NCBI GenBank assembly: GCA_030038395.1
Contig: JASHOZ010000062.1
Span: 1 to 58,667, forward strand
Reading direction: 5' to 3'
Length of the DNA stretch: 58,667 nt
Origin: Nitrososphaerales archaeon
Lineage (GTDB): Archaea; Thermoproteota; Nitrososphaeria; Nitrososphaerales; Gagatemarchaeaceae
Part shown: piece after piece, positions 1-58,667 of the stretch
Numbering within the stretch: the first letter of the stretch is position 1
Layout of the letters: the number at the start of each line of letters is the position of its first letter
Program-made: the position numbers and the translations under genes
Notes under the pieces: model-generated
Told to the model about the DNA's origin: nothing
Seen by the model: only the letters and a program-made list of their open reading frames with translations
The model's database searches: none

Positions 1-1
1 C

Positions 2-532
2 GTGGCCGACACAAGGAAGCTAGCGACCGCTGCCTTGTTCGGAGTCATAATCTCGCTTGTCATGGGAGCCATCCTCCCGCCGCCCATCACCGACCTCTTG
101 GTCGTTGTGGAGGCGACGCTGTTGGGCCTCAGCTTCATCCTCCTCGGTCCCGGAGGTGCGACCTACACCGCGATCGTGGCCGGGCTGCTGATCAACATCC
201 AGTTCGGGGGGACGTATCTCCTCTACCCTCTCTTGCTCGCTATCCTCTACGGAGTGCTTGTGGACGTCTTCTCCGTAGCCCTGAGAGTCAGGACGGCGGC
301 TGCCGTCTCCTCCAGGCGGCTCGCCATCTCGCTGACGATAAGCAGCGCGATAACCGGCCCGGTGGCCTACTATCTGACCCTTCCATTCCTGCCCGCCAAT
401 TCTCCTAGCGACAGTGTGTTCTATGCCACAATCATAGTTGTCGGCATAGTGAGCGGCGCAGCCGCCGGGTTCCTCGCGGCCAGGATTTGGGAGAGAAATC
501 TGAAGCGCAGGTTCCTCGTCGTCAGAACGTAG
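2..532 (+). CDS. Six-helix integral membrane protein, function unknown
   Basis: The protein has 176 residues and is almost wholly hydrophobic. About six membrane segments can be read, near residues 6-25, 30-50, 54-70, 73-95, 108-130 and 141-162, followed by a basic tail (KRRF). The GTG at position 2 is the first visible start, but the window begins one base earlier, so the gene could start upstream. The size and helix pattern recall substrate-binding S components of ECF vitamin transporters, but I see no diagnostic motif and no ECF ATPase gene nearby. A small-molecule transporter subunit is a guess only. Confidence 0.6.
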   Translation: MADTRKLATAALFGVIISLVMGAILPPPITDLLVVVEATLLGLSFILLGPGGATYTAIVAGLLINIQFGGTYLLYPLLLAILYGVLVDVFSVALRVRTAAAVSSRRLAISLTISSAITGPVAYYLTLPFLPANSPSDSVFYATIIVVGIVSGAAAGFLAARIWERNLKRRFLVVRT

Positions 533-551
533 CCCACATCTGACACTGCGG

Positions 552-743
552 TTACTTGCCTTTCACTGAACGGCTGAACCTGGCCAACAGGGCGTATAGA
601 ATGATGCCTAGTATCACGAAGACGACGCCTGAAATCGTGTCCTCGGCGTTCTTCGCCGCTTCCCCCACCAACAGAGAGAAGAGACCTACGGCGACGATCA
701 GCACTGACGCAGCGCGCGAGACGGGGCTGATACTCACGGACAA
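552..743 (-). CDS. Small two-helix membrane protein
   Basis: This 63-residue protein has two hydrophobic segments: one starting SVLIVAVGLFSLLVG, the other TISGVVFVILGIILYALLA. It ends in a basic tail (SRSVKGK). I chose the TTG at 743 (a GTG at 737 is equally possible) because it lies just after the stop codon of the upstream zinc-ribbon gene on the same strand, so the two form a tight pair. The longer reading of this frame runs back through the zinc-ribbon gene and is rejected. Function is unknown; it may be a membrane partner of the neighbouring zinc protein. Confidence 0.5.
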   Translation of the reverse strand: MSVSISPVSRAASVLIVAVGLFSLLVGEAAKNAEDTISGVVFVILGIILYALLARFSRSVKGK

Positions 744-747
744 GGGT

Positions 748-924
748 CTATCGACTTCGCTTGCCCTCTTCCTTGAGCAGACGGAAGAGCCTGAACTTGT
801 CGCCTTCGCCTGGCGAGAGCCTGTACCCGCAGGTCCGACACACGACCCCATCGCCTGCCTCTTTCAGCTCGAGCCTTCCACACTTCGGGCACTTCATTTC
901 GTCTCTGATTGGCTCTCGCTTCAT
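748..924 (-). CDS. Small zinc-ribbon protein
   Basis: This 58-residue protein carries two knuckles, CPKCG and CRTCG, about 19 residues apart: a classic rubredoxin-like zinc ribbon. The start is taken as the ATG at 924 (MKREPIRDEM), because the extension upstream has no recognisable content. Its stop is directly followed by the start of a small membrane protein on the same strand, which suggests cotranscription. Archaeal proteins of this type often bind nucleic acid or act as adaptors, but nothing here fixes the role. Confidence 0.6.
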   Translation of the reverse strand: MKREPIRDEMKCPKCGRLELKEAGDGVVCRTCGYRLSPGEGDKFRLFRLLKEEGKRSR

Positions 925-1004
925 CAAACCGGCCTCTGTGTGGCTCGTGCGAGCTATAAGCGTGAGCGCTCGACTCACTCGCCTGCTTGGGTGGCGGCAT
1001 TCCG

Positions 1005-1694
1005 CTACCAAATCTGGACGATGGTGTCTCTCGCGAAGGGGGTTGTCTGCTGGACGGCTTGGTAGACCTCAAGCGGGAAGCCGATGTCGCTCAGGTACAG
1101 CTTCCCAACGAACTCCCTACTCTTCGGATTGAGAAAGCCAGCTTTGGGGAATCCGAATGTCAGCGTGGCCGTGGCCGTCACGCAAGGGTCACTTGCGACC
1201 CCCGTGGTCGCGTCCAGCCCGGACGGGATGTCCACTGCGACTATGGGGGTTCGAGCGGCATTCGCTGACAGAATCATCGTTCTCACTGGCTCTCTTGGTG
1301 CGCCACGCGAGCCGTACCCCAACAACGCGTCGATGAGGATGTCGAACCCCCCGACCGAACCGTCAGGCCCCGTGACCGAAATGCCGGCGCGCTCGACGCT
1401 CGACAGTTGCAGCGCGGGGACTTCACCGATGGACGAGCGCTCGCTCAAGGAGACCATCACGTTCGCCCCCCAGTTGTGAAGGTGTCTCGCTGCGACCATG
1501 CCATCTCCACCGTTGTTTCCCTTCCCCGCCAACACGGCAATCTTTCTTCCCACCACCGCGCCCCCCAGCATAGACCTCGTAAGCCCTGCTGTCGCCGCTC
1601 CTGCACTCTCCATAAGCGCGAGGACGCTGACTCCGTGCTTCCCGACCGTCTCCTCGTCAGCGGCCCTCATCTCGTCCGCCGTCAGGTAGGCCAT
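1005..1694 (-). CDS. nnrE: NAD(P)H-hydrate epimerase (YjeF N-terminal domain)
   Basis: This enzyme repairs damaged nicotinamide cofactors by epimerising R- and S-NAD(P)HX, so that the dehydratase can restore NAD(P)H. The diagnostic glycine-rich loop GKGNNGGDG and the downstream motifs DALLGYG and DIPSGLDA are intact. The length, 229 residues from the ATG at 1694, is typical of the stand-alone epimerase; the partner NnrD domain found fused in many organisms is absent here. An ATG at 1721 would add nine residues. I prefer 1694 because the product then begins with the family's usual LTADEMRAAD stretch, and because a weak TATA-like element near 1736 would start transcription inside the longer form. 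It is transcribed away from the SRPBCC gene. Confidence 0.9.
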   Translation of the reverse strand: MAYLTADEMRAADEETVGKHGVSVLALMESAGAATAGLTRSMLGGAVVGRKIAVLAGKGNNGGDGMVAARHLHNWGANVMVSLSERSSIGEVPALQLSSVERAGISVTGPDGSVGGFDILIDALLGYGSRGAPREPVRTMILSANAARTPIVAVDIPSGLDATTGVASDPCVTATATLTFGFPKAGFLNPKSREFVGKLYLSDIGFPLEVYQAVQQTTPFARDTIVQIW

Positions 1695-1881
1695 CCCTCC
1701 CACCAGCTGCACGGGAGACATCTGAAGGGGGACGCTATTTCAGGTTGGAGCCTGGGGGACATCTCTGTCCGTTCTCGATGGGGGGTTGGAAACTACTGGG
1801 CAGTTCGCTCGTGCGGCCTTTCCGCATTCGCATCGGCATGAAGCACAGCCGGCATCCATCGACCAACACTTATTGCCGAAG

Positions 1882-2340
1882 ATGGCAAGTCTTGGCAGGT
1901 TGCACGTCGAGGCCTCTCAGGTGGTCAGGGCGCCGCGGGAAAGGGTCTATGCTGCTTACGCAGACTTCGAGTCGTGGCCGAAGTGGTCCAAGCGCCTGAA
2001 GCGAGTCAGGATAGTCGAAGCCAATGGGAACACCGTGAGCCTAGAGACTGAGGCCGAGAGGGGCGGCAGGACCCGTGTCTCCAGCACGCGGTTGACTCTC
2101 TCAGAGGGGTTCAAGAGCGAGACCGAGAGCGAGACAAAGCTGACCATGACGAAGAGGACGGTAAAGTTCGAAGACGTGCCAGAGGGGACGAAAGTGACCG
2201 CGGTGCTCGACGTCCACGTCAAAGGGCTTTGGTCTGCGCTATTCGTTCCCAGAGGGCGGGCCGAGGAGGAGTCGACTGCGATGGAAGGACTGAAGAGCTT
2301 TGCTGAATACGTGGAGGGTACTCTCGGGGACAAGGCGTGA
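1882..2340 (+). CDS. SRPBCC (START-like) domain protein
   Basis: The 152-residue product begins with VEASQVVRAPRERVYAAYAD followed by FESWPKWS. This is the characteristic first strand and helix of the SRPBCC fold used by polyketide cyclases, coenzyme Q-binding proteins and START-like lipid carriers. The remainder alternates charged strands and ends in a long helix (MEGLKSFAEYVEGTL), as the fold requires. The ATG at 1882 is preferred over an upstream one at 1786, whose product adds 32 residues without a pattern. The ligand is unknown; such proteins bind hydrophobic molecules in a central cavity. Confidence 0.75.
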   Translation: MASLGRLHVEASQVVRAPRERVYAAYADFESWPKWSKRLKRVRIVEANGNTVSLETEAERGGRTRVSSTRLTLSEGFKSETESETKLTMTKRTVKFEDVPEGTKVTAVLDVHVKGLWSALFVPRGRAEEESTAMEGLKSFAEYVEGTLGDKA

Positions 2341-2454
2341 GGTCTCGCGTAGGCAAGAGCCGGGCCCAGAGCGACGTCAACTAATTTTGCTCAAAATGGC
2401 ACCGGGATTAGAGCCCACGGGATATAGAAAACCGGCATCCATTTCGTCCCGCCA

Positions 2455-3102
2455 ATGGGTTTCTCGGAGAAGTGGGAGAGGAAGGACGAAGGTCCCGGTC
2501 TGATGGACAGGCTCAGAGGGACCGTGCGGACGCCGACGCCCCTCAAGTCGCAGATTGAAGTGGCGAACAGGCAAATCAAGCTTCTGATTTCGCAACTCGA
2601 CGGGACGGTCAACAGGATAAAACAGCGAGACGCAACGATCTTCAGAGCCGTCGTCTCGGCGCTGGCCAGGCACGACACGCAGCACGCAGCAGTATACGCA
2701 AATGAGCTGACCGAGATCAGGAAGATGGGAAAGATGGTCACGCAGGCGGAGCTGGCTCTCGAGCAGATCTCGCTCAGGCTGGGCACGATAACAGACCTCG
2801 GCGACATCGCGACCACACTCGCGCCGGCCGTCTCCGTAATCAGGAACATGAAAGACAGCCTGAGAAGCACCCTTCCAGAGGCGGACAGGGAAATGGGAGA
2901 GATTTCGGGGCTGTTGAGCAGCGTCCTCATCGACGCGAGCGCGACGGGCGGCCTTTCGTTGAACTTCGACGCCGCGAACGAGGACGCGCAGAAGGTGATG
3001 GAGGAGGCCGCCGCGGTCGCCGAGCAGAGGATGAAAGACAGCTTCCCGGAGATTCCTACGGGGGTCCTGGGCGGGCGTGTTCCTGAAGACCTCAGCGCTT
3101 GA
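2455..3102 (+). CDS. cdvB: ESCRT-III-like cell division protein (CdvB family)
   Basis: CdvB-family proteins polymerise on the membrane at mid-cell and constrict it during division in TACK archaea, driven by the AAA ATPase CdvC. The 215-residue product is mostly alpha-helical and charged. It contains the Snf7-like stretch LKSQIEVANRQIKLLISQLD, then long helices (VTQAELALEQISLRLGTI) and a C-terminal helix after an acidic linker, as expected for helices 1-5 of ESCRT-III. No winged-helix tail is seen, so this may be a shorter paralogue (CdvB1/B2 type). No cdvA or cdvC lies next to it. A TATA-like GATATAGAAA at 2421 is spaced to start transcription about 4 nt before the ATG. Confidence 0.8.
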   Translation: MGFSEKWERKDEGPGLMDRLRGTVRTPTPLKSQIEVANRQIKLLISQLDGTVNRIKQRDATIFRAVVSALARHDTQHAAVYANELTEIRKMGKMVTQAELALEQISLRLGTITDLGDIATTLAPAVSVIRNMKDSLRSTLPEADREMGEISGLLSSVLIDASATGGLSLNFDAANEDAQKVMEEAAAVAEQRMKDSFPEIPTGVLGGRVPEDLSA

Positions 3103-3321
3103 ACGCCGGTCGGATCTAGAGGCGCCGCCTACAGGAACGTCCGGAGCTCTCGGAGGCTACCAGGCGTCTCCCGGAGTCAGGTTCTTCAGGTCCCGCGGCG
3201 ATGACTCGTGTGAACCCGCGTCCGTGCTGCTTAACGCGAAAGGCTGCCAAGAGCGGTTCTGGGGAATCTGGATTCCCGTTCTATCTTATTGATATATCCG
3301 ACGGGCGGGGATTGGCTCAGA

Positions 3322-4443
3322 ATGGAGATAGCGGGGGGCCGCGTCAGGTCCGTCTCCGATGAGTCAACATGGGAAGAGCCTGTTCCGCGGTCGAGGAAGA
3401 CGTGGGCCCTCATCGTTGTAGCGTTGCTCTTGGTCGCAGCCGCCGGTCTTGCGGCGCCGAGCGTACCCGGAGCCGTGAAGGAAGGCTCAGACCTACTCTC
3501 TCAGCTCGTTTCGTCGTTCGGCGGGTCAAGTGGAGGGAGCGGCTCACTGGGGCTCAACTACACCATATACTCTCCTCTGATTGAAGGGGGGACCGCGAAC
3601 ATAACCTACCCGTCCAACTACGGCGCCCTCGCGAGCTACGCGCTCCAACTCATCAACGACGACCGCGGAAACTACAGCCTCGCGCCGGTGAACATGACGA
3701 CAGGTGAGTATGCCCAACAGCACGCGGACTCGATGCTGAAGTACGGCTACTTCAGCCACAACGACACCCAGGGCTACAAGCCCTACATGAGGTACACGCT
3801 GCTCGGGGGGACCGGGGCTGTTGAGGAGAACATCGCTTTCGCATATTCAGGGTCTCCAATCTTCACATCGACCTCTTCGATCGAGCAGGAGCTGAGCGCG
3901 CTAGAGTGGACTATGATGTACAACGATTCCATCTGCTGCAACAACGGCCACCGAGACAATATCCTGAACAGCTTGCACAACGAGGTGTCAATCGGTGTGG
4001 CCTTCAACAGCACGAGCCTGTACTTCGTGGAGGACTTCGTCAGCTACTACATCAACCTGAACTTCTCGGTCTCAAGGGACTACTACGTCAACATGACGGG
4101 CGTGCCCACCATCCAGGGCCTCTCACCGGACGCGATCTACATAACATACGACCACACGCCTATTCCCGAAACACCCGCGCAGCTGAACGCGGGGCCGCAC
4201 GAGTATTCTGCCGGTACGCTCGTTGGCGGCGTGCTTCCGCCGTGCGACCTCGCATGCCAGACCTTCGACGATGTAATCACCGTGCACGCGGACGTCTGGA
4301 CATTCACCGCCACGAACGCTGAGGTGGCGTTCTCACTCGCCAAGTTCATCGAAGAGGATGGACCGGGCGTATACACCGTCTACCTCGTCTTGGGTTCCGA
4401 CACAACGTCAGCGATAACCTCGATTTCCGTCTTCGTCCAGTGA
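3322..4443 (+). CDS. Membrane-anchored extracellular CAP (SCP/PR-1) domain protein
   Basis: The 373-residue protein has a single hydrophobic segment near residues 27-46 and is probably anchored with its bulk outside the cell. After a Gly/Ser-rich linker comes a CAP domain. The visible CAP hallmarks are HADSM, GYFSHND (active-site-like His), ENIAF, and NNGHRDNIL followed by a beta-strand (VSIGVAF). Many N-x-S/T sequons (NYS, NMT, NDT, NST) fit surface N-glycosylation. The segment after the CAP domain looks like an Ig-like or beta-sandwich domain. I chose the ATG at 3322 because GATATATCCG at 3291 places the transcript start at or beside it. CAP proteins are secreted and of varied function; the target here is unknown. 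Confidence 0.8.
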   Translation: MEIAGGRVRSVSDESTWEEPVPRSRKTWALIVVALLLVAAAGLAAPSVPGAVKEGSDLLSQLVSSFGGSSGGSGSLGLNYTIYSPLIEGGTANITYPSNYGALASYALQLINDDRGNYSLAPVNMTTGEYAQQHADSMLKYGYFSHNDTQGYKPYMRYTLLGGTGAVEENIAFAYSGSPIFTSTSSIEQELSALEWTMMYNDSICCNNGHRDNILNSLHNEVSIGVAFNSTSLYFVEDFVSYYINLNFSVSRDYYVNMTGVPTIQGLSPDAIYITYDHTPIPETPAQLNAGPHEYSAGTLVGGVLPPCDLACQTFDDVITVHADVWTFTATNAEVAFSLAKFIEEDGPGVYTVYLVLGSDTTSAITSISVFVQ

Positions 4444-4446
4444 CGT

Positions 4447-4914
4447 TCAGTTCGTGGCCGCCGGGATGTTCGCCCTTATCCCCCTGGCTGTGTGGTCCAT
4501 CTCTTGCGGCGTGAAACTCCTCCTTCCACCGAACGTCCCCCTGTCGGCCATCTTGACTGGAATCACGTGGACGTGAACGTGCGCGACAACTTGGTTAGCC
4601 GCTTCGCCGTTGTTCTGGACGAACCTGAACCCGTCCGCGCCGACCGCGGCGACCACGGCCTTCGAGACTCTCGAGGCAACTTGGAAGAGCTCGGCTATGT
4701 CCGTCTCCTCCATGTCCCAGATCGTCTCGCCGTGCCGCTTCGGACACACGAGGGTGTGCCCGTTGGAGAAGGGGAACGCGTCAAGGAAGGCGATATGCTT
4801 CTCATCCTCGTAGACGATGTAAGAGGGTGCCGCCCTGTCGCGTATCTTGCAGAATATGCAGCTCTCTTCCGAGGAGCGCTGCGCGCCTGTGCCCATGCGC
4901 CTCACCCCGGCCAT
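4447..4914 (-). CDS. HIT family nucleotide hydrolase
   Basis: The product carries the histidine triad HVHVHVIP, the catalytic signature of HIT proteins that hydrolyse nucleoside phosphoramidates or dinucleoside polyphosphates. An N-terminal CIFCKI supplies the Cys pair of the zinc-binding branch, and YEDEKHIAFLDAFPFSNGHT is the usual second motif. The ATG at 4914 gives 155 residues; longer frames to 5022 run across the divergent promoter and are rejected. The TATA-like octamer at 4950-4957 would initiate about 13 nt upstream of this start and is shared with the small zinc-ribbon gene on the other strand. The substrate cannot be told from sequence. Confidence 0.9.
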   Translation of the reverse strand: MAGVRRMGTGAQRSSEESCIFCKIRDRAAPSYIVYEDEKHIAFLDAFPFSNGHTLVCPKRHGETIWDMEETDIAELFQVASRVSKAVVAAVGADGFRFVQNNGEAANQVVAHVHVHVIPVKMADRGTFGGRRSFTPQEMDHTARGIRANIPAATN

Positions 4915-4949
4915 CCTCGATACCCTACGACAGTTTACGACATGACCCG

Positions 4950-4957
4950 TATTTATA
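4950..4957. promoter_or_regulatory. Shared TATA box for divergent HIT and zinc-ribbon genes
   Basis: The octamer TATTTATA reads TATAAATA on the other strand. It lies about 29 nt from the TTG at 4983 on the plus strand and about 27 nt plus a short leader from the ATG at 4914 on the minus strand. This is the spacing expected for an archaeal TBP site serving both directions. No mapping data are available. Confidence 0.55.
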
Positions 4958-4982
4958 CAGCGGCGGGCGCCGGCCTTCCTGA

Positions 4983-5135
4983 TTGATTTGCGATAAGTGC
5001 CATGCAGGTGAGCTCCAGCCATACCAGCGCCAGATAGGGAAGGCCGGCAAGGTTGTCACCATCAGGGGCCGCCAATGCTCTAGATGCGGCTTTACGGAGC
5101 TGGAGAACGACCAGGACATCTGGTCCGCTGTCTGA
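4983..5135 (+). CDS. Tiny zinc-ribbon protein (50 aa)
   Basis: Starting at TTG 4983, the frame encodes MICDKCHAGELQPYQRQIGK and continues to a TGA at 5133-5135. Two CxxC pairs (CDKC and CSRC) about 26 residues apart form a zinc-ribbon pattern. The region between them reads like a nucleic-acid-binding ribbon (KVVTIRGRQ). A TATA-like box at 4950-4957 puts the predicted transcript start at the TTG, so it is probably leaderless. It resembles the short OB- or RPA-like zinc proteins common in archaea, but no function is assigned. Confidence 0.6.
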   Translation: MICDKCHAGELQPYQRQIGKAGKVVTIRGRQCSRCGFTELENDQDIWSAV

Positions 5136-5161
5136 CAGAGCGTTGGCTGTTTCGTCCGGCT

Positions 5162-5533
5162 CTAGCGACCTTCAGCACGTTCCAGTGCCCGTCGCTGGTA
5201 TGTCTCTATGAAGTTCATCGCGAACCTGTCGGCGTCCTTCTCAGTGCCTCTATGACGACCGCTCCTCGACCTCAGGTGGTGATAGAACTCGTGGACCATG
5301 ACGAACGGGTTGTACAGGTATTCCCTGTTCGCCGCGAGGATTTCTCGCCGGCGGGAGGAGTAGACGGCGGCGACGCCTTTCGTCTTCCCCTCGACGACTC
5401 CGACGCCGAGTCGGGGCTTCTCCACCCTGTACCACCTGCTTAGGACATCCAGCGCCTCTTCGGGGCGGGCATCGAGAATCAGAGCGACCACCGAGGCCTT
5501 CATCTCCTCCTCGGTGAGAGCCACCATAGCCAT
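5162..5533 (-). CDS. Putative zinc metallopeptidase-like protein (HExxH)
   Basis: The 123-residue product has the zincin motif HEFYHHLR near residue 80 and a downstream acidic EKDADRFA, which could give the third ligand. This arrangement recalls the ImmA/IrrE and SprT-like minimal metallopeptidases. The N-terminal 60 residues are helical with no recognised domain. Two ATGs (5533 and 5527) are possible; a TATA-like CTTAAGT near 5549-5555 would start transcription close to both. It is a small intracellular protein without a signal peptide. The substrate is unknown, and the domain may be regulatory rather than degradative. Confidence 0.6.
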   Translation of the reverse strand: MAMVALTEEEMKASVVALILDARPEEALDVLSRWYRVEKPRLGVGVVEGKTKGVAAVYSSRRREILAANREYLYNPFVMVHEFYHHLRSRSGRHRGTEKDADRFAMNFIETYQRRALERAEGR

Positions 5534-5780
5534 CCTGACGCCGCTCCACTTAAGGCGTTGCCGGGGTCGTCTCGTTTGAGCTGATTGTCAGCATTCCTTG
5601 ATTCCGCGGTTCAACTGTCGTCCGCGCTGTCACGTAGGCATGATTAGGCGCAGACACGTGAGGCTAGACGGTCCGAGACCCGGTCGATTCAGGGCGCCGC
5701 AGACGCTCTTTTCCGTCGGCTAGACGGAGAATCGCAAACCGTCCGGCAACTTTCTCGTGCTCCCCTCGTCGGGAGCGACG

Positions 5781-6128
5781 TCATTGCTGCTTTTCGGGTT
5801 GTGTAGCAGGCGGCGGTGCCTCGGCTGAAGTTTCCTTGTTGACCTGCCGATTTATCGCGTCCGCGAAGTAGTGCCCAGTCACTACTACCTTCACTCCCTT
5901 CACGCCCTTCACGTGGGACAGATTGTCTCGTAGGTCCTGCGATATCTTCAGGGCAAAGACAGGAGGGCAGAACTGCGTTGTCGCGTGATACTCGATGTCC
6001 ACCTGCCCATCCTTGACGTCGAGCTTGTCAACCAGGTTCATCTCTACGATTGGCATCCCAATCTCGGGGTCGACCACCTTCGAAACCTGCCTCTGAATCT
6101 CCCTGATGTCCACCTGTTCCGTCGACAA
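5781..6128 (-). CDS. MIP18/DUF59 family Fe-S assembly protein
   Basis: The motif VDPEIGMPIVEMNLV followed by TTQFCPP is the signature of the MIP18 (DUF59) family, to which SufT, PaaD and the eukaryotic CIA protein Cia2 belong. The conserved Cys is thought to handle Fe-S clusters or their scaffolds during maturation of target enzymes. The length is 115 residues, with a disordered Pro/Ala tail (APPPATQ). The start is a TTG at 6128. The TATA-like TTATAAAAG at 6156-6164 lies about 32 nt away and is shared with the methyltransferase gene on the opposite strand. No SUF operon is adjacent. Confidence 0.85.
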   Translation of the reverse strand: MSTEQVDIREIQRQVSKVVDPEIGMPIVEMNLVDKLDVKDGQVDIEYHATTQFCPPVFALKISQDLRDNLSHVKGVKGVKVVVTGHYFADAINRQVNKETSAEAPPPATQPEKQQ

Positions 6129-6155
6129 ATCCTCTGTCGAAATCCGACATTTCCG

Positions 6156-6164
6156 TTATAAAAG
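6156..6164. promoter_or_regulatory. Shared TATA box for MIP18-type and O-methyltransferase genes
   Basis: TTATAAAAG lies between two divergent genes, 28-36 nt from the TTG at 6128 and about 65 nt from the GTG at 6225. It is the only AT-rich hexamer in the gap, so it probably serves both directions, leaderless to the left and with a leader of roughly 40 nt to the right. Confidence 0.5.
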
Positions 6165-6224
6165 ATTGCCTTCCTTTGGACGGCGCGGAGCAATGTTTAG
6201 CTCGCTCTGGGGGCCGGCGAGTCC

Positions 6225-6806
6225 GTGAAAGCGGAGAGCGTTCTGAAGTCTATAGAGCGGGAGGCCCTCACAAAGGGGTACCCGATCATCGGTCCTGTCC
6301 GCGGCGCCTTTCTCGACGACGCGGTCAGAGAATACAGGCCGGGGCGAGTGCTCGAAGTTGGCACGCTCGTCGGGTACAGCGCAATCAGGATGGCCAGGCT
6401 GCTCGTATCCGGGGGCACGGTCACTTGCGTAGAGTTGAACCCCGAGTTCGCGAAGATAGCCTTGGCAAATGCTCGGAAGGCGGACCTCGAAGACAAGATC
6501 GAGGTGCTCGTCGGGGATGCGAAGAGGGTGCTGCCTGAATTGGAGGGTGAATTGGACATGGCCTTCCTCGACGCGAACAAGGCCGAGTTCCTGATTTATC
6601 TGAAGTCCTGCGAACGGCTCTTGCACCCAGGGAGCGTGGTGGTCGCCGACAACGTGAAGTCGCACGCGAGCGAGGTCGCCGGGTACCTCGAATACGTCAG
6701 GAGCTCCGGCAGGTTCAGGAGCTCGTTCAGAGAGGCTGAGGCGAATTACAGGTACGGGGCCAGGGTTCGCGAGCCTGACGCCGTCGAGGTCAGCGTCCTC
6801 CTCTGA
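6225..6806 (+). CDS. SAM-dependent O-methyltransferase (family 3 type)
   Basis: The 193-residue product shows the class I methyltransferase core: motif I VLEVGTLVGYSAIRMA, an acidic strand end VTCVELNPEFAKIA, and motif IV LDMAFLDANKAEFLIYL, then VVADNVKSH. This order matches the COMT/family 3 O-methyltransferases, which methylate catechol-like or other hydroxyl groups using a bound divalent metal. The expected metal ligands would be the Asp of FLDANK and the Asp-Asn of ADNV. It overlaps the end of the convergent LLM-type gene by 17 nt. The substrate is unknown. Confidence 0.8.
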   Translation: MKAESVLKSIEREALTKGYPIIGPVRGAFLDDAVREYRPGRVLEVGTLVGYSAIRMARLLVSGGTVTCVELNPEFAKIALANARKADLEDKIEVLVGDAKRVLPELEGELDMAFLDANKAEFLIYLKSCERLLHPGSVVVADNVKSHASEVAGYLEYVRSSGRFRSSFREAEANYRYGARVREPDAVEVSVLL

Positions 6807-7803
6807 ACGCGGCTAGCAGGACCTCCCAACCGCGGTCCGCGTCGAAGGGGCGGTAGAGCCTCACCCTGTCTACGAGCCCCGCGTACCGCCTTCTGAGCTC
6901 CAGCCCGACCTCTTCCCATCGGCCCTCGATGACGAGTTCAGAGAGCATATCGTCGGTTACTTCTCCGGGCATCTTCCGCCACTCGCCGTTCAAGGACAGG
7001 TCACGCAACCTGTCGCAGATGTCCCCCCATCCGTGCATCTCCATCAGAGGGCGATACGTCCTCGTCGACGCGTAGAAGGCGACTTGAGCTCTATGCGCTT
7101 CCCTGGCCTGCGAAATCTGCTCCCGCGTGGAGCCTGTTGCCGCGAACACCGACGCGGCCAATTCCACGTCGGACAACCTCCTCCCTGACTTCCTTGCGCC
7201 GGCTTCGACAGCTGGGCGCACCGACTCCCGTATGTATCTGACGGTGTGGAGAGGGTGGATGTGCACCCCGTCTGCCACTTCTCCCGCAGTGCGGCACATC
7301 AGCCTGTTGACCCCTGCAACGTAGATGGGGATTGTGGGGTAGCGAATCGGTCCCGGGCTGAAGAACGGAGTCATCAGGCTTAGCTTGAAGAACTTCCCCT
7401 CGAACAGCAGCGGGTCCCCTGACTGCCAGGAATGCCATACTGCCCTGACTGCCATCACGACTTCGCGCATCTTGGCAGCCGGCGCCTCCCATCGCACCCC
7501 GAACCTTCTTTCTATGTGCCCCCTCACCTGGCTCCCCAGTCCCAGAATCAGTCTCCCGGAAGAGGCTCGCTGGATGTCCCAGGCGGTGTAGGCCAGCGCC
7601 GTCGGGCTTCGCGTGAACGCAAGGGCGATTGCAGTCCCGACCTTGACCTTCTTCGTGGCCATTGCCGCCAGCGGAAGCTGTACGAATGGGTCGTGCTTCG
7701 TCTCGTTGATCCATAGGCAGTCGAACCCCACCTGCTCGACGCGACTTGCGACATCACCCGCGTCGCCTGGATTCTCGACCATTAGCTCCGCATCAATCCT
7801 CAT
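6790..7803 (-). CDS. LLM-class F420-dependent oxidoreductase
   Basis: This is a luciferase-like TIM-barrel flavin/F420 enzyme of 337 residues. Visible family features are LMVENPGDAGDVASRVEQVG at the N-terminus, the sheet segment GFDCLWINETKHDPFVQLPL, KVGTAIALAFTRSPTALAY, and LGLGSQVRGHIERRFGV. Members such as Mer reduce or oxidise one-carbon carriers or other substrates with coenzyme F420, which thaumarchaea make. There is no F420-synthesis gene in the window, and the substrate cannot be inferred. The start ATG at 7803 (MRIDAELMVEN) fits the first beta-strand. Confidence 0.85.
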   Translation of the reverse strand: MRIDAELMVENPGDAGDVASRVEQVGFDCLWINETKHDPFVQLPLAAMATKKVKVGTAIALAFTRSPTALAYTAWDIQRASSGRLILGLGSQVRGHIERRFGVRWEAPAAKMREVVMAVRAVWHSWQSGDPLLFEGKFFKLSLMTPFFSPGPIRYPTIPIYVAGVNRLMCRTAGEVADGVHIHPLHTVRYIRESVRPAVEAGARKSGRRLSDVELAASVFAATGSTREQISQAREAHRAQVAFYASTRTYRPLMEMHGWGDICDRLRDLSLNGEWRKMPGEVTDDMLSELVIEGRWEEVGLELRRRYAGLVDRVRLYRPFDADRGWEVLLAAFRGGR

Positions 7804-7885
7804 GCCCGAAGCACATTCCTCTCCTTGACCCTCGAGCGAGAGGCACCGCTCTTAAAGTCCGACCGGTCCGGGTCAGGCGCACCCC

Positions 7886-8773
7886 GTGGTCAACCTCGTC
7901 GTCCTCTATGGCCTTTCGGCTGCTCTCTGCTGGGGGTCGGCCGACTTCCTCTCTCGACGTCAGTCTGAGCGGGTCGGGAGCTACAGGACCGTGCTGTACG
8001 TGCACGTCATGACTCTCGTCATCATAGGCGCGCTTCTTCCAGTCCTGGGCGCGGACTACAGGCCGTCCCCTGAGGTCTCCGCCGTGCTCGTCGCCGGAGG
8101 CCTCCTGAGCTTCCTTGCGTTCATCCTCCTCTATCGCGCCTTCCGAGTCGGTTCGGTGTCGGTGGTCGCGCCAATAGCGTACACCTACCCGGCGATAACG
8201 TCGATTCTCTCGATCGTCCTCCTCGGCACCATTCTTCCCGCAGTAAGCTGGATCGCCATAGCGGGAGTGATAGCGGGGGTGGTCTTGCTGTCATCGAAGG
8301 CATCTCAGCTTCGCAGACTCACCGCGGGAGCGACGGCGGTGAGCGCGCGTGCGGGGGTCGGATCCGCCATCGGCGCGTCGCTCTGCTTCGGGGTCGTGTA
8401 CGTGGGGGTGGGCTACTCTATCCCTCTGGTGGGCTACGTCCTGCCCGTCTTCCTCCTGAGGGCGGTCGCCGCGGCTGTGGGGTTCCTGCTTGCCCCGGCG
8501 CTGAAGGAGAACCCCAGGCCGTCCAGGGCTGTACTGTCCAACACGATCGTGGTCATGGGTGCCTTGGAGTCGGTCGGGTTTCTCGCCTTCGGTTACGGCG
8601 TCTCGCAGGCTGGGAGCTCGCTCCCCGTGGTGACAGCAGTCTCTGGGATGGGCGGAGCGGTCGCTGCCGCCTACGGTTTTATCTTCCTCAAGGAGAGGCT
8701 GGAGGCGAACCAGATAACCGGGGTCGTACTTGCCATTCTCGGCGTCTTCACTCTGCTCTACTTCGGGGGTTAG
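7886..8773 (+). CDS. EamA/DMT family transporter
   Basis: The 295-residue product consists of ten hydrophobic helices in two repeats of five, the layout of the drug/metabolite transporter superfamily with two EamA domains. The repeat signature ALCWGSADFLSRR opens the first half and GASLCFGVVYVGVGY the second. The C-terminal end of each half has the usual GAVLL/GVFTLLY-type helix (AILGVFTLLYFGG). It starts with GTG at 7886. These carriers export or import amino acids, sugars or metabolites; the cargo is not predictable here. Confidence 0.85.
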   Translation: MVNLVVLYGLSAALCWGSADFLSRRQSERVGSYRTVLYVHVMTLVIIGALLPVLGADYRPSPEVSAVLVAGGLLSFLAFILLYRAFRVGSVSVVAPIAYTYPAITSILSIVLLGTILPAVSWIAIAGVIAGVVLLSSKASQLRRLTAGATAVSARAGVGSAIGASLCFGVVYVGVGYSIPLVGYVLPVFLLRAVAAAVGFLLAPALKENPRPSRAVLSNTIVVMGALESVGFLAFGYGVSQAGSSLPVVTAVSGMGGAVAAAYGFIFLKERLEANQITGVVLAILGVFTLLYFGG

Positions 8774-8797
8774 GTCGTACTGGACTACTTCGACGCG

Positions 8798-9097
8798 GTG
8801 AAAGAAGGAAGGGTCAGGGTGCAGGAGGCGCTGAATCTTCTCCTGCAGGTGGCCGTCCCCTGCTATCCGCTGCTCTTCTTGAAGATGGGGAATGAGCACT
8901 GGTCGCCCGTCGGCTCCGAGATGTTGTACTCGCTTGTCAAGGGGAAGAGCGGTGCGGCAGTGGTCGTCTGCGACGCGGAGGGGAACTCGAAGGCGATCAC
9001 GTCGTGGGTCTCGGAAGGGAAGGCGCAGGAGTTCGCCGAAGCGCTACATAGTAGAGGTCTCGCCAAATTCGATGGCGAAGTCAGGCTCCCGGTCTAG
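8798..9097 (+). CDS. Small hypothetical protein
   Basis: This 99-residue protein starts with GTG at 8798; the same frame is open back to the stop of the transporter gene. It has a hydrophobic helix (LNLLLQVAVPCYPLLFLKMG), then a mixed alpha/beta stretch (GKSGAAVVVCDAEGNSKAIT) and an amphipathic helix. The pattern is protein-like, with strand-turn-strand spacing, but I recognise no family. The 25-nt gap to the transporter gene suggests cotranscription. Confidence 0.45.
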   Translation: MKEGRVRVQEALNLLLQVAVPCYPLLFLKMGNEHWSPVGSEMLYSLVKGKSGAAVVVCDAEGNSKAITSWVSEGKAQEFAEALHSRGLAKFDGEVRLPV

Positions 9098-9312
9098 AGC
9101 CGCCAGTCGGTGTTCCGACCGAGCACGCAGCATGCCCCGAGCCGAGCGACAGGAGCCACGCTCTCGGATTTGCGCGATTGGGGCGCGACTTTATTAACGA
9201 GAAGAGTACGGAACGAGACGCTCCAACCCGTGTGGCCCTCGGCTCAGATTGACGCCCGGAGAGTCCTAGGTCAGTGCGTCGTTGGGCGGTAGAAAACTTG
9301 GGGGTGAAGTGA

Positions 9313-9489
9313 ATGGCAAGATGTTCGGTCTGCAAGGGTCACGCCGTTACGGCGTGCTCTGAGTGCGGTCAGCAGGTCTGCATGTCGCACTCGACAACGA
9401 TATTCGACGAGACGACCCGTGCCATGAAGGCTTTCTGCGGGAACTGCACCGCAAAGCGCATGCCCGTCTGGGTAGCCCGTCGCCGCTGA
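9313..9489 (+). CDS. Small cysteine-rich zinc-binding protein (58 aa)
   Basis: The frame from ATG 9313 encodes MARCSVCKGHAVTACSECGQ and continues to TGA 9487-9489. It contains CSVC, CSEC, a Cys-x4-His (CMSHS) and CGNC, enough for two zinc sites in a cross-brace or B-box-like arrangement. A Shine-Dalgarno-like GGGGTGA lies just upstream. It is the first gene of the run leading into the sulfate-activation genes. Proteins of this type may bind RNA or protein partners; the function is unknown. Confidence 0.6.
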   Translation: MARCSVCKGHAVTACSECGQQVCMSHSTTIFDETTRAMKAFCGNCTAKRMPVWVARRR

Positions 9490-9524
9490 GGAAACTCAAC
9501 TGAGTGGGGGCGGCAGTCTCGCGG

Positions 9525-9821
9525 ATGAGCCTCTTCAGTGAAGCGACGACGACTCAGTCGGCAAAAGGCGTATCTAGCAGGTCTGCAGGCAGAAAAGCAG
9601 TGCCTAACAAGTACACCACCGTGTCAATCCCACAGCCCCTTCACCAAAAGATCGAGAGGCTCATCGCGAAGAAGCCTGGCTTCAAGTCGGTCTCCGACTA
9701 CGTGACATACGTCCTCAGGGAAGTCATCGCGATGCACGAGACGAAGGAGGTCCCCGAGCCCTTCACGAGCTCAGACGTGGCAGAGATAAAGGAACGGCTG
9801 AAGGCTCTAGGCTATCTCTAG
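9525..9821 (+). CDS. Ribbon-helix-helix protein with C-terminal LGYL tail
   Basis: The core KYTTVSIPQPLHQKIERLIA followed by GFKSVSDYVTYVLREVI is a ribbon-helix-helix (CopG/Arc type) DNA-binding domain: one strand then two helices. After a linker the protein ends EIKERLKALGYL. A second small gene at 12972-13202 has the same architecture and nearly the same tail, and both sit beside alkaline-phosphatase-superfamily genes. The ATG at 9525 is preferred over a GTG at 9504. The stop is 10 nt before the sulfate adenylyltransferase start, so it is very probably cotranscribed and may regulate this locus. Confidence 0.7.
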   Translation: MSLFSEATTTQSAKGVSSRSAGRKAVPNKYTTVSIPQPLHQKIERLIAKKPGFKSVSDYVTYVLREVIAMHETKEVPEPFTSSDVAEIKERLKALGYL

Positions 9822-9831
9822 GCGAAGGCAG

Positions 9832-10977
9832 TTGGCCGCTCCGCCCCACGGGGGAACGCTGGTCCAGGTGAGACAGGCAGCTTCAGACTCGAGCGGTTTC
9901 GGGGGCTTTTCCGAGTCAAGCCGTCTGAGTGTCGATGCAGACACGGAAAAGACGATTTGGAACATCGGGAACGGTGTCTTCAGCCCCCTCAAGGGCTTCA
10001 TGGGCGAGAGCGAGTACTATAGCGTCATCGAGCAGATGAGGCTCGAAAACGACGTGGCTTGGACCGTCCCGCTTCTCTTGCTCACGGATGGTGCCAAGGA
10101 GGCTGCAGCGGGTGACGACCTGCTGCTCGCGTCGGCGAACGGCAGACCGACGGCAGTGCTTTCGTGCGACGGTTCGTTCATGGTGGACAAAGGGGAGTAC
10201 GCTCGCAAGGTCTTCGGGACAGAGGACCCGGCGCACCCCGGCGTGGCGAAGGTGTACAACGGGCCCTCCAGGGCGCTCTCCGGCAAGCTGACCTTGATGG
10301 CCCGCCCGGACTACGGCCAGTATGGGGACTGCACTCTGACCCCCAAGGAGACGAGGGTCCTGTTCGCAGAGAAGGGGTGGAAGACCGTGGTCGCCTTCCA
10401 GACCAGGAACGCACCGCACATCAACCATGAGTATCTCCAGAAGAGCGCCCTCAGCCTCGTCGACGGCCTCTTCGTCAATCCTGTGCTCGGGAGGAAGAAG
10501 CCCGGCGACTTCAGGGATGACGTGATAGTCGCGGCGTACCGCGCGCTCATCGCGAACTACTACCCGAGCGACTCCGTCGTGCTCAGCGCGCTGCACTACG
10601 AGATGCAGTATGCCGGACCCAAGGAGGCAATAATGCACGCTATCATGCGGAAGAACTTCGGCTGCACCCACATGATCGTCGGACGAGACCACGCCGGGGT
10701 CGGCAACTTCTACGGGCCATACGCCGCCCAAGAGATCTTCGCCGAGTTTCCAGACTTGGGCGTGTCGACGCTCTTCTTCAAGGAGTTCTACTACTGCAAG
10801 AGGTGCGCGGGCATTGCGAGCGAGAAGACTTGCCCTCACTCGGAAGAGGACAGGCTCAGCTTCAGCGGGACGAAGCTGCGGAAGATGTTCAGCGAGGGAG
10901 AGGTCCCTCCAAAGGAGTTCATGCGTCCGGAGGTGGCTGACGCAATAATGAAGTTCAAGGAGCCGTTCGTGGTCTGA
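9832..10977 (+). CDS. sat: Sulfate adenylyltransferase (ATP sulfurylase)
   Basis: This enzyme makes adenosine 5'-phosphosulfate (APS) from sulfate and ATP. The catalytic QTRNAPHINHEYLQ matches the family's QxRNxxHxxHE motif, and GRDHAG is the second nucleotide loop. Near the C-terminus YCKRC and CPHS could bind zinc, as in many prokaryotic Sat proteins. The length of 381 residues is normal for the homo-oligomeric form without a kinase tail. The start is TTG 9832. The gene lies in a tight run with an AlkP-type hydrolase and APS kinase, so the product flow is towards PAPS. No APS or PAPS reductase is present in the window. Confidence 0.95.
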   Translation: MAAPPHGGTLVQVRQAASDSSGFGGFSESSRLSVDADTEKTIWNIGNGVFSPLKGFMGESEYYSVIEQMRLENDVAWTVPLLLLTDGAKEAAAGDDLLLASANGRPTAVLSCDGSFMVDKGEYARKVFGTEDPAHPGVAKVYNGPSRALSGKLTLMARPDYGQYGDCTLTPKETRVLFAEKGWKTVVAFQTRNAPHINHEYLQKSALSLVDGLFVNPVLGRKKPGDFRDDVIVAAYRALIANYYPSDSVVLSALHYEMQYAGPKEAIMHAIMRKNFGCTHMIVGRDHAGVGNFYGPYAAQEIFAEFPDLGVSTLFFKEFYYCKRCAGIASEKTCPHSEEDRLSFSGTKLRKMFSEGEVPPKEFMRPEVADAIMKFKEPFVV

Positions 10978-10980
10978 CGG

Positions 10981-12381
10981 ATGCGCCTCGCGATATTCGG
11001 GGTTGACTCGGTCCCCCCAGAGCTTCTTTTCGACAAGCTACTCCCAAGGCTCCCAAACCTGCGGCGGATCTACGACAGCGGCTTCCACGCCAGACTCAGG
11101 ACGTGCGACCCACCGATAACCGTCCCGGCGTGGATGGTGATGATGACCGGAAAGAGCCCCGGCGAGCTCGGGATCTACGGCTTCCGGCACAGGAAGGGGA
11201 GCTCGTACACGGAGGGCTACATAGTAAACTCGACGCACGTCAAGTACAGGACGGTCTGGGAGATACTCTCCGACCACGGTGTGAAGTCCGTGGTGCTGGG
11301 GGTCCCGCCCGGGTACCCGCCGAAGGCGGTCGAGAACGCGAACATCGTCTCATGCTTCATAACTCCCTCGCAGGACAAGCAGTTCACCTACCCGGAGTCG
11401 CTGAAGGAGGAGGTCCTCCGCGTCGCAAAAGGCAACTACATCTTCGACGTGACCTTCAGGACGGAGGACCGGGCGGTGCTGAAGAAGGAACTCTTCGAGA
11501 TGACCGAGAAGAGGTTCGATGTAGCCGAATACTTGGCGCGGACCAAGCCCTGGAGCTTCTTCATCATGCACGAGATAGGCTTCGACAGGCTCCACCACGC
11601 GTTCTGGAAGTTCTTCGACCCGGCCCACCCCAAGTTCGTGTCAGGAAACCCATACGAAAACGTCGACCTCGAGTACTACTCGATGTGCGACAGGAGGATG
11701 GGCGACCTCATCGAGGCCTTCGGGGAAGACTGCGCCACGCTCGTGATGTCCGACCACGGGTCGAAGGCGATGCACGGCGCCTTCAGCGTCAACCAGTGGC
11801 TCCATCGCGAAGGCTACCTCGCACTGAAGTCGACGCCCACCGGCCAGGTCGAACTGGAGAAGGCCGACATCGACTGGGGAAAGACGAAGGCGTGGGGGTG
11901 GGGCGGCTATTACGCGCGCATCTTCTTCAACGTCGTAGGGAGGGAGAAGCAGGGAGTGGTCCCGCGGTCCGATGTACAGAGAGAGAAGCAGCAGCTGGCC
12001 GCGAAGGTCAAGGCGATAAAGGACGACCGTGGGAAGGCGATGTCGAACCAGGTGTTCGAGCCCGACGCCATCTACCCCGTCGCGACCGGAGACAAGCCAG
12101 ACCTGATGCTATATTTCGACGAGCTGAACTGGCGGTCAGCGGGGACGCTCGGGCACGACTCGCTCTACCTGATGGAGAACGACACTGGGCCGGACGACTC
12201 CGTCCACTCCATGGACGGGATGTTCATGATGAGCAAACCCGGATGGAAACCTAAGAAAACGACGGCGGAGGGGCTGAAGGCCGAGATGGTCGCCCCGACG
12301 CTGCTGAGGCTTATGGGGCTGGATCCAAAGAGGGAAGGAATCGATGCTCATGCGATTATGGAGGTGGTCGACGCCAATTGA
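10981..12381 (+). CDS. Alkaline-phosphatase-superfamily phosphohydrolase/phosphodiesterase
   Basis: The 466-residue product has the metal-binding elements of the AlkP superfamily: GVDSVPPELLFDKL (first Asp), PITVPAWMVMMTGKSPGE with Thr as probable nucleophile, and VMSDHGSKAMHGAF (Asp-His-His). It resembles the predicted phosphohydrolase/phosphomutase and nucleotide-pyrophosphatase group. It starts 3 nt after sat and its stop overlaps the APS kinase start (TTGA). Being wedged between the two PAPS-forming enzymes, it may act on a related sulfo- or phospho-nucleotide or on a lipid/glycan phosphodiester. That link is inference from context only. Confidence 0.8.
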   Translation: MRLAIFGVDSVPPELLFDKLLPRLPNLRRIYDSGFHARLRTCDPPITVPAWMVMMTGKSPGELGIYGFRHRKGSSYTEGYIVNSTHVKYRTVWEILSDHGVKSVVLGVPPGYPPKAVENANIVSCFITPSQDKQFTYPESLKEEVLRVAKGNYIFDVTFRTEDRAVLKKELFEMTEKRFDVAEYLARTKPWSFFIMHEIGFDRLHHAFWKFFDPAHPKFVSGNPYENVDLEYYSMCDRRMGDLIEAFGEDCATLVMSDHGSKAMHGAFSVNQWLHREGYLALKSTPTGQVELEKADIDWGKTKAWGWGGYYARIFFNVVGREKQGVVPRSDVQREKQQLAAKVKAIKDDRGKAMSNQVFEPDAIYPVATGDKPDLMLYFDELNWRSAGTLGHDSLYLMENDTGPDDSVHSMDGMFMMSKPGWKPKKTTAEGLKAEMVAPTLLRLMGLDPKREGIDAHAIMEVVDAN

Positions 12382-12920
12382 CGGACGACGCTGAGGGTCT
12401 GACAATCTGGATGACCGGCCTTCCCGGCTCAGGCAAGTCCACGCTGGCAGGCATCCTGCAGACGAAACTCCGGTCGGAGTACCACCGGAGGGTCGAGCTT
12501 CTGGACGGAGACGAAATCAGGAAGGGACTGTCGAGGGACCTCGGCCTGTCGAAGGAGCACAGGGAGGAACATGCCAGGAGGGTGTCGTTCGTCGCCAAGC
12601 TCCTGTCCAGGAACGGGGTGATGTCCATCGTGGCGCTGATATCACCATACAGGGCTTCGCGAGCCGAAGCGCGAGAGACGATAGGCCCGGGACGCTTCGT
12701 GGAGGTCTACGTGAAGGCTTCGCTCGAGGAGTGCGAGAGACGCGACCCGAAAGGGCTCTACGCGAAAGCCAGGCGGGGAGAGATTGGCAACATGACCGGG
12801 ATTCAGGACCCCTACGAGGAGCCGACAGAAGCCGAGATAGTGGTAGACACGGAGAAGGGGAGCCCCTCGGAGTGCGCTGAGAAGATTCTCGGCTCGCTAC
12901 GCAAGATGGGCAAGCTCTGA
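12378..12920 (+). CDS. cysC: Adenylylsulfate (APS) kinase
   Basis: APS kinase phosphorylates APS at the 3' position to give PAPS, the universal sulfate donor. The P-loop GLPGSGKST, the LDGDEIRKGLSRDLGLS stretch that binds APS, ISPYRASR, and KGLYAKARRGEI are all diagnostic and intact. The 180-residue length is typical of the single-domain enzyme. It starts with a TTG overlapping the stop of the preceding hydrolase gene. With sat two genes upstream, the locus can make PAPS. Without a reductase in the window, use by sulfotransferases is a reasonable alternative to assimilation. Confidence 0.95.
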   Translation: MTDDAEGLTIWMTGLPGSGKSTLAGILQTKLRSEYHRRVELLDGDEIRKGLSRDLGLSKEHREEHARRVSFVAKLLSRNGVMSIVALISPYRASRAEARETIGPGRFVEVYVKASLEECERRDPKGLYAKARRGEIGNMTGIQDPYEEPTEAEIVVDTEKGSPSECAEKILGSLRKMGKL

Positions 12921-12971
12921 GGCGCGCACGGAGCCGGGGCCCAGAATCAGTTATTACTACGGCGAGAGGAG

Positions 12972-13202
12972 ATGGTGTCGATGGTTGCCGATGACCCCAC
13001 GGTCGCGGTCCCCGCGGAACTGTACGCGAAGCTCTCCGAACTCCTCGGAAAGAGCGGCGCGGAAAGCGTCGAGGAGCTCGTGTCGAGGATAGTCCGCGAC
13101 TGGATCTCGAAACAGGGGACGACGGCGGCAAAGACTTCGCCCATCTCAGCCGAAGACGAGAAGGTCGTCGAGGAGAGGCTGAAGTCGTTGGGCTATCTCT
13201 GA
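12972..13202 (+). CDS. Second ribbon-helix-helix-like protein with LGYL tail
   Basis: This 76-residue protein has VAVPAELYAKLSELLGKS followed by SVEELVSRIVRDWI, a strand-helix-helix pattern like CopG-family proteins. It ends VVEERLKSLGYL, almost the same tail as the protein at 9525-9821. Two ATGs (12972, 12981) are close; GAGGAG just upstream favours 12981 and a TATA-like GTTATTACT near 12951 favours either. It lies between APS kinase and the sulfatase-fold gene. It may be a small regulator or adaptor for these enzymes. Confidence 0.6.
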   Translation: MVSMVADDPTVAVPAELYAKLSELLGKSGAESVEELVSRIVRDWISKQGTTAAKTSPISAEDEKVVEERLKSLGYL

Positions 13203-13279
13203 CGGGCTGCAACCAAGCCTGAAGGATTGCCAAGCTCAAATAGCGTGGAAGGAAGCCGCCACCTAGTGACGCGCTTCGC

Positions 13280-14629
13280 ATGACCGACGCCCCCAACATT
13301 GTGGTCGTCGTCCTCGACACGATGCGGAGGGACGTGCTGAGGGCTTACGGAGGGGCGGCGCGCTCGCCCTACCTGGATTCGCTCGCACACGACGGCGTCG
13401 TCTACCCCAACTGTGTCGCCTCGTCACCCTGGACAGCACCCTCTCACGCCTCGCTCTTCTCGGGCCTCCTGCCTTCGGTTCACGGGGTGCACGAGACCTG
13501 GGACAAGAAAATCGTCGAGGTCTTCGGGTCGATGAAGGCAGTGCAGGCGGAGCCTCTTGCGGCGTATCTGGCCGACAGGGGCTACTACACCGCGTGCTAC
13601 TCGGCCAACGCGAACATAGCCCCAGGTTCGGGCTTCGAAAGGGGGTTCAGTGCGTTTACGCTCATGAACGTGACGAACCCTGACGAAGAGACGAAGCAGG
13701 CCATCGAGATGGCCAGGAAGTACGGAAAGACGAAAGGGGAGGTTGCGGTGAACATGCTGAAGCAGGGCAAGGTGGCAGACCTCGCGCATCTATTCTGGGA
13801 GGACCAGAAGCTCAGGCGGGAGCATCGGCGCAGAAACTTCCCATCGGTCAAGGGCGGAGACGGCATTGCGACCTCGATAGCCGGACTCAGGCTGGAGCAG
13901 CCCTTCTTCCTCTTCGTCAACCTGCTAGAGATGCACGAGCCGTACACCAGCGGGGAGCTCGGGGGAGAGCCCAGGCCGATCACTGATCTCTTCGGGCAGC
14001 GTGTGATTGCGGGAGAGCTGATGACCGCGATCAGGAAGAAGTACGCGGGCCAGGTGTCTGTCGTCGACGCGTTTCTAGGAAGGATCCTGGCATGGCTGAA
14101 GAAAGCGGGGGTGTACGAGGGGTCCCTCGTCGTGGTCACCTCCGACCACGGGCAGGCTCTGAAGGAGGCGGGGGTCTACGGCCACGGGACCTTCCTGTTC
14201 GACGAAATCTTGGAGGTGCCCCTCTTAGTGAAGTACCCCAAGAACGTCCGTCCCAGCCCGGCCGCCGGGTACCAGCCGCTCCACCGGGTGCAGGAGGTCG
14301 TCAAGGACGCCTTGGTGGGCGTGCACGACGGAAAGAGCATGTCGTCCAGCCACGCCGTGTCAGAGTCGTACGGGATCCCATTCGGACTGGAGGGGGTCTC
14401 CGATGTGCCGGATTTCGAGTCGAAGAGGGTGCGCTATGACAGGCCGCGAAAGGCGGTATACAGCAGAGGCCTCAAGCTGGTACTCGAAGGGAAGGAAGGA
14501 AAGATAGAGGAGTTCAGCGGCGCCGGGGGGCTCCTCAGGCCCGAAGACCACAGGGACGAGGTCGCAGACATGGTCGACATCCTGGCCCGAATCGGCGACA
14601 GGGAATTCGCACTCCCCTCGCGCGGCTGA
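13280..14629 (+). CDS. Sulfatase-fold (AlkP superfamily) hydrolase or phosphotransferase
   Basis: The N-terminal NIVVVVLDTMRRDVLRAYGG and the C-terminal TSDHGQALKEAGVYGHG are the metal-binding motifs of the sulfatase family. The catalytic position reads SPWTAPSHASLFSG: there is a Thr where true sulfatases have the Cys or Ser of CxPxR that becomes formylglycine. This favours a phosphodiesterase or phosphoglycerol/phosphoethanolamine-type transferase over a sulfate-ester hydrolase. The length is 449 residues, without a signal peptide or membrane segment. The C-terminus lacks the LGYL tail that many relatives carry; that tail is instead on two small neighbours. Confidence 0.8.
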   Translation: MTDAPNIVVVVLDTMRRDVLRAYGGAARSPYLDSLAHDGVVYPNCVASSPWTAPSHASLFSGLLPSVHGVHETWDKKIVEVFGSMKAVQAEPLAAYLADRGYYTACYSANANIAPGSGFERGFSAFTLMNVTNPDEETKQAIEMARKYGKTKGEVAVNMLKQGKVADLAHLFWEDQKLRREHRRRNFPSVKGGDGIATSIAGLRLEQPFFLFVNLLEMHEPYTSGELGGEPRPITDLFGQRVIAGELMTAIRKKYAGQVSVVDAFLGRILAWLKKAGVYEGSLVVVTSDHGQALKEAGVYGHGTFLFDEILEVPLLVKYPKNVRPSPAAGYQPLHRVQEVVKDALVGVHDGKSMSSSHAVSESYGIPFGLEGVSDVPDFESKRVRYDRPRKAVYSRGLKLVLEGKEGKIEEFSGAGGLLRPEDHRDEVADMVDILARIGDREFALPSRG

Positions 14630-14681
14630 TCTGTCGCAGCGCACGGCGTGGCGGCTGTCTGCGAAGCCGGCGCCCGATGTC

Positions 14682-16262
14682 TCACTTAGAAGGCGAGGGA
14701 GGAGAGGACTCGCTCCCTCCGAGCCGGCCAACCATCCTTATCGCCGTCCTCGCCACGGACCTGAACCTAGCGTCGAGCAGGGCGAGGACCCCGAAGTAGA
14801 GCGCTGCCCCCACGACCACCGTGAGCAGGAGCCGGAGGCCGTAGTCCACCGTGCCCAGGGTCGTCGGGAAGAGGTTCTGCGCGATCGCCATGAGAGCCAC
14901 GCCCATGATGACGGACGATAGCGCATAGAACAGCGGTGACGCGGAGAGCTTGAGCGCCGTCCTCTGCCGCACACGTCGTACTTTTGCGATGACAAGGGCT
15001 ACCGTCAGCAGGAACTGCGATGCTCCCCAGTATTCTGCGAACTGGTAGACATGCGAAGAGTCGCCTATGCTGAGCCTCGCCAGGACGAAGACGGACGTAA
15101 GGTAGCAAGCGAAGTATGCCGTGTTTGCTGCCGAGACGAACATCTGGTCGCTCCCCATCATCCGCTTACCTCTGCCCTCGACGCCGAGGTCAGCGGTATC
15201 CTTCCCCATGAGGGTCTGGTCGAACACGGACGAAACAAGGCCGACGAGGGCCGCGAGCGAGAGGAAAACGAGGGCGTCAGCGCTGTCGACGTACGTCGGC
15301 TTCAGAAGGTAGAGGATCTTGGGGGCGAGGGCTATCTCTCCAGCGGCCATCGGCAGCCCGAACATTAGGGAGAACTCGAGCAGCTTCTCCGGGAGTCGCT
15401 CCGCGCTTCCCCTGAGCAGGAGCGGGTAGAGGGCGACAGAGAGGAAGGTAGCGTAAGAAACGATCGTAGCCACTTGGAAGGCCGCCTGATAGTACCCGGC
15501 GAGCGCGGTCCCGCCCTGGCTCACGGAGGCGACGAACGTGTCTGCTATGCTCAGCACGTAGGTGAGCGTATAGAGCGCAGGGACGTGGTAGTCCTTCAGC
15601 CACTCCTTGGCCTTCCCGAGGTCTATGCTGTCGGTCCGTATGTCCCTGAGCTGCAGGGTGTTGCACCCGGCCTGGACGAAGTAGGACACCGCAATCGCGA
15701 GGATGACCCCCGTGATACCTACCTTGTAGACGTAGAGAAGAAGATAGGCGGCGACGAGCTTCGAAGGCTCCGAAACCATTAGCGAATATGCGCCGATCGC
15801 GGGGTTGTGCCCCAGGACGAGCGCCTGTGTGGCCAGGCTCCAGTACACGAGGGGGACCAGTATGAGGGCGGTCAGGAACGGCGTGATGGTCGAGTGTACC
15901 ACCGAGTATGTGCCATACGAGAACAGAACGTACAGAACCACGCCTGCAAGGCTCATCGCCATGCATAGGGCCTGCGTGGTCCTCCCGATCAGTCCCCCTC
16001 TCGCCACCTCGCGCGTTGCCCAGTACGTGAAGAGCCCCACGGGGAACGTCGAGAACAGGACTACGTCGGTGAGGAACTCCCACAGGCCGAACTGGGTCGG
16101 TGACAGAGACCTGGTCATCATCACCAGGAAGAGGAATCCCGTGAAGACGCTGATCAGCCTAGCTGTGAAGACGATGAGCCCGGTCTTTCTCGGCTTCAGG
16201 GTCTTGCTCAATCGGCTCTCACGCTCCGGATATGCTAGATAAGCTACGCATTCTCTAGACAC
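14682..16262 (-). CDS. Wzx-type polysaccharide flippase (MOP superfamily)
   Basis: The protein is up to 526 residues with about 14 hydrophobic helices and an opening GLIVFTARLISVFTGFLFLV, followed by MTRSLSPTQFGLWEFL. This is the usual start of O-antigen/polysaccharide flippases, which move lipid-linked glycans across the membrane. The ATG at 16262 gives the longest form. A TTG at 16211 fits better with a TATA-like sequence near 16231-16244 and would remove 17 non-membrane residues. It is convergent with the sulfatase-fold gene and is part of the same surface-glycan neighbourhood. Confidence 0.85.
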   Translation of the reverse strand: MSRECVAYLAYPERESRLSKTLKPRKTGLIVFTARLISVFTGFLFLVMMTRSLSPTQFGLWEFLTDVVLFSTFPVGLFTYWATREVARGGLIGRTTQALCMAMSLAGVVLYVLFSYGTYSVVHSTITPFLTALILVPLVYWSLATQALVLGHNPAIGAYSLMVSEPSKLVAAYLLLYVYKVGITGVILAIAVSYFVQAGCNTLQLRDIRTDSIDLGKAKEWLKDYHVPALYTLTYVLSIADTFVASVSQGGTALAGYYQAAFQVATIVSYATFLSVALYPLLLRGSAERLPEKLLEFSLMFGLPMAAGEIALAPKILYLLKPTYVDSADALVFLSLAALVGLVSSVFDQTLMGKDTADLGVEGRGKRMMGSDQMFVSAANTAYFACYLTSVFVLARLSIGDSSHVYQFAEYWGASQFLLTVALVIAKVRRVRQRTALKLSASPLFYALSSVIMGVALMAIAQNLFPTTLGTVDYGLRLLLTVVVGAALYFGVLALLDARFRSVARTAIRMVGRLGGSESSPPSPSK

Positions 16263-16328
16263 GGGCGCGAACGGACGCCTCGGACGCAGACGCGAGGTCC
16301 AAGCTAGTCTGCTGCGCCCACCAGGTTG

Positions 16329-17024
16329 TCACTGCACAGTGAAGTACAGGCGCCTGTTGCTCTTGCCCTTGTTCTCGGTCTTCAGCGCCACCACCTTTCC
16401 TATCTCTCTCGTGTTGAGCACGTGGACCCCTCCGTCTGCTTGGGTGTCGACGTCTCCTATCTGGACGATGCGTAGCAGTTCCACGGAGGGAGGCATGGCA
16501 CCTGCGAGCTTGACCATCCCCGGAGTAGCCAGGGCCTCCTCCCTCCGCATGAAGAACGTCTTCACGCCGACGGCCGCGCTGACCACGCCGTTAACGCTGT
16601 CGACATACTCTGCGACCTTCTCCCGATCGAACTGTTCTAGGTCGAGGTCGACCCTCGACTCGTCCGGGCCGATCCGGTTCCCGGTTATCAGCGCCCCGCT
16701 CTCCCTGTGTACCACAGCGCTGAGTATGTGCGCCGCCGTGTGCATCCTCATTATCCTGTACCTCCTCTCCCAGTCGAGGGAGCAGTGGACAACGGTTCCG
16801 GACGGAAGCGCGACGGGCTGCGCCATCAGGTGCACGACCTCCTCGCCATCCTTCACTGCTTCTGCCATATCCGCCCCCGCGACCGTCCCGCGGTCCGAGA
16901 CAAGCCCGCCGCCGCGTGGGTTGAAGGCCGTCTGGTCGAGAACCAGCCGATTGCCGCTGGCTGAGACGACCTTTGCGTCAAAGTTCCTCATGTACATGTC
17001 CTCCCAGAAGAGGCGTTTCGTCAC
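16329..17024 (-). CDS. alaX: Alanyl-tRNA editing protein (AlaX type)
   Basis: AlaX proteins hydrolyse Ser or Gly mischarged onto tRNA-Ala in trans. The 231-residue product has the N-terminal beta-barrel motif AFNPRGGGLVSDRG, the zinc-binding MHTAAHILSAV (HxxxH), and the C-terminal DGGVHVLNTREIG. Its length and two-domain plan match AlaX-M. A TATA-like CTATAAC at 17049-17055 puts the transcript start at the ATG, so it should be leaderless. The next gene upstream on the same strand is nre, 40 nt away. Confidence 0.9.
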   Translation of the reverse strand: MTKRLFWEDMYMRNFDAKVVSASGNRLVLDQTAFNPRGGGLVSDRGTVAGADMAEAVKDGEEVVHLMAQPVALPSGTVVHCSLDWERRYRIMRMHTAAHILSAVVHRESGALITGNRIGPDESRVDLDLEQFDREKVAEYVDSVNGVVSAAVGVKTFFMRREEALATPGMVKLAGAMPPSVELLRIVQIGDVDTQADGGVHVLNTREIGKVVALKTENKGKSNRRLYFTVQ

Positions 17025-17064
17025 TGGCGTCGGTCCTCCTGAGGCGCCCTATAACGTTGAGACC

Positions 17065-18381
17065 TCAATAGCTCGTTATCTTCGTCTGGCCAAGTTCGCG
17101 GGAGATGAGCACGCTCTCCTCGGCCCACTTGGTGTGAGGGATCACGAATCTTCCGATCGCCGAACCGAGCGCCGATCTGAACGTCTCATGCCTCTCGAAA
17201 GGCTCTTTCATCATCCTTCGAATGCTCTCCCTGATGTTCCAGACTCCGAGGGGCATGATGAATCCGGGGTAGGTCTCTCTCAGGACAATGGCAGCGGCCT
17301 GCCTGCCCTCTCTCTCCAACGCTTCTGCCACCGCGAGTCGGGTGGAGTAGTAGCAGCCACCCACCCTCGCGTATTTCGTCCTGCCGAAGTACTCTTCGTA
17401 GTCCCCAATCATGTACGGACTGTTTGAGAACTGGTTCCATGTGGTGTTGGGGAACCATGCTTCGATCCACTCGAAGCGCCACGGCTCGGGGAGGAGGATG
17501 GCGACGTATTGGTTGTCGTAGACCCTGAAGCTGTACACTCGGAACTCGTCTATGGTGGGGTTGTGTTTCACCTTCTCGAGCAGCGTCATGCTGATTGAGC
17601 TGTCGACAGCGGTTATGCTCCAACGCGTCGGGACGATCCTCCGTCTCGCCCCGTTCCCGAACATCCCGAGGCTGAATGCCTTCTGAATCCTCGTGACGAG
17701 CACCCCTCGCGAATAAAGCTCCTCGACGGCATCCGCAGCGTTCAGATCTCTGTCGTAGTGCGCCTTCTCAATGTTCCTGTCAGCGTGGCTGTTCCCTATC
17801 CTCAGCTTGTCGAGTGGGGCCGACGGCCCGTACGGCTGCGCGTCCTCGCTCAGCGTGAGGACTCTTCTGGGGGGCTTCGTGAGCCTGAGTTCGCTGTCCA
17901 CTGGTCTGGCCGCCATGGCAAGCTCCTGCAGCGACGCTAGGAGTCTGCCAGGATTCGCGGCTTCGTAAATGCTGGTCCTCGAGTTCCCTCTCACCAGGGA
18001 GAACCGGTAGTCGACTATCTGATCCACCGGTCTCCCCAGCCAGTCCTCGGGCGTGTCCAGGATGGCTGTGTCTCCGAACTGGGGAGGGACCATCGGTCCG
18101 ATTGACACTTTGGGGTAGCCGAGCCTCCCGACGAACACCCCCGGGGGTGATGAGCCCTCGACGCTCTCGGCCGAAAACGATGCTCCCTGTCTCGCGATTG
18201 ACTGGGCCTTGACTATGATTGGACACCTTGGCTTGCCGCACAGCAGCTTCGCTCCGCGGCATTGAAGGCACATCCAAGCGGGTGGGTTCTCGACTACCTC
18301 GATTGACCTCGCCACGTCATCCTCGATGCCCGTGACGGACGCCGGCATCACCTTCGAGAGCCACTCTATCGTCCTCGGCAT
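17065..18381 (-). CDS. Nre-family DNA repair protein with PCNA-binding tail
   Basis: Nre proteins are archaeal repair factors linked to mitomycin-C resistance that bind PCNA. The N-terminus has CLQCRGAKLLCGKPRCPI, the zinc-finger region typical of the family. The rest follows its long conserved body (IGNSHADRNIEKAHYDRDLN, SRGVLVTRIQKAFSLGMFG, WRFEWIEAWFPNTTWNQFSN). The last residues QTKITSY fit a PIP box (QxxIxxY), which would give PCNA binding. The length of 438 residues is normal. A TATA-like element at 18408-18415 places the start of transcription at the ATG. It lies beside the end-resection operon. Confidence 0.9.
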   Translation of the reverse strand: MPRTIEWLSKVMPASVTGIEDDVARSIEVVENPPAWMCLQCRGAKLLCGKPRCPIIVKAQSIARQGASFSAESVEGSSPPGVFVGRLGYPKVSIGPMVPPQFGDTAILDTPEDWLGRPVDQIVDYRFSLVRGNSRTSIYEAANPGRLLASLQELAMAARPVDSELRLTKPPRRVLTLSEDAQPYGPSAPLDKLRIGNSHADRNIEKAHYDRDLNAADAVEELYSRGVLVTRIQKAFSLGMFGNGARRRIVPTRWSITAVDSSISMTLLEKVKHNPTIDEFRVYSFRVYDNQYVAILLPEPWRFEWIEAWFPNTTWNQFSNSPYMIGDYEEYFGRTKYARVGGCYYSTRLAVAEALEREGRQAAAIVLRETYPGFIMPLGVWNIRESIRRMMKEPFERHETFRSALGSAIGRFVIPHTKWAEESVLISRELGQTKITSY

Positions 18382-18593
18382 GTGCGAGTCTCAGTCGACC
18401 GGCCCCGCTTAAAATGCCTGGCGTCTCGGCCTCCCAGTTTCAGTCACCCCTGTCATCGCTCTCCCTTCCGTCAGCCCCAACACTGTTAACGGAGGCATCG
18501 GCGACCGTGCAACGCTGATGTCGGGGACTCTGAATTCGGGTCGGTCGGAGAGAGTTTCGGGGTTCTTTCGTCCGAGCGGAGCGAACGCTGGGC

Positions 18594-19511
18594 GTGAAGA
18601 CCATATCGCCTATAAGAGCATCTGCACCGCTGGGGTTCCTCACCTTGTTGATTGAGACATTGGAGTATGCGGTCGACAACAGGGAACTGATCCTCTCTGC
18701 GATCAAGCCGGAGGAGCACGAGTCGATCATCAAGCGAGCGAAGGATACCTGGGTCGAGTTCGAACCTGAGGCTTCCGAGGAGAGGAGGCTCGTGGGAATC
18801 GACAGCAGCTGGAACTCCATCCCGTACCAGGGGTTCTACATCTATGCAGTCGACGCTGTCGCGGTCCTCGGCAACGGCAAGTACCTCGTCAAACCGAGCT
18901 TCGAGGTAGGCCTCGGAACTCTTGCCGTAAGGTCGGGCGAGGACTACTTCAGTAGTCCTGAGCTGGCCCTAGAAAGCAAAGGGATGGAGTACGAGTTCGA
19001 GCAGGCGAAGAGCTGTCTCGGGAGCGCCGACTGCGTCCTCGTCGACGGGTCGATACTCGCGAGGTACTACGACCGCAAACAGCACAAGGAAGGGTCGTTC
19101 TACGACAGGGCGAAGGAGCTGATGGCACAGGAGGGGCTCCTGTACGTGAGCAAGAAGTCGTACAGCAACGCCGCGCTCCACGGTACGCTTGGTGACATGT
19201 TCTATTACAACAGGATGTCGTTCGACCCTGGCTTCTCGTCACCGCACATCGACAGAACAGGCGTCAGCGTGAGCTACGTCCGGCTCGCAAGGGACTCGCC
19301 GTGCATAAGGATCGAGGTGCCCGGGCGTGTCGGCTCGTCCGACATTCAGAGGATTATGTCGCTGCTCAAGGGGAGCAGCGTCGATGGGTATCCCTATGTG
19401 CTCAGGCTCGCGCACGAGAGCGGAAAGATAAGCCATGACGAGATGCTGAGCTTGGCCAATCTTCTGGGACTGGAGGCGGAACTTGGAGGGAGGCAGGTGC
19501 TTGGCGAGTAA
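18594..19511 (+). CDS. nurA: NurA 5'-3' nuclease
   Basis: NurA acts with the HerA helicase to resect DNA ends for homologous recombination. The RNase H-like core is visible in VGIDSSWNSIPYQGFYIYAV (first catalytic Asp) and in CVLVDGSILARYYD (second Asp), with a C-terminal acidic stretch. The start is uncertain. GTG 18594 gives 305 residues, but a TATA-like CTATAAGAG at 18610-18618 points to TTG 18645 (MLIETLEYAV) as a possible leaderless start. It overlaps herA by about 11 nt, and four genes run nurA-herA-mre11-rad50. Confidence 0.9.
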   Translation: MKTISPIRASAPLGFLTLLIETLEYAVDNRELILSAIKPEEHESIIKRAKDTWVEFEPEASEERRLVGIDSSWNSIPYQGFYIYAVDAVAVLGNGKYLVKPSFEVGLGTLAVRSGEDYFSSPELALESKGMEYEFEQAKSCLGSADCVLVDGSILARYYDRKQHKEGSFYDRAKELMAQEGLLYVSKKSYSNAALHGTLGDMFYYNRMSFDPGFSSPHIDRTGVSVSYVRLARDSPCIRIEVPGRVGSSDIQRIMSLLKGSSVDGYPYVLRLAHESGKISHDEMLSLANLLGLEAELGGRQVLGE

Positions 19512-21009
19512 CAGAGGACTACTTGGCGTCGTCGTCGGAGAGACCAAGCCTCACCGCTTCCGCTTCCTTGCTAGCCGGGCCGTCAGCATGGGGGAGTACG
19601 TCACCGTGGAGTCGCCTGAGGGCAGGCTGCTCGGCCTGGCCGAGGACACGGCCACCAGGAGCGTCCTGCTGGACAAGATCTCGAACTTCGAGTCCGCCAT
19701 AGAAGCGAAGCGGGTGGCGACGAAGAACGTCCGCGACAAGAGCTACCTGGCATCTGTCAAGGTGGTCGGGACTCTCGACGGACTCCGCGGCGGTCAGGTC
19801 ACGCTCCCATCGCTTCCTCCTGAGCCGGGGAGCGAGGTCTTCGAAGCCGGGTCGGACGAGATCAGCGGAGTGTTCGACAGAATGGAGCGGAGGTGGGCGC
19901 AGGTGGGTGGCCTGCTGCGGAACCCCGAGGTCAGGGTCTCGGTGGACATAGACAAGGTCGCTTCGAGGCACCTCGCAATCCTGTCGGTCACAGGTGGAGG
20001 GAAGTCGAACCTGCTGGCTCTGATGACGAAGAAGGTCGCCGAGCTCGGGGGGACGATGGTGGTCTTCGACTACCATGGGGAGTACTCCGGACTCTCAATC
20101 CCGAGAGCGGTCCACGCCGACGCTAAAATCAATCCAAGGTACGTCAACTCAGACCAACTCGCCGACCTCATGGAGGTCAGGGAGAACGCCGAAGTCCAGC
20201 GTACAGTTCTTCTGAAGGCCTTCACGGACGACGTGAAAACCGCGAAGGAGTTCTGGAAGTCCCTCCTCGCGTCGATCGCGACGGTCGGCGAGAACGAGAA
20301 AGACTCCAGGAAGGCTGCGACGCGGCTACAGGACATCGTGAAGGTGGCGATGCGCCGTATGAAGACAGTCATCGACCCCGACGTGGGGGAGGTACTCGAC
20401 CAGCTGAAGGCTTCAAAGGTCAACATACTGAACATGCTCGAATTCACCGAGCGGCAGGCGAACGCAGCGATCTCGTACTACCTTGCAGAGATTTTGGAGG
20501 ACAGGAAGCGTGCGATGCACGGGGCGGAGGAGCAGAGAGTGCGCTTCACCGCGCCGATAATCTGCGCGATCGAGGAGGCCCACGCGTTCATACCGAGTGA
20601 AGGCGACGCCGACACCAAGTACATCGCATCGAAGGTGGCCAGAGAGGGGAGGAAGTTTGGTATGGCGCTCGTGGTCGTCTCGCAGCGCCCCAGAAGGGTA
20701 GACCAGGATGTCCTGAGCCAGATGGGGTCGTTCGCAATCATGAAGCTGACGAACCCCGAAGACCAGGCGCACATCAGGGAGGCGAGCGAGGCTATCAGCG
20801 AGGACCTGCTTCAGAACCTGCCGTCGCTCAACGTCGGCGAGGCGGTTCTCCTCGGGGAGTGGGTGAACATCCCGGCCGTGGTCAAGATAGATCACGTGGC
20901 AGAGAAGAAGACGGGCGCGGACATCAGCGCCACGTCCCTCTGGGCTGCGGAGGGGAAGATGAGCCAGGTGGCTGTCGAAAGCACGAAGAGCTCCATGGTC
21001 CTCGAGTGA
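19501..21009 (+). CDS. herA: HerA bipolar DNA helicase/translocase
   Basis: HerA is the hexameric ATPase that drives NurA along DNA ends. The N-terminal 130 residues form a HAS-barrel (RGLLGVVVGETKPHRF onwards). The Walker A SVTGGGKSNLLALM, Walker B PIICAIEEAHAFIP and the arginine/SQRP motif VVVSQRPRRVDQDVL are all intact. The start is taken as the TTG at 19501 (MASNRGLLG), which overlaps the end of nurA; a TTG at 19483 is possible. The stop overlaps the mre11 start (GTGA). The length is about 502 residues. Confidence 0.92.
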   Translation: MASNRGLLGVVVGETKPHRFRFLASRAVSMGEYVTVESPEGRLLGLAEDTATRSVLLDKISNFESAIEAKRVATKNVRDKSYLASVKVVGTLDGLRGGQVTLPSLPPEPGSEVFEAGSDEISGVFDRMERRWAQVGGLLRNPEVRVSVDIDKVASRHLAILSVTGGGKSNLLALMTKKVAELGGTMVVFDYHGEYSGLSIPRAVHADAKINPRYVNSDQLADLMEVRENAEVQRTVLLKAFTDDVKTAKEFWKSLLASIATVGENEKDSRKAATRLQDIVKVAMRRMKTVIDPDVGEVLDQLKASKVNILNMLEFTERQANAAISYYLAEILEDRKRAMHGAEEQRVRFTAPIICAIEEAHAFIPSEGDADTKYIASKVAREGRKFGMALVVVSQRPRRVDQDVLSQMGSFAIMKLTNPEDQAHIREASEAISEDLLQNLPSLNVGEAVLLGEWVNIPAVVKIDHVAEKKTGADISATSLWAAEGKMSQVAVESTKSSMVLE

Positions 21010-22178
21010 CTCGTGACCCCGCCTTGCAGTTCCTCCACACGTCGGACACACACCTCGGCTGCGCCCAGTTCGACTCCAGGGACAGGGAGCAGGACGTCTA
21101 CGAAGCCTTTTCAGAAGTTGTCGACACAGCAGTCAAGGACAAGGTCGACGCCGTATTGCACGCCGGGGACATCTTCCACGTCCCGAGGCCGGGCGGCACC
21201 CCGCTCGTGAAGCTGGCGGACGGGATAAAGAACCTAGGAGACAAGGGCATCAAGTTCTACTTCACGCTCGGCGAGCACGACATCAGCAGAGTGACCGGGA
21301 CGCCGTCGCCCTACGTCTTCCACAAGCTGGGACTCGCGACGTATGTCGGAGGCGAGAAGCCAGTGCTGCACGGAGACACCATGATACTCGGATTCCCCAA
21401 GGCACGGCGCAGCGAGATAGACGGGCTCGTCAGTTCGCTCAAGCAGGCGGACGAGGCGGCGAGCAGGCATGCAGGGAAGAAGGTCCTCGTGCTGCACCAG
21501 GGGCTCAGCGAGTTCAACCGGTGGGCAGGAGAGATGACCGCGAACGACCTCCCTCCGAACTTCGACTACTACGCGATGGGGCACCTGCACGACCATGGGT
21601 TGAAGAGGTTCGACCGTCTCCACGGGCCGGTCTGCTATCCCGGCTCAATCGACCCCACGCCGGGCGAGGGAGTCAAGGAAACCAAGAAGGGGTTCTACAT
21701 CGTCGACATGTCGGGGGCCGAGGCGAGCGAGGACTGGGTGGAGATCAAGTCTTCCAGACAGCAATACGCGTTCGACGTCGACTACTGGAGCATACGGGAG
21801 CGGGCTGCGAGCATAGCGGACGAAGTCAGGTCTAAGGGGCACGTCAAGAAGCCGGTGCTGTTCCTGAAGGTGAGGGGAGAGGGCATAGAGAACTCGAAGG
21901 TCACCTCAGCCTTCTCCGATCTCATCGCGCTCTCTCTGCACTGCGGTTGGGAGGCGGTCGAGGAGCGTCCGTCGGCCGACAAGCTCTTCGCTGAACGCCC
22001 CTCCGACGTCCGTCAGGAGATCTTCGACTTGGCCGCCAGGGCTCTGGGGGACCAGGCAGTCGCTGCGTTCGCCGTCAAGGAGCTCCTCCCTTTGCTCGAG
22101 GCGGGAGAGCATGAAGAGGCGCTGGACCTGGTGTACTCGACGTTCGAGGCCTCGCGGTTCAAGGGTGACGCCCCATGA
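21006..22178 (+). CDS. mre11: Mre11 nuclease
   Basis: Mre11 is the Mn-dependent nuclease of the Mre11-Rad50 end-processing complex. Phosphodiesterase motifs are HTSDTHLG, HAGDIFHV, LGEHDISR, VLHQGLSEF and YYAMGHLHDH, then YPGSID. The third motif is usually GNHD; here Glu replaces the metal-binding Asn. The GTG at 21006 (VTRDPALQF) overlaps the herA stop and gives 390 residues. A longer frame back to 20859 only reads through herA and is rejected. The C-terminal capping and Rad50-binding region is present. The stop overlaps the rad50 ATG. Confidence 0.92.
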   Translation: MTRDPALQFLHTSDTHLGCAQFDSRDREQDVYEAFSEVVDTAVKDKVDAVLHAGDIFHVPRPGGTPLVKLADGIKNLGDKGIKFYFTLGEHDISRVTGTPSPYVFHKLGLATYVGGEKPVLHGDTMILGFPKARRSEIDGLVSSLKQADEAASRHAGKKVLVLHQGLSEFNRWAGEMTANDLPPNFDYYAMGHLHDHGLKRFDRLHGPVCYPGSIDPTPGEGVKETKKGFYIVDMSGAEASEDWVEIKSSRQQYAFDVDYWSIRERAASIADEVRSKGHVKKPVLFLKVRGEGIENSKVTSAFSDLIALSLHCGWEAVEERPSADKLFAERPSDVRQEIFDLAARALGDQAVAAFAVKELLPLLEAGEHEEALDLVYSTFEASRFKGDAP

Positions 22179-24655
22179 TCGAGAACGTCAGGCTCCTCGA
22201 CTTCGTGTCTCACTCGGACACGGAGCTGACGTTCCGGCCGGGCGTCACGATCTTCGTGGGAAGGAACGGATCGGGCAAGTCTTCGATAGTGGACGGTATA
22301 ACGTACGCCTTCTACGGCAAGCACACTAGGAGCGAAAATCAGAACCTGGTCCGAAGAGGAGCCGCCCGCGGCTACGCCTCCGTCACGTTCTCAGTCGGGA
22401 CGAAGCGCTACACGGTGGAGAGGAAACTGGACAGGAAGGGGAAACTCGAAGGGTCGGTACTCAGAGAGACTACGGGAGACTCCAAGCTGCAGTTGGCCGC
22501 CGGTGAGAGGAAGGCGTTCGACGAGTCGCTCACTGAAGAGGTCTCGAAGATAGTCGGCCTCGACTACCAAAGGATGCGGGTCGCCGCGATAATACAGCAG
22601 GGCGAGCTCGACTCCATCGTAGACCTCGCCCCCAGCAAGCTGAAAGACCTGGTCAACGACCTGATTGGGATTGAGAGTCTTGGCCTCGCCTACGAGTCGA
22701 TGAGGGACGTCACCGCCTCGTTCCGCGCCCTCGTCAGAAAAAGGTACGGCTATGACGACACCGATCTAGGCACAATCAATGCTCAAATCGCAGAGGAGAG
22801 CGAACTATTCCAATCGAGCGATATGGAGCTCCGAGAGCTTGAGGGGGAGCTCGCCTCTCTCAGGGCCAGGGAGGCGGCCCTTGAGGAGGAGCGCGCGCGA
22901 CTTGAACCGCTGAGGGCCAAGAGCGAGCTTCTGGTCGGCAAAGTGGACGCCTTGGTGGGGCACGTCAGGCACGAGGTCGAAGGGCTGCAACGGGAAGCAT
23001 CCGAGTCGGGCGTGGTGCTGGAGAAGGGAGCGGCCTCTCTTAAGCGCGCCGAGGAAGAGGAGCGGGTAACGAGAGAAGCACGCGAGGCCCGGGCGGAGGA
23101 GGAGAGATACGAGACAGAGAAGACTGACCTGGCGAAGAACATAGCTGCCTTGGAAGCACTTCAGGGCAGGCCCTCGGAACTCCTCATGCTCGAACGGAAG
23201 GCGAGACGGTACCTCGAGGTCGTCGGACGCGCAACGGAGATCAGGGACGGCGCCAATGACCTCCCTGTGAAGCTGAAAGAGCTCGAGTCGCAAATCAACG
23301 CCCTGAAGGAGGACAGAGGAAAGGCAGAGGCGTACCTGGAGACAGCCAAGCGCCTCGAGTTCAAGGGCGGCATCTGCCCTCTCTGCGGAAGCACGGTCGA
23401 CCGCATAAGCGAGCTATTCGACCGCGAGGAGATACTGAAGCACCTGGCGGAATACGACGCCAAGGCAACTGTACTGTCGCACCACAAAGAGGAAACCACG
23501 CAACGCCTCCATCGTGCGATCAGCGAGCTCACCGAGCTTAACGAGGCCACATCGTTCCTGTCGGAGAACAGCATCTCTGGGGACTCGGACATTAGGAGGC
23601 TCGAGCTAGAAAGGTCGGAGCTCAGCTCCAGGCTCGCCCGCCTCCCGGCCACGAAGAGCGCGTACACCGAGTCCGTAGAGGAAGGAAGGCGATTGAAGGC
23701 GAAGGCATCGGAGCTCGACAAGGAGTCTCGCGACATACTCGACGCAAAGTCATTCCTCGCCGAGCACGGAATCCAGGGACCGGACAGCCTGGACAGGATC
23801 AGGAAAGCCAGAGATGAGCTCCTGGTGTCAATTCAGAGCGTGCCGCAGGAGGTTGAGAGCCTCAGCGCTGTCCGAGATTTAGACCGGCTGCAGGTCTTGG
23901 CGGTGGACGACTATTCGAAGCAGCTTCTCGCCGAAATCCGCGACCTGAGCGAGGCTACCTCGGGCTTCGCTGCTGAAAGGTATGAGGAGACTGTCAGCGA
24001 GCTGGAGGGCTTGCAGAGCGAGGCCATTGCAGACAAGACCGGTCATGTAGAGGCGTGCAGAGCGCGTCGAGATGGGGCCCAGAGGGAACTAGCCGACCTC
24101 CGCCAGGCCTCCATCACAGTCCAGCGCGTGGCTGAATTCGTCTCAATGCTGGAGAGAGTAAGGGACAGTGTGTTCCACAGGGACGGACCAGTATCCGGAA
24201 GCCTCAGGTCGTGGGCGCTGAAAGAGATAGGCTCGAAGGCAACGGAGTACGCGCGCCTCTTCGACGTTGGGGTCAGCAGCATAAGCTTGGCAGAGAAGGC
24301 AAGGGACATCAGCATCGAGTGCTATGGGCCGAAGGGGAGAGTCGAGGTAGAGTCGCTCAGCGGGGGCGAGAAGGTCACCATTGCCCTGGCATTGAGGTTC
24401 GCGATGGCCTACGTCATGGGCGGCTACAAGCTCGACTTCATCATCTTGGACGAGCCCACGGTGCATCTCGATGACGAGAGGAAGGCTTCTCTCGTCGAAG
24501 TCATTTCGCGCCTCGGAAGGCTCGACAGCCCTCTAAAGCAGATGATCATCATCACTCACGACGAGGAGATATTCGAGAACGCCGAGATAGAGGCGGTATT
24601 CAGGTTCGAGGCTACCCCCGAGGGGACTAGGGTGTCTGCGCAGTCAGACCACTGA
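22175..24655 (+). CDS. rad50: Rad50 SMC-like ATPase
   Basis: The 826-residue protein has the N-terminal Walker A FVGRNGSGKSSI, a Q-loop (AAIIQQGELDSIVDL), two long heptad-rich coiled coils flanking a zinc hook CPLC at about residues 401-404, the ABC signature SLSGGEKVTIALALRF and the Walker B FIILDEPTVHLDD. This is the full Rad50 plan at a typical archaeal length. ATG 22175 overlaps the mre11 stop (ATGA), so the two subunits are translationally coupled. It closes the nurA-herA-mre11-rad50 operon. The complex tethers and opens DNA ends for resection. Confidence 0.93.
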   Translation: MIENVRLLDFVSHSDTELTFRPGVTIFVGRNGSGKSSIVDGITYAFYGKHTRSENQNLVRRGAARGYASVTFSVGTKRYTVERKLDRKGKLEGSVLRETTGDSKLQLAAGERKAFDESLTEEVSKIVGLDYQRMRVAAIIQQGELDSIVDLAPSKLKDLVNDLIGIESLGLAYESMRDVTASFRALVRKRYGYDDTDLGTINAQIAEESELFQSSDMELRELEGELASLRAREAALEEERARLEPLRAKSELLVGKVDALVGHVRHEVEGLQREASESGVVLEKGAASLKRAEEEERVTREAREARAEEERYETEKTDLAKNIAALEALQGRPSELLMLERKARRYLEVVGRATEIRDGANDLPVKLKELESQINALKEDRGKAEAYLETAKRLEFKGGICPLCGSTVDRISELFDREEILKHLAEYDAKATVLSHHKEETTQRLHRAISELTELNEATSFLSENSISGDSDIRRLELERSELSSRLARLPATKSAYTESVEEGRRLKAKASELDKESRDILDAKSFLAEHGIQGPDSLDRIRKARDELLVSIQSVPQEVESLSAVRDLDRLQVLAVDDYSKQLLAEIRDLSEATSGFAAERYEETVSELEGLQSEAIADKTGHVEACRARRDGAQRELADLRQASITVQRVAEFVSMLERVRDSVFHRDGPVSGSLRSWALKEIGSKATEYARLFDVGVSSISLAEKARDISIECYGPKGRVEVESLSGGEKVTIALALRFAMAYVMGGYKLDFIILDEPTVHLDDERKASLVEVISRLGRLDSPLKQMIIITHDEEIFENAEIEAVFRFEATPEGTRVSAQSDH

Positions 24656-24665
24656 CGGCCTTCGT

Positions 24666-24762
24666 AACCTTGACCTACACCAGTTCGATTCTAACTTTTG
24701 AGAACTGCACCGTCACCGACACAGTCAACCGACTTTCAATCCTACACTAGTTCGATTCTAAC
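24666..24762 (-). CRISPR. Minimal CRISPR array or remnant: two repeats, one spacer
   Basis: A 30-nt unit at 24733-24762 reads, on the minus strand, GTTAGAATCG at its 5' end and GGATTGAAAG at its 3' end. The last 8 nt, ATTGAAAG, match the usual 5' handle of archaeal type I/III crRNAs. A second copy at 24666-24695 matches it in its 22 bases next to the spacer with one change, and is degenerate at the other end, as the terminal repeat of an array usually is. The 37 nt between them (24696-24732) are spacer length. No cas gene and no further repeat are present, so this is a relic, an orphan array or a trans-acting mini-array. Confidence 0.7.
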
Positions 24763-24947
24763 AGATACTCGTCGGCATGGACGGAATCAGACAGTTGAGC
24801 CTGCGGATGAACTGCTGTGCCCAGACGCTGGGAGCAGGGAGATGCTCCTCTGGAACCCGATAGGTCGACACCGAAGCCAAGCAGTGCCGGTCAAGCTCGG
24901 GCGGGACGGGCCCCTTCTCTCGAACACAGTAGCAGCTGCCGGCGGAG

Positions 24948-25424
24948 TCACTGGAGGCTCTTCAGTATCCCTGTCCACGTTGCGAGGCGCCTTGGCCCCG
25001 CCCCCGCCCTGTCTTTGGCCGCGACTCGGTGCAAGTCCCTGTCCTCGGTCAGAAGGAGGCACCTCCTTACAGCTGCCGTACCGTAGATCAGCCTGTCGAA
25101 GTAGTCCTCCACTCGCTCCCTCCGCAGAAGCCCGTCCGCGATCTCTTCCACCGCGTCGTTGGTCAGCTTTGTCTGGGTGAGCCTCCGCTCTCCCTCGAGC
25201 GCCCTGAGACCGGTCCGATATGCGGCCAGCAACGCGTCCTCGGACGCCTGACCCCTCCTCGCGAGCCTGAGCGCTACCCACTTGGCTTCCAGCAGAGAGA
25301 TGGGGTTGTAGGCGACGGAGTAGGAGTCCAGCAGCCTCGGGAATGCGTCCTCGAAGCCCTTCAGACCCTCGCCTATCCCGAAGATTGGAAGAAGGTAGGT
25401 GGTGTCCAGGAGTAGTTCATCCAA
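24948..25424 (-). CDS. PIN-domain ribonuclease, VapC-type toxin
   Basis: The 158-residue product opens LDELLLDTTYLLPIFGIG, the first catalytic Asp of PIN domains. It has the central Glu (NPISLLEAKW) and the C-terminal acidic pair in LLLTEDRDLHRVA. PIN nucleases of VapBC modules cleave tRNA or rRNA. The start is a TTG at 25424 that overlaps the stop of the AbrB-type gene (TTGGATGA), so toxin and antitoxin are translationally coupled. Upstream Arg-rich residues in the longer frame are discarded. It lies next to the CRISPR remnant. Confidence 0.85.
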   Translation of the reverse strand: MDELLLDTTYLLPIFGIGEGLKGFEDAFPRLLDSYSVAYNPISLLEAKWVALRLARRGQASEDALLAAYRTGLRALEGERRLTQTKLTNDAVEEIADGLLRRERVEDYFDRLIYGTAAVRRCLLLTEDRDLHRVAAKDRAGAGPRRLATWTGILKSLQ

Positions 25425-25665
25425 ACGCGCCCTGCTCCTTCTGCGTCTCCTCACTCAGTGCCTCCGTCTCGTCCGGTGCGATGACGAGCACGGGCTTCCG
25501 CAACAAGTCCTCCACCGCTGGCACTGGCTCGATCAGGAGCCGCCCGTTCTCGATGCGCGCCCTCACCCGTCCACCCGTCTTCACCCCGGCCTCGGCCCTG
25601 AGTCGCTTGGTGGTGAATATCTCCCCGTGTCTTCCGACGACAAGTATTTCCTCGGACACTATCAT
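25417..25665 (-). CDS. AbrB/SpoVT-type antitoxin
   Basis: The product has ILVVGRHGEIFTTKRLRAEA followed by GVKTGGRVRARIENGRLLIEPV, the swapped-hairpin AbrB DNA-binding domain, then an acidic tail (PDETEALSEETQKEQ) that could neutralise the PIN toxin. ATG 25665 is chosen because the TATA-like CTTATATATC at 25691-25700 (minus strand) is 30 nt upstream, giving a leaderless transcript; ATG 25680 is the alternative. Such antitoxins repress their own operon. Confidence 0.85.
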   Translation of the reverse strand: MIVSEEILVVGRHGEIFTTKRLRAEAGVKTGGRVRARIENGRLLIEPVPAVEDLLRKPVLVIAPDETEALSEETQKEQGAFG

Positions 25666-25690
25666 CTCATCCGATATCATAGGTAAGTCG

Positions 25691-25700
25691 GATATATAAG
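25691..25700 (-). promoter_or_regulatory. TATA box of the toxin-antitoxin operon
   Basis: CTTATATATC on the minus strand, centred about 30 nt upstream of ATG 25665, is one of the strongest TATA-like boxes in the window. The expected start of transcription falls within about 3 nt of that ATG. Confidence 0.55.
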
Positions 25701-26052
25701 CGCCGCCCGACCAGAAAAAGCTTTGCAATTAGCCAATCAACATCCTGCTGAACGGGAGTCCATAGTTGAGTGCTTGTAGCGCCTGGCTGACTCTCACGGA
25801 GATGACCACGAGACGAGGGACTCGCGCGGAGGTTGCGTGAATCCCAATCCCTCGCGATCGCCTTCAGGAGCGTCAGTCGTTCCTATCGGAGAAGCTAGCG
25901 CTCTTGTCCTAGGTGGAGAACAGAAAGTGAGACCGATGCAAATCCGACGATCGAGCTGTTCCAGGCGGCTGTCTCCAGGGCAGAATACCCGAACGTGTCG
26001 AGGGATCCGGATACCACCTACGGAGCTTTCCCGCCGCTCCGAGGTCATCCGC
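25701..26052. other. Intergenic stretch without a supported gene
   Basis: Between the antitoxin gene and the 3' end of RNase P RNA there are about 350 bases. Short open frames exist on both strands (for example 25794-26048 minus and 25837-26070 plus), but their products are Arg/Ser/Pro-rich without domains or good starts. A plus-strand reading of the TATA-like box at 25691 could make a transcript near 25720, but I see no product. Part may be leader or processing region. Confidence 0.4.
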
Positions 26053-26346
26053 GACGCGTGTCGGCCGTAGTCCTCCTCCTGTTCTAGGCGGGATTCAGCT
26101 CAGCGGCCTACCCTGGTCTCTTGCAGGCGTTTCATCGACCACGTTTGGCCTTGCTCCGCACGGGTCAGCCGTTTCATCCCGGACTCCCTCGACCTCAAGG
26201 TCGCCCTATCATCGCCCATGAGGGACCGGGTGTCGTTTCTGTTCTGGAGCCAGCCGTCTCCGGCTGCGCCTCTCGGCGCCGTGCGTCCTGCTGCGAGGGA
26301 GGAACTTCCTCAGGAGGTCCCCGTGGCCCGCTCGCCGACTCGCGTC
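26053..26346 (-). ncRNA. rnpB: RNase P RNA
   Basis: The minus strand contains the conserved RNase P core in order: GAGGAAGTTCCTCCC (CR-I, P4 5' strand), AGAACAGAAACG, the near-universal GGAGCAAGGCCAAA, GGGTAGGCCGCTGAGCTGAA, and GCCTAGAACAGGAGGAGGAC followed by TACGGCC (CR-V, P4 3' strand). The ends pair: GACGCGAGTCGGC at 26346 with GCCGACACGCGTC at 26053 make a P1 helix of 6+6 pairs around one A-A mismatch. This gives about 294 nt. A TATA-like GTTAAC at 26371-26376 is 27 nt upstream. The RNA cleaves the 5' leader from tRNA precursors. Confidence 0.9.
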
Positions 26347-26382
26347 AAGAGCGCCGAAGGCACGTCCGGAGTTAACTGTTTC

Positions 26383-26895
26383 TCACCTGGCGAACAGCGC
26401 CGGAAAGTACTCCCTTTCCTCCTGGATAACCTTCCCTTCCGTCTTGCACTGCCTGTACGACTCGAGCGGGTCCTTGTTGAGCGTCTCGAACGTGGGGCCC
26501 CACTTGTATATCGCGAGGTAGCTCTCCGCTTCCTCGACCTCTCCGAGTATGTACATGGTGGCGGCCACGGCCTCGACAGAACTCAGCATTCCGGGCTTCG
26601 CGTAGTTGGTAGGGTTGGCGGCCAGCAGGGTCGGGAGCCTCCTGTGCTTCCCTCCAAGCCTCCTGAAGAAGACCTCCTGCGCCTGGTTCCAGGAGCAGTC
26701 AACGGTGAGGACGGCCTTGGCCTCCCGATCTGGCGCGGACAGCACCCTGTGAGCGTACGGGTTCAGGACGATCGTGGAGTCAGAGGCATGGAACTTCCTC
26801 CCCACCCCCTTCGCCATGTCCATGTGGATCATCTTCCTCGCCGTGCACTTGGTGGGGTCGTCCTGCCCCATTTCAAGCGCGAAGACGCCCATCAT
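26383..26895 (-). CDS. tsr3: Tsr3-type rRNA aminocarboxypropyltransferase (DUF367)
   Basis: Tsr3 adds the 3-amino-3-carboxypropyl group of SAM to the hypermodified pseudouridine of small-subunit rRNA. The 170-residue product has the family motifs QDDPTKCTARKM, LTVDCSWNQAQEVFFRRL, RRLPTLLAANPTNYAKPGML and SSVEAVAATMYILG. A Shine-Dalgarno-like GGAGG precedes ATG 26895. Its TATA region (26957-26965) is shared with the divergent surface-protein gene. RNase P RNA lies just downstream on the same strand. Confidence 0.9.
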   Translation of the reverse strand: MMGVFALEMGQDDPTKCTARKMIHMDMAKGVGRKFHASDSTIVLNPYAHRVLSAPDREAKAVLTVDCSWNQAQEVFFRRLGGKHRRLPTLLAANPTNYAKPGMLSSVEAVAATMYILGEVEEAESYLAIYKWGPTFETLNKDPLESYRQCKTEGKVIQEEREYFPALFAR

Positions 26896-26956
26896 CGCAG
26901 AAACCTCCGGAAGCCGCCTATTGAGGGCTCCTGTGGGCGCGGGTCTGTCTACACCG

Positions 26957-26965
26957 CTTTTAATA
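26957..26965. promoter_or_regulatory. Shared TATA region for tsr3 and surface propeller gene
   Basis: CTTTTAATA lies in the gap between the two divergent genes, about 34 nt before TTG 26995 and about 66 nt before ATG 26895. It is the only AT-rich element there. Confidence 0.45.
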
Positions 26966-26994
26966 CGAGCCGTCCGGGCGTTTTCTGCCGTCGT

Positions 26995-28296
26995 TTGCCG
27001 TCCCGAAGATCGAACCTTGCCGCCGCCGCGACCCTGGCCATCGCCCTTCTGCTGGTGCTGAGTTCGGCCTCCCTCCCCTTCGCCCGAGCCGAGCAGAATG
27101 TGACTGCCACGATCATCGTTGGAAAGGCTCCGTACGGGATCGCGTACGACCCCGCGAAGGGTGAGATATTCGCGGTCAGCTATGACGCTGACTCCGTCTC
27201 CGTTATATCTGACAGTAACAACTCGGTCGTCGCCACTGTGAACGTCGGCAGCTCCCCGGCCGACATAGCTTACGACTCCGCGAAGGGGGAGATGTTCGTC
27301 TCGAACAGCGCCAGCGACTCTGTCTCGGTCATCTCCGACGGCTCGGACACCGTCGTGGCGACGGTCGACGTGGGCACCAACCCCCGTGGCGTGGCATACG
27401 ACCCAGCCCTGGGCGAGATCTTCGTCGCCACTTCGACCTCGTCCACCTCGGGGAGCGTCTATGTGATATCCGACGCCAACAACACGGTTCTCAACACGAT
27501 TAGCGTCCCGGGTGACGCGTCGGGGATGGCCTACGACTCGGCCAAAGGCGAGCTCTTCGTTTCGACGGGAGACTCTTCGGTCTCCGTGATCTCGACTTCC
27601 ACGGAGGAGATCGTTGCGAGCGTCACCGTCCCAGGACTGCCACGAGGCATCACCTACGACCCAGACAACGGGGACCTGTACGTGTCAAACTACTATACTG
27701 ATGCTGATTCCGTCTCGGTCATCTCCGACAGCTCGGACTCGGTCGTGGCCACCGTCCCAGTGGGGCCATGGCCCTTCTACTCAACCTACGACCCGGCGCT
27801 CCAAGAGATTTTCGTGGGCGACTCCGACTCGCACTCGGTGTCCGTGATAGCCACCACCAACAACACGGTCGTAGGGAACATCACGGTAGGAGAGTACCCG
27901 ACCGCCACCGCTTACGACTCCGCGACGGGCGAGGTGTTCGTTGCCAACTACGGTATCAACACGGTCTCCGTGATCTCGGGGGCGGGTGTCTTGACCAGCT
28001 CCACCAGCTCGTCCAGCTCTTCCAGCTCCTCGACTACGCAGACCTCGACATCTTCTATGTCTAGCCTCTCCACGTCCAGCACGACATCCGAAAGCGCCTC
28101 GTCCAGCTCAGCGAGCTCTACGACATCCAGCTCAGTTCCAACCACGACGAGCAGTTCGTCGAAGAGCTCTGGCGGGGTCCCTGAGTTCCCGTCCTCGGCT
28201 ACCGCGTCTGCCGTCCTTGTGGTCGGCGTTGTCGTTCTCTACCTGGCTGTGAGGAGGCAGGCCTCGCCCGCCGGCTCGCCACGTCATCCAAGGTAG
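26995..28296 (+). CDS. Surface seven-repeat YVTN beta-propeller with PEF-CTERM-like anchor
   Basis: From TTG 26995 the 433-residue product begins with a signal peptide (LAAAATLAIALLLVLSSASL, cut near ARAEQ). It then has seven repeats of about 42 residues with the pattern VGxxPxxxAYDxxxGExFV and SVSVISD, enough for one seven-bladed propeller. A long Ser/Thr-rich linker follows. The end is GGVPEFP, a hydrophobic helix (ASAVLVVGVVVLYLAV) and a basic tail (RRQ). This resembles archaeal PEF-CTERM sorting signals processed by archaeosortase. The frame is open back to 26218, but that part crosses tsr3 and RNase P RNA and is rejected. It is probably a cell-surface binding protein. Confidence 0.85.
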   Translation: MPSRRSNLAAAATLAIALLLVLSSASLPFARAEQNVTATIIVGKAPYGIAYDPAKGEIFAVSYDADSVSVISDSNNSVVATVNVGSSPADIAYDSAKGEMFVSNSASDSVSVISDGSDTVVATVDVGTNPRGVAYDPALGEIFVATSTSSTSGSVYVISDANNTVLNTISVPGDASGMAYDSAKGELFVSTGDSSVSVISTSTEEIVASVTVPGLPRGITYDPDNGDLYVSNYYTDADSVSVISDSSDSVVATVPVGPWPFYSTYDPALQEIFVGDSDSHSVSVIATTNNTVVGNITVGEYPTATAYDSATGEVFVANYGINTVSVISGAGVLTSSTSSSSSSSSSTTQTSTSSMSSLSTSSTTSESASSSSASSTTSSSVPTTTSSSSKSSGGVPEFPSSATASAVLVVGVVVLYLAVRRQASPAGSPRHPR

Positions 28297-28978
28297 CATC
28301 TGTCGTGCTGACGCGCCCAATACCTATGACCGCGACATAGCCCCTGCCTCTTCCCAGTATTCGTCTGATTGTCTCCTTAGAGTATCGTGGATGCTCTGCC
28401 ACCAGATCTGAAATCGGCTTCCCTAGTGTAAGGCCTTCTTCTCTAATGCGTTCGTATTCTCCGGGCGCGACCTTCGCCCTAAGCCTACCGAAGGCATAGG
28501 TGAACTTGAGGCTTCGTCTTTGCTTCATCAACTCGCTCCCCACTGTCCACGTATATGGCACGTCGATCACAGCTCTTCTCGGTCTCTTCTCTCTGCGCCC
28601 CGCTTTGACCTCTTCATGAAAGATGGCAACTAGCTGGTCTCCAGTCATCCTGTCTGCGTAGTAGCCTAGAGTCGCCTTCGCCTCATTACCCTTCTTGCAG
28701 AGATGAGGCAACATTCGGCTGAGGGTCTTGACGACGCTCACGTGCACGCTGACGACGACTGTGTTCGCTGTACCCTTGGACGTCTTTAGGATGTTGCTTT
28801 TCTTGATGCCACGGCAGTTCAAGAATCGCTTGATGTTGGCAATCTGTTCGACCGACTGGTCGGTGAACACGAGTGAGACGCCGAGCTTGTACGGCATATT
28901 GTATAGATCGGAGAATCCGATTGTCCCATCGCCGTCGAAGTGCCCTGCGACTTGGCCCCACGACGAATAGCGTCTCAC
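28199..28978 (-). CDS. Free-standing LAGLIDADG-type homing endonuclease-like protein
   Basis: The sequence SWGQVAGHFDGDGTIGFSD matches a LAGLIDADG motif (here VAGHFDGDG) and is followed by the alternating strand/helix pattern of the family (KLGVSLVFTDQSVEQIANIK and VVVSVHVSVVKTLSRMLPHL). Only one motif is clear. The C-terminal part holds an HTH-like stretch (PISDLVAEHPRYSKETIRRI) as in intron-encoded enzymes. GTG 28978 is chosen because GCTTAAAGC near 29002 gives a leaderless start; the frame is open to 29071. Its 3' end overlaps the convergent propeller gene by 98 nt. No host intron or intein is seen here, so it is a solo element. Confidence 0.7.
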   Translation of the reverse strand: MRRYSSWGQVAGHFDGDGTIGFSDLYNMPYKLGVSLVFTDQSVEQIANIKRFLNCRGIKKSNILKTSKGTANTVVVSVHVSVVKTLSRMLPHLCKKGNEAKATLGYYADRMTGDQLVAIFHEEVKAGRREKRPRRAVIDVPYTWTVGSELMKQRRSLKFTYAFGRLRAKVAPGEYERIREEGLTLGKPISDLVAEHPRYSKETIRRILGRGRGYVAVIGIGRVSTTDATLDDVASRRARPASSQPGRERQRRPQGRQTR

Positions 28979-29013
28979 GGGTTGTTGAGCGTGGAGTCGC
29001 TTTAAGCAGCAAC

Positions 29014-29022
29014 GGTTAATAC
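29014..29022 (+). promoter_or_regulatory. TATA-like box upstream of the Lrp-like gene
   Basis: GGTTAATAC on the plus strand would start transcription near 29045, 20 nt before ATG 29065. A separate element CTTTAAGC at 29000-29007 suits the minus-strand endonuclease gene (GTG 28978). Confidence 0.4.
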
Positions 29023-29064
29023 GGGAGATATGAACGGATTGGGAACAGGGGGCGATTAGTGGCC

Positions 29065-29302
29065 ATGCCACAAGCGTTTCGTATTAATTAATGCTGACCT
29101 CGGTGCGGAAGAGGACCTCCTCAAGAAGCTCCGCGAGGTCCAGCACGTGAAAGACGTCTATGTCGTATATGGCGTCTACGACATCGTCGCGAAGGTCGAG
29201 GCCGACACGATGGAGAAGGTCAAGGAGACGATAACCTGGAACATCCGTCGGCTTGACAAGGTGCGCAGCACGCTGACGATGATCGTCGTCGAACCCAGCT
29301 GA
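29065..29302 (+). pseudogene. Lrp/AsnC ligand-binding-domain protein with +1 frameshift
   Basis: From GTA 29081 the frame encodes VLINADLGAEEDLLKKLREV, continuing VQHVKDVYVVYGVYDIVAKV and ending TLTMIVVEPS. This is the complete stand-alone RAM (Lrp/AsnC effector) domain of about 77 residues common in thaumarchaea. The expected first residues MPQAF are encoded by ATG 29065, but one extra base (C at 29080) puts them in another frame that stops at once. So the gene is frameshifted at codon 6. It could be a real mutation, a base error in the assembly, or a recoding site. Without the shift it would be a normal effector-sensing protein. Confidence 0.75.
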
Positions 29303-29352
29303 AGCGGCCTCATTTCCAGGCTGAAATACCCCCGTCCCTCTGAGACTCGGCC

Positions 29353-30564
29353 ATGCGCTGCCTCGTCGGGATTGACGACACCGACTCCTCCAAGGGAGGG
29401 TGCACGACGCATCTCGCGTACCGGATTGCGAGGGACCTCAATTCGGTCCTGACCGTCCTCCCCTACCCCAGGCTCGTGAGGCTGAACCCTAACGTCCCCT
29501 TCAAGACGAGGGGAAACGCGGCCGTCTCGCTCCTGATCGAGACGGCGTCGCCCGACCGCGCATTCGAGGCGATATGCGCCGAGGTGACGCGACTCGCCGA
29601 CACCGGAGGCGGGGCGAACTCCGGGGTGGTGTTCTGCCTAGGCGAGAGCGCGCCTGAGCACTTCTCAGCTCTCTACGCGAGGGCGTTGCGCGGAATCGTC
29701 AACCCTCGGAGCGTCAGGGGGCTTCTGCGCGAATCGGACGTCCTGGCCTTCTCACTGGGCAACGGGATGGGCATCGTCGGAGCCGCTTCAGCCCTCGCCT
29801 TCGACGAGAGGTTCGACCACACCTACGAACTCATCGCCTACAGGAGGCAGGAGAACCTCGCGACGCCGCGGGGAGTCGACTCGTCCACCGTGAAGGCGAT
29901 GGAGCTTTCGACGTGGCCCCACACCTTCAACAGCTACGACCATCAGAAGAGAAAGGCCCTGGTGTCCCCGCACGGCCCCGATCCCGTCTTCCTCGGCATC
30001 AGGGGGGACTCCCCGGAGTCCGTCATGCGAGCCTTCGGGATGGTCGCGTTCACCGAGGCTCTTGACGGGCACATGCTGTACGTCACGAATCAGCACACCG
30101 ACGCGCACCTCGACTCGGAGCTGCGCGAGTGGAAGGCGTTCTCGTCGGGATGGATCCAGGGAAGGGTAGTCGCCCCGAGGACAGGAGCAGGCGGACACGT
30201 GTACTTCTCTCTCGTCATCGGCGGGCGCAGCCGTGCCTGCGCCGCGTACGAGCCGACAGGCGACCTCCGCAGAGCCGCGGCGATGCTGAGCGACGGCGAT
30301 CTTGTTCGGGCCTACGGCGGGGTGAGGCGCCCTTCGAGCAGGCATCCGAGCGTCCTCAACGTGGAGAAGCTGGCGGTCGTCTCTCTCGCCAGGGGCGGGG
30401 GTGCGAGGAGGCTGCGCAGGGGGACGTACATCGCCTCCCCCCGAGCGAACAGGCACCTGACGAGACCGCTGGCCCGGTACGGCTCCGACGCCGCCGGGCT
30501 CCCGTCCCGAGAGGTGGAGGGATGGCTGCGCGGTTACGCTATAGAGACTCGAGCGCCTGTTTGA
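29353..30564 (+). CDS. tiaS: tRNA-Ile2 agmatidine synthetase
   Basis: TiaS attaches agmatine to C34 of tRNA-Ile(CAU), so that it reads AUA and not AUG. The N-terminal MRCLVGIDDTDSSKGGCTTH is the family's TCKD start with the Asp pair. FKTRGNAAVSLLIET, LADTGGGANSGVVF and LSTWPHTFNSYDHQKRK follow in the usual order, and an OB-fold-like segment (VVAPRTGAGGHVYFSLVIGG) comes near residue 270. The length of 403 residues is typical. The gene overlaps the convergent transsulfuration gene by 26 nt. It depends on arginine-derived agmatine. Confidence 0.95.
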   Translation: MRCLVGIDDTDSSKGGCTTHLAYRIARDLNSVLTVLPYPRLVRLNPNVPFKTRGNAAVSLLIETASPDRAFEAICAEVTRLADTGGGANSGVVFCLGESAPEHFSALYARALRGIVNPRSVRGLLRESDVLAFSLGNGMGIVGAASALAFDERFDHTYELIAYRRQENLATPRGVDSSTVKAMELSTWPHTFNSYDHQKRKALVSPHGPDPVFLGIRGDSPESVMRAFGMVAFTEALDGHMLYVTNQHTDAHLDSELREWKAFSSGWIQGRVVAPRTGAGGHVYFSLVIGGRSRACAAYEPTGDLRRAAAMLSDGDLVRAYGGVRRPSSRHPSVLNVEKLAVVSLARGGGARRLRRGTYIASPRANRHLTRPLARYGSDAAGLPSREVEGWLRGYAIETRAPV

Positions 30565-31708
30565 GGTCCGCCACCAGGTCTTCCTTGTCCTCGATCCCGA
30601 CTGAGAGCCGTATCAACGAGTCGGCGATGCCTGTCCTCCGTCTCTCGTCGGCGCTCATCTGCGTGTGTGTCATGAGGGACGGCTGAGACACCAGGGTCTC
30701 CACTCCGCCCAGGCTTGCCGCTAGTAGCCCGACCTTCAGCCTCTCCGTGAACCTCTTGGCGTCCTCCATGGTCCCCTTCAGTTCGAAGCTCATCATCCCT
30801 CCGAACCCGGCCATCTGCTTCCTCGCTATCGCGTGCTGAGGGTGGCCCGACAGGCCGGGATAGTGGACAGCCCGAACCTTCGGGTGCCTCGAAAGGAACT
30901 CGGCGATCGCCATCGCGCTCTCGTTCTGTGCCCTTACACGGAGCGCCATCGTCTTCATCCCGCGCAAGACGAGCCAAGCCGCGTGAGGATCAATCGTCCC
31001 GCCGAGGTCTCTCCGCAGGTGCTTGACCTTGTCTATTCTCTGCGAGCCGCCGGCGGCAGCCCCCGCCGTGACGTCGGCATGGCCGTTCAGGTATTTGGTG
31101 GCGCTGTGCAGGACCATGTCTGCTCCGAGCTCGATCGGCCGTTGGTTGATGGGCGACGCGAAGGTGCTGTCCACGAGCAGCAGAGCGCCCGCGTCGTGCG
31201 CGACCGTCGCCGCCTTCCGGATGTCGACCAGCTTGAGTGTCGGGTTCGTCGGCGTCTCGATGTACACCAGCTTGGTCCCTTCGCCGACCGCCTCCTCCAT
31301 CGCCGACGGATCTTCTGTGTCGACGAGCGTCGTCTTGACGCCGAACCTTGGCAGGATCCTGCTCATCAGCTCGAACGTCCCCCCGTAGAGGTCGCTGATG
31401 GCCACTACGCGGTCGCCCGCCTTCAGGAACGCGAGGATGGTCGTTGATATCGCAGCCATACCAGACGAGAAGAAAGCGGCGCCCTCGGCCCCTTCGAGCG
31501 AGGCGAGCTTCTTCTCCAGCCGCGCCGTCGTCGGGTTGTCCCACCTGGTGTACGTGTAGCGGTCGGTCTCGCCCAGAACGGCGCGCCTCGCGTCCTCGGC
31601 CTTGGAGAATGCGAACGTCGTCGTCTGGTATATCGGGGTCGTTATCGACCCAGACTCCTCGTCAAAAGGCTCGGCGTCGTGGACCGACCGCGTGGACTCC
31701 TTCGCCAT
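30539..31708 (-). CDS. Cystathionine gamma-synthase/lyase family enzyme (PLP)
   Basis: This PLP enzyme of transsulfuration has 389 residues. Motifs include TPIYQTTTFAFSKAED, YTRWDNPTTARLEKKLASLE, FFSSGMAAIST, YIETPTNPTLKLVDI, LVDSTFASPINQRPIELGAD and the PLP lysine in LHSATKYLNGHADVTAG. The family includes cystathionine gamma-synthase, gamma-lyase, methionine gamma-lyase and O-acylhomoserine sulfhydrylase, which cannot be told apart by eye. It fits the sulfur-metabolism genes 15 kb upstream only loosely. ATG 31708 gives the standard N-terminus. Confidence 0.9.
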   Translation of the reverse strand: MAKESTRSVHDAEPFDEESGSITTPIYQTTTFAFSKAEDARRAVLGETDRYTYTRWDNPTTARLEKKLASLEGAEGAAFFSSGMAAISTTILAFLKAGDRVVAISDLYGGTFELMSRILPRFGVKTTLVDTEDPSAMEEAVGEGTKLVYIETPTNPTLKLVDIRKAATVAHDAGALLLVDSTFASPINQRPIELGADMVLHSATKYLNGHADVTAGAAAGGSQRIDKVKHLRRDLGGTIDPHAAWLVLRGMKTMALRVRAQNESAMAIAEFLSRHPKVRAVHYPGLSGHPQHAIARKQMAGFGGMMSFELKGTMEDAKRFTERLKVGLLAASLGGVETLVSQPSLMTHTQMSADERRRTGIADSLIRLSVGIEDKEDLVADLKQALESL

Positions 31709-31769
31709 GTCGTTTCTCCGTCTCCGGTGCCTTAGATAAGTAGGGTGAGGGTCGAGCCGGACTTGAAGG

Positions 31770-31885
31770 TAGCGAGGGGAGGATTTGAACGTGCGTTTGG
31801 GTACGACCCAATCTCCGCTCTGCGGGTTATGAGCCCGCCGGGATGTACCTGGCCCCTCTTACGGGACTGGCTTCCCCACCTCGCT
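31770..31885 (-). tRNA. Initiator tRNA-Met (CAU) with two introns
   Basis: The ends pair as AGCGAGG/CCTCGCT with the A1-U72 pair typical of initiator tRNA. The anticodon arm is GCGGG CTCATAA CCCGC, whose three G-C pairs next to the loop are another initiator mark. Two extra segments must be removed to fold it. An 18-nt piece in the D-loop (about 31851-31868) restores GGGA/TCCC with A14, G15, G18, G19 and A21. A 22-nt piece at 31791-31812 restores the T-arm GGAGG TTCAAAT CCTCC. The mature tRNA is then 76 nt including A73; CCA is not encoded. CATAATAAG at 31908-31916 is a well-placed TATA box. Confidence 0.9.
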
Positions 31886-31907
31886 GAAAAGACCGGGCAA
31901 GCCGTGG

Positions 31908-31916
31908 CTTATTATG
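31908..31916 (-). promoter_or_regulatory. TATA box of the initiator tRNA gene
   Basis: CATAATAAG on the minus strand is centred 27 nt before the first base of the mature tRNA, so the primary transcript would start at or within a base or two of the tRNA 5' end. Confidence 0.55.
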
Positions 31917-32039
31917 CTTCTTGGGTTCCCTGACCCGGCCAGGAGGGGACGGCGAGGGGCTGAATCGGCCTCGCCGCGCCTGGCGCCCCGGAGGATTCGG
32001 CATCAGACAGGCCTCGGCGCCTAAGCGTCTGTATGGCGC

Positions 32040-32159
32040 CTAGATGGGCTGCGGCGCTTGCTTTGGCATACACGCGCACCTGCGGTAGTCACAGCAACTG
32101 CACTTGCCGCAACTCTCGTAGTCCTTGTGTTTGCATGTCCTGCAGATGCACGTGGTCAT
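32040..32159 (-). CDS. 39-residue cysteine-rich (metallothionein-like) protein
   Basis: The minus-strand frame from ATG 32159 encodes MTTCICRTCKHKDYESCGKC followed by SCCDYRRCACMPKQAPQPI and a TAG. Nine of 39 residues are Cys, in CxC, CxxC, CC and CxC spacings, so several metal ions (Zn, Cu or Cd) or an Fe-S site could be bound. Its ATG overlaps the stop of the HD-domain gene (ATGA), making it the last gene of the trm56-tfe-HD operon. It is too short for ordinary gene finders. The function is unknown. Confidence 0.65.
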   Translation of the reverse strand: MTTCICRTCKHKDYESCGKCSCCDYRRCACMPKQAPQPI

Positions 32160-32725
32160 GAGTCACGCGCCCCGTGCGAAGTTCCTTTAATCTTGCGGAG
32201 GATGAGCGCCTCTGGGTCCTCCCCCAGCTCTCCCCCCAGCCTGTCCCTGAGCCCCAGCAGTCTCCCCACATCGTGCCCCTTCCTCTCGAACCTCTTCACC
32301 TCCTCTGCCAGCGGCCTCACTCTCGTCCCGTCGACCATCTTGTCCGAGAAGCAGACCGCCATCTGTTCCCTTGTCCTGGGCACGTAGTCGTAGTCGGGGA
32401 GCCCTAGCTTCTTTGCTTCCTCCGGGGAGAGGCCGGCCCCGACGTGCCTCCTGACCATCTCTGCTATTGCCTCGTCGACTCCCTCCCTCTCAAGCATCTC
32501 CGACCCCTCCAGCCCGTGCCTGGGTGTCTGGACTCTGCTCCTCCCGATGTCATGGAGAAGGGCGGCAGCGATCGCCCCATCGGAGTCGAAGCTCTCCCCC
32601 CTTCGCGCGAACTCGTCAGCCAGGATCTTGGTCAGCATGGCGACCGTCCTGCAGTGTTCCACTATCCTCTCGTCGCTCCCGTACTTCCTGTGGAGCGCTA
32701 GCGCCTCCTCCTCGGAGGGCTTCAC
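32156..32725 (-). CDS. HD-domain phosphohydrolase (archaeal HDIG type)
   Basis: The 189-residue product has the HD signature HCRTVAMLTKILADEF, LLHDIGRSRVQT (His-Asp metal pair) and MVRRHVGAG, in the order seen in archaeal HDIG-type proteins. Such enzymes hydrolyse phosphate esters of nucleotides or signalling molecules with bound metal. It overlaps tfe at its start and the 39-aa cysteine-rich gene at its end by 4 nt each, so it is translated as part of the operon. The specific substrate is not evident. Confidence 0.85.
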   Translation of the reverse strand: MKPSEEEALALHRKYGSDERIVEHCRTVAMLTKILADEFARRGESFDSDGAIAAALLHDIGRSRVQTPRHGLEGSEMLEREGVDEAIAEMVRRHVGAGLSPEEAKKLGLPDYDYVPRTREQMAVCFSDKMVDGTRVRPLAEEVKRFERKGHDVGRLLGLRDRLGGELGEDPEALILRKIKGTSHGARDS

Positions 32726-33231
32726 TTCAGGAGTTCCTCGTCGAGCTGCTTGATCTTCCAGCGGAGGGCGTCCTTCAGCTCTGTGTTGTCCAGCCTGTTA
32801 AGCGGCCGCCCGCAGACGGGGCACTTGAAGAAGTGCTCCATCGCGTCCTCGAACGTCCGCGTCAGACAGTTGGGCGTCCCGCACTGATAGAACTCGTGAG
32901 ACTCCTCGTACGATAGGCGCTGCTTGAGCCGCGTCAGCACCTTTCTGCGCTGGGTCTGGATGAACCCGTCCGTCTGGTCCCTCTGCGCCTTCCACCTGTA
33001 TACGAACCACCCGCGCTTGGGGTCCCTGACCCTTACTCCGGTGATCAGGCTCCTTCCGAACAGGTCGTACAGCGCCTTCCTGACCGTCTTTATCTTCAGC
33101 CCGGTGGCGGAGGCGATCTCTTCGTCCGTGGCGTTCTCGTTGTTGAGGAGAGCCCTGGCTACGCGCACGTAGTCCTGGCCGCCTATGAGGCCGGCTACCT
33201 TCACGAACGTGTCCTCATACTCTATCTTCAC
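32722..33231 (-). CDS. tfe: Transcription initiation factor E, alpha subunit
   Basis: TFE helps RNA polymerase open promoter DNA. The 169-residue product has an N-terminal winged helix (YVRVARALLNNENATDEEIA, then TGLKIKTVRKALYDLFG and GWFVYRWKAQ) and a C-terminal zinc ribbon with Cys at YQCGTPNC and FKCPVCGRPL. Both domains are complete. It is the second gene of an overlapping set trm56-tfe-HD-cysteine-rich protein, all joined by ATGA-type overlaps. Confidence 0.93.
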   Translation of the reverse strand: MKIEYEDTFVKVAGLIGGQDYVRVARALLNNENATDEEIASATGLKIKTVRKALYDLFGRSLITGVRVRDPKRGWFVYRWKAQRDQTDGFIQTQRRKVLTRLKQRLSYEESHEFYQCGTPNCLTRTFEDAMEHFFKCPVCGRPLNRLDNTELKDALRWKIKQLDEELLK

Positions 33232-33755
33232 GATTCTAGGACCCTCTTCCCTCTGGATGAAGGGATTATGCGAAGCCTACTTTTTTCATACACTCTCTTA
33301 AGCTCTTCTCCACCCTGGATCTCATGCAGCGCGATGGCCAAGGCCGCGATCTCCGAGTGAGGTTGCGACGTCACCGCCACGTTGTAGTCTGCCGAGTGGT
33401 ACACCCGCCCCGGAACCTTGGGGCCCCCCACCACGAGAAGAAGCCTGTCCAGCTTCCTTACCTCTGAAATCACGTCCTGCAGCGGCAAGCCGTACATCGT
33501 CAGGTGGACCACGCTCCTCCCTTCCGCTTTCGCATCCTTGACCACTCTCGTCCACGGCGTCCCCAGAACCGCCTTGAAGTCGCCCCCCCAGGACCTGTTT
33601 ACGGCTTCGAGGGTGGACAGGACGTCGTTTTCGGCGTCTTCGAGGAATATCGACTCTGCGCCAAGCGCCCTCGATACGAGGCAAAGGTGAGTCAGCGTGC
33701 GCTCGTCCCTTACATAGCGCTGCCCCACTCTGAGCACACGGATGCTGCGCGTCAA
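33228..33755 (-). CDS. trm56: tRNA (cytidine-56-2'-O)-methyltransferase
   Basis: Trm56 methylates the 2'-OH of C56 in the T-loop of archaeal tRNA and belongs to the SPOUT class with a deep trefoil knot. Visible motifs are VLRVGQRYVRDERTLTHLCL, the WGGDFKAVLGTPW stretch, VVHLTMYGLPLQDVI and the knot LLLVVGGPKVPGRVYHSADY followed by NVAVTSQPHSEIAALAI. The length of 175 residues is normal. It overlaps tfe downstream and the remnant of hflX upstream by 4 nt each. Confidence 0.93.
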   Translation of the reverse strand: MTRSIRVLRVGQRYVRDERTLTHLCLVSRALGAESIFLEDAENDVLSTLEAVNRSWGGDFKAVLGTPWTRVVKDAKAEGRSVVHLTMYGLPLQDVISEVRKLDRLLLVVGGPKVPGRVYHSADYNVAVTSQPHSEIAALAIALHEIQGGEELKRVYEKSRLRIIPSSRGKRVLES

Positions 33756-34302
33756 TTGAGGGACACCGCTAGCTCGCGGAGTCGTGGGCCCTCCACTGCC
33801 ATGGCCAGTCGCCGGCTGAGCTCGTCCATCCCTTCACCCGTCCTCGCGGAGAGCGCGACGGTTCCCGCGACTCCGGCCTGCCCCGCCTTCTCAAGGAGCT
33901 CGGGCGACGTCGTCGGATCGGACTTGCTCATCGCCACCATGACTCTCGAGTCGGGGACGTCGAGCTCGGCGAGCGTCTCGAAGCACCTTCTGCAGTTCAG
34001 CGCCATCCTCGGCGCCGGCAGACTGGCGTCGACGAGGAGCAGAACCGCCGACGCAGCCGAGACCTCCTCCAGGGTCGGCCTGAAGGCCTCCACTAGGAAG
34101 TGGGGGAGGCGGCCCACGAGTCCCACTCTGTCGGTCAGCATCATCCGCCCGCCGTCGGTTTCCATGCCCCGATCCCGTACTTCGCTCTCGAAAGACATTG
34201 TTGCGTCAGTTCCCCGACTACGTAGACTCCAGCCTCCGCGAGGGAACGCGCCTCATCGGCTTCAAAGGCGTCCGGGCGGTGGATCAGGATGGCGCGCTCC
34301 AA
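33752..34302 (-). pseudogene. Decayed HflX-type GTPase
   Basis: Two pieces of HflX can be read in different frames. From TTG 34302, ERAILIHRPDAFEADEARSL to LTQQCLSRAKYGIGAWK is the N-terminal part. From about 34198, RMMLTDRVGLVGRLPHFLVE and AFRPTLEEVSAASAVLLLVD to the end is the G-domain from G3 onward. The intervening HflX helical domain and the P-loop (G1/G2) are absent, and a frameshift lies near 34145-34200. G3 is DRVG in place of DTVG, and the NKxD box reads SKSD. It cannot bind GTP as a normal HflX, so I call it a pseudogene. The downstream piece still overlaps trm56. Confidence 0.75.
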
Positions 34303-34361
34303 CAGATTCCCGCCTTCTCCCCGCCCCACTCCCGTATAACCTTCAGTGCATCCGAGCTTCC

Positions 34362-34370
34362 TTTTATCGC
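34362..34370 (+). promoter_or_regulatory. TATA box of the PUA-NAC operon
   Basis: TTTTATCGC, centred 27 nt before ATG 34392, predicts a leaderless transcript. A second element, GTATAAC at 34334-34340, reads GTTATAC on the minus strand and suits the hflX remnant. Confidence 0.5.
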
Positions 34371-34391
34371 CCCCTCATCGCGCGTCAATCA

Positions 34392-34859
34392 ATGCAGGAG
34401 TCGGAGGAGCATAGGACCCTGGCCATCATGGTGGATTACCTGTTCGGGGAGGGCGTCTCTTCGGCACTCCCGCGTGGCTCTCTGCGCTTCGTTCGGTCTA
34501 GGAGGTCGGGGCGAGTCAAGCTGGTCTATCATGGCGAAAAGCTGATCGCAACAGTCAAGCCGGGAGGAGCAATGGCGCTCTCGCTGTACGGGGCAACCGT
34601 GCTGGCGAGAAGCAGGCGGTTTCGCGAAAGCTGCGTCGTCGTGGAGGACGAGACGGCCGAGTTCGTGCGCGGAGGGAGGTCCGTGTTCTGCAAGTTCGTC
34701 GTCGCCGCTGGGAAGAACGTGCTTCCAAGGAGCGAAGTGGCGATTACGGACTCTAGCGGGGAGATACTTGGCGTGGGGACGGCCGTCGTGAATGGTCGGT
34801 TCATGAAACAGTTTAAGTCTGGCATAGCCGTGAAAGTCAGGGGAGGTCGCCAGGGGTGA
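34392..34859 (+). CDS. PUA-domain RNA-binding protein
   Basis: The 155-residue product ends in a clear PUA domain: GRSVFCKFVVAAGKNVLPRS, EVAITDSSGEILGVGTAVVN and IAVKVRGG. The N-terminal part (YLFGEGVSSALPRGSLRFVR and VKLVYHGEKLIATVKPGGAM) matches the pre-PUA region of archaeal MCTS1-like or tRNA-modifying proteins. PUA domains bind structured RNA. The longer open frame (from 33504) is rejected because a leaderless start at ATG 34392 is supported by the TATA box at 34362. The stop overlaps a GTG of the next gene. Confidence 0.85.
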   Translation: MQESEEHRTLAIMVDYLFGEGVSSALPRGSLRFVRSRRSGRVKLVYHGEKLIATVKPGGAMALSLYGATVLARSRRFRESCVVVEDETAEFVRGGRSVFCKFVVAAGKNVLPRSEVAITDSSGEILGVGTAVVNGRFMKQFKSGIAVKVRGGRQG

Positions 34860-34861
34860 AG

Positions 34862-35185
34862 ATGGATAACAGGAACACGAGGCGCATGATGGAAAGGATG
34901 GGGATCAACATGAAAGAAATCCCCAACGTGGAGGAGGTCATCATCAGGACGGCCGACAAGGACCTGCACATCACCAGCGCCTCGGTCTCGGAGGTCACAG
35001 CCCAGGGGAACAGGGTCTTCCAGGTGGCAGGCGAGGTCGAAGAGGTCGAAAAGGAGAAGGCGAAGTTCAGTGACGAAGACGTACTTTTGGTCCAGCAGCA
35101 GACCGGGGCGAGCAGGGAAAAGGCGGTAGCGGCGCTAGAGCAGTCAGACGGCGAGGTCGCGCGCGCCATACTGAAGCTGACCTGA
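34862..35185 (+). CDS. nac: Nascent polypeptide-associated complex alpha subunit
   Basis: Archaeal alpha-NAC forms a homodimer that binds ribosomes and nascent chains. The N-terminal NAC barrel (NTRRMMERMGINMKEIPNVE and VIIRTADKDLHITSASVSEV) and the C-terminal UBA domain (EDVLLVQQQTGASREKAVAA then LEQSDGEVARAILKL) are complete, and the 107-residue length is typical. ATG 34862 is preferred because GGGGTGA sits just upstream; GTG 34856 overlaps the stop of the PUA gene and is possible. The pair is probably one operon. Confidence 0.93.
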   Translation: MDNRNTRRMMERMGINMKEIPNVEEVIIRTADKDLHITSASVSEVTAQGNRVFQVAGEVEEVEKEKAKFSDEDVLLVQQQTGASREKAVAALEQSDGEVARAILKLT

Positions 35186-35269
35186 TGAATGCACGTGACT
35201 GGCCGGAGTCTCTCCGCCGCCTGACGAGGGCCTAACGCTTTAACCCGCTTGCCGCCCCGGGTGGGACTG

Positions 35270-36223
35270 ATGAGAACCGCGAAGAGTTTCCTAACGCTCG
35301 CCGAGCTCAACCCGGCGGACCTCGCCCTCGTGCTAGACGTCTCCAAGAAGCTCAAGGAGACTCGGGGGCGGACGAGCCTCCGCCCTCTGAAGGGAAAGAC
35401 TGTCGCCCTGCTCTTCGAGAAGCCCAGCACTAGAACTAGGGTCAGCTTCCAGGTCGCGGTGAGCGAGCTGGGCGGGGCATCAGTCGTCCTGAACTCTGAC
35501 GAGGTCCAGCTCGGCAGGGGTGAGACCATCGAAGACACGGCCCGCGTTCTCTCTCGCTACGTGCACGCGATAATGGCGCGGGTAAACGGCCACTCGGAGG
35601 TGGAGCGTCTCGCCGCGGCATCGTCGGTTCCGGTGATAAACGGGCTGAGCGACCTATACCACCCCGTACAGATCCTCGCCGATCTGCTTACACTGAGGGA
35701 GAGGAAGGGGAGACTCGCGGGGTTGAAGGTCGCCTGGGTCGGCGATGGCGATAACGTGTGCAACTCTTGGCTGATCGGCGCGGCGACGGCCGGAATCGAC
35801 ATCGCAGTGGCTACGCCGTCCGCTTACGCGCCGGACAGGAAGGCGGTGGAGACGGCGTCATCAATCGCTAGTGGGACGGGCGCCTCGATCGCCCTAACTG
35901 GGGATCCTAGGAAGGCCGCACAGGGCGCCGACTGCGTGATAACCGATACCTTCGTCTCGATGGGGTTCGACGCGCAGAGAAACGAAAGGGTTCGGGCATT
36001 CCTTCCGAGATATCGCGTCGACTCCCGACTGATGGCCGTGGCTAAGAGGGGCGCAATCTTCCAGCACTGTCTCCCCGCCCACAGGGGTGAGGAAGTGACC
36101 GACGACGTAATCGACGGGAAAAACTCTGCGGTCTGGGACGAAGCGGAGAACCGCCTTCACACGACGAAGGCGCTGCTCTGCTATCTGATGCTCAAGGGGC
36201 CCGAGCTGCAGACGCTCAGGTGA
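35270..36223 (+). CDS. argF: Ornithine carbamoyltransferase
   Basis: ArgF makes citrulline from ornithine and carbamoyl phosphate. The carbamoyl-phosphate loop EKPSTRTRVSF, HPVQILADLLTL, GDGDNVCNSWL and the ornithine-binding HCLPAHRG are all present. ATG 35270 gives a normal N-terminus (MRTAKSFLTLAELNPADL) of 317 residues; a TTG at 35249 would add seven. A TATA-like CTTTAAC at 35237 is correctly placed. It opens the arginine region and is convergent with the ACT-domain gene, overlapping it by 8 nt. Confidence 0.95.
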   Translation: MRTAKSFLTLAELNPADLALVLDVSKKLKETRGRTSLRPLKGKTVALLFEKPSTRTRVSFQVAVSELGGASVVLNSDEVQLGRGETIEDTARVLSRYVHAIMARVNGHSEVERLAAASSVPVINGLSDLYHPVQILADLLTLRERKGRLAGLKVAWVGDGDNVCNSWLIGAATAGIDIAVATPSAYAPDRKAVETASSIASGTGASIALTGDPRKAAQGADCVITDTFVSMGFDAQRNERVRAFLPRYRVDSRLMAVAKRGAIFQHCLPAHRGEEVTDDVIDGKNSAVWDEAENRLHTTKALLCYLMLKGPELQTLR

Positions 36224-36968
36224 CCCGGGGGCGCGCCCCCGCCTCTGCCCCCAGCTTCTCGCGCTCCTCGTTGATGAGCCCCGTGAGCGCCTCGAACGCC
36301 TTCCCCACGTCGTCCATCTTCACCACGACTATGGTGTCGGTGTAGCAGCTGACTGTGTCTTCGATGTTGACGTGCCTCCTCGCAAGATGGTTGTAGATGC
36401 TCATAACGCAGCCGGGGGTGCTGATTATCTCCGGCGGGCTCTGCACGATAATCGCGGCGAGGAAGTCCCCCTCCTCCAGGATTGAGGCCCTCCCCATCTC
36501 GGACCTCACCCTCTTGTGAAGTCTCTGGTCGAAGATGAGCGTGATGGCGGAGACGGACTCCGACACTTGGATGAACTCTTCTCTGTGCTTCGAGAGCATC
36601 TCGCCGACGAGCTCCAAAGCCCTCTTCGTCTTCTCTACCGACAGCTTCGACACATGCGTCCTCACGTGCACCACGCTCCCGGCGATCACCCGCCCGATCC
36701 CGGACGAGGCGGGTGAGTACGAGTCCCTCAGCCTCTTCAGCGACGTGATTATGCTCTCCACGCTGCCGACGCGCCTCCCCGTCCTTCGCTCGACCGCGGG
36801 CCTGAGCTTCCGGGCAAGCTTGCTCAGGTTCACGTAGTCTCTTGCGATTGCGTCCTGAACCGACAGGTCGAAGTTGACCTCCTCCCTTACGGCCGCCGAC
36901 ACCGTCAGCGGGGTGGCCAGTCCTGGCCTCTTCTGCACCAAATCCAGTAAAATGTGGCCAAAATCCAT
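36216..36968 (-). CDS. ACT-domain protein beside arginine genes
   Basis: The last 80 residues (FLAAIIVQSPPEIISTPGCV followed by NIEDTVSCYTDTIVVVKMDD and a final helix) form an ACT domain, which usually binds amino acids. The N-terminal half has helices with an HTH-like stretch (VNLSKLARKLRPAVERRTGR, VGSVESIITSLKRL). ATG 36968 gives about 250 residues. It sits head-to-head with argG and next to argF, so it could be an amino-acid-sensing regulator of this pathway. That role is inferred from position; the family is not characterised to my knowledge. Confidence 0.75.
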   Translation of the reverse strand: MDFGHILLDLVQKRPGLATPLTVSAAVREEVNFDLSVQDAIARDYVNLSKLARKLRPAVERRTGRRVGSVESIITSLKRLRDSYSPASSGIGRVIAGSVVHVRTHVSKLSVEKTKRALELVGEMLSKHREEFIQVSESVSAITLIFDQRLHKRVRSEMGRASILEEGDFLAAIIVQSPPEIISTPGCVMSIYNHLARRHVNIEDTVSCYTDTIVVVKMDDVGKAFEALTGLINEEREKLGAEAGARPRVT

Positions 36969-37002
36969 ATAAGGCTTCCGCATTGCCGGAGCCCTCCTCG
37001 CA

Positions 37003-38235
37003 TTGCGCGATACCGTCGTTCTTGCGTATTCAGGCGGACTCGACACGTCGGTCTGCATCAGATGGCTGCAGGAGAAGTACGGGTATGACGTCGTCACGGT
37101 GACCCTCGACCTCGGGCAGCAGGACGAGCTCAGAGCGATAGAGGAGAAGGCGCATCTCCTCGGAGTGAAGAGCCACTACACCCTCGACGTGCAGGACGAG
37201 TTCGTATCCGGCTACGTCTTCCCGGCAATCAAATTCAACGCGATGTACCAGGGGAAGTATCCGCTGAGCACCGCCCTAGGGAGGCCGCTGATAGCGAAGA
37301 AGCTGGCAGAAGTGGCGGCGAAGGAGGGAGCGGACGCGGTCGCTCACGGATGCACGGGGAAGGGGAATGACCAGGTCAGGATGGAGGTCACGGTCAAGTC
37401 GATCAACCCCGAGCTGAAGGTGGTCGCCCCGGTGAGGGAGTGGAATATGAGCAGAGACGAGGAGATCAGGTACGCTCTCGCCCACGGGATCCCGATCAAA
37501 CCCTCGAAGTCGATCTACAGCGTAGACCAGAACCTGTGGGGGCGATCGATCGAGAGCGGCCCCTTGGAGATGCCTGACCAGGAGCCCCCCGCAGAGGTGT
37601 TCGAGTGGACCACACTCCCGGAGGAGGCGCCCGATACTCCCGGCTATCTCGAGATCCAATTCACCGAGGGCGTCCCCACGGCGGTCGACGGGACCTCGAT
37701 GCGCGGAAAGGAGCTCATCGAGCACGTCTCAAGAGTCGCGGGGTCGCATGGGGTGGGGGCTATAGACCACGTGGAGGACAGGCTCGTAGGCATAAAGTCC
37801 AGGGAGGTGTACGAATGCCCCGCGGCAGTCGCGATAATCGAGGCGCACCGCGACCTCGAGAAGCTCGTCCTGACGAGGAACGAGCTGGCCTTCAAATCGG
37901 AGGTTGAGAGGGAGTGGGCGTGGCTGGTGTACTCCGGACTCTGGCTTGACCCGCTCCGGGCCGACCTCGACCGGTTCGTCGAGGGGACGCAGGATCGTGT
38001 CACGGGAAAGGTACGCCTCAAGCTGTACAAGGGGAGCGTAAGGGTGGCGGGGAGGTCGTCCCCCTGCTCTCTATACGACATCGGCCTCTCCACATACAAC
38101 GGCTCGAGGTTCGACCAGCGCATGGCCGCGGGCTTCATCGAGCTCTGGGGGCTTCAGTCTAGGACGACGTCTCTCACCAGGGAGGGTGATCGAAGGATTG
38201 GACATCAGAGGAAGACGGCTAAGGCAGCAGGATGA
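37003..38235 (+). CDS. argG: Argininosuccinate synthase
   Basis: ArgG condenses citrulline and aspartate using ATP. The ATP loop AYSGGLDTSVCIRWLQ is at the N-terminus, followed by DVVTVTLDLGQQDEL, the HGCTGKGNDQVRMEV signature and WNMSRDEEIRYALAHGIPI. The length of 410 residues is typical. TTG 37003 is preceded by CATATAAGG at 36967-36973, about 33 nt upstream, so it is probably leaderless or nearly so. argH follows with a 50-nt overlap in another frame. Confidence 0.96.
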   Translation: MRDTVVLAYSGGLDTSVCIRWLQEKYGYDVVTVTLDLGQQDELRAIEEKAHLLGVKSHYTLDVQDEFVSGYVFPAIKFNAMYQGKYPLSTALGRPLIAKKLAEVAAKEGADAVAHGCTGKGNDQVRMEVTVKSINPELKVVAPVREWNMSRDEEIRYALAHGIPIKPSKSIYSVDQNLWGRSIESGPLEMPDQEPPAEVFEWTTLPEEAPDTPGYLEIQFTEGVPTAVDGTSMRGKELIEHVSRVAGSHGVGAIDHVEDRLVGIKSREVYECPAAVAIIEAHRDLEKLVLTRNELAFKSEVEREWAWLVYSGLWLDPLRADLDRFVEGTQDRVTGKVRLKLYKGSVRVAGRSSPCSLYDIGLSTYNGSRFDQRMAAGFIELWGLQSRTTSLTREGDRRIGHQRKTAKAAG

Positions 38236-39679
38236 GAGGACAACCAGGTTCATCTCCTCCATCGGCTTCGACGGCGCGATCGCCGATGAGGTGCTGAGGG
38301 TGAACCGAGCCCACATGGTGGAGCTGGTCAGGCGCGGAGAGGTGTCAAGGCCTGTCGGGTCGAAGTGTCTGACGTTCCTCAGAGACGCTCACGTCGACGC
38401 TGCCGGAGCCGCACCCGCCGAGGACTTCCATCATCTCCTTGAGCAGGCAGCCGTGGACGCCTTGGGCGTGGACGTGGCAGGATATCTGAACCTCGGGAAG
38501 AGTCGGAACGACCAGGTGGCTGCGGCGATACTGATGCACCTCAAACGCTCAGTCCTGCGGGTCATCGAGGGGGCCCTCGAGCTCCAGGAAGCCGTCGTCT
38601 GGACTGCTGAGGCACACGGGCGCACGGTCATCCCCGGCTACACTCACCTTCAGCACGCGCAGCCGATCACTCTGGCTCATCACATGTTCGCGCACTTCGA
38701 CAGCCTCGGGAGGGACATCGAAAGGCTGTCGCAGCTCTACGCGAGGGCCGACTCCTCCCCCATGGGCGCCGCCGCCATTGCCGGGACCTCCGTCAGGGTG
38801 GACAGGGGAGAGGTCGCCGCGCTCTTGGGGTTCAGCCGCACCACGGCCAACGCGATGGACGCCGTGTCGTCGCGTGACGTCGAGCTTGAAGCTCTCGCGT
38901 CCTTCGCCATCCTCATGTGCTCTCTGAGCAGGCTCGCGGAAGAGCTGGTCATCTGGAGCTCCAGAGAGTTCTCGTTCGTCGAAATCCCCGACGAGTTCAC
39001 CGCGACGAGCAGCATAATGCCTCAGAAGAAGAACCCCGTCGTCGCAGAGATTGCACGCGCGAAGGCGGGCTCGGCCATAGGCTCCCTGTGCGCAGGACTA
39101 GCAATCGTGAAGGGCCTTCCCCACTCGTACAACCTCGACCTCCAGGAGGTCACCCCTCATCTATGGAGGTCGGCGAGCGACGCCGAGGACGCACTCGCCC
39201 TCCTCGCTGCGATGGTCAGGGGACTGAGATTCGACGGTGCCGCAATCGCCCGGGCGATTGAGGGAGACTTCTCGACCGCGACGGCTCTCGCGAACTATCT
39301 CGTCAGGGAGCATGGCATCTCCTTCAGGCAAGCCCACGCTGTGGTGGGAGCCCTGGTCCGCGATGCGATTGTGAAAGGCAAACCGCTCGAGCATGTCGCG
39401 GATGCTAGGCTCGGCGGGCTCCTCGCCGAGGAGACGGGGAGACGGATCAACGTAGACACAAGGGCCGTCCGGTCGACCCTCGACGCCGGGGCGTCGCTCG
39501 GCACGATTACTTCGTCCGGCGGATCGAACCCAGACTTCATCGCAGGCGGCCTGAAGTCTAGGGCCGACTCGATGCGCGAAGAGAGGGCGCACCTAAAGGC
39601 GCTGCGGTCGGCCGCGGACAGGTCGGACCGGAACCTGGCCCGCTCGGTCGAGTCTATCATACAGGGGGTGAATCGTTAG
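38186..39679 (+). CDS. argH: Argininosuccinate lyase
   Basis: ArgH splits argininosuccinate into arginine and fumarate. The signature SIMPQKKNPVVAEIARAKAG (GSSxMPxKKN class) is intact, and HTHLQHAQP-like text reads GYTHLQHAQPITLAHHMFAH. The GTG at 38186 overlaps argG by 50 nt; a TTG at 38198 is an alternative. The length is 497 residues. Its stop is overlapped by the lysW start (TAGTG), showing that arginine and LysW genes are one transcription unit. Confidence 0.95.
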   Translation: MIEGLDIRGRRLRQQDERTTRFISSIGFDGAIADEVLRVNRAHMVELVRRGEVSRPVGSKCLTFLRDAHVDAAGAAPAEDFHHLLEQAAVDALGVDVAGYLNLGKSRNDQVAAAILMHLKRSVLRVIEGALELQEAVVWTAEAHGRTVIPGYTHLQHAQPITLAHHMFAHFDSLGRDIERLSQLYARADSSPMGAAAIAGTSVRVDRGEVAALLGFSRTTANAMDAVSSRDVELEALASFAILMCSLSRLAEELVIWSSREFSFVEIPDEFTATSSIMPQKKNPVVAEIARAKAGSAIGSLCAGLAIVKGLPHSYNLDLQEVTPHLWRSASDAEDALALLAAMVRGLRFDGAAIARAIEGDFSTATALANYLVREHGISFRQAHAVVGALVRDAIVKGKPLEHVADARLGGLLAEETGRRINVDTRAVRSTLDAGASLGTITSSGGSNPDFIAGGLKSRADSMREERAHLKALRSAADRSDRNLARSVESIIQGVNR

Positions 39680-39852
39680 TGGAAACAAAGTGCGCGGAGT
39701 GCGACGCGGGGATCGTCGTCCCAGAGGACGCGATACGAGGCGAACTGGTCTCGTGCAAAGACTGCGGCGCCGAGTACGAAGTCACCGAGCTGAAGGGCGG
39801 CACGGTCCTTCTCAAGCCAGCTGACTCCGTAGAAGAGGACTGGGGGGAGTAG
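39679..39852 (+). CDS. lysW: LysW amino-group carrier protein
   Basis: LysW is a small acidic protein whose C-terminal Glu is linked to the alpha-amino group of alpha-aminoadipate or glutamate. It then carries the intermediate through the LysXYZJK steps. From GTG 39679 the product is 57 residues: METKCAECDAGIVVPEDAIR at the N-terminus, a second knuckle SCKDCGAEYEV (zinc), and the diagnostic C-terminal EDWGE. The start overlaps the argH stop and the stop is next to the lysX ATG. Confidence 0.95.
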   Translation: METKCAECDAGIVVPEDAIRGELVSCKDCGAEYEVTELKGGTVLLKPADSVEEDWGE

Positions 39853-40707
39853 ATGAAGCTCTCCATCCTCTATGACAGACTGCGGTGGGAGGAGAAGGCT
39901 CTCGCTGACGAGGCGAAGGCGTCCGGGGATGAGCCGAGTCTCGTGGATGCGAGGTCGCTCCACTTCGACATCTCGGAAGGGGCGAAGGCAGAGGGACTCG
40001 GTGACGCCGTTCTCCAGAGGTGCATCAGCCACTATAGGGCGCTCTTCTCGACGCGGATACTGGAGTCCCTGGGCGTCCCGGTCGTGAACGAGTATTCGGT
40101 CGCGGAGGTCTGCGGCAACAAACTCGCCACCACCATCGCTCTCGCCAGGGCGCACGTCCCGACGCCGAGGACCGTCGTGGCACTGTCATCGGAGTCCGTA
40201 GAGGCGGCGGCACGGCATGTCCGTTTCCCTCTTGTCATGAAGCCTTTCACCGGAAGCTGGGGGCGAATGGTTAGCGTCGCGAGGGACAGGGGGACACTCT
40301 CGTCCCTAGTGGAACTCAGGGAAGAGATGCACAATCCCCTCGAGCACATGTACTACCTGCAGGAGTTTGTGAAGAGGCCGCCGAGGGACATCCGCGCCGT
40401 GGTGACGGGAGGAGAGATTGCGGCTTGCGTCTATCGCAATGCCGCGAAGGGCGACTGGAGGACCAACGTCGCGCGAGGCGGGACGTCCGAGGCCTTCAGG
40501 CCCGGGCGCGACCTCGTGGAGATGCTACTCAAGGCGGCTGACGCCGTCGGCGGCGGGGTGCTGGGCGTCGACGCTATGGAGTCGGACGGCGGGTATGTCG
40601 TCCACGAGGTGAACAACACGGTGGAGTTCCGTGGCGCCCAGTCAGTAACGGAGGGGAGCATTGCCGCGAAGATAGTCCGGTACACCAAGCGGAGCCTTAA
40701 GAAATGA
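39853..40707 (+). CDS. lysX: LysW-dependent ligase (LysX/ArgX, ATP-grasp)
   Basis: This RimK-type ATP-grasp enzyme ligates the amino acid to the C-terminal Glu of LysW. The N-terminal MKLSILYDRLRWEEKALADE, the VCGNKLATTIALARAHVPTP signature, FPLVMKPFTGSWGRMVS and the metal-binding GVDAMESDGGYVVHEVNNTV FRG region are all present. The motif VNNTVEFRG distinguishes subfamilies for glutamate or aminoadipate, but I do not assign the specificity by eye. With argF/G/H in the same run, glutamate (ArgX) use is likely. The length is 284 residues. Confidence 0.92.
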   Translation: MKLSILYDRLRWEEKALADEAKASGDEPSLVDARSLHFDISEGAKAEGLGDAVLQRCISHYRALFSTRILESLGVPVVNEYSVAEVCGNKLATTIALARAHVPTPRTVVALSSESVEAAARHVRFPLVMKPFTGSWGRMVSVARDRGTLSSLVELREEMHNPLEHMYYLQEFVKRPPRDIRAVVTGGEIAACVYRNAAKGDWRTNVARGGTSEAFRPGRDLVEMLLKAADAVGGGVLGVDAMESDGGYVVHEVNNTVEFRGAQSVTEGSIAAKIVRYTKRSLKK

Positions 40708-41762
40708 AAGTCGGTGTGGTCGGAGCCTCCGGCTACGTCGGAGGCGAGCTCGTGCGGCTCCTCCTCCAGCACCCGAAGGTAGAACTGACGGTCGCGACTT
40801 CGAAGAGACACGAGGGCGAGTACCTGTTCCGCGTCCACCCCGGTCTGAGGGGAATCTCCGACATGAGGTTCGCCGGATACGACGCCGAGAAGGTGAAGTC
40901 AGCGGCCGACGTCGTATTCACGGCTCTGCCTCACGGCGAGTCGACCAGGTTCGTCCCCGAGCTCGCCGAGGGTGGACTGAGAGTGATAGACATGAGCGCG
41001 GACTTCAGGCTGAAAGACGCGGAGGCGTACAAGACATGGTACGGCTATACCCACCCGGCGACCGAGCTCCTCGACAGATTCGTGTACGCCATCCCTGAGC
41101 TCAACCGAGACCGGATCAGGCAGACCCGGTTGGCTGCGTCGCCCGGGTGCATGGCGATAACGACAATACTCGCCATCGCCCCGCTCCTGATGGACCACTC
41201 GTTGGGTCTGGACGCCGAACACGTAGTCGTCGACGTGAAGGTCGGCTCGTCTGGCTCAGGAGGGAAGCCTTCGACGTCGACCCACTTCTCAGAGCGGTTT
41301 GGCGTGGTCAGGCCTTACAAGGCTACGGGGCACAGGCACTCGGCCGAGATCGAGCAGGCGCTGGCGGAGTTCTCAGGAACAAACACCAGGATCTCGATGT
41401 CCGCCCATGCGGTAAACATGGTGAGGGGGATTCTCTCGACTTGCCACCTCTTCGTCGATGAGGTCCCCGAGTCGGTCGCGCTTTGGAAGGCCTATAGGAA
41501 GGCTTACGAAGGGTCGTTCTTCGTCCGCCTCGTCCGTGACAAGGAGGGTCCCTTCCGCCTTCCAGACCCCAAAATGCTTGTCGGCTCGAACTTCTGCGAT
41601 GTCGGTTTCGAGCTCGAAACGCGGACCCTGCGGATCGTCGCCCTCGGCGCGACTGACAATCTGATGAAGGGCGCTGCAGGCAACGCCGTGCAGACGATGA
41701 ACCTGATGTGCGGCTTTGAAGAAAGCGAGGGCCTCCGCTACGCGCCACTCCACCCGGTGTAG
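40704..41762 (+). CDS. lysY: LysW-gamma-glutamyl/aminoadipyl phosphate reductase
   Basis: This NADPH-dependent reductase (ArgC/LysY) makes the semialdehyde from the acyl phosphate. The Rossmann VGVVGASGYVGGELVRLLLQ, the active-site Cys in AASPGCMAITT, and the family motif STCHLFVDEV are present. The C-terminal LVGSNFCDVGFELE and GAAGNAVQTMNLM match ArgC/LysY. It overlaps lysX by 4 nt and is 352 residues long. Confidence 0.95.
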   Translation: MKVGVVGASGYVGGELVRLLLQHPKVELTVATSKRHEGEYLFRVHPGLRGISDMRFAGYDAEKVKSAADVVFTALPHGESTRFVPELAEGGLRVIDMSADFRLKDAEAYKTWYGYTHPATELLDRFVYAIPELNRDRIRQTRLAASPGCMAITTILAIAPLLMDHSLGLDAEHVVVDVKVGSSGSGGKPSTSTHFSERFGVVRPYKATGHRHSAEIEQALAEFSGTNTRISMSAHAVNMVRGILSTCHLFVDEVPESVALWKAYRKAYEGSFFVRLVRDKEGPFRLPDPKMLVGSNFCDVGFELETRTLRIVALGATDNLMKGAAGNAVQTMNLMCGFEESEGLRYAPLHPV

Positions 41763-41765
41763 GCT

Positions 41766-42569
41766 GTGAGGCTCGTAGTCAAGTTGGGAGGGAGCATCCT
41801 AAAGGAGGGAGCCCCGGACGCTCTCCTCGACGACATTGCGGTGCAGTCGGGCCGGCACCAGCTGATTCTCGTCCACGGTGGGGGAGACATCGTAACGGAA
41901 GTAGCGAGGAAGCTTGGCAAGGAGCAGAGGTTCATCGTGTCACCAGAGGGGGTACGAAGCAGATTCACCGACAAGGAGACGGCTGAGATCTACACGATGG
42001 TGATGAGCGGAATGATATCGGCTCGACTCACCGCCGGCCTGGCCAAGCGGGGGGTCAGGGCCGTGTCCCTCTCCGGGATGGACGGCTCCCTCCTGCTGGC
42101 CAAGCGCAAGAGGAAGCTTGTCGTGGTCGACGAAAGAGGGAGGAAGGTAGCGATCGACGGCGGCTATACCGGCAGGGTGGAGAGGGTGAACTCGGGCCTC
42201 CTCCTGGGGCTGCTTGGGGAGGGATACCTTCCTGTCATCTCGCCTGTCGCCATAAGCGAGGGGGGCGAACCCCTCAACATCGACGGCGACAGGGCCGCGT
42301 CCAGCACCGCCGTCGCGGTCGAAGCCGACGCCGTAGCCTTCCTTACGAACGTCCAGGGGGTGCTCGACGGCGGAAGGCTGGTCGAAAGGCTGACTACATC
42401 CGAGGCGCGCGCCATTCTCCCATCGATCGGCTTCGGGATGCAGAAGAAGGTACTCGCCGCCGCCGAGTCGGTCGAAGCGGGCGTGCGAGAGGCAATAATA
42501 TGCTCCGGGACGGGCAGGAGCCCTGTCGGCGGGGCCGTCCGCCACTTGGGCTGTACGGTGGTTTCCTGA
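41766..42569 (+). CDS. lysZ: LysW-aminoadipate/glutamate kinase
   Basis: This amino-acid kinase (ArgB/LysZ) phosphorylates the side-chain carboxylate of the LysW-bound substrate. Visible are VKLGGSILKEGAPDALLDDI, LVHGGGDIVTEVARKLG, RFTDKETAEIYTMVMSG and the C-terminal ATP-site text LNIDGDRAASSTAVAVEAD. The product is 267 residues from a GTG start at 41766, 3 nt after lysY, and its stop overlaps the lysJ ATG. Confidence 0.95.
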   Translation: MRLVVKLGGSILKEGAPDALLDDIAVQSGRHQLILVHGGGDIVTEVARKLGKEQRFIVSPEGVRSRFTDKETAEIYTMVMSGMISARLTAGLAKRGVRAVSLSGMDGSLLLAKRKRKLVVVDERGRKVAIDGGYTGRVERVNSGLLLGLLGEGYLPVISPVAISEGGEPLNIDGDRAASSTAVAVEADAVAFLTNVQGVLDGGRLVERLTTSEARAILPSIGFGMQKKVLAAAESVEAGVREAIICSGTGRSPVGGAVRHLGCTVVS

Positions 42570-43756
42570 TGGACCCTGCACTAGTCGAACAGAAGCACGG
42601 CTCATCGTCCTTCCAGAAGTTCCCTCTGACAGTCGCGCGCGGGAGCGGGGCGACGGTGTGGGACGAGGAGGGGAGAGAGTACTTGGACTTCATGGCGGGC
42701 TATGGAGTGGCGATAGTGGGGCACTCGAACCCGAGCGTCGTCCGCGCCATCTCGGCCCAGGCGGCGCAGCTCATCACATGCCACGGCTCGTTCTACAACC
42801 GAGCCAGGTCGGAGTTCATTGAAACGCTCGTGTCCGTCTCCCCCAAAGGACTCGACCGCGTCGTCCTGACCAACAGCGGCACGGAGTCAGTGGAAGCGGC
42901 GATCAAGCTGGCGCGGCGCCGCTCGGGACGGCAGAAGATCATTTCGATGAAGGGGGGGTTCCACGGCAAGACGTTCGGCGCCCTCTCCGCCACGTGGAAC
43001 CCGAAATACCGCGAACCGTTCTCTCCCCTCGTCCCTGGCTTTGAGTTCGTCGAGTTCGGAGACGCGCAGGCGCTCGAAGCAGTCATCGGTCCCGACGTGG
43101 CAGCCGTCATAGCCGAGCCCGTACAGGGAGAGTCGGGCGTCGTCGTTCCGCCGGAGGACTACCTCAAGGCGGTCCGAGAGGCATGCGACAGGGCGGGCTC
43201 TCTCCTCATCCTGGACGAGATTCAGACCGGGCTCGGGCGGACAGGGAAGATGTGGGCATCGGAGCACTGGGGCGTCGTCCCAGACATAATGACAGTGTCG
43301 AAGGGTCTGGGTGGTGGCGTCCCCATCGGCGCCGTCGTCGCTCTCGGCGATGTCGTCTCTTCCCTCCAGAAAGGAGAACATACCAGCACCTTCGCGGGGA
43401 ACCCACTCGCGTGCGCAGCGGGAACTGCGACGCTCGAATTCATCAGGGACAACGGGCTCCCCGAGGCCGCGGAACGGGGCGGGACGGTACTCGCGGCTGG
43501 ACTCAAGGCAATCACAGAGAGCCACAGGCTAGTGAGGGAGACCAGAGGCCTGGGGATGATGCGCGCGCTCCAACTCAGGGTCGAGATCCCCCGAGTCCTC
43601 GAAAGGGCGATTTCAGAGGGACTGATTCTCGCATACTCGGGGAGGGACACGCTTCGGCTCCTCCCCCCGCTCGTCGCGAGCGAAGAGCAGTTGCGGAGAG
43701 GCCTCTCGGTTATCGAGAAGGTCGTCGCAGAGGAAGAACTGGCCAGGACTGGGTAA
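42569..43756 (+). CDS. lysJ: LysW-aminoadipate/glutamate semialdehyde aminotransferase
   Basis: This PLP class III aminotransferase (ArgD/LysJ) makes LysW-ornithine or LysW-lysine. The motifs GVAIVGHSNPSVVRAI, TNSGTESVEAAIKLARR, LLILDEIQTGLGRTGKMWAS and the PLP lysine in MTVSKGLGGGVPIGAVV are intact. ATG 42569 overlaps the lysZ stop (ATGA-like) and gives 395 residues. The longer frame to 42500 reads through lysZ and is rejected. Confidence 0.95.
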   Translation: MDPALVEQKHGSSSFQKFPLTVARGSGATVWDEEGREYLDFMAGYGVAIVGHSNPSVVRAISAQAAQLITCHGSFYNRARSEFIETLVSVSPKGLDRVVLTNSGTESVEAAIKLARRRSGRQKIISMKGGFHGKTFGALSATWNPKYREPFSPLVPGFEFVEFGDAQALEAVIGPDVAAVIAEPVQGESGVVVPPEDYLKAVREACDRAGSLLILDEIQTGLGRTGKMWASEHWGVVPDIMTVSKGLGGGVPIGAVVALGDVVSSLQKGEHTSTFAGNPLACAAGTATLEFIRDNGLPEAAERGGTVLAAGLKAITESHRLVRETRGLGMMRALQLRVEIPRVLERAISEGLILAYSGRDTLRLLPPLVASEEQLRRGLSVIEKVVAEEELARTG

Positions 43757-43766
43757 GGGGCAGAAG

Positions 43767-44990
43767 TTGGGCCGACCCGGGAGCGCAGGATCCCCAAGAC
43801 AAGGCGGGGCGCGCATACGCCGCCATCCGCAAAAGGCCCTTCCTGCATCCCGGTCCAGCAAGGGGCTCCGTAGCGCACGGGGATTCGACGAGGAGGCGGC
43901 CGTCCGGCTCCTCGCGGACGCCGTGGCCATCGACTCGCCCACGGGCGAGGAGTCGAGGCTTTCACATTACCTCGCGTCGGTGATGAGGGAGAGGGGCTTC
44001 AGCCGGGTCAAGGTCGACGAAGCGGGCAGTGCAGTCGGGGAGTGCGGGAGAGGCAGGACGGAAGTTCTTCTCTGCGGCCACATCGACACGGTCCCCGGGC
44101 ATCTGCCGGTGTTCCAGCGCGATGGGAGGCTGCATGGACGCGGGTCAGTCGACGCGAAGCCGGCCGCGTGCGCAATGCTCGTCGCCGCGACGCCACTTCT
44201 GGACGACCCCGACCTTCACCTGACCGTAGTGTGCGCAACAGGGGAGGAGGGGACCAGCGTCGGAATCGACACTCTGCTGAGAAAGGGGGACGAGTACGAC
44301 TACGCCGTGTTCGGCGAGCCGGGGGGCGCCGAGAGGGTCACGGTGGCATATCGAGGGCGGATGACCCTCAAGGTCGCACTCGAGACGGCAGGGGGCCACG
44401 CCGGCTCCGCCTGGGCACACCGCAGCGCGTTCGACGAGGCTCTCGAGCTGGTCGGGGTCCTCCGGGACTACGAGCGCAGGATGACAGTCGAAGGAGACCA
44501 CTATCGCTCGCTGTCGGTGTCTGTGACCCAGGTCACCGCGGGCGAGTCCCACAACGTCGTTCCGCGCAGCGCGAAGCTCACCTTCGACGTCAGGGTCCCT
44601 CCAGGGCTGAGTTGCGCCGAAGTCCGGACCGCTCTGAAGGGGATCTTGGGCGACTTATCTGCCCGCAGAAAGCTGACCGTCGAGCACGAGTTCGGCGAGT
44701 CCACCGAGGCATGCGAGTCACCCGCCTCCTCCCCCCTGGTCAGGGCCTTCCAGCGCGGGATCCTTCTCCGGACTAGCGGGAAACCCGTTCTCCTGAAAAA
44801 GACAGGCACCGGCGACATGAACACTTACGCGTCCGCGAGGCACGCACCCTGCGTCACGTACGGAGCGGGGGAGGGGACTCTGTCTCATACAGACAACGAG
44901 TCCGTCAGCATCCACGACTACCTCCTGAGCATCGTCGTCTTGGGCGAGGCCCTTGCGCAGCTCAAGCTCCTGACAAAGCGACGAGACTGA
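43767..44990 (+). CDS. lysK: LysW-ornithine/lysine hydrolase
   Basis: LysK is a Zn/Co-dependent M20-type peptidase that releases lysine or ornithine from LysW. CGHIDTVPGHLPV, GRGSVDAKPAACAMLVAA, VCATGEEGTSVG and YAVFGEPGGAERVTVAYRGR carry the metal ligands and catalytic Glu, and TGTGDMNTYAS is the C-terminal signature. From TTG 43767 there is an unusual Arg/Gly-rich extension of about 39 residues before the conserved start (FDEEAAVRLLADAVAI); no other start codon exists in between. The true start may therefore be non-standard. Confidence 0.92.
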   Translation: MGRPGSAGSPRQGGARIRRHPQKALPASRSSKGLRSARGFDEEAAVRLLADAVAIDSPTGEESRLSHYLASVMRERGFSRVKVDEAGSAVGECGRGRTEVLLCGHIDTVPGHLPVFQRDGRLHGRGSVDAKPAACAMLVAATPLLDDPDLHLTVVCATGEEGTSVGIDTLLRKGDEYDYAVFGEPGGAERVTVAYRGRMTLKVALETAGGHAGSAWAHRSAFDEALELVGVLRDYERRMTVEGDHYRSLSVSVTQVTAGESHNVVPRSAKLTFDVRVPPGLSCAEVRTALKGILGDLSARRKLTVEHEFGESTEACESPASSPLVRAFQRGILLRTSGKPVLLKKTGTGDMNTYASARHAPCVTYGAGEGTLSHTDNESVSIHDYLLSIVVLGEALAQLKLLTKRRD

Positions 44991-45968
44991 CTAGCCCTTC
45001 AACAGCCTTCCTTCGGCCCACTCGAAGGTCCTCGCGAGCCCATCAGCGAACGACGTCGTCGGGTTCCAGCCGAGCACCCCCTTCACCCTCGCTAGGTCCG
45101 GCTCGCGGCTCTTGGCCCCCGTGGGTTTGGAGGGGTCGAACTTGAGCGGTATCCTCTTCCCTGAAAGCGCGGTCACCCGCTCAGCGACCTCCCGTACGCT
45201 GACCTCTTCGGTCGTCCCTATGTTGACCGTGAGGCTCCCCTTCGCTTTCACGTGCGCTTCCAGGCGTAAGATCGCGTCCATCGCGTCGTCGATGTACACG
45301 AAACAGCGCTTCTGGCTGCCGTCTCCCCACACCACGAAGTCCTCTTTGGGGTACATGACCGCCTTCCTGATCAGAGACGCGATGACCTGGCTCCTGTCTG
45401 GTCTCAGGTAGATGTTCTTGCCGTACGCATGGAAGATTCTCGCGATTCCGTACGACACGCCGGGCATGAGCTCGAGTTGCTTCTCCGCGATGTACTTCGC
45501 CCACCCGTAACCTCCTTCGGGGTTCACCTTCCGTTCCGAGTCCTCCTCTCTGAACTTCGCGCTGGATTTCAGTTGTTCGTCGAACGGGTATACGGACACG
45601 CTCGAGGCGAAGATTACCATCTTCACTCCGTTCTCGAGCGCTGCCTTGAACACGTTGGCGTCTATCACGAGGTTCGCCTGGAGCGAGTAGAGCTCTCGTT
45701 CGTTCGAGCCGTGCAGGTAGCTCGCGCTCCCGACCTCGGCGGCGAAGTGGTAGACCGTGTCGGCACCACGGAGCCCCTTCTTCGCGACATCGTAGTTCCG
45801 GAGGTCGCCGACGGTGACCTCGCTGCGGACTCCAAGATCGCGCAGGTTCTCCTTTATCCCAGACGAGAAGTCGTCTATTATCGCGACGTCGTCCCCCAGC
45901 CCCGCGAGCTTGCTGGCCATATGGCTTCCCAGGAAGCCGGCGCCTCCTGTAACGACGACCTTCGCCAC
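44991..45968 (-). CDS. NAD-dependent sugar epimerase/dehydratase
   Basis: This extended short-chain dehydrogenase has 325 residues. The Rossmann loop is VTGGAGFLGSHMASKLAG, the active-site Ser is in FASSVSVYPFDE and the YxxxK pair is YGWAKYIAEKQ. The C-terminal substrate loop (YLRPDRSQVIASLIRKAVMY then WGDGSQKRCFVYIDDAMDAI) is like GDP-mannose 3,5-epimerase and UDP-glucose 4-epimerase relatives. The exact sugar is unknown. It is followed on the same strand by a second epimerase, upstream in transcription by 1 nt, so the two are likely cotranscribed. Confidence 0.88.
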   Translation of the reverse strand: MAKVVVTGGAGFLGSHMASKLAGLGDDVAIIDDFSSGIKENLRDLGVRSEVTVGDLRNYDVAKKGLRGADTVYHFAAEVGSASYLHGSNERELYSLQANLVIDANVFKAALENGVKMVIFASSVSVYPFDEQLKSSAKFREEDSERKVNPEGGYGWAKYIAEKQLELMPGVSYGIARIFHAYGKNIYLRPDRSQVIASLIRKAVMYPKEDFVVWGDGSQKRCFVYIDDAMDAILRLEAHVKAKGSLTVNIGTTEEVSVREVAERVTALSGKRIPLKFDPSKPTGAKSREPDLARVKGVLGWNPTTSFADGLARTFEWAEGRLLKG

Positions 45969-45969
45969 T

Positions 45970-46944
45970 TCAATGCCCCCGGGACGGCTGCCGGCCGCCC
46001 TTCCAGCCGATTTCTTCTAGAGTCCATCGGGCCGTCTGCCTGATGGCTTCTTCGGGGGTCGAACGCGGCTTCCAGCCGAGGTCCCTGATCTTTTGAGTTG
46101 AGAGGTACACAACAGGGTTGTCTCCGACCCACCCCCTCCTCTCCCCGGTGTATGCCTTCCTCACCCCCTTCAGGCCCATTTCCTCGATGACGAAGTCAGC
46201 GAGCTCGTCGACGGACGTCTGTTCCTGAAGGCCGAGGTTGAAGACGTTCACCCTGTTCTTGCCCTTTTCATAGCCCACCATGACGCCTTCGATGCAGTCG
46301 GAGACGGAGAGGTAGTCCTTCCGCTGCCTTCCATCCCCGAGGATCTCCAGACGTGACGGGTCGCGCATCAGCTTATGTTCGAAGTCCCATATCGCGCCCC
46401 TCCTGCATCTCTCTCCTAGGACTGTTCCGAACCTGAACGCCCAAGCGCTGATCCCGCTGAACCCGGCGAACGCCGACGCATACCCCTCGCCTGCCAGCTT
46501 GGCCACGCCATAGAGCGAGGTCTGGATCCCGGAATATGTCTCGGGAGTCGGGGTCACCTCTGCCTCACCATAGAGGGCGGAGGTGGAAGCGAACACGAAG
46601 TGAGGGACCTCCTCTGAGAGCATGCTCTCGAGGACGTTGAGCGTTCCTATGATGTTGTATTGCAGGTCCGCTTGGTGGTCGCGGAGGCTTACTCGCATCA
46701 AGGCGTGCGCGGCAAGGTGGAAGACCGCGTCGCACCCGCCCATGCACCTGGAAGCCGTCGCCCTGTTCCGCACGTCGCCGGTGACCACCTTCAGGCGCGA
46801 GTCGCCTTTGTGCTGGCTGAGGTTGGAGCGCCTCCCGGTGAGAAGGTTGTCAAGGACGACGACGCGCCAGTCCTCGTCCAGAAGGCGGTCGACGAGGTGG
46901 CTCCCGATGAACCCGAGCCCGCCCGTTACTAGGGCCTTCTTCAA
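45970..46944 (-). CDS. NAD-dependent sugar epimerase/dehydratase
   Basis: This second extended SDR protein has 324 residues. It has VTGGLGFIGSHLVDRLLDE, a substrate Ser in FASTSALYGEAEVTPTPE, and YxxxK in YGVAKLAGEGYASAF. The segment RMEIL-like text reads SRLEILGDGRQRKDYLSVSD. It resembles UDP-glucose 4-epimerases and GDP/dTDP-sugar dehydratases. It lies immediately before the other epimerase gene in the same direction and next to the transaldolase and heptose genes, so it probably feeds a surface glycan. Confidence 0.88.
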   Translation of the reverse strand: MKKALVTGGLGFIGSHLVDRLLDEDWRVVVLDNLLTGRRSNLSQHKGDSRLKVVTGDVRNRATASRCMGGCDAVFHLAAHALMRVSLRDHQADLQYNIIGTLNVLESMLSEEVPHFVFASTSALYGEAEVTPTPETYSGIQTSLYGVAKLAGEGYASAFAGFSGISAWAFRFGTVLGERCRRGAIWDFEHKLMRDPSRLEILGDGRQRKDYLSVSDCIEGVMVGYEKGKNRVNVFNLGLQEQTSVDELADFVIEEMGLKGVRKAYTGERRGWVGDNPVVYLSTQKIRDLGWKPRSTPEEAIRQTARWTLEEIGWKGGRQPSRGH

Positions 46945-47016
46945 TCCCTCGCGACCCCCGCCGAACGCCCAAACAAGCGTTGCGTCATGCGCAGAGCGTG
47001 GCGTTGAGCCGCGCGG

Positions 47017-47700
47017 CTAGACCTGTGCCTTCCCGCGTTTCTGGATGTCGAGGAACTCAGTCCACGCCTTGTCGAACTCGGCTATCGTTTCGTCTGTCCG
47101 CCTATTCGCCGGCATCTCTCGGAGGATCTTGGCAGGCACCGTGATGATATGCGCGCCTGCGGCAACGGCCTGCGCGACGTCCTCCGGAGTTCTGATGCTC
47201 CCAACTATCAGCTTGGCGCGCACTCCGCCGTCCTTCGCGAGGGCCACGTAGTCCTTGATTATCTGCAGGGGGTTCTCGCCCGCCTCTTTCGACCTGTTGA
47301 AGAACAGCGACGCGTAAGTCGCCCCGGCCTTGGCCGCGAGCACGAGTTGGTTGAATGTCATCATGACAGTCATGTTCGTTTTGATCTTCTCCTTGGTGAG
47401 CTGTCGTACGACCTCGAGCCCTCTTCCGTCGCCATACATCGCCACCTTCACGACGACGCTCTTGTGCCAGGATGCGTACTCTCTGGCCTCTCTGAGCAGG
47501 TCCTTGACCTCACTCCTCGTCGTCTCGACACTGACCGGCCCATCGACAATATCACAAATCCTGAGGATGCGTTTCTTGAAGTCGACACTGCCTTCAGAAA
47601 GGAAGATCTTCTGGTTAGTGGTCACTCCATCAGCTACCCCCCACCTGACGAACTCCTCGATCTCGGACACCGAGGCCGTGTCGAGGAAAAACTGGACCAA
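47017..47700 (-). CDS. Transaldolase / fructose-6-phosphate aldolase-like enzyme
   Basis: The 227-residue TIM barrel follows the small TalC/FSA type: MVQFFLDTASVSEIEEFVRW, VTTNQKIFLSE, the Schiff-base Lys in SVVVKVAMYG, NMTVMMTFNQLVLAAKAGA, and the end IITVPAKILREM. Transaldolases exchange C3 units and can make sedoheptulose 7-phosphate, the precursor of bacterial-type heptoses. The start is TTG 47700. It shares the TATA-like CTATAAG at 47728-47734 with the divergent gmhB gene, and the four heptose genes follow. Confidence 0.85.
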   Translation of the reverse strand: MVQFFLDTASVSEIEEFVRWGVADGVTTNQKIFLSEGSVDFKKRILRICDIVDGPVSVETTRSEVKDLLREAREYASWHKSVVVKVAMYGDGRGLEVVRQLTKEKIKTNMTVMMTFNQLVLAAKAGATYASLFFNRSKEAGENPLQIIKDYVALAKDGGVRAKLIVGSIRTPEDVAQAVAAGAHIITVPAKILREMPANRRTDETIAEFDKAWTEFLDIQKRGKAQV

Positions 47701-47727
47701 GCGGCTGGCGCGGTTTCGGGTCAGTGG

Positions 47728-47734
47728 CTATAAG
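47728..47734. promoter_or_regulatory. Shared TATA box of transaldolase and gmhB
   Basis: CTATAAG is centred about 31 nt before TTG 47700 on the minus strand and about 65 nt before GTG 47796 on the plus strand. It suggests a leaderless transaldolase transcript and a leader of about 38 nt for gmhB, and links both genes to the same regulation. Confidence 0.5.
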
Positions 47735-47795
47735 AATTTGTCAGTGTCTGGCTCTGTGCTCCACCCTCGGTCGGGGCAGAGGACGAGCTGAACAT

Positions 47796-48500
47796 GTGAC
47801 GGGCCCGCCGGCCACTGCAGCAACAGAGATAAGGCCGAGACGGCGGGTCCCGCTGACGGCAACCAACGGAGCGCTGAGCGGAGGGCATCGCCGGAGGCGG
47901 GCGGTGTTTGTCGACCGCGATGGCGTGCTGAATGACCTGGATTATGACGCGGAGGAGGGGCGCGTTAACGCCCCCCTGTCCTCAGCCAGCCTGCGTGTCT
48001 TCCCCTACGCGGGCGAATCCATCAGGAGGATCAAAGAGTTGGGCTTCAGCGTCATACTTGTGTCGAACCAGCCTGGGGTTGCAAAGCGCCAGTTGACTAT
48101 GGCCGAGCTCCGAAGGATGAACGCGAAGGTCAGACAAGAGCTGGCAAAGCACGGCGGGCACCTCGATGGCGAGTACTACTGCATGCACCATCCTGAAGCA
48201 CTGGTTGCGAAGTACAGGCTGGACTGCGACTGCAGGAAGCCGAAACCTGGGCTGCTCCTACAGGCTGCCAGAGACTTGCGACTGAACCTGCGCCAGTCTT
48301 ACTTCGTTGGCGACTCGCTTGTCGACGTGAAAGCGGGACGAGCCGCAGGGTGCAAGACAGTCCTTCTCGGCCACTCGACCACGTTCATGGCGAGCCTGAT
48401 TGAGAAGGAGCACGCAGAACCGGACTTCCTGGTCTCTTCACTCAGACAGGTCCCTGGCCTGTTGGCGGGCGAGTCAGGTCACTCAGTCCGTGCGGCATGA
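47796..48500 (+). CDS. gmhB: Heptose 1,7-bisphosphate phosphatase-like HAD enzyme
   Basis: GmhB removes the 7-phosphate from D-glycero-manno-heptose 1,7-bisphosphate. The HAD nucleophile DxD is in VFVDRDGVLNDLDYD, motif II is ILVSNQPGVAKRQ, and motif III/IV KPKPGLLLQAARD to SYFVGDSLVDVKAG. The zinc-binding loop typical of GmhB, YCMHHPEA to DCDCRKP, is intact. About 35 residues before the DxD lack conservation, and the GTG 47796 start is not certain. The neighbours gmhA, hddA and hddC support the heptose reading. Confidence 0.9.
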   Translation: MTGPPATAATEIRPRRRVPLTATNGALSGGHRRRRAVFVDRDGVLNDLDYDAEEGRVNAPLSSASLRVFPYAGESIRRIKELGFSVILVSNQPGVAKRQLTMAELRRMNAKVRQELAKHGGHLDGEYYCMHHPEALVAKYRLDCDCRKPKPGLLLQAARDLRLNLRQSYFVGDSLVDVKAGRAAGCKTVLLGHSTTFMASLIEKEHAEPDFLVSSLRQVPGLLAGESGHSVRAA

Positions 48501-48551
48501 CGCTGCCAAATTGGTCGCATAGAGCTTTCGCGGAGCCGCCGGCCTAACGGG

Positions 48552-49160
48552 TCAGTAGCGGCCGTTGTCGCGCGCCTTGGATATCAGTCCCTTCAACTGC
48601 TCGCACATCAGGTGCGTCAGCACGAGGTGCATTCCCTCCACGTGAGGGGTGGAGTCGGCGGGGACAACCACGCAGGCGTCCGCGGCTTCCTTGAGCGCGC
48701 CGCCGTCGAATCCGGCGAGTCCGACCACCTTCCCGCCGTTGTCCTTCGCATACCTGACAGCCTTGAGAAGGTTCTGGGACCAGGGACCTGCCCTGTCGCT
48801 CCCTGAGCCACCATGCACGCTGATCGCGACGAATACATCCCCACGGCGGAAGAAGTTCCGGAGCTGCTCATAGTATACGTCGCTCCATCCGGAGTCGTTG
48901 GTGAGGGCGCTCACCAGAGGAATGTTGTCGACCAGCGCGAAAGCGCGGAACTTTCTGGCCGCCCCGTCCGAGACCCACTTGTCGAGGTCACAGGCCAGAT
49001 GAGTCGCGGTCGACGCCGACCCTCCGTTGCCGGCTACGAAGATCTGCCTGTCGTCCTTCCAAGCCTCGTACAGTATGCCGACCGCCTTGTCAATCGATCC
49101 CCTGTCAAGTTTCGCCGCTATGCCTGAGACCTCCTTCAGATACTCGTCAGTGCGCGACAT
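48552..49160 (-). CDS. gmhA: Phosphoheptose isomerase
   Basis: GmhA converts sedoheptulose 7-phosphate to D-glycero-manno-heptose 7-phosphate. The SIS fold is visible as DDRQIFVAGNGGSASTATHL, ACDLDKWVSDG, VSALTNDSGWSDVYYEQL and VAISVHGGSGSDRAGPWSQN, with the C-terminal VEGMHLVLTHLMCEQLKGLI. These are the family's substrate residues. ATG 49160 gives 202 residues (MSRTDEYLKE), the usual length; the frame to 49280 lacks signal. It is transcribed opposite to hddA, whose start lies 100 nt away. Confidence 0.92.
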   Translation of the reverse strand: MSRTDEYLKEVSGIAAKLDRGSIDKAVGILYEAWKDDRQIFVAGNGGSASTATHLACDLDKWVSDGAARKFRAFALVDNIPLVSALTNDSGWSDVYYEQLRNFFRRGDVFVAISVHGGSGSDRAGPWSQNLLKAVRYAKDNGGKVVGLAGFDGGALKEAADACVVVPADSTPHVEGMHLVLTHLMCEQLKGLISKARDNGRY

Positions 49161-49261
49161 CTGGAAAGCCCACGTCAAAGCCTCAATTAAGCCTGCCAGG
49201 GTACCGCCGGGATTGGTTAAATATCTCCGGCGGCGGCGGAGTTTGGAGGCTCTCAGGCCTC

Positions 49262-50245
49262 TTGATTGTCTCAAGAACACCGTTCAGGCTGTCGCTCGGA
49301 GGCGGCGGAACAGACCTTCCCGCTTACTTTACGAGGTACGGCGGGTTCTTCGTGTCGGGTGCGGTCAACAAGTATATGCACATCGTGGTCAACGACAGGT
49401 TCGAGCCCGGCATAAGGCTCAGCTACAGCCGCACGGAGACCGTCGGCTCGCCTGAAGAGATTCACCATCCCTCCGCTCGCGAGTCGCTGAGGCTGTTGGG
49501 AATCGTTGACAGGCTCGAGATTGTGTCTCTTGCAGACGTCCCTGCGGCGACCGGCCTCGGATCCTCGGGGAGCTTCACCGTCGGGCTGCTGAACGCTCTG
49601 TACGCGCACCAGAGGATAGCCAAGACCCCGGAGCAGCTGGCAGAGATCGCTTGCGACATCGCGATCAACAGGCTGCACGAGCCCTCAGGGAAACAGGACG
49701 AGTACACCGCGAGCCTCGGCGGCATCAGGTCGTACGAAATCGACACGAGGGGGAACGTCTCATCCGAGGAGCTCAGGATTTCGGACCACACCCTCTCGGA
49801 GCTCGAGTACGCGATAATGATGTTCTACACTGGCATCACGCGCAAAGCGGGCGAAATCCTAGTCAGGCAGCAAGAGAAGGTGGTGGAGGACGACGGGAAA
49901 GCGGTCGAGAAGATGCACAGAATCAAGGAGATCGGGAAGGAAAGCAAGCGGGCACTGGAGGCAGGCGACCTGAGGAGGTTCGGGGAGCTGCTCCACGAGC
50001 ACTGGGAGGTGAAGAGGGGCGTCATCGATAACGCGACCACCTCCCAGATAGACGCTTGGTACTCGACTGCGAGAGAGAAGGGAGCGATAGGGGGAAAGAT
50101 AGTGGGCGCAGGCGGAGGGGGCTTCCTGATGCTATACTGCGACGAGGGGAGGGAGAAGGTGCGCGCTGCGCTCGTCAGCCAGGGGCTGTCAGAGATGAGA
50201 TTCAGATTCGACTTCGAGGGGAGCAAAGTCATTTACAACGTGTAG
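49262..50245 (+). CDS. hddA: D-glycero-D-manno-heptose 7-phosphate kinase
   Basis: This GHMP-family kinase phosphorylates heptose 7-phosphate at C1 on the GDP-heptose route. The N-terminal MIVSRTPFRLSLGGGGTDLP is the classic HddA opening, the ATP loop is PAATGLGSSGSFTVG, and GGKIVGAGGGGFLMLYC is the third GHMP motif. The length of 327 residues fits. The start is TTG 49262. It lies head to head with gmhA and is followed by hddC. Confidence 0.92.
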   Translation: MIVSRTPFRLSLGGGGTDLPAYFTRYGGFFVSGAVNKYMHIVVNDRFEPGIRLSYSRTETVGSPEEIHHPSARESLRLLGIVDRLEIVSLADVPAATGLGSSGSFTVGLLNALYAHQRIAKTPEQLAEIACDIAINRLHEPSGKQDEYTASLGGIRSYEIDTRGNVSSEELRISDHTLSELEYAIMMFYTGITRKAGEILVRQQEKVVEDDGKAVEKMHRIKEIGKESKRALEAGDLRRFGELLHEHWEVKRGVIDNATTSQIDAWYSTAREKGAIGGKIVGAGGGGFLMLYCDEGREKVRAALVSQGLSEMRFRFDFEGSKVIYNV

Positions 50246-50281
50246 CCTTCGAGGGGCGGGATGACCGGAGGAAGCGCTGGC

Positions 50282-50974
50282 ATGCAGGTCGTCATACTTG
50301 CGGGGGGGCTCGGCACACGACTGAGGCCTGTGACCAGGACGGTCCCAAAGGCGATGGTGGCGGTCGGGGGTAAGCCGTTCCTGGAGTATGAGCTCGTGCT
50401 CCTCAGAGGATACGGGATAACCGACATCGTCCTCTGCGTGGGGTATCTCGGAGAGAAGATCGAGGAATACTTCGGAGACGGCGGCGAGTGGGGCGTCAGG
50501 ATCAGCTACAGCCGCGACGGCAGCGAGCTCCTTGGCCCGGCTGGGGCCATCAAGCGGGCGGAGGCGATGCTCGGGGATTCCTTCTTCGTCACCTACGGCG
50601 ACGCGTATCTCAGAGCAGACTACCGCGCCCTGATGGAGACCCTGCTCGCGTCGCACAGACTTGCAGCGATGGCGGTTTACGAGAACCACGGCAAGTACGG
50701 CAGAAGTGACGTGGCCGTTGGAGACGGGCTCGTGACGAGCTACGACAAGACGAGCGGCGACTCCAGGCTCGATCATATCAACTTCGGCGTTACTGCCCTA
50801 CGCAAGGGGGCGCTCGCTCTCATACCCTCAGGCATGTTCTTCGGCGAGGAGGACTTCTATGGCGAGCTTGTGGCGCGCCAAGAGCTCCTCGCCTTCCCCG
50901 TGAGGGATAGGTTCTACGAAGTCGGCACGCCGGAAGCGCTGAGAGAGTTCGAGCGCTTCGCAGCCTCGCTCTAA
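50282..50974 (+). CDS. hddC: Heptose 1-phosphate guanylyltransferase-like nucleotidyltransferase
   Basis: This NTP transferase would make GDP-heptose from heptose 1-phosphate. MQVVILAGGLGTRLRPVTRT, VPKAMVAVGGKPFLEY and VTYGDAYLRADY are the sugar-nucleotidyltransferase motifs. ATG 50282 is the natural start (the frame is open to 50261). The length of 230 residues matches HddC. The sugar is assigned from the three heptose genes around it; close relatives use mannose or glucose phosphates. Confidence 0.85.
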   Translation: MQVVILAGGLGTRLRPVTRTVPKAMVAVGGKPFLEYELVLLRGYGITDIVLCVGYLGEKIEEYFGDGGEWGVRISYSRDGSELLGPAGAIKRAEAMLGDSFFVTYGDAYLRADYRALMETLLASHRLAAMAVYENHGKYGRSDVAVGDGLVTSYDKTSGDSRLDHINFGVTALRKGALALIPSGMFFGEEDFYGELVARQELLAFPVRDRFYEVGTPEALREFERFAASL

Positions 50975-50998
50975 CCTGAGCCTCTGCGTCGTTCCTGC

Positions 50999-52171
50999 TC
51001 ATCTGTACGACTCGATCGCCTCGACGCAGCTCTCCAACCCGTTGAACCTCGCGGAGACCCGCCTCACGGCTTCGACTTTCTCTCGGTACTTGGGGTCGCT
51101 AACGCATGACACGACCGCCTCCGCCAGCATCTCCGCCGTCAGCCTCTCCTGCGGGATCGCCATTCCCAGTCCCAGGCGCTGGAACTTCTCCGCGTTGCCC
51201 AGCTGCTCCGAGTGGTTGTGAATCGGGACAAGAACCGCGGGCTTCCCGGCGTCGATGCACTGGCCTATCGTTCTGTGGCCCGACCTCGCCACCAACGCGT
51301 CAGAGAGCTCGAAGAGCTCGTCCTTGATGGGGCACCAGTCGTACAACAGTCCTCCACCCGCCAGCTGTCTGGGCTCCCCCGAGCCACCTAGGTATCCCAT
51401 AGAGAGCACGACCTTGTACCTGTCCGCCAGTTCTGCCGCCGACCTGACTGCGACCTCGGCGAACCTCCCCTTTGTCGCGTCGGGGCCGCTGATTTGGAAG
51501 AACACTAGCGGCCGGCCATCGAGTCCCACCATCTCTCTTGCCCTCCGCAAGCTCTCCTCACCCTTCCCCTTGACGGGCGAGGTGAAGCCCACGTATCTCA
51601 CGATGTTCGAAACATCCGTCCCCGCGATGTTCGCTTCGCCGATGGTGTACGGAGGCGGGAGGTCGGTCAGAAGGACCTCCTCGCTCAGCGACCACAGCAG
51701 TCCGAGGACATCCCCGGCGATTCTCTCGTACAACTCTCCCATGACATTCCCTCTGAAGCGCGGAGGGAGGTTTACCTTGAATTGATTCAGAATTGTGATG
51801 ACGGGAACCGAGTTCGCTTTGGCAGCAAGAACGGCTGAGAGCCTGGAGTCGGACATCGCCACGGTCGGCTCGAACTTGGATACGTTCTCTGCCTCGAAGA
51901 ACACCTGCCTCATGAACGACCTGAGCAGCATGGGAAAGTGGTTGAGGAAGGCTCCCGATGCGAAGCTTCCCTGCTCCGTCCACTCCACGTCAATTGGCGG
52001 ACACTCGACTACGTCCGCGTCAGGCCAATGTGCCCTGATATAGCCCAGTCCCTGACCTGAACAGGAGAGCCTGATCACGTTCTCCTCGTGGCGGAGCCTC
52101 CCTGCGATATCGAGGACCCTCGTCGCGTGCCCCAAGCCAGAACCGAAGACTCCAAGGTAGACCCTTCGCAT
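50999..52171 (-). CDS. GT-B glycosyltransferase, MJ1255/MurG-like
   Basis: The 390-residue product starts with YLGVFGSGLGHATRVLDIAG, the glycine loop of MurG-like GT-B transferases. It ends with the sugar-nucleotide site ALVARSGHRTIGQCIDAGKP followed by AVLVPIHNHSEQLGNAEK. It resembles the MJ1255/VC2487 family, which uses nucleotide sugars on lipid or glycan acceptors. It faces hddC, so heptose transfer is a tempting idea, but the donor is unknown. A TATA-like GATAAATAGG at 52200-52209 is about 30 nt from ATG 52171. Confidence 0.82.
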   Translation of the reverse strand: MRRVYLGVFGSGLGHATRVLDIAGRLRHEENVIRLSCSGQGLGYIRAHWPDADVVECPPIDVEWTEQGSFASGAFLNHFPMLLRSFMRQVFFEAENVSKFEPTVAMSDSRLSAVLAAKANSVPVITILNQFKVNLPPRFRGNVMGELYERIAGDVLGLLWSLSEEVLLTDLPPPYTIGEANIAGTDVSNIVRYVGFTSPVKGKGEESLRRAREMVGLDGRPLVFFQISGPDATKGRFAEVAVRSAAELADRYKVVLSMGYLGGSGEPRQLAGGGLLYDWCPIKDELFELSDALVARSGHRTIGQCIDAGKPAVLVPIHNHSEQLGNAEKFQRLGLGMAIPQERLTAEMLAEAVVSCVSDPKYREKVEAVRRVSARFNGLESCVEAIESYR

Positions 52172-52712
52172 TACGGCAGACGTTCTCGCCGGAATCGTGC
52201 CTATTTATCCGAGCCACGCCCGCCCGCCAGGGCCTCACCATCGGGAGCCTGCACCTATCCTCCGATTACCACCGCTCCACCCCTCTGCCCGAATTCCCGC
52301 CAGAGCGCGATGCTCGGCCTTGCTACACTGGTGCATGTCGGCATGGCTTATCCACGATGGCAGCTTGATCAGGGCAAGGTTGGGGTCAGACAGAAACCAC
52401 CAGCAGAAAAGTGCCGGCGTCCAGCTGATGGAGATTGATGAGACTGTCGAGAGAAAAGCGGACGAAAGCGAGCGTTGCCTGGAGACGGGGGCGGCCGAGG
52501 CGTCATCCAAGGTCGGTGGGCAGAGACCGCCGTCGGGGGCCGGCAAAGCGAGAGGCGACCTGATCCTCTGCTGCGACGGCTACGGCTACCGCACTGGCTC
52601 CTCCGAGTGAGGAGCGCTCTGGAGCGGGGCTGGCGCTACGAACGAGTCATAGCGACCCTGTCTCGACCAACGTTTAATTATCGAATTTCGCGGCTCGAAT
52701 GGAGCACCTTCT
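52172..52712. other. 540-nt intergenic block upstream of ATP synthase genes
   Basis: No frame here gives a convincing protein. The longest, 52197-52610 (137 codons, plus), is compositionally odd, with Pro/His/Arg-rich and Ser/Glu-rich halves and no domain. I see no tRNA, SRP RNA core or clear repeat. The left edge holds the glycosyltransferase promoter and the right edge the TATA-like TTTAATTA at 52673-52680 for the ATP synthase genes. A lineage-specific protein or an unrecognised RNA is possible. Confidence 0.4.
52673..52680 (+). promoter_or_regulatory. TATA box of the ATP synthase H-F-E genes
   Basis: TTTAATTA is centred about 37 nt before TTG 52713, which implies a leader of about 10 nt for the first gene of the operon. 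Confidence 0.5.
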
Positions 52713-53042
52713 TTGAGCTCTCAGGTGGAATCTACCGTCAAGGCGCTCGTAGAATACGAGTCGGAGCTCGACAGGATAGAGGCAGAGATGCTGAAGGCTA
52801 GGGGGGCCATGGCGAAGGAGGCGGAGGCTCTGGCAGAGGCGGCGAAGGCGCGCGCCATTGCGAAGGCGGAGAGGCAGGCATCGGAGAGACTCGCGACGGT
52901 CAAACAAGAAGCCGAGGCGGAAGCCAAGGCGATAGGCGAGCGTGGGAAGTCCTCGCAGAACGTCCTCGAGAGTTCAATCTCCAGGAGAAGGACGAGAGCG
53001 GTCGAGGGCGTCGTTGGCCGTCTGCTCGGTGAACCCAGATGA
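52713..53042 (+). CDS. atpH: A-type ATP synthase subunit H (peripheral stalk)
   Basis: The 109-residue product is almost entirely a charged, Ala-rich coiled coil (VKALVEYESELDRIEAEMLK, MAKEAEALAEAAKARAIAKA, RQASERLATVKQEAEAEAKA). This is the character of AhaH, the stalk subunit that pairs with subunit E. It begins with TTG 52713 and overlaps the subunit F gene by 4 nt. It is identified by its position plus coiled-coil make-up, since such coils diverge quickly. Confidence 0.8.
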   Translation: MSSQVESTVKALVEYESELDRIEAEMLKARGAMAKEAEALAEAAKARAIAKAERQASERLATVKQEAEAEAKAIGERGKSSQNVLESSISRRRTRAVEGVVGRLLGEPR

Positions 53043-53335
53043 AAGTCGTAGCGGTCGGAGGCAAGGCCTTCGTCACGGGATTCGTCCTCTCGGGAGTCGG
53101 AGGGGAGTACGTCTCGTCCCCGGCCGAGGCGCTTTCACGGATCCAGAAGCTGGTGACCGACCCGCAGGTCGGGCTGATAATGGTGAGCGACGAGGTCTCG
53201 AAGGCTCTCGATGCGGAGCTACGGTCGCTGAAAGCTCAGAGGCCGACGCCGCTGATCTACGAGCTCCCGGGCCCGGGGAGCAAGAAGGAGAAGGTCGACT
53301 ATCGAGTCATGCTGAGGAGCATCCTAGGAGTCTGA
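53039..53335 (+). CDS. atpF: A-type ATP synthase subunit F
   Basis: The 98-residue product begins MKVVAVGGKAFVTGFVLSGV and continues IQKLVTDPQVGLIMVSDEVS, the Rossmann-like fold of subunit F, and ends with a C-terminal helix (VDYRVMLRSILGV) that contacts the rotor. The gene overlaps the next gene by one base (TGATG). Subunit F belongs to the central stalk. Confidence 0.92.
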   Translation: MKVVAVGGKAFVTGFVLSGVGGEYVSSPAEALSRIQKLVTDPQVGLIMVSDEVSKALDAELRSLKAQRPTPLIYELPGPGSKKEKVDYRVMLRSILGV

Positions 53336-53937
53336 TGCGAGTGGGAAGTGCGGTGTCGGATACGCTAGAGACAGTCTCGGGCCAGTTCGAAGGCGAGCTG
53401 CTCGTCCAGTTGGAGGAGGGGAAGAAGCAGGCGCTCGCAACCCTCGCGGCCTCGAAGCGCGAAGCTAAGGCGGCTGTGACGAAGATCCTCGACGGGAGCG
53501 TCAAGCAGGCCGAGTCGCTGAGGAGGCAGGTCGTCGGAGGCGCGGAACTCGAGGCCCGGAATGCGCAGCTGAGGGTCTTGGAGAATGCCGTCGTAGACGT
53601 GTTCGAGAAGGCCACGAAGGAGCTCGCAGCCATACCCGACGCTCGGTACGAGAAGGCGCTGGCCGTCCTGTTGAAGGAAGGGTCCGAGGTCCTCGGCCAG
53701 AAGGCGAAGGTGTATTGCAGGCAGAGTGACAGGAGGGCCGTCTCGTCTGCCATCGGCAAAGTCGAGGGCGGGCAGTCCAGGATGGCGCTCGCCAGCGAGC
53801 CTATCGAGACCTCGGGAGGCGTGGTCATGACCTCGGAGGACGGCTCGACAAGGTTCGACAACACATTCGAAGCCAGGCTCGAACGGATGAGACCGACGCT
53901 CCGGATGGAAGTCTCGGCAACGCTGTCGACCGACTGA
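53335..53937 (+). CDS. atpE: A-type ATP synthase subunit E
   Basis: From ATG 53335 the 200-residue product has a long N-terminal coiled coil (ASKREAKAAVTKILDGSVKQ) and a C-terminal globular half that ends GGVVMTSEDGSTRFDNTFEA RLERMRPTLR-type text, the recognition end of subunit E. E and H form the stator stalk. The frame is open back to 52942 but only by reading through subunits H and F. Confidence 0.92.
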   Translation: MRVGSAVSDTLETVSGQFEGELLVQLEEGKKQALATLAASKREAKAAVTKILDGSVKQAESLRRQVVGGAELEARNAQLRVLENAVVDVFEKATKELAAIPDARYEKALAVLLKEGSEVLGQKAKVYCRQSDRRAVSSAIGKVEGGQSRMALASEPIETSGGVVMTSEDGSTRFDNTFEARLERMRPTLRMEVSATLSTD

Positions 53938-54003
53938 AAGCGTAGGGCCTCCGACCCAAGTGCCACCGCGTGGCGGCAGTTCTCAAGTTCCACCCGACCA
54001 ATA

Positions 54004-54011
54004 ATTATAAG
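54004..54011 (+). promoter_or_regulatory. Internal TATA box before subunit A
   Basis: ATTATAAG in the 106-nt gap between subunits E and A is centred about 37 nt before TTG 54044. It suggests that A and B have their own promoter in addition to the upstream one. Confidence 0.5.
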
Positions 54012-54043
54012 CCGCTTGTTTAGGGGAACCGAAAGAGCATCCA

Positions 54044-57000
54044 TTGGTGGTGAAAGGAAGGATCGAATGGATCTCCGGACCTGCCGTCAAGGCCTCCGGG
54101 ATGGCCGCCGCCAAGATGTTCGAGGTCACGCAGGTGGGAGAGGAGAAGCTCATCGGCGAGGTGATCAAGCTAACTGGGGACGTCGCATTCGTGCAGGTAT
54201 ACGAGTCGACAAGCGGCCTGAGACCGGGCGAGCCCGTGCTCGGGACGGGACAGCCCCTGTCCACCACGCTCGGCCCTGGCATGATCGGGACAATCTACGA
54301 CGGCCTCCAGCGCCCGCTTGACGTCATAGCCAAGAAAGCCGGCGCCTTCATAACGCGCGGTGTTTCGGCCGACTCGATCTCGTTCGAGAAGCAGTGGAAG
54401 TTCACCCCTTCAGTCAAGAAGGGGGACGAGATAACCGGCGGGAGCATACTCGGCAGTGTCCCAGAGACCCCCCTGATAGACCACAAGATACTCGCTCCTC
54501 CCGCGGTGCCGCACGCCAAGGTGAAAGACGTCGCAAGCGCAGGGAGCTACAAGATCGGCGAGACAGTGGTCACGGCGGAGGACAAGTCGGGGAAGACACA
54601 CGAGCTCATGCTGCATCATAGGTGGCCGGTGAGGACTCCACGACCCATCCGCGAGAGACTCGACCCGGAGATTCCTCTGATGACGGGACAGCGCGTCCTC
54701 GACTCGTTCTTCCCGATGGCGAAGGGAGGGACAGGCGCGATTCCCGGCGCCTTCGGGACGGGGAAGTGCGTCCCCGCGGGCACGCCAGTCATGCTTTCAG
54801 ACGGTCGCCTTATGCCCATCGAGGAGCTCTACATGATGTTCGCTGACGGCTCGGGGAACGACGACGGCGACGCAGAGTCGTTCATCCCTGCCAGAGGTGT
54901 CGCTGTGATGGCGTTCGACGGGTCCTCGATCGTGGAGCAGGAGATATCACACGTGTACAGGGGCAAGACTGACAGTCTGGTCAGCATCCGTACGGCGAGC
55001 GGCAGGACGGCCAGAGTCACCCCTGCCCACAAGCTCTTCCGTTTCAGATCCGACGGCAGGTTCGAAGAGACGGTCGCCGCCCAGATGAACGTAGGCGACT
55101 ACATAGCACTGCCCAGGAGAGTCCCTCTCAGAGGAACCCCTCAAGCAATTGACCCGTACTCGGTCGAAGGACGCGTGGCGGAGGCTTCAGTGGTAGGCCT
55201 CGTCAGAGAAACCATCCGCCAGCAGGCTCAGGTCTTTGGCTCGGTCAAAGCACTTTCTCAAGAATTGGGGGCCTCGGAAGTCGTCGTCAGGGGTTATCTC
55301 AACGGTCCCAACAGACCTACCACCTCCTTCGTGACGCGGCTGTACGCACTGGCAGGGCTGGAGAAGCCCGTGCTCTCTTCTGTCGGCACTGAGAGAACCA
55401 GTAGGAGCGCAACGATACCTTCGGTCTTGGACGGAGACTTCGCCGAGTTCCTCGGCCTGTTGCTCTCCGACGGAATGATTGCCGGAAGAGAGATCCGCTT
55501 CTTCAACAACGACCCCCGCCTTCTGCGACGGTTCGCGGAGCTCACGTCGACCCTCTTCGGCCTCAGAGCCGTACCGAAACGGTTCAGAACGGTAGACGGT
55601 CTGTCGGTCAGGAGCGTCGTAGTCATACGCCTGCTGAGGAGTCTGGGCTTCCCTGCGGGCTACAAGTCACGCAACGCGGTCGTGCCTCCTGCCATACTGA
55701 GGTCGCCTGATGGAGTCGTCGCGGGCTTCATCCGTGGATACTACCTAGGCGACGGCTCGTTCAGTCAGGGGACGCTCGAGATCTCCTCAGAGTCGCCTGC
55801 TCTGATAGACGGGATGTGTTACCTGCTCACCCGTCTCGGGGTCCTCTACTCTATAGGGGGAGGGAGGCGGCGCGGGAAGAGGCTCATCGTGAGCAGCGTC
55901 AAGGAGCTGCGGAACTTCCTCGAAGGGACGGAGCTGCAGCAGATCCACGGAACGGTCGGCAAGGTATCCGCGATCGTCGACCATGCGACGAAGGACTTGA
56001 CGAGTCAAACGAGAGACGTCGTCCCGTTGGACGCCAACCTCCTCAGGTCAGGGTTCAGTCCCAAGGATGTGGAGAACTACGTCCGTGGCGGCGAAAGGCT
56101 TGGCATCTCGAAGTTCCAGGAGCTGGTCAGGCTCGGCGGGCGATCCGAGGGCATCGCAGCGAGGATGGCGCAGCTAGCCGAAGCCCTGGAGGTCGTCTTC
56201 GTTGACAGAATAGAAGAGATTCAGACCATCGAAGGCGGACAGATCGTTTACGACATCACGGTGCCAGACTTCCACAACTTCGTGGGAGGGCACCAGCCGA
56301 TCCTTCTGCACAACACCGTGACCCTCCATTCCGTGGCCAAGTGGGCAGACGCGAAAGTCGTCTTCCACATCGGGTGCGGGGAGCGCGGGAACGAGATGAC
56401 TGAGGTGCTGGTGGAGTTCCCGGAGCTCATAGACCCTCAGACGGGGCGGCCGCTAATGGAGAGGACGATTCTCATCGCGAACGTCAGCAACATGCCTGTC
56501 GCCGCTAGGGAAGCCAGCATATACACCGGCGTCACCATGGCCGAATACTACAGAGACATGGGCTACGACACCGTCCTGGTCGCGGACTCGACCAGTCGCT
56601 GGGCGGAGGCGCTCCGCGAGATCAGCGGCAGGCTCGAAGAGATGCCGGCCGAGGAAGGATACCCCTCATACCTTGCATCCAGGCTGGCTGAGTTTTACGA
56701 GAGGGCCGGGCGAGTGGAGCTGCTGGGGACGCCGTCGAGGACGGGGTCAATCACGCTGATCGGCGCGGTCTCGCCCGCGGGAGGAGACTTCACCGAGCCA
56801 GTCACGTCGCAGACGATCAGGTTCGTGAGGACGTTCTGGTCGCTCGACGCGAGGCTCGCGTACTCGAGGCACTATCCTTCGATCAACTGGATGAGCTCGT
56901 ATTCTGGGTACATCGAGTCGGTGAGCAAGTGGTGGAAGGAGAGGGTGGACAAGGACTGGCTCGCCACGCGGGCGGCCGCGTACGGGATATTGCAGCGTGA

Positions 57001-57379
57001 GGACGCCCTGAAGGAGATCGTGCGCCTCCTTGGCCCCGAGGCCCTCCCAGACGAAGAGAAGCTCATCCTCGACGTCGCCAGGATGATACAGATCGGGTTC
57101 CTGCAGCAGAACGCCTACGACGACGTGGACGCGTACTGCAGCCCGCAGAAGCAGTTCATGATGATGAGGATGTTCGTCCAGTACCACCAGGAGGCCCTGA
57201 AGGCGCTGAGAGACGGCGTCCCCCTCCCCAGAATAAGGGGGATGCAGGTGATAGCCCCAATGCTCAGGGCGAAGTTCGCGATAAAGGGTGACGACCTGGG
57301 GAGCCTCGAGTCGCTCTCGCGGCAGATGGTCGACGAGTTCGCGGCTCTGTCGAAGGCGCCGGGGGCGAAGGTTGCATGA
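54044..57379 (+). CDS. atpA: A-type ATP synthase subunit A, interrupted by an intein
   Basis: Subunit A is the catalytic ATPase subunit. The host sequence runs from [20 protein letters not shown] through the large A-specific insert to the P-loop GAFGTGK. The reading frame then continues through a 516-residue intein (residues 242-757, 54767-56314) and resumes [20 protein letters not shown] with [17 protein letters not shown] and [20 protein letters not shown]. After splicing the P-loop reads GAFGTGKT and the protein has 595 residues, normal for the family. The start is TTG 54044; its stop overlaps subunit B. The activity depends on correct protein splicing. Confidence 0.95.
54767..56314 (+). 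mobile_element. Intein with LAGLIDADG endonuclease in the atpA P-loop
   Basis: The intein starts with Cys ([13 protein letters not shown], block A) and ends [11 protein letters not shown], with Asn preceded by His, and Thr as the +1 residue. Splicing block B is visible as [20 protein letters not shown]. The centre has two DOD motifs, [13 protein letters not shown] (about residue 469 of the whole protein) and [14 protein letters not shown] (about 566), with acidic residues intact, so the homing endonuclease may be active. The insertion point is GTGK/T, the VMA-b site known from other archaeal V/A-ATPases and distinct from the yeast VMA1 site. Length is 516 residues. Confidence 0.93.
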
Positions 57380-58667
57380 GCAAGCAGTCATCGGGCCTGG
57401 AATACAGCAAAGTGGCGGAGATCAGGGGGCCACTTCTGGTCGTCGACGGCGTCGACAAGGCTGCCTTCGACGAGCTCGTCGAGATCGAGGACAACGAAGG
57501 GAAGAGGAGGCTCGCAAGGGTCCTCGAGACCGGTTTCGGAAAGGCGGTGGTGCAGGTCTTCGAGGGGACCTCCGGCCTTTCGATAAGCGGAACGAAGGCG
57601 CGGTTCCTGGGGCGCACCATGCAGCTCCCTGTTTCTGACCAGCTCCTCGGGAGAGTGTTCGACGGACTCGGCAGGCCCCTGGACGGGCTCCCAGAGCCTG
57701 TAGCAAAGAGCTTCCTTGACGTGAACGGCGCTCCTATCAACCCCGAAAGGAGGGAGTACCCCACGGACCTCATCCAGACGGGGGTCTCGGTCATAGACGG
57801 GATGCTGACGCTCGTCAGGGGCCAGAAACTCCCGATCTTCTCGGGGGCAGGCATGCCTCACAACATGCTTGCGGCTCAGATAGCCCGGCAGGCGACCGTC
57901 GTCGGGGAGGGGGAAGAGTTCGCGGTCGTCTTCGCGGCCGTCGGAGTCTCGAGCGGCGACGCGACCTTCTTCCAGCGGACTCTGGCCGAGTCGGGAGCGA
58001 TGCGGAGGAGCATCCTCTACCTGAACCTGGCAGACGACCCGGCGATCGAGAGAATCATCACCCCCCGCGTCGCGCTGACAGCGGCGGAGTATCTCGCCTT
58101 CGAGCTGCACATGCACGTCCTGGTGATCATCACCGACATCACCAACTACTGCGAGGCTCTCCGCGAGATCTCTGCCGCGAGGGAGGAGGTCCCGGGGAGG
58201 AAGGGATTCCCGGGGTATCTCTACACCGACCTGGCGATGAACTACGAGCGCGCAGGCAGGATAAAGGGGATGGACGGGAGCATCACGCAGATGCCTATCC
58301 TCACCATGCCGAGCGACGACGTGACCCACCCCATCGCAGACCTGACGGGATACATCACTGAAGGACAGATATTCCTGGGCCGCGAGCTATTCAGGAAGGG
58401 CATCTACCCCCCGGTCTACGTCCTCTCCAGTCTCAGCAGGCTGATGGGCCCCGCGCTCGGGCACGTAATCAAGGAGGGGAGGGCGCGCGCAGACCACCAC
58501 CAGGTGGGCAACCAGCTGTACAACGCGTACGCCCGCGCCATCGAGCTCCGCGCCCTGGCCGAGATAGTGGGCAAGGCCGGCCTCACCGGATCGGACCTGA
58601 AGTACATCTCCTTCGGGGACGAGTTCGAGCAGAAGTTCCTGAACCAGGGGTACGACGAGAACAGGTC
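57376..58667 (+). CDS. atpB: A-type ATP synthase subunit B (partial, 3' end outside window)
   Basis: Subunit B is the regulatory non-catalytic subunit. The first 430 residues are present: [58 protein letters not shown], the degenerate P-loop [18 protein letters not shown] and [20 protein letters not shown]. The window ends inside the C-terminal helical domain, about 30-40 residues short. ATG 57376 overlaps the subunit A stop (ATGA). Subunits D, I, K and C are not seen in the window. Confidence 0.95.

What the first reader, a model, noticed from the sequence alone, without database searches (positions are those of the whole stretch)
31770..31885. Initiator tRNA-Met with two introns at non-canonical positions
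The gene folds into a proper initiator tRNA (A1-U72, three G-C pairs beside the anticodon loop, CAU anticodon) only if two segments are removed: 18 nt in the D-loop, flanked by a repeated GCCAG, and 22 nt between positions 52 and 53 of the T-stem. The second segment forms a hairpin TTGGGT-CGT-ACCCAA. Two introns, neither at the usual 37/38 site, in the one tRNA needed to start all translation is unusual. Multiple non-canonical tRNA introns are known mainly from Thermoproteales and a few other archaea.
Basis: partly seen in the sequence, partly recalled or inferred. Interest (0 to 1): 0.82.

Follow-up and report, generated by a model that had tools for sequence, protein, structure and literature searches.

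The report
Initiator tRNA gene with two introns
In this archaeon the only gene found for the tRNA that starts every protein is broken by two short introns that must be cut out, a pattern common in its lineage, where some relatives break the same gene four times.

Summary
The gene is on the minus strand, 31885 to 31770. Taking out 18 nt of the D-loop and 22 nt between positions 52 and 53 leaves a complete initiator tRNA-Met. A solver given no reference finds the same two introns (score 56.2; best of 200 shuffles 33.8; best of 200 other window stretches 35.7). Both junctions form slightly relaxed bulge-helix-bulge motifs, and the intron stems co-vary across relatives. The genome belongs to the Nitrososphaerota family that holds Gagatemarchaeum, not to Thermoproteales. 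No intact second copy was found in this 90.7% draft or in a single-contig relative. In 36 of 46 family genomes the gene was found; all 35 full-length copies carry introns: one in 2, two in 16, three in 14, four in 3. One more four-intron gene lies outside the family. The window's pair (18/19 + 52/53) is the commonest intron pattern among 113 parsed named loci (23; 27 have none). For the window this is a new member of a known kind; the four-intron genes exceed the 'up to three' per archaeal tRNA gene in the papers read. Excision in vivo is inferred.

The parts
31867..31885 (-). Exon 1 of initiator tRNA-Met (positions 1-18; A1 at 31885)
31849..31866 (-). Intron 1, 18 nt, D-loop, placed at 18/19 by the splice motif; 6 equivalent frames because of the GCCAG repeat
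   Evidence: central helix 3 of 4 pairs, inner helix 2 pairs
31813..31848 (-). Exon 2 (positions 19-52), anticodon CAU at 31831-31829
31791..31812 (-). Intron 2, 22 nt, T-stem 52/53; 6-bp inner hairpin TTGGGT/ACCCAA; central helix G47-C, C48-G, G49-C with one G50-A mismatch
   Evidence: co-variation across relatives
31770..31790 (-). Exon 3 (positions 53-73; discriminator A at 31770)
31908..31916 (-). TATA-like element CATAATAAG, 23-31 nt before the tRNA 5' end
   Evidence: by eye: A/T-rich elements at about this distance precede most of the 35 family genes; no promoter test was run

Best explanation
This is the working, probably sole initiator tRNA-Met gene of an archaeon of the Gagatemarchaeum family (thaumarchaeal group I.1c). 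It is transcribed as a precursor in which the D-loop and T-stem insertions fold into bulge-helix-bulge motifs. The two-subunit archaeal splicing endonuclease cuts each motif, RtcB joins the exons, and a normal initiator tRNA results. Shown: the sequence, the motif geometry, exons conserved while introns vary, co-variation, no backup copy in the sequence held, genes for RtcB and for one endonuclease subunit. Inferred: transcription, cutting and joining.
For: Reference-free recovery of both introns far above shuffles. Seven of the 35 full-length family genes have the same mature sequence to the base, the window's among them, while introns differ in sequence and, at 52/53, in presence. Inner helices of 45 distinct 52/53 introns are paired in 94% of cells against a permuted mean of 65% (maximum 74% in 1000), with 2-4 Watson-Crick types per pair; the exon-intron pair at position 47 also switches among G-T, G-C, T-A, T-G and C-G. 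No intact copy found. In G004, one contig rated 100% complete, the only initiator gene has three introns. Eight further one-mismatch pattern places in 7 relatives are not tRNAs. RtcB present. Twelve of 14 relatives searched have both a subunit with the catalytic Tyr, His and Lys and a second one without the His (which residues are catalytic is recalled). The genome is intron-rich: 22 of the 31 tRNA genes I could resolve, out of 37 candidates, carry introns, 31 in all.
Against: No RNA data. The motifs are relaxed: one mismatch in each central helix, and only 2 inner pairs at the D-loop intron. The catalytic alpha subunit was not found in this 90.7% complete draft. A backup copy could lie in the missing part. 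In one search the central helices of the 18/19, 37/38 and 59/60 introns hardly exceed permutation, since the exon side hardly varies; frames of ambiguous introns had been chosen for the best motif, which favours pairing.
Confidence: 0.93

Rival explanations
1. It is a pseudogene; an intact initiator tRNA gene elsewhere does the work.
For: The draft is 90.7% complete in 69 contigs, so a copy could be missing.
Against: Exons are identical to the base with 6 other family genes while introns vary. All 35 full-length family genes found have introns. G004, a single contig, has one copy, also interrupted.
Confidence: 0.03
2. The segments stay in the RNA: an initiator tRNA with an enlarged D-loop and T-arm, no splicing.
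For: The D-loop segment could in principle be looped out without breaking the D-stem.
Against: The 52/53 segment splits the T-stem; both segments have splice motifs whose stems co-vary; genes with the same mature sequence differ in whether they hold the 52/53 segment (L006, L012 and L014 lack it).
Confidence: 0.02
3. The introns are real and spliced, and in addition they have a role: tying initiator supply to endonuclease and ligase activity, or shielding the gene from integrases that target tRNA 3' ends.
For: Introns persist in this essential gene in all 35 full-length family copies; 39 of 68 mapped thaumarchaeal mobile elements sit in tRNA genes (PMC6563490, passages).
Against: No test made. 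The same paper reports 10 of those 39 in intron-containing tRNA genes. A neutral history explains persistence too.
Confidence: 0.1

Closest known systems
Non-canonical bulge-helix-bulge tRNA introns of Thaumarchaeota
   Same: Same phylum, same motif, short introns; tRNAscan-SE 2.0 has a thaumarchaeal intron model and counts 107 non-canonical introns in Thaumarchaeota genomes (PMC8450103, passages). Named loci labelled Nitrosocosmicus and Nitrososphaeraceae carry the same 18/19 + 52/53 pair in the initiator gene.
   Different: Another family; the paper on it (PMC10640624) holds no word beginning with 'intron' in its main text. Relatives reach four introns in the initiator gene.
Multi-intron tRNA genes of Thermoproteales (Pyrobaculum)
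   Same: Several introns per gene, many non-canonical: 71 introns in 46 genes in P. calidifontis (PMC8450103, passages); a tRNA-Pro of P. islandicum with three (PMC4090602, passages).
   Different: Maximum of three per gene in the papers read; a different lineage.
Thermofilum pendens permuted tRNA-iMet and Nanoarchaeum split tRNA-iMet
   Same: A disrupted initiator tRNA gene processed through the same motif: permuted at 59/60 with a 37/38 intron, or split at 37/38 (PMC3218864, table passage).
   Different: There the exons are reordered or on separate genes; here they are in order with ordinary introns.

Membership tests
Archaeal bulge-helix-bulge tRNA intron | Removal restores a complete tRNA cloverleaf | tested here: met
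   score 56.2; the nine intronless tRNAs of this genome score 50.1-55.2
Archaeal bulge-helix-bulge tRNA intron | Two 3-nt bulges around a 4-bp central helix at the junctions | tested here: met
   present at both sites but relaxed (3 of 4 central pairs each; inner helix 6 bp at 52/53, 2 bp in the D-loop)
Archaeal bulge-helix-bulge tRNA intron | Motif kept by selection | tested here: met
   inner helices paired above all 1000 permutations at 18/19, 37/38, 52/53 and 59/60; the sequences are related and ambiguous frames were motif-chosen, so this is no probability
Archaeal bulge-helix-bulge tRNA intron | Host has an alpha-beta splicing endonuclease | tested here: inconclusive
   Beta found in this draft, alpha not; both in 12 of 14 relatives searched
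Archaeal bulge-helix-bulge tRNA intron | RtcB ligase present | tested here: met
Archaeal bulge-helix-bulge tRNA intron | Excised in vivo | not testable with these tools
   No RNA data
Initiator tRNA-Met | A1-U72, three G-C pairs at 29-31/39-41, CAU anticodon | tested here: met
   (the list of features is recalled; A1:U72 is named for eukaryotes in PMC8450103)
Initiator tRNA-Met | Used to start translation | not testable with these tools
   Inferred from being the only such gene found

The most novel reading that the evidence does not exclude
Across the window's order the initiator tRNA gene is a serial splicing substrate: introns at 4/5, 18/19, 37/38, 52/53 and 59/60 in changing combinations, up to four at once (G011, G027, G036, G038), more than the 'up to three' per archaeal tRNA gene in the papers read. 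Where 52/53 and 59/60 occur together, the T-stem that the 59/60 motif uses is completed only after 52/53 is gone, so splicing has a forced order. Where 4/5 is present (G037, G038), the motif uses bases of the 5' leader, so splicing must come before 5' trimming. Initiator supply then depends on a fixed chain of cuts and joins.
Probability: 0.55. Interest if true: 0.68.

Novelty: new member of a known kind. Interest (0 to 1): 0.5.

Why it matters
Initiator tRNA is needed for every protein, yet in this family every full-length copy found would have to be spliced to work. That makes the gene a clean case for asking why archaea keep tRNA introns, how intron sites are gained and lost one at a time on a nearly fixed exon background, and in what order an endonuclease with relaxed motifs removes three or four introns. 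It also shows a practical gap: ARAGORN and Rfam at its cut-off both miss the gene here, so drafts of this lineage may be scored as lacking an initiator tRNA.

Tried and rejected
Pseudogene with backup copy: searched and not found. Eight extra one-mismatch places in 7 relatives were fetched and read: none is a tRNA (generic scores 25.8-33.9). Retained insertions: rejected on the split T-stem and co-variation. Self-splicing group I intron: not tested directly; the segments are 18 and 22 nt, and the archaeal group I introns in PMC6125680 (passages) are all in rRNA genes.

Misses and weak points. Ten of 46 family genomes gave no hit with the 16-base pattern, one mismatch allowed. A second pattern hit 4 of these 10, in sequence that gives no tRNA; a gapped pattern hit none of the 10. 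One of them, G016, is 97% complete, so its initiator gene is unexplained. The pattern itself would miss genes with an intron in the acceptor or D stem. My greedy solver failed on the window gene; a beam search solved it. L049 and L058 were solved only by the greedy version and worse by the beam version. L064, L068 and L072 were not solved cleanly without a reference. Six of 37 tRNA candidates in this genome stay unresolved (L053, L059, L264, L265, L266, L269). Reference-guided frames at some sites (50/51, 58/59, 47/48, 56/57, 20/20a) differ from the reference-free reading of the same genes; intron numbers agree except L071, which rises from three to four, and L077, from one to two. One search left out loci under score 110, introns under 14 nt (12 at 18/19 and 5 at 37/38, counted) and odd-frame introns. 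Of 24 same-order genomes outside the family, 22 were read (21, G053); G052 and G054 had only weak hits and were not read.

Full report
What is there. On the minus strand, 31885 to 31770, lies a 116-nt tRNA gene. ARAGORN reports no tRNA in the window, nor at this locus with introns allowed. Rfam's tRNA family scores 19.2 bits against a cut-off of 29, with an offset 5' end. With 31866-31849 (18 nt) and 31812-31791 (22 nt) left out, the remaining 76 nt are a complete initiator tRNA-Met: A1-U72, D-stem, GGG/CCC in the anticodon stem, CAU, T-stem GGAGG/CCTCC, acceptor stem, A73.

Is it more than chance? I wrote a solver that knows only generic tRNA structure and the bulge-helix-bulge rule (central 4-bp helix between the 5' exon and the intron end, cut after the second bulge base; the geometry is recalled and agrees with a passage of PMC4090602). 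It recovers exactly these two introns, with a tRNA score of 56.2. Two hundred dinucleotide shuffles reach at most 33.8, and 200 other stretches of the window at most 35.7. A first, greedy version of the solver failed on this gene.

The splice motifs. At 52/53 the motif has three of four central pairs (G47-C, C48-G, G49-C; G50 faces A) and a 6-bp inner hairpin. At the D-loop site the GCCAG repeat allows six equivalent frames; the best motif puts it at 18/19, with three of four central pairs and two inner pairs. Both are slightly relaxed. Across relatives the inner helices co-vary. For 45 distinct 52/53 introns 94% of cells are paired, against a mean of 65% and a maximum of 74% when partners are permuted 1000 times; for 44 distinct 18/19 introns 73% against 53% (maximum 63%). 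The central helices at 18/19, 37/38 and 59/60 hardly exceed permutation, because the exon side hardly varies; at 52/53 they do (97% against 89%, maximum 92%). Of the introns counted, 36 of 109 at 18/19 and 15 of 71 at 52/53 had more than one possible frame and were set to the best motif, which favours pairing.

Which organism. Contig lengths tie genomes of the window's family to Ca. Gagatemarchaeum stordalenia (G067:C13 and PLUF01000040.1, 40516 bases) and palsa_1368 (G061:C12 and PLCG01000068.1, 188099 bases). PMC10640624 (passages) places bog-1369 and palsa-1368 in group I.1c, GTDB family UBA183, named Gagatemarchaeaceae.

Relatives. Of 46 genomes in the family, 36 have the 5' part of the gene; 35 genes are full-length and one (G018) is cut by a contig end. 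All 35 have introns: 2 have one, 16 two, 14 three and 3 four (numbers from the reference-guided parser). The three four-intron genes (G011, G027, G036) were each recovered by the reference-free solver with four motifs. The record that matches G036 carries a coverage of 2.16 in its title, so base errors are possible there. Outside the family, 22 of the 24 same-order genomes sampled were read; 20 have introns in this gene, and G050 and G060 have none. One of these, G038, resolves to four introns at 4/5, 37/38, 52/53 and 59/60, and G037 to 4/5 and 37/38. Among 113 parsed named loci (7 of 120 left out), 86 have introns and 27 none; the window's pair, 18/19 + 52/53, is the commonest intron pattern (23), including loci labelled Nitrosocosmicus and Nitrososphaeraceae. 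So the pair in the window is a common state in this lineage.

Only copy? Searches of the window's draft find one such gene. The draft is 90.7% complete, so this alone is weak. Relative G004, a single contig rated 100% complete, has one gene, with three introns. Eight extra one-mismatch places in 7 relatives are not tRNAs. Seven of the 35 full-length family genes have the same mature sequence to the base, the window's among them, while their introns differ. This speaks against a pseudogene.

Machinery. RtcB is present as one open frame interrupted by about 480 extra codons. The splicing endonuclease domain is found once in this draft, and it is the subunit without the catalytic His. All 14 relatives searched have that subunit and 12 also have the other; the two without it, G010 and G011, are 53% and 79% complete. 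I take alpha to be in an assembly gap here, but that is not shown.

The rest of the genome. Rfam gives 37 tRNA candidates. I resolved 31 (score 50 or more): nine without introns and 22 with 31 introns; one pair, L055 and L056, is probably one gene assembled twice. That is about one intron per resolved gene. PMC8450103 (passages) gives averages of 0.84 for Thermoproteales and 0.21 for archaea. My sample is partial and my solver is not theirs, so this is only indicative.

How it most likely works. The gene is transcribed, perhaps from the TATA-like element 23-31 nt upstream. The two motifs form, the two-subunit endonuclease cuts each, and RtcB seals the exons. In one search, six genes with introns on both sides of position 53 (L008, L009, L010, L017, L026, L075) have an outer helix of the 59/60 motif broken at its second or third pair, and 14 genes with 59/60 but without 52/53 have it whole; L080, with another T-side intron of uncertain frame, has it whole too. 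So 52/53 should go first. In G037 and G038 the 4/5 motif pairs with two bases of the 5' leader, so it should be removed before 5' trimming. These order claims are inference; the endonuclease may tolerate half-motifs.

What is new. Non-canonical introns in thaumarchaeal tRNA genes and several introns per gene are known (passages). Disrupted initiator genes are known from Thermofilum and Nanoarchaeum. [quoted passage not shown] My searches for four saw listings only: 8 of 8 papers and 20 of 49, none with a title on this; GtRNAdb was not available. The sites 18/19 and 52/53 are not among the example sites in the passage of PMC4090602, but its figure was not held and its list ends in 'etc.'. For the window itself I file the find as a new member of a known kind.

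Noticed in passing
G000:C36:19219-22029 (L202, L203): RtcB, the tRNA ligase, is split at profile position 50 by about 480 extra codons inside one 1027-aa open frame, as an intein would do. The ligase that seals these tRNAs may itself need protein splicing.
   Followed up: no
window 28199-29071 (-): A 290-aa frame beside TiaS holds a stretch that reads by eye like a LAGLIDADG homing endonuclease, but Pfam gives no match at E 0.001.
   Followed up: partly
window 29353-30564 (+): TiaS (two Pfam domains), which modifies the other CAU-anticodon tRNA (Ile2; recalled), lies about 1.2 kb from the initiator gene.
   Followed up: partly
G038:C46 (L071) and G037:C1 (L077): Initiator gene introns at 4/5 in the acceptor stem, whose central helix uses bases of the 5' leader. 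G053 (L287, same genus handle as G037) shows a similar stretch before the gene.
   Followed up: partly
G016 (relative rated 97% complete): No initiator tRNA gene found with three different patterns; perhaps interrupted inside every pattern used.
   Followed up: partly
own genome: L039, L050, L052, L054, L055, L058: D-arm introns recur in several tRNAs of this genome (read as Lys, His, Ile, Gly, Gln, Asn), so the D-arm looks like a favoured intron site.
   Followed up: no
L100 (JAJFKT010000034.1): A record labelled Woeseiaceae bacterium holds an intronless initiator tRNA identical in mature sequence to that of Nitrosopumilus loci such as L082; likely a binning error.
   Followed up: no
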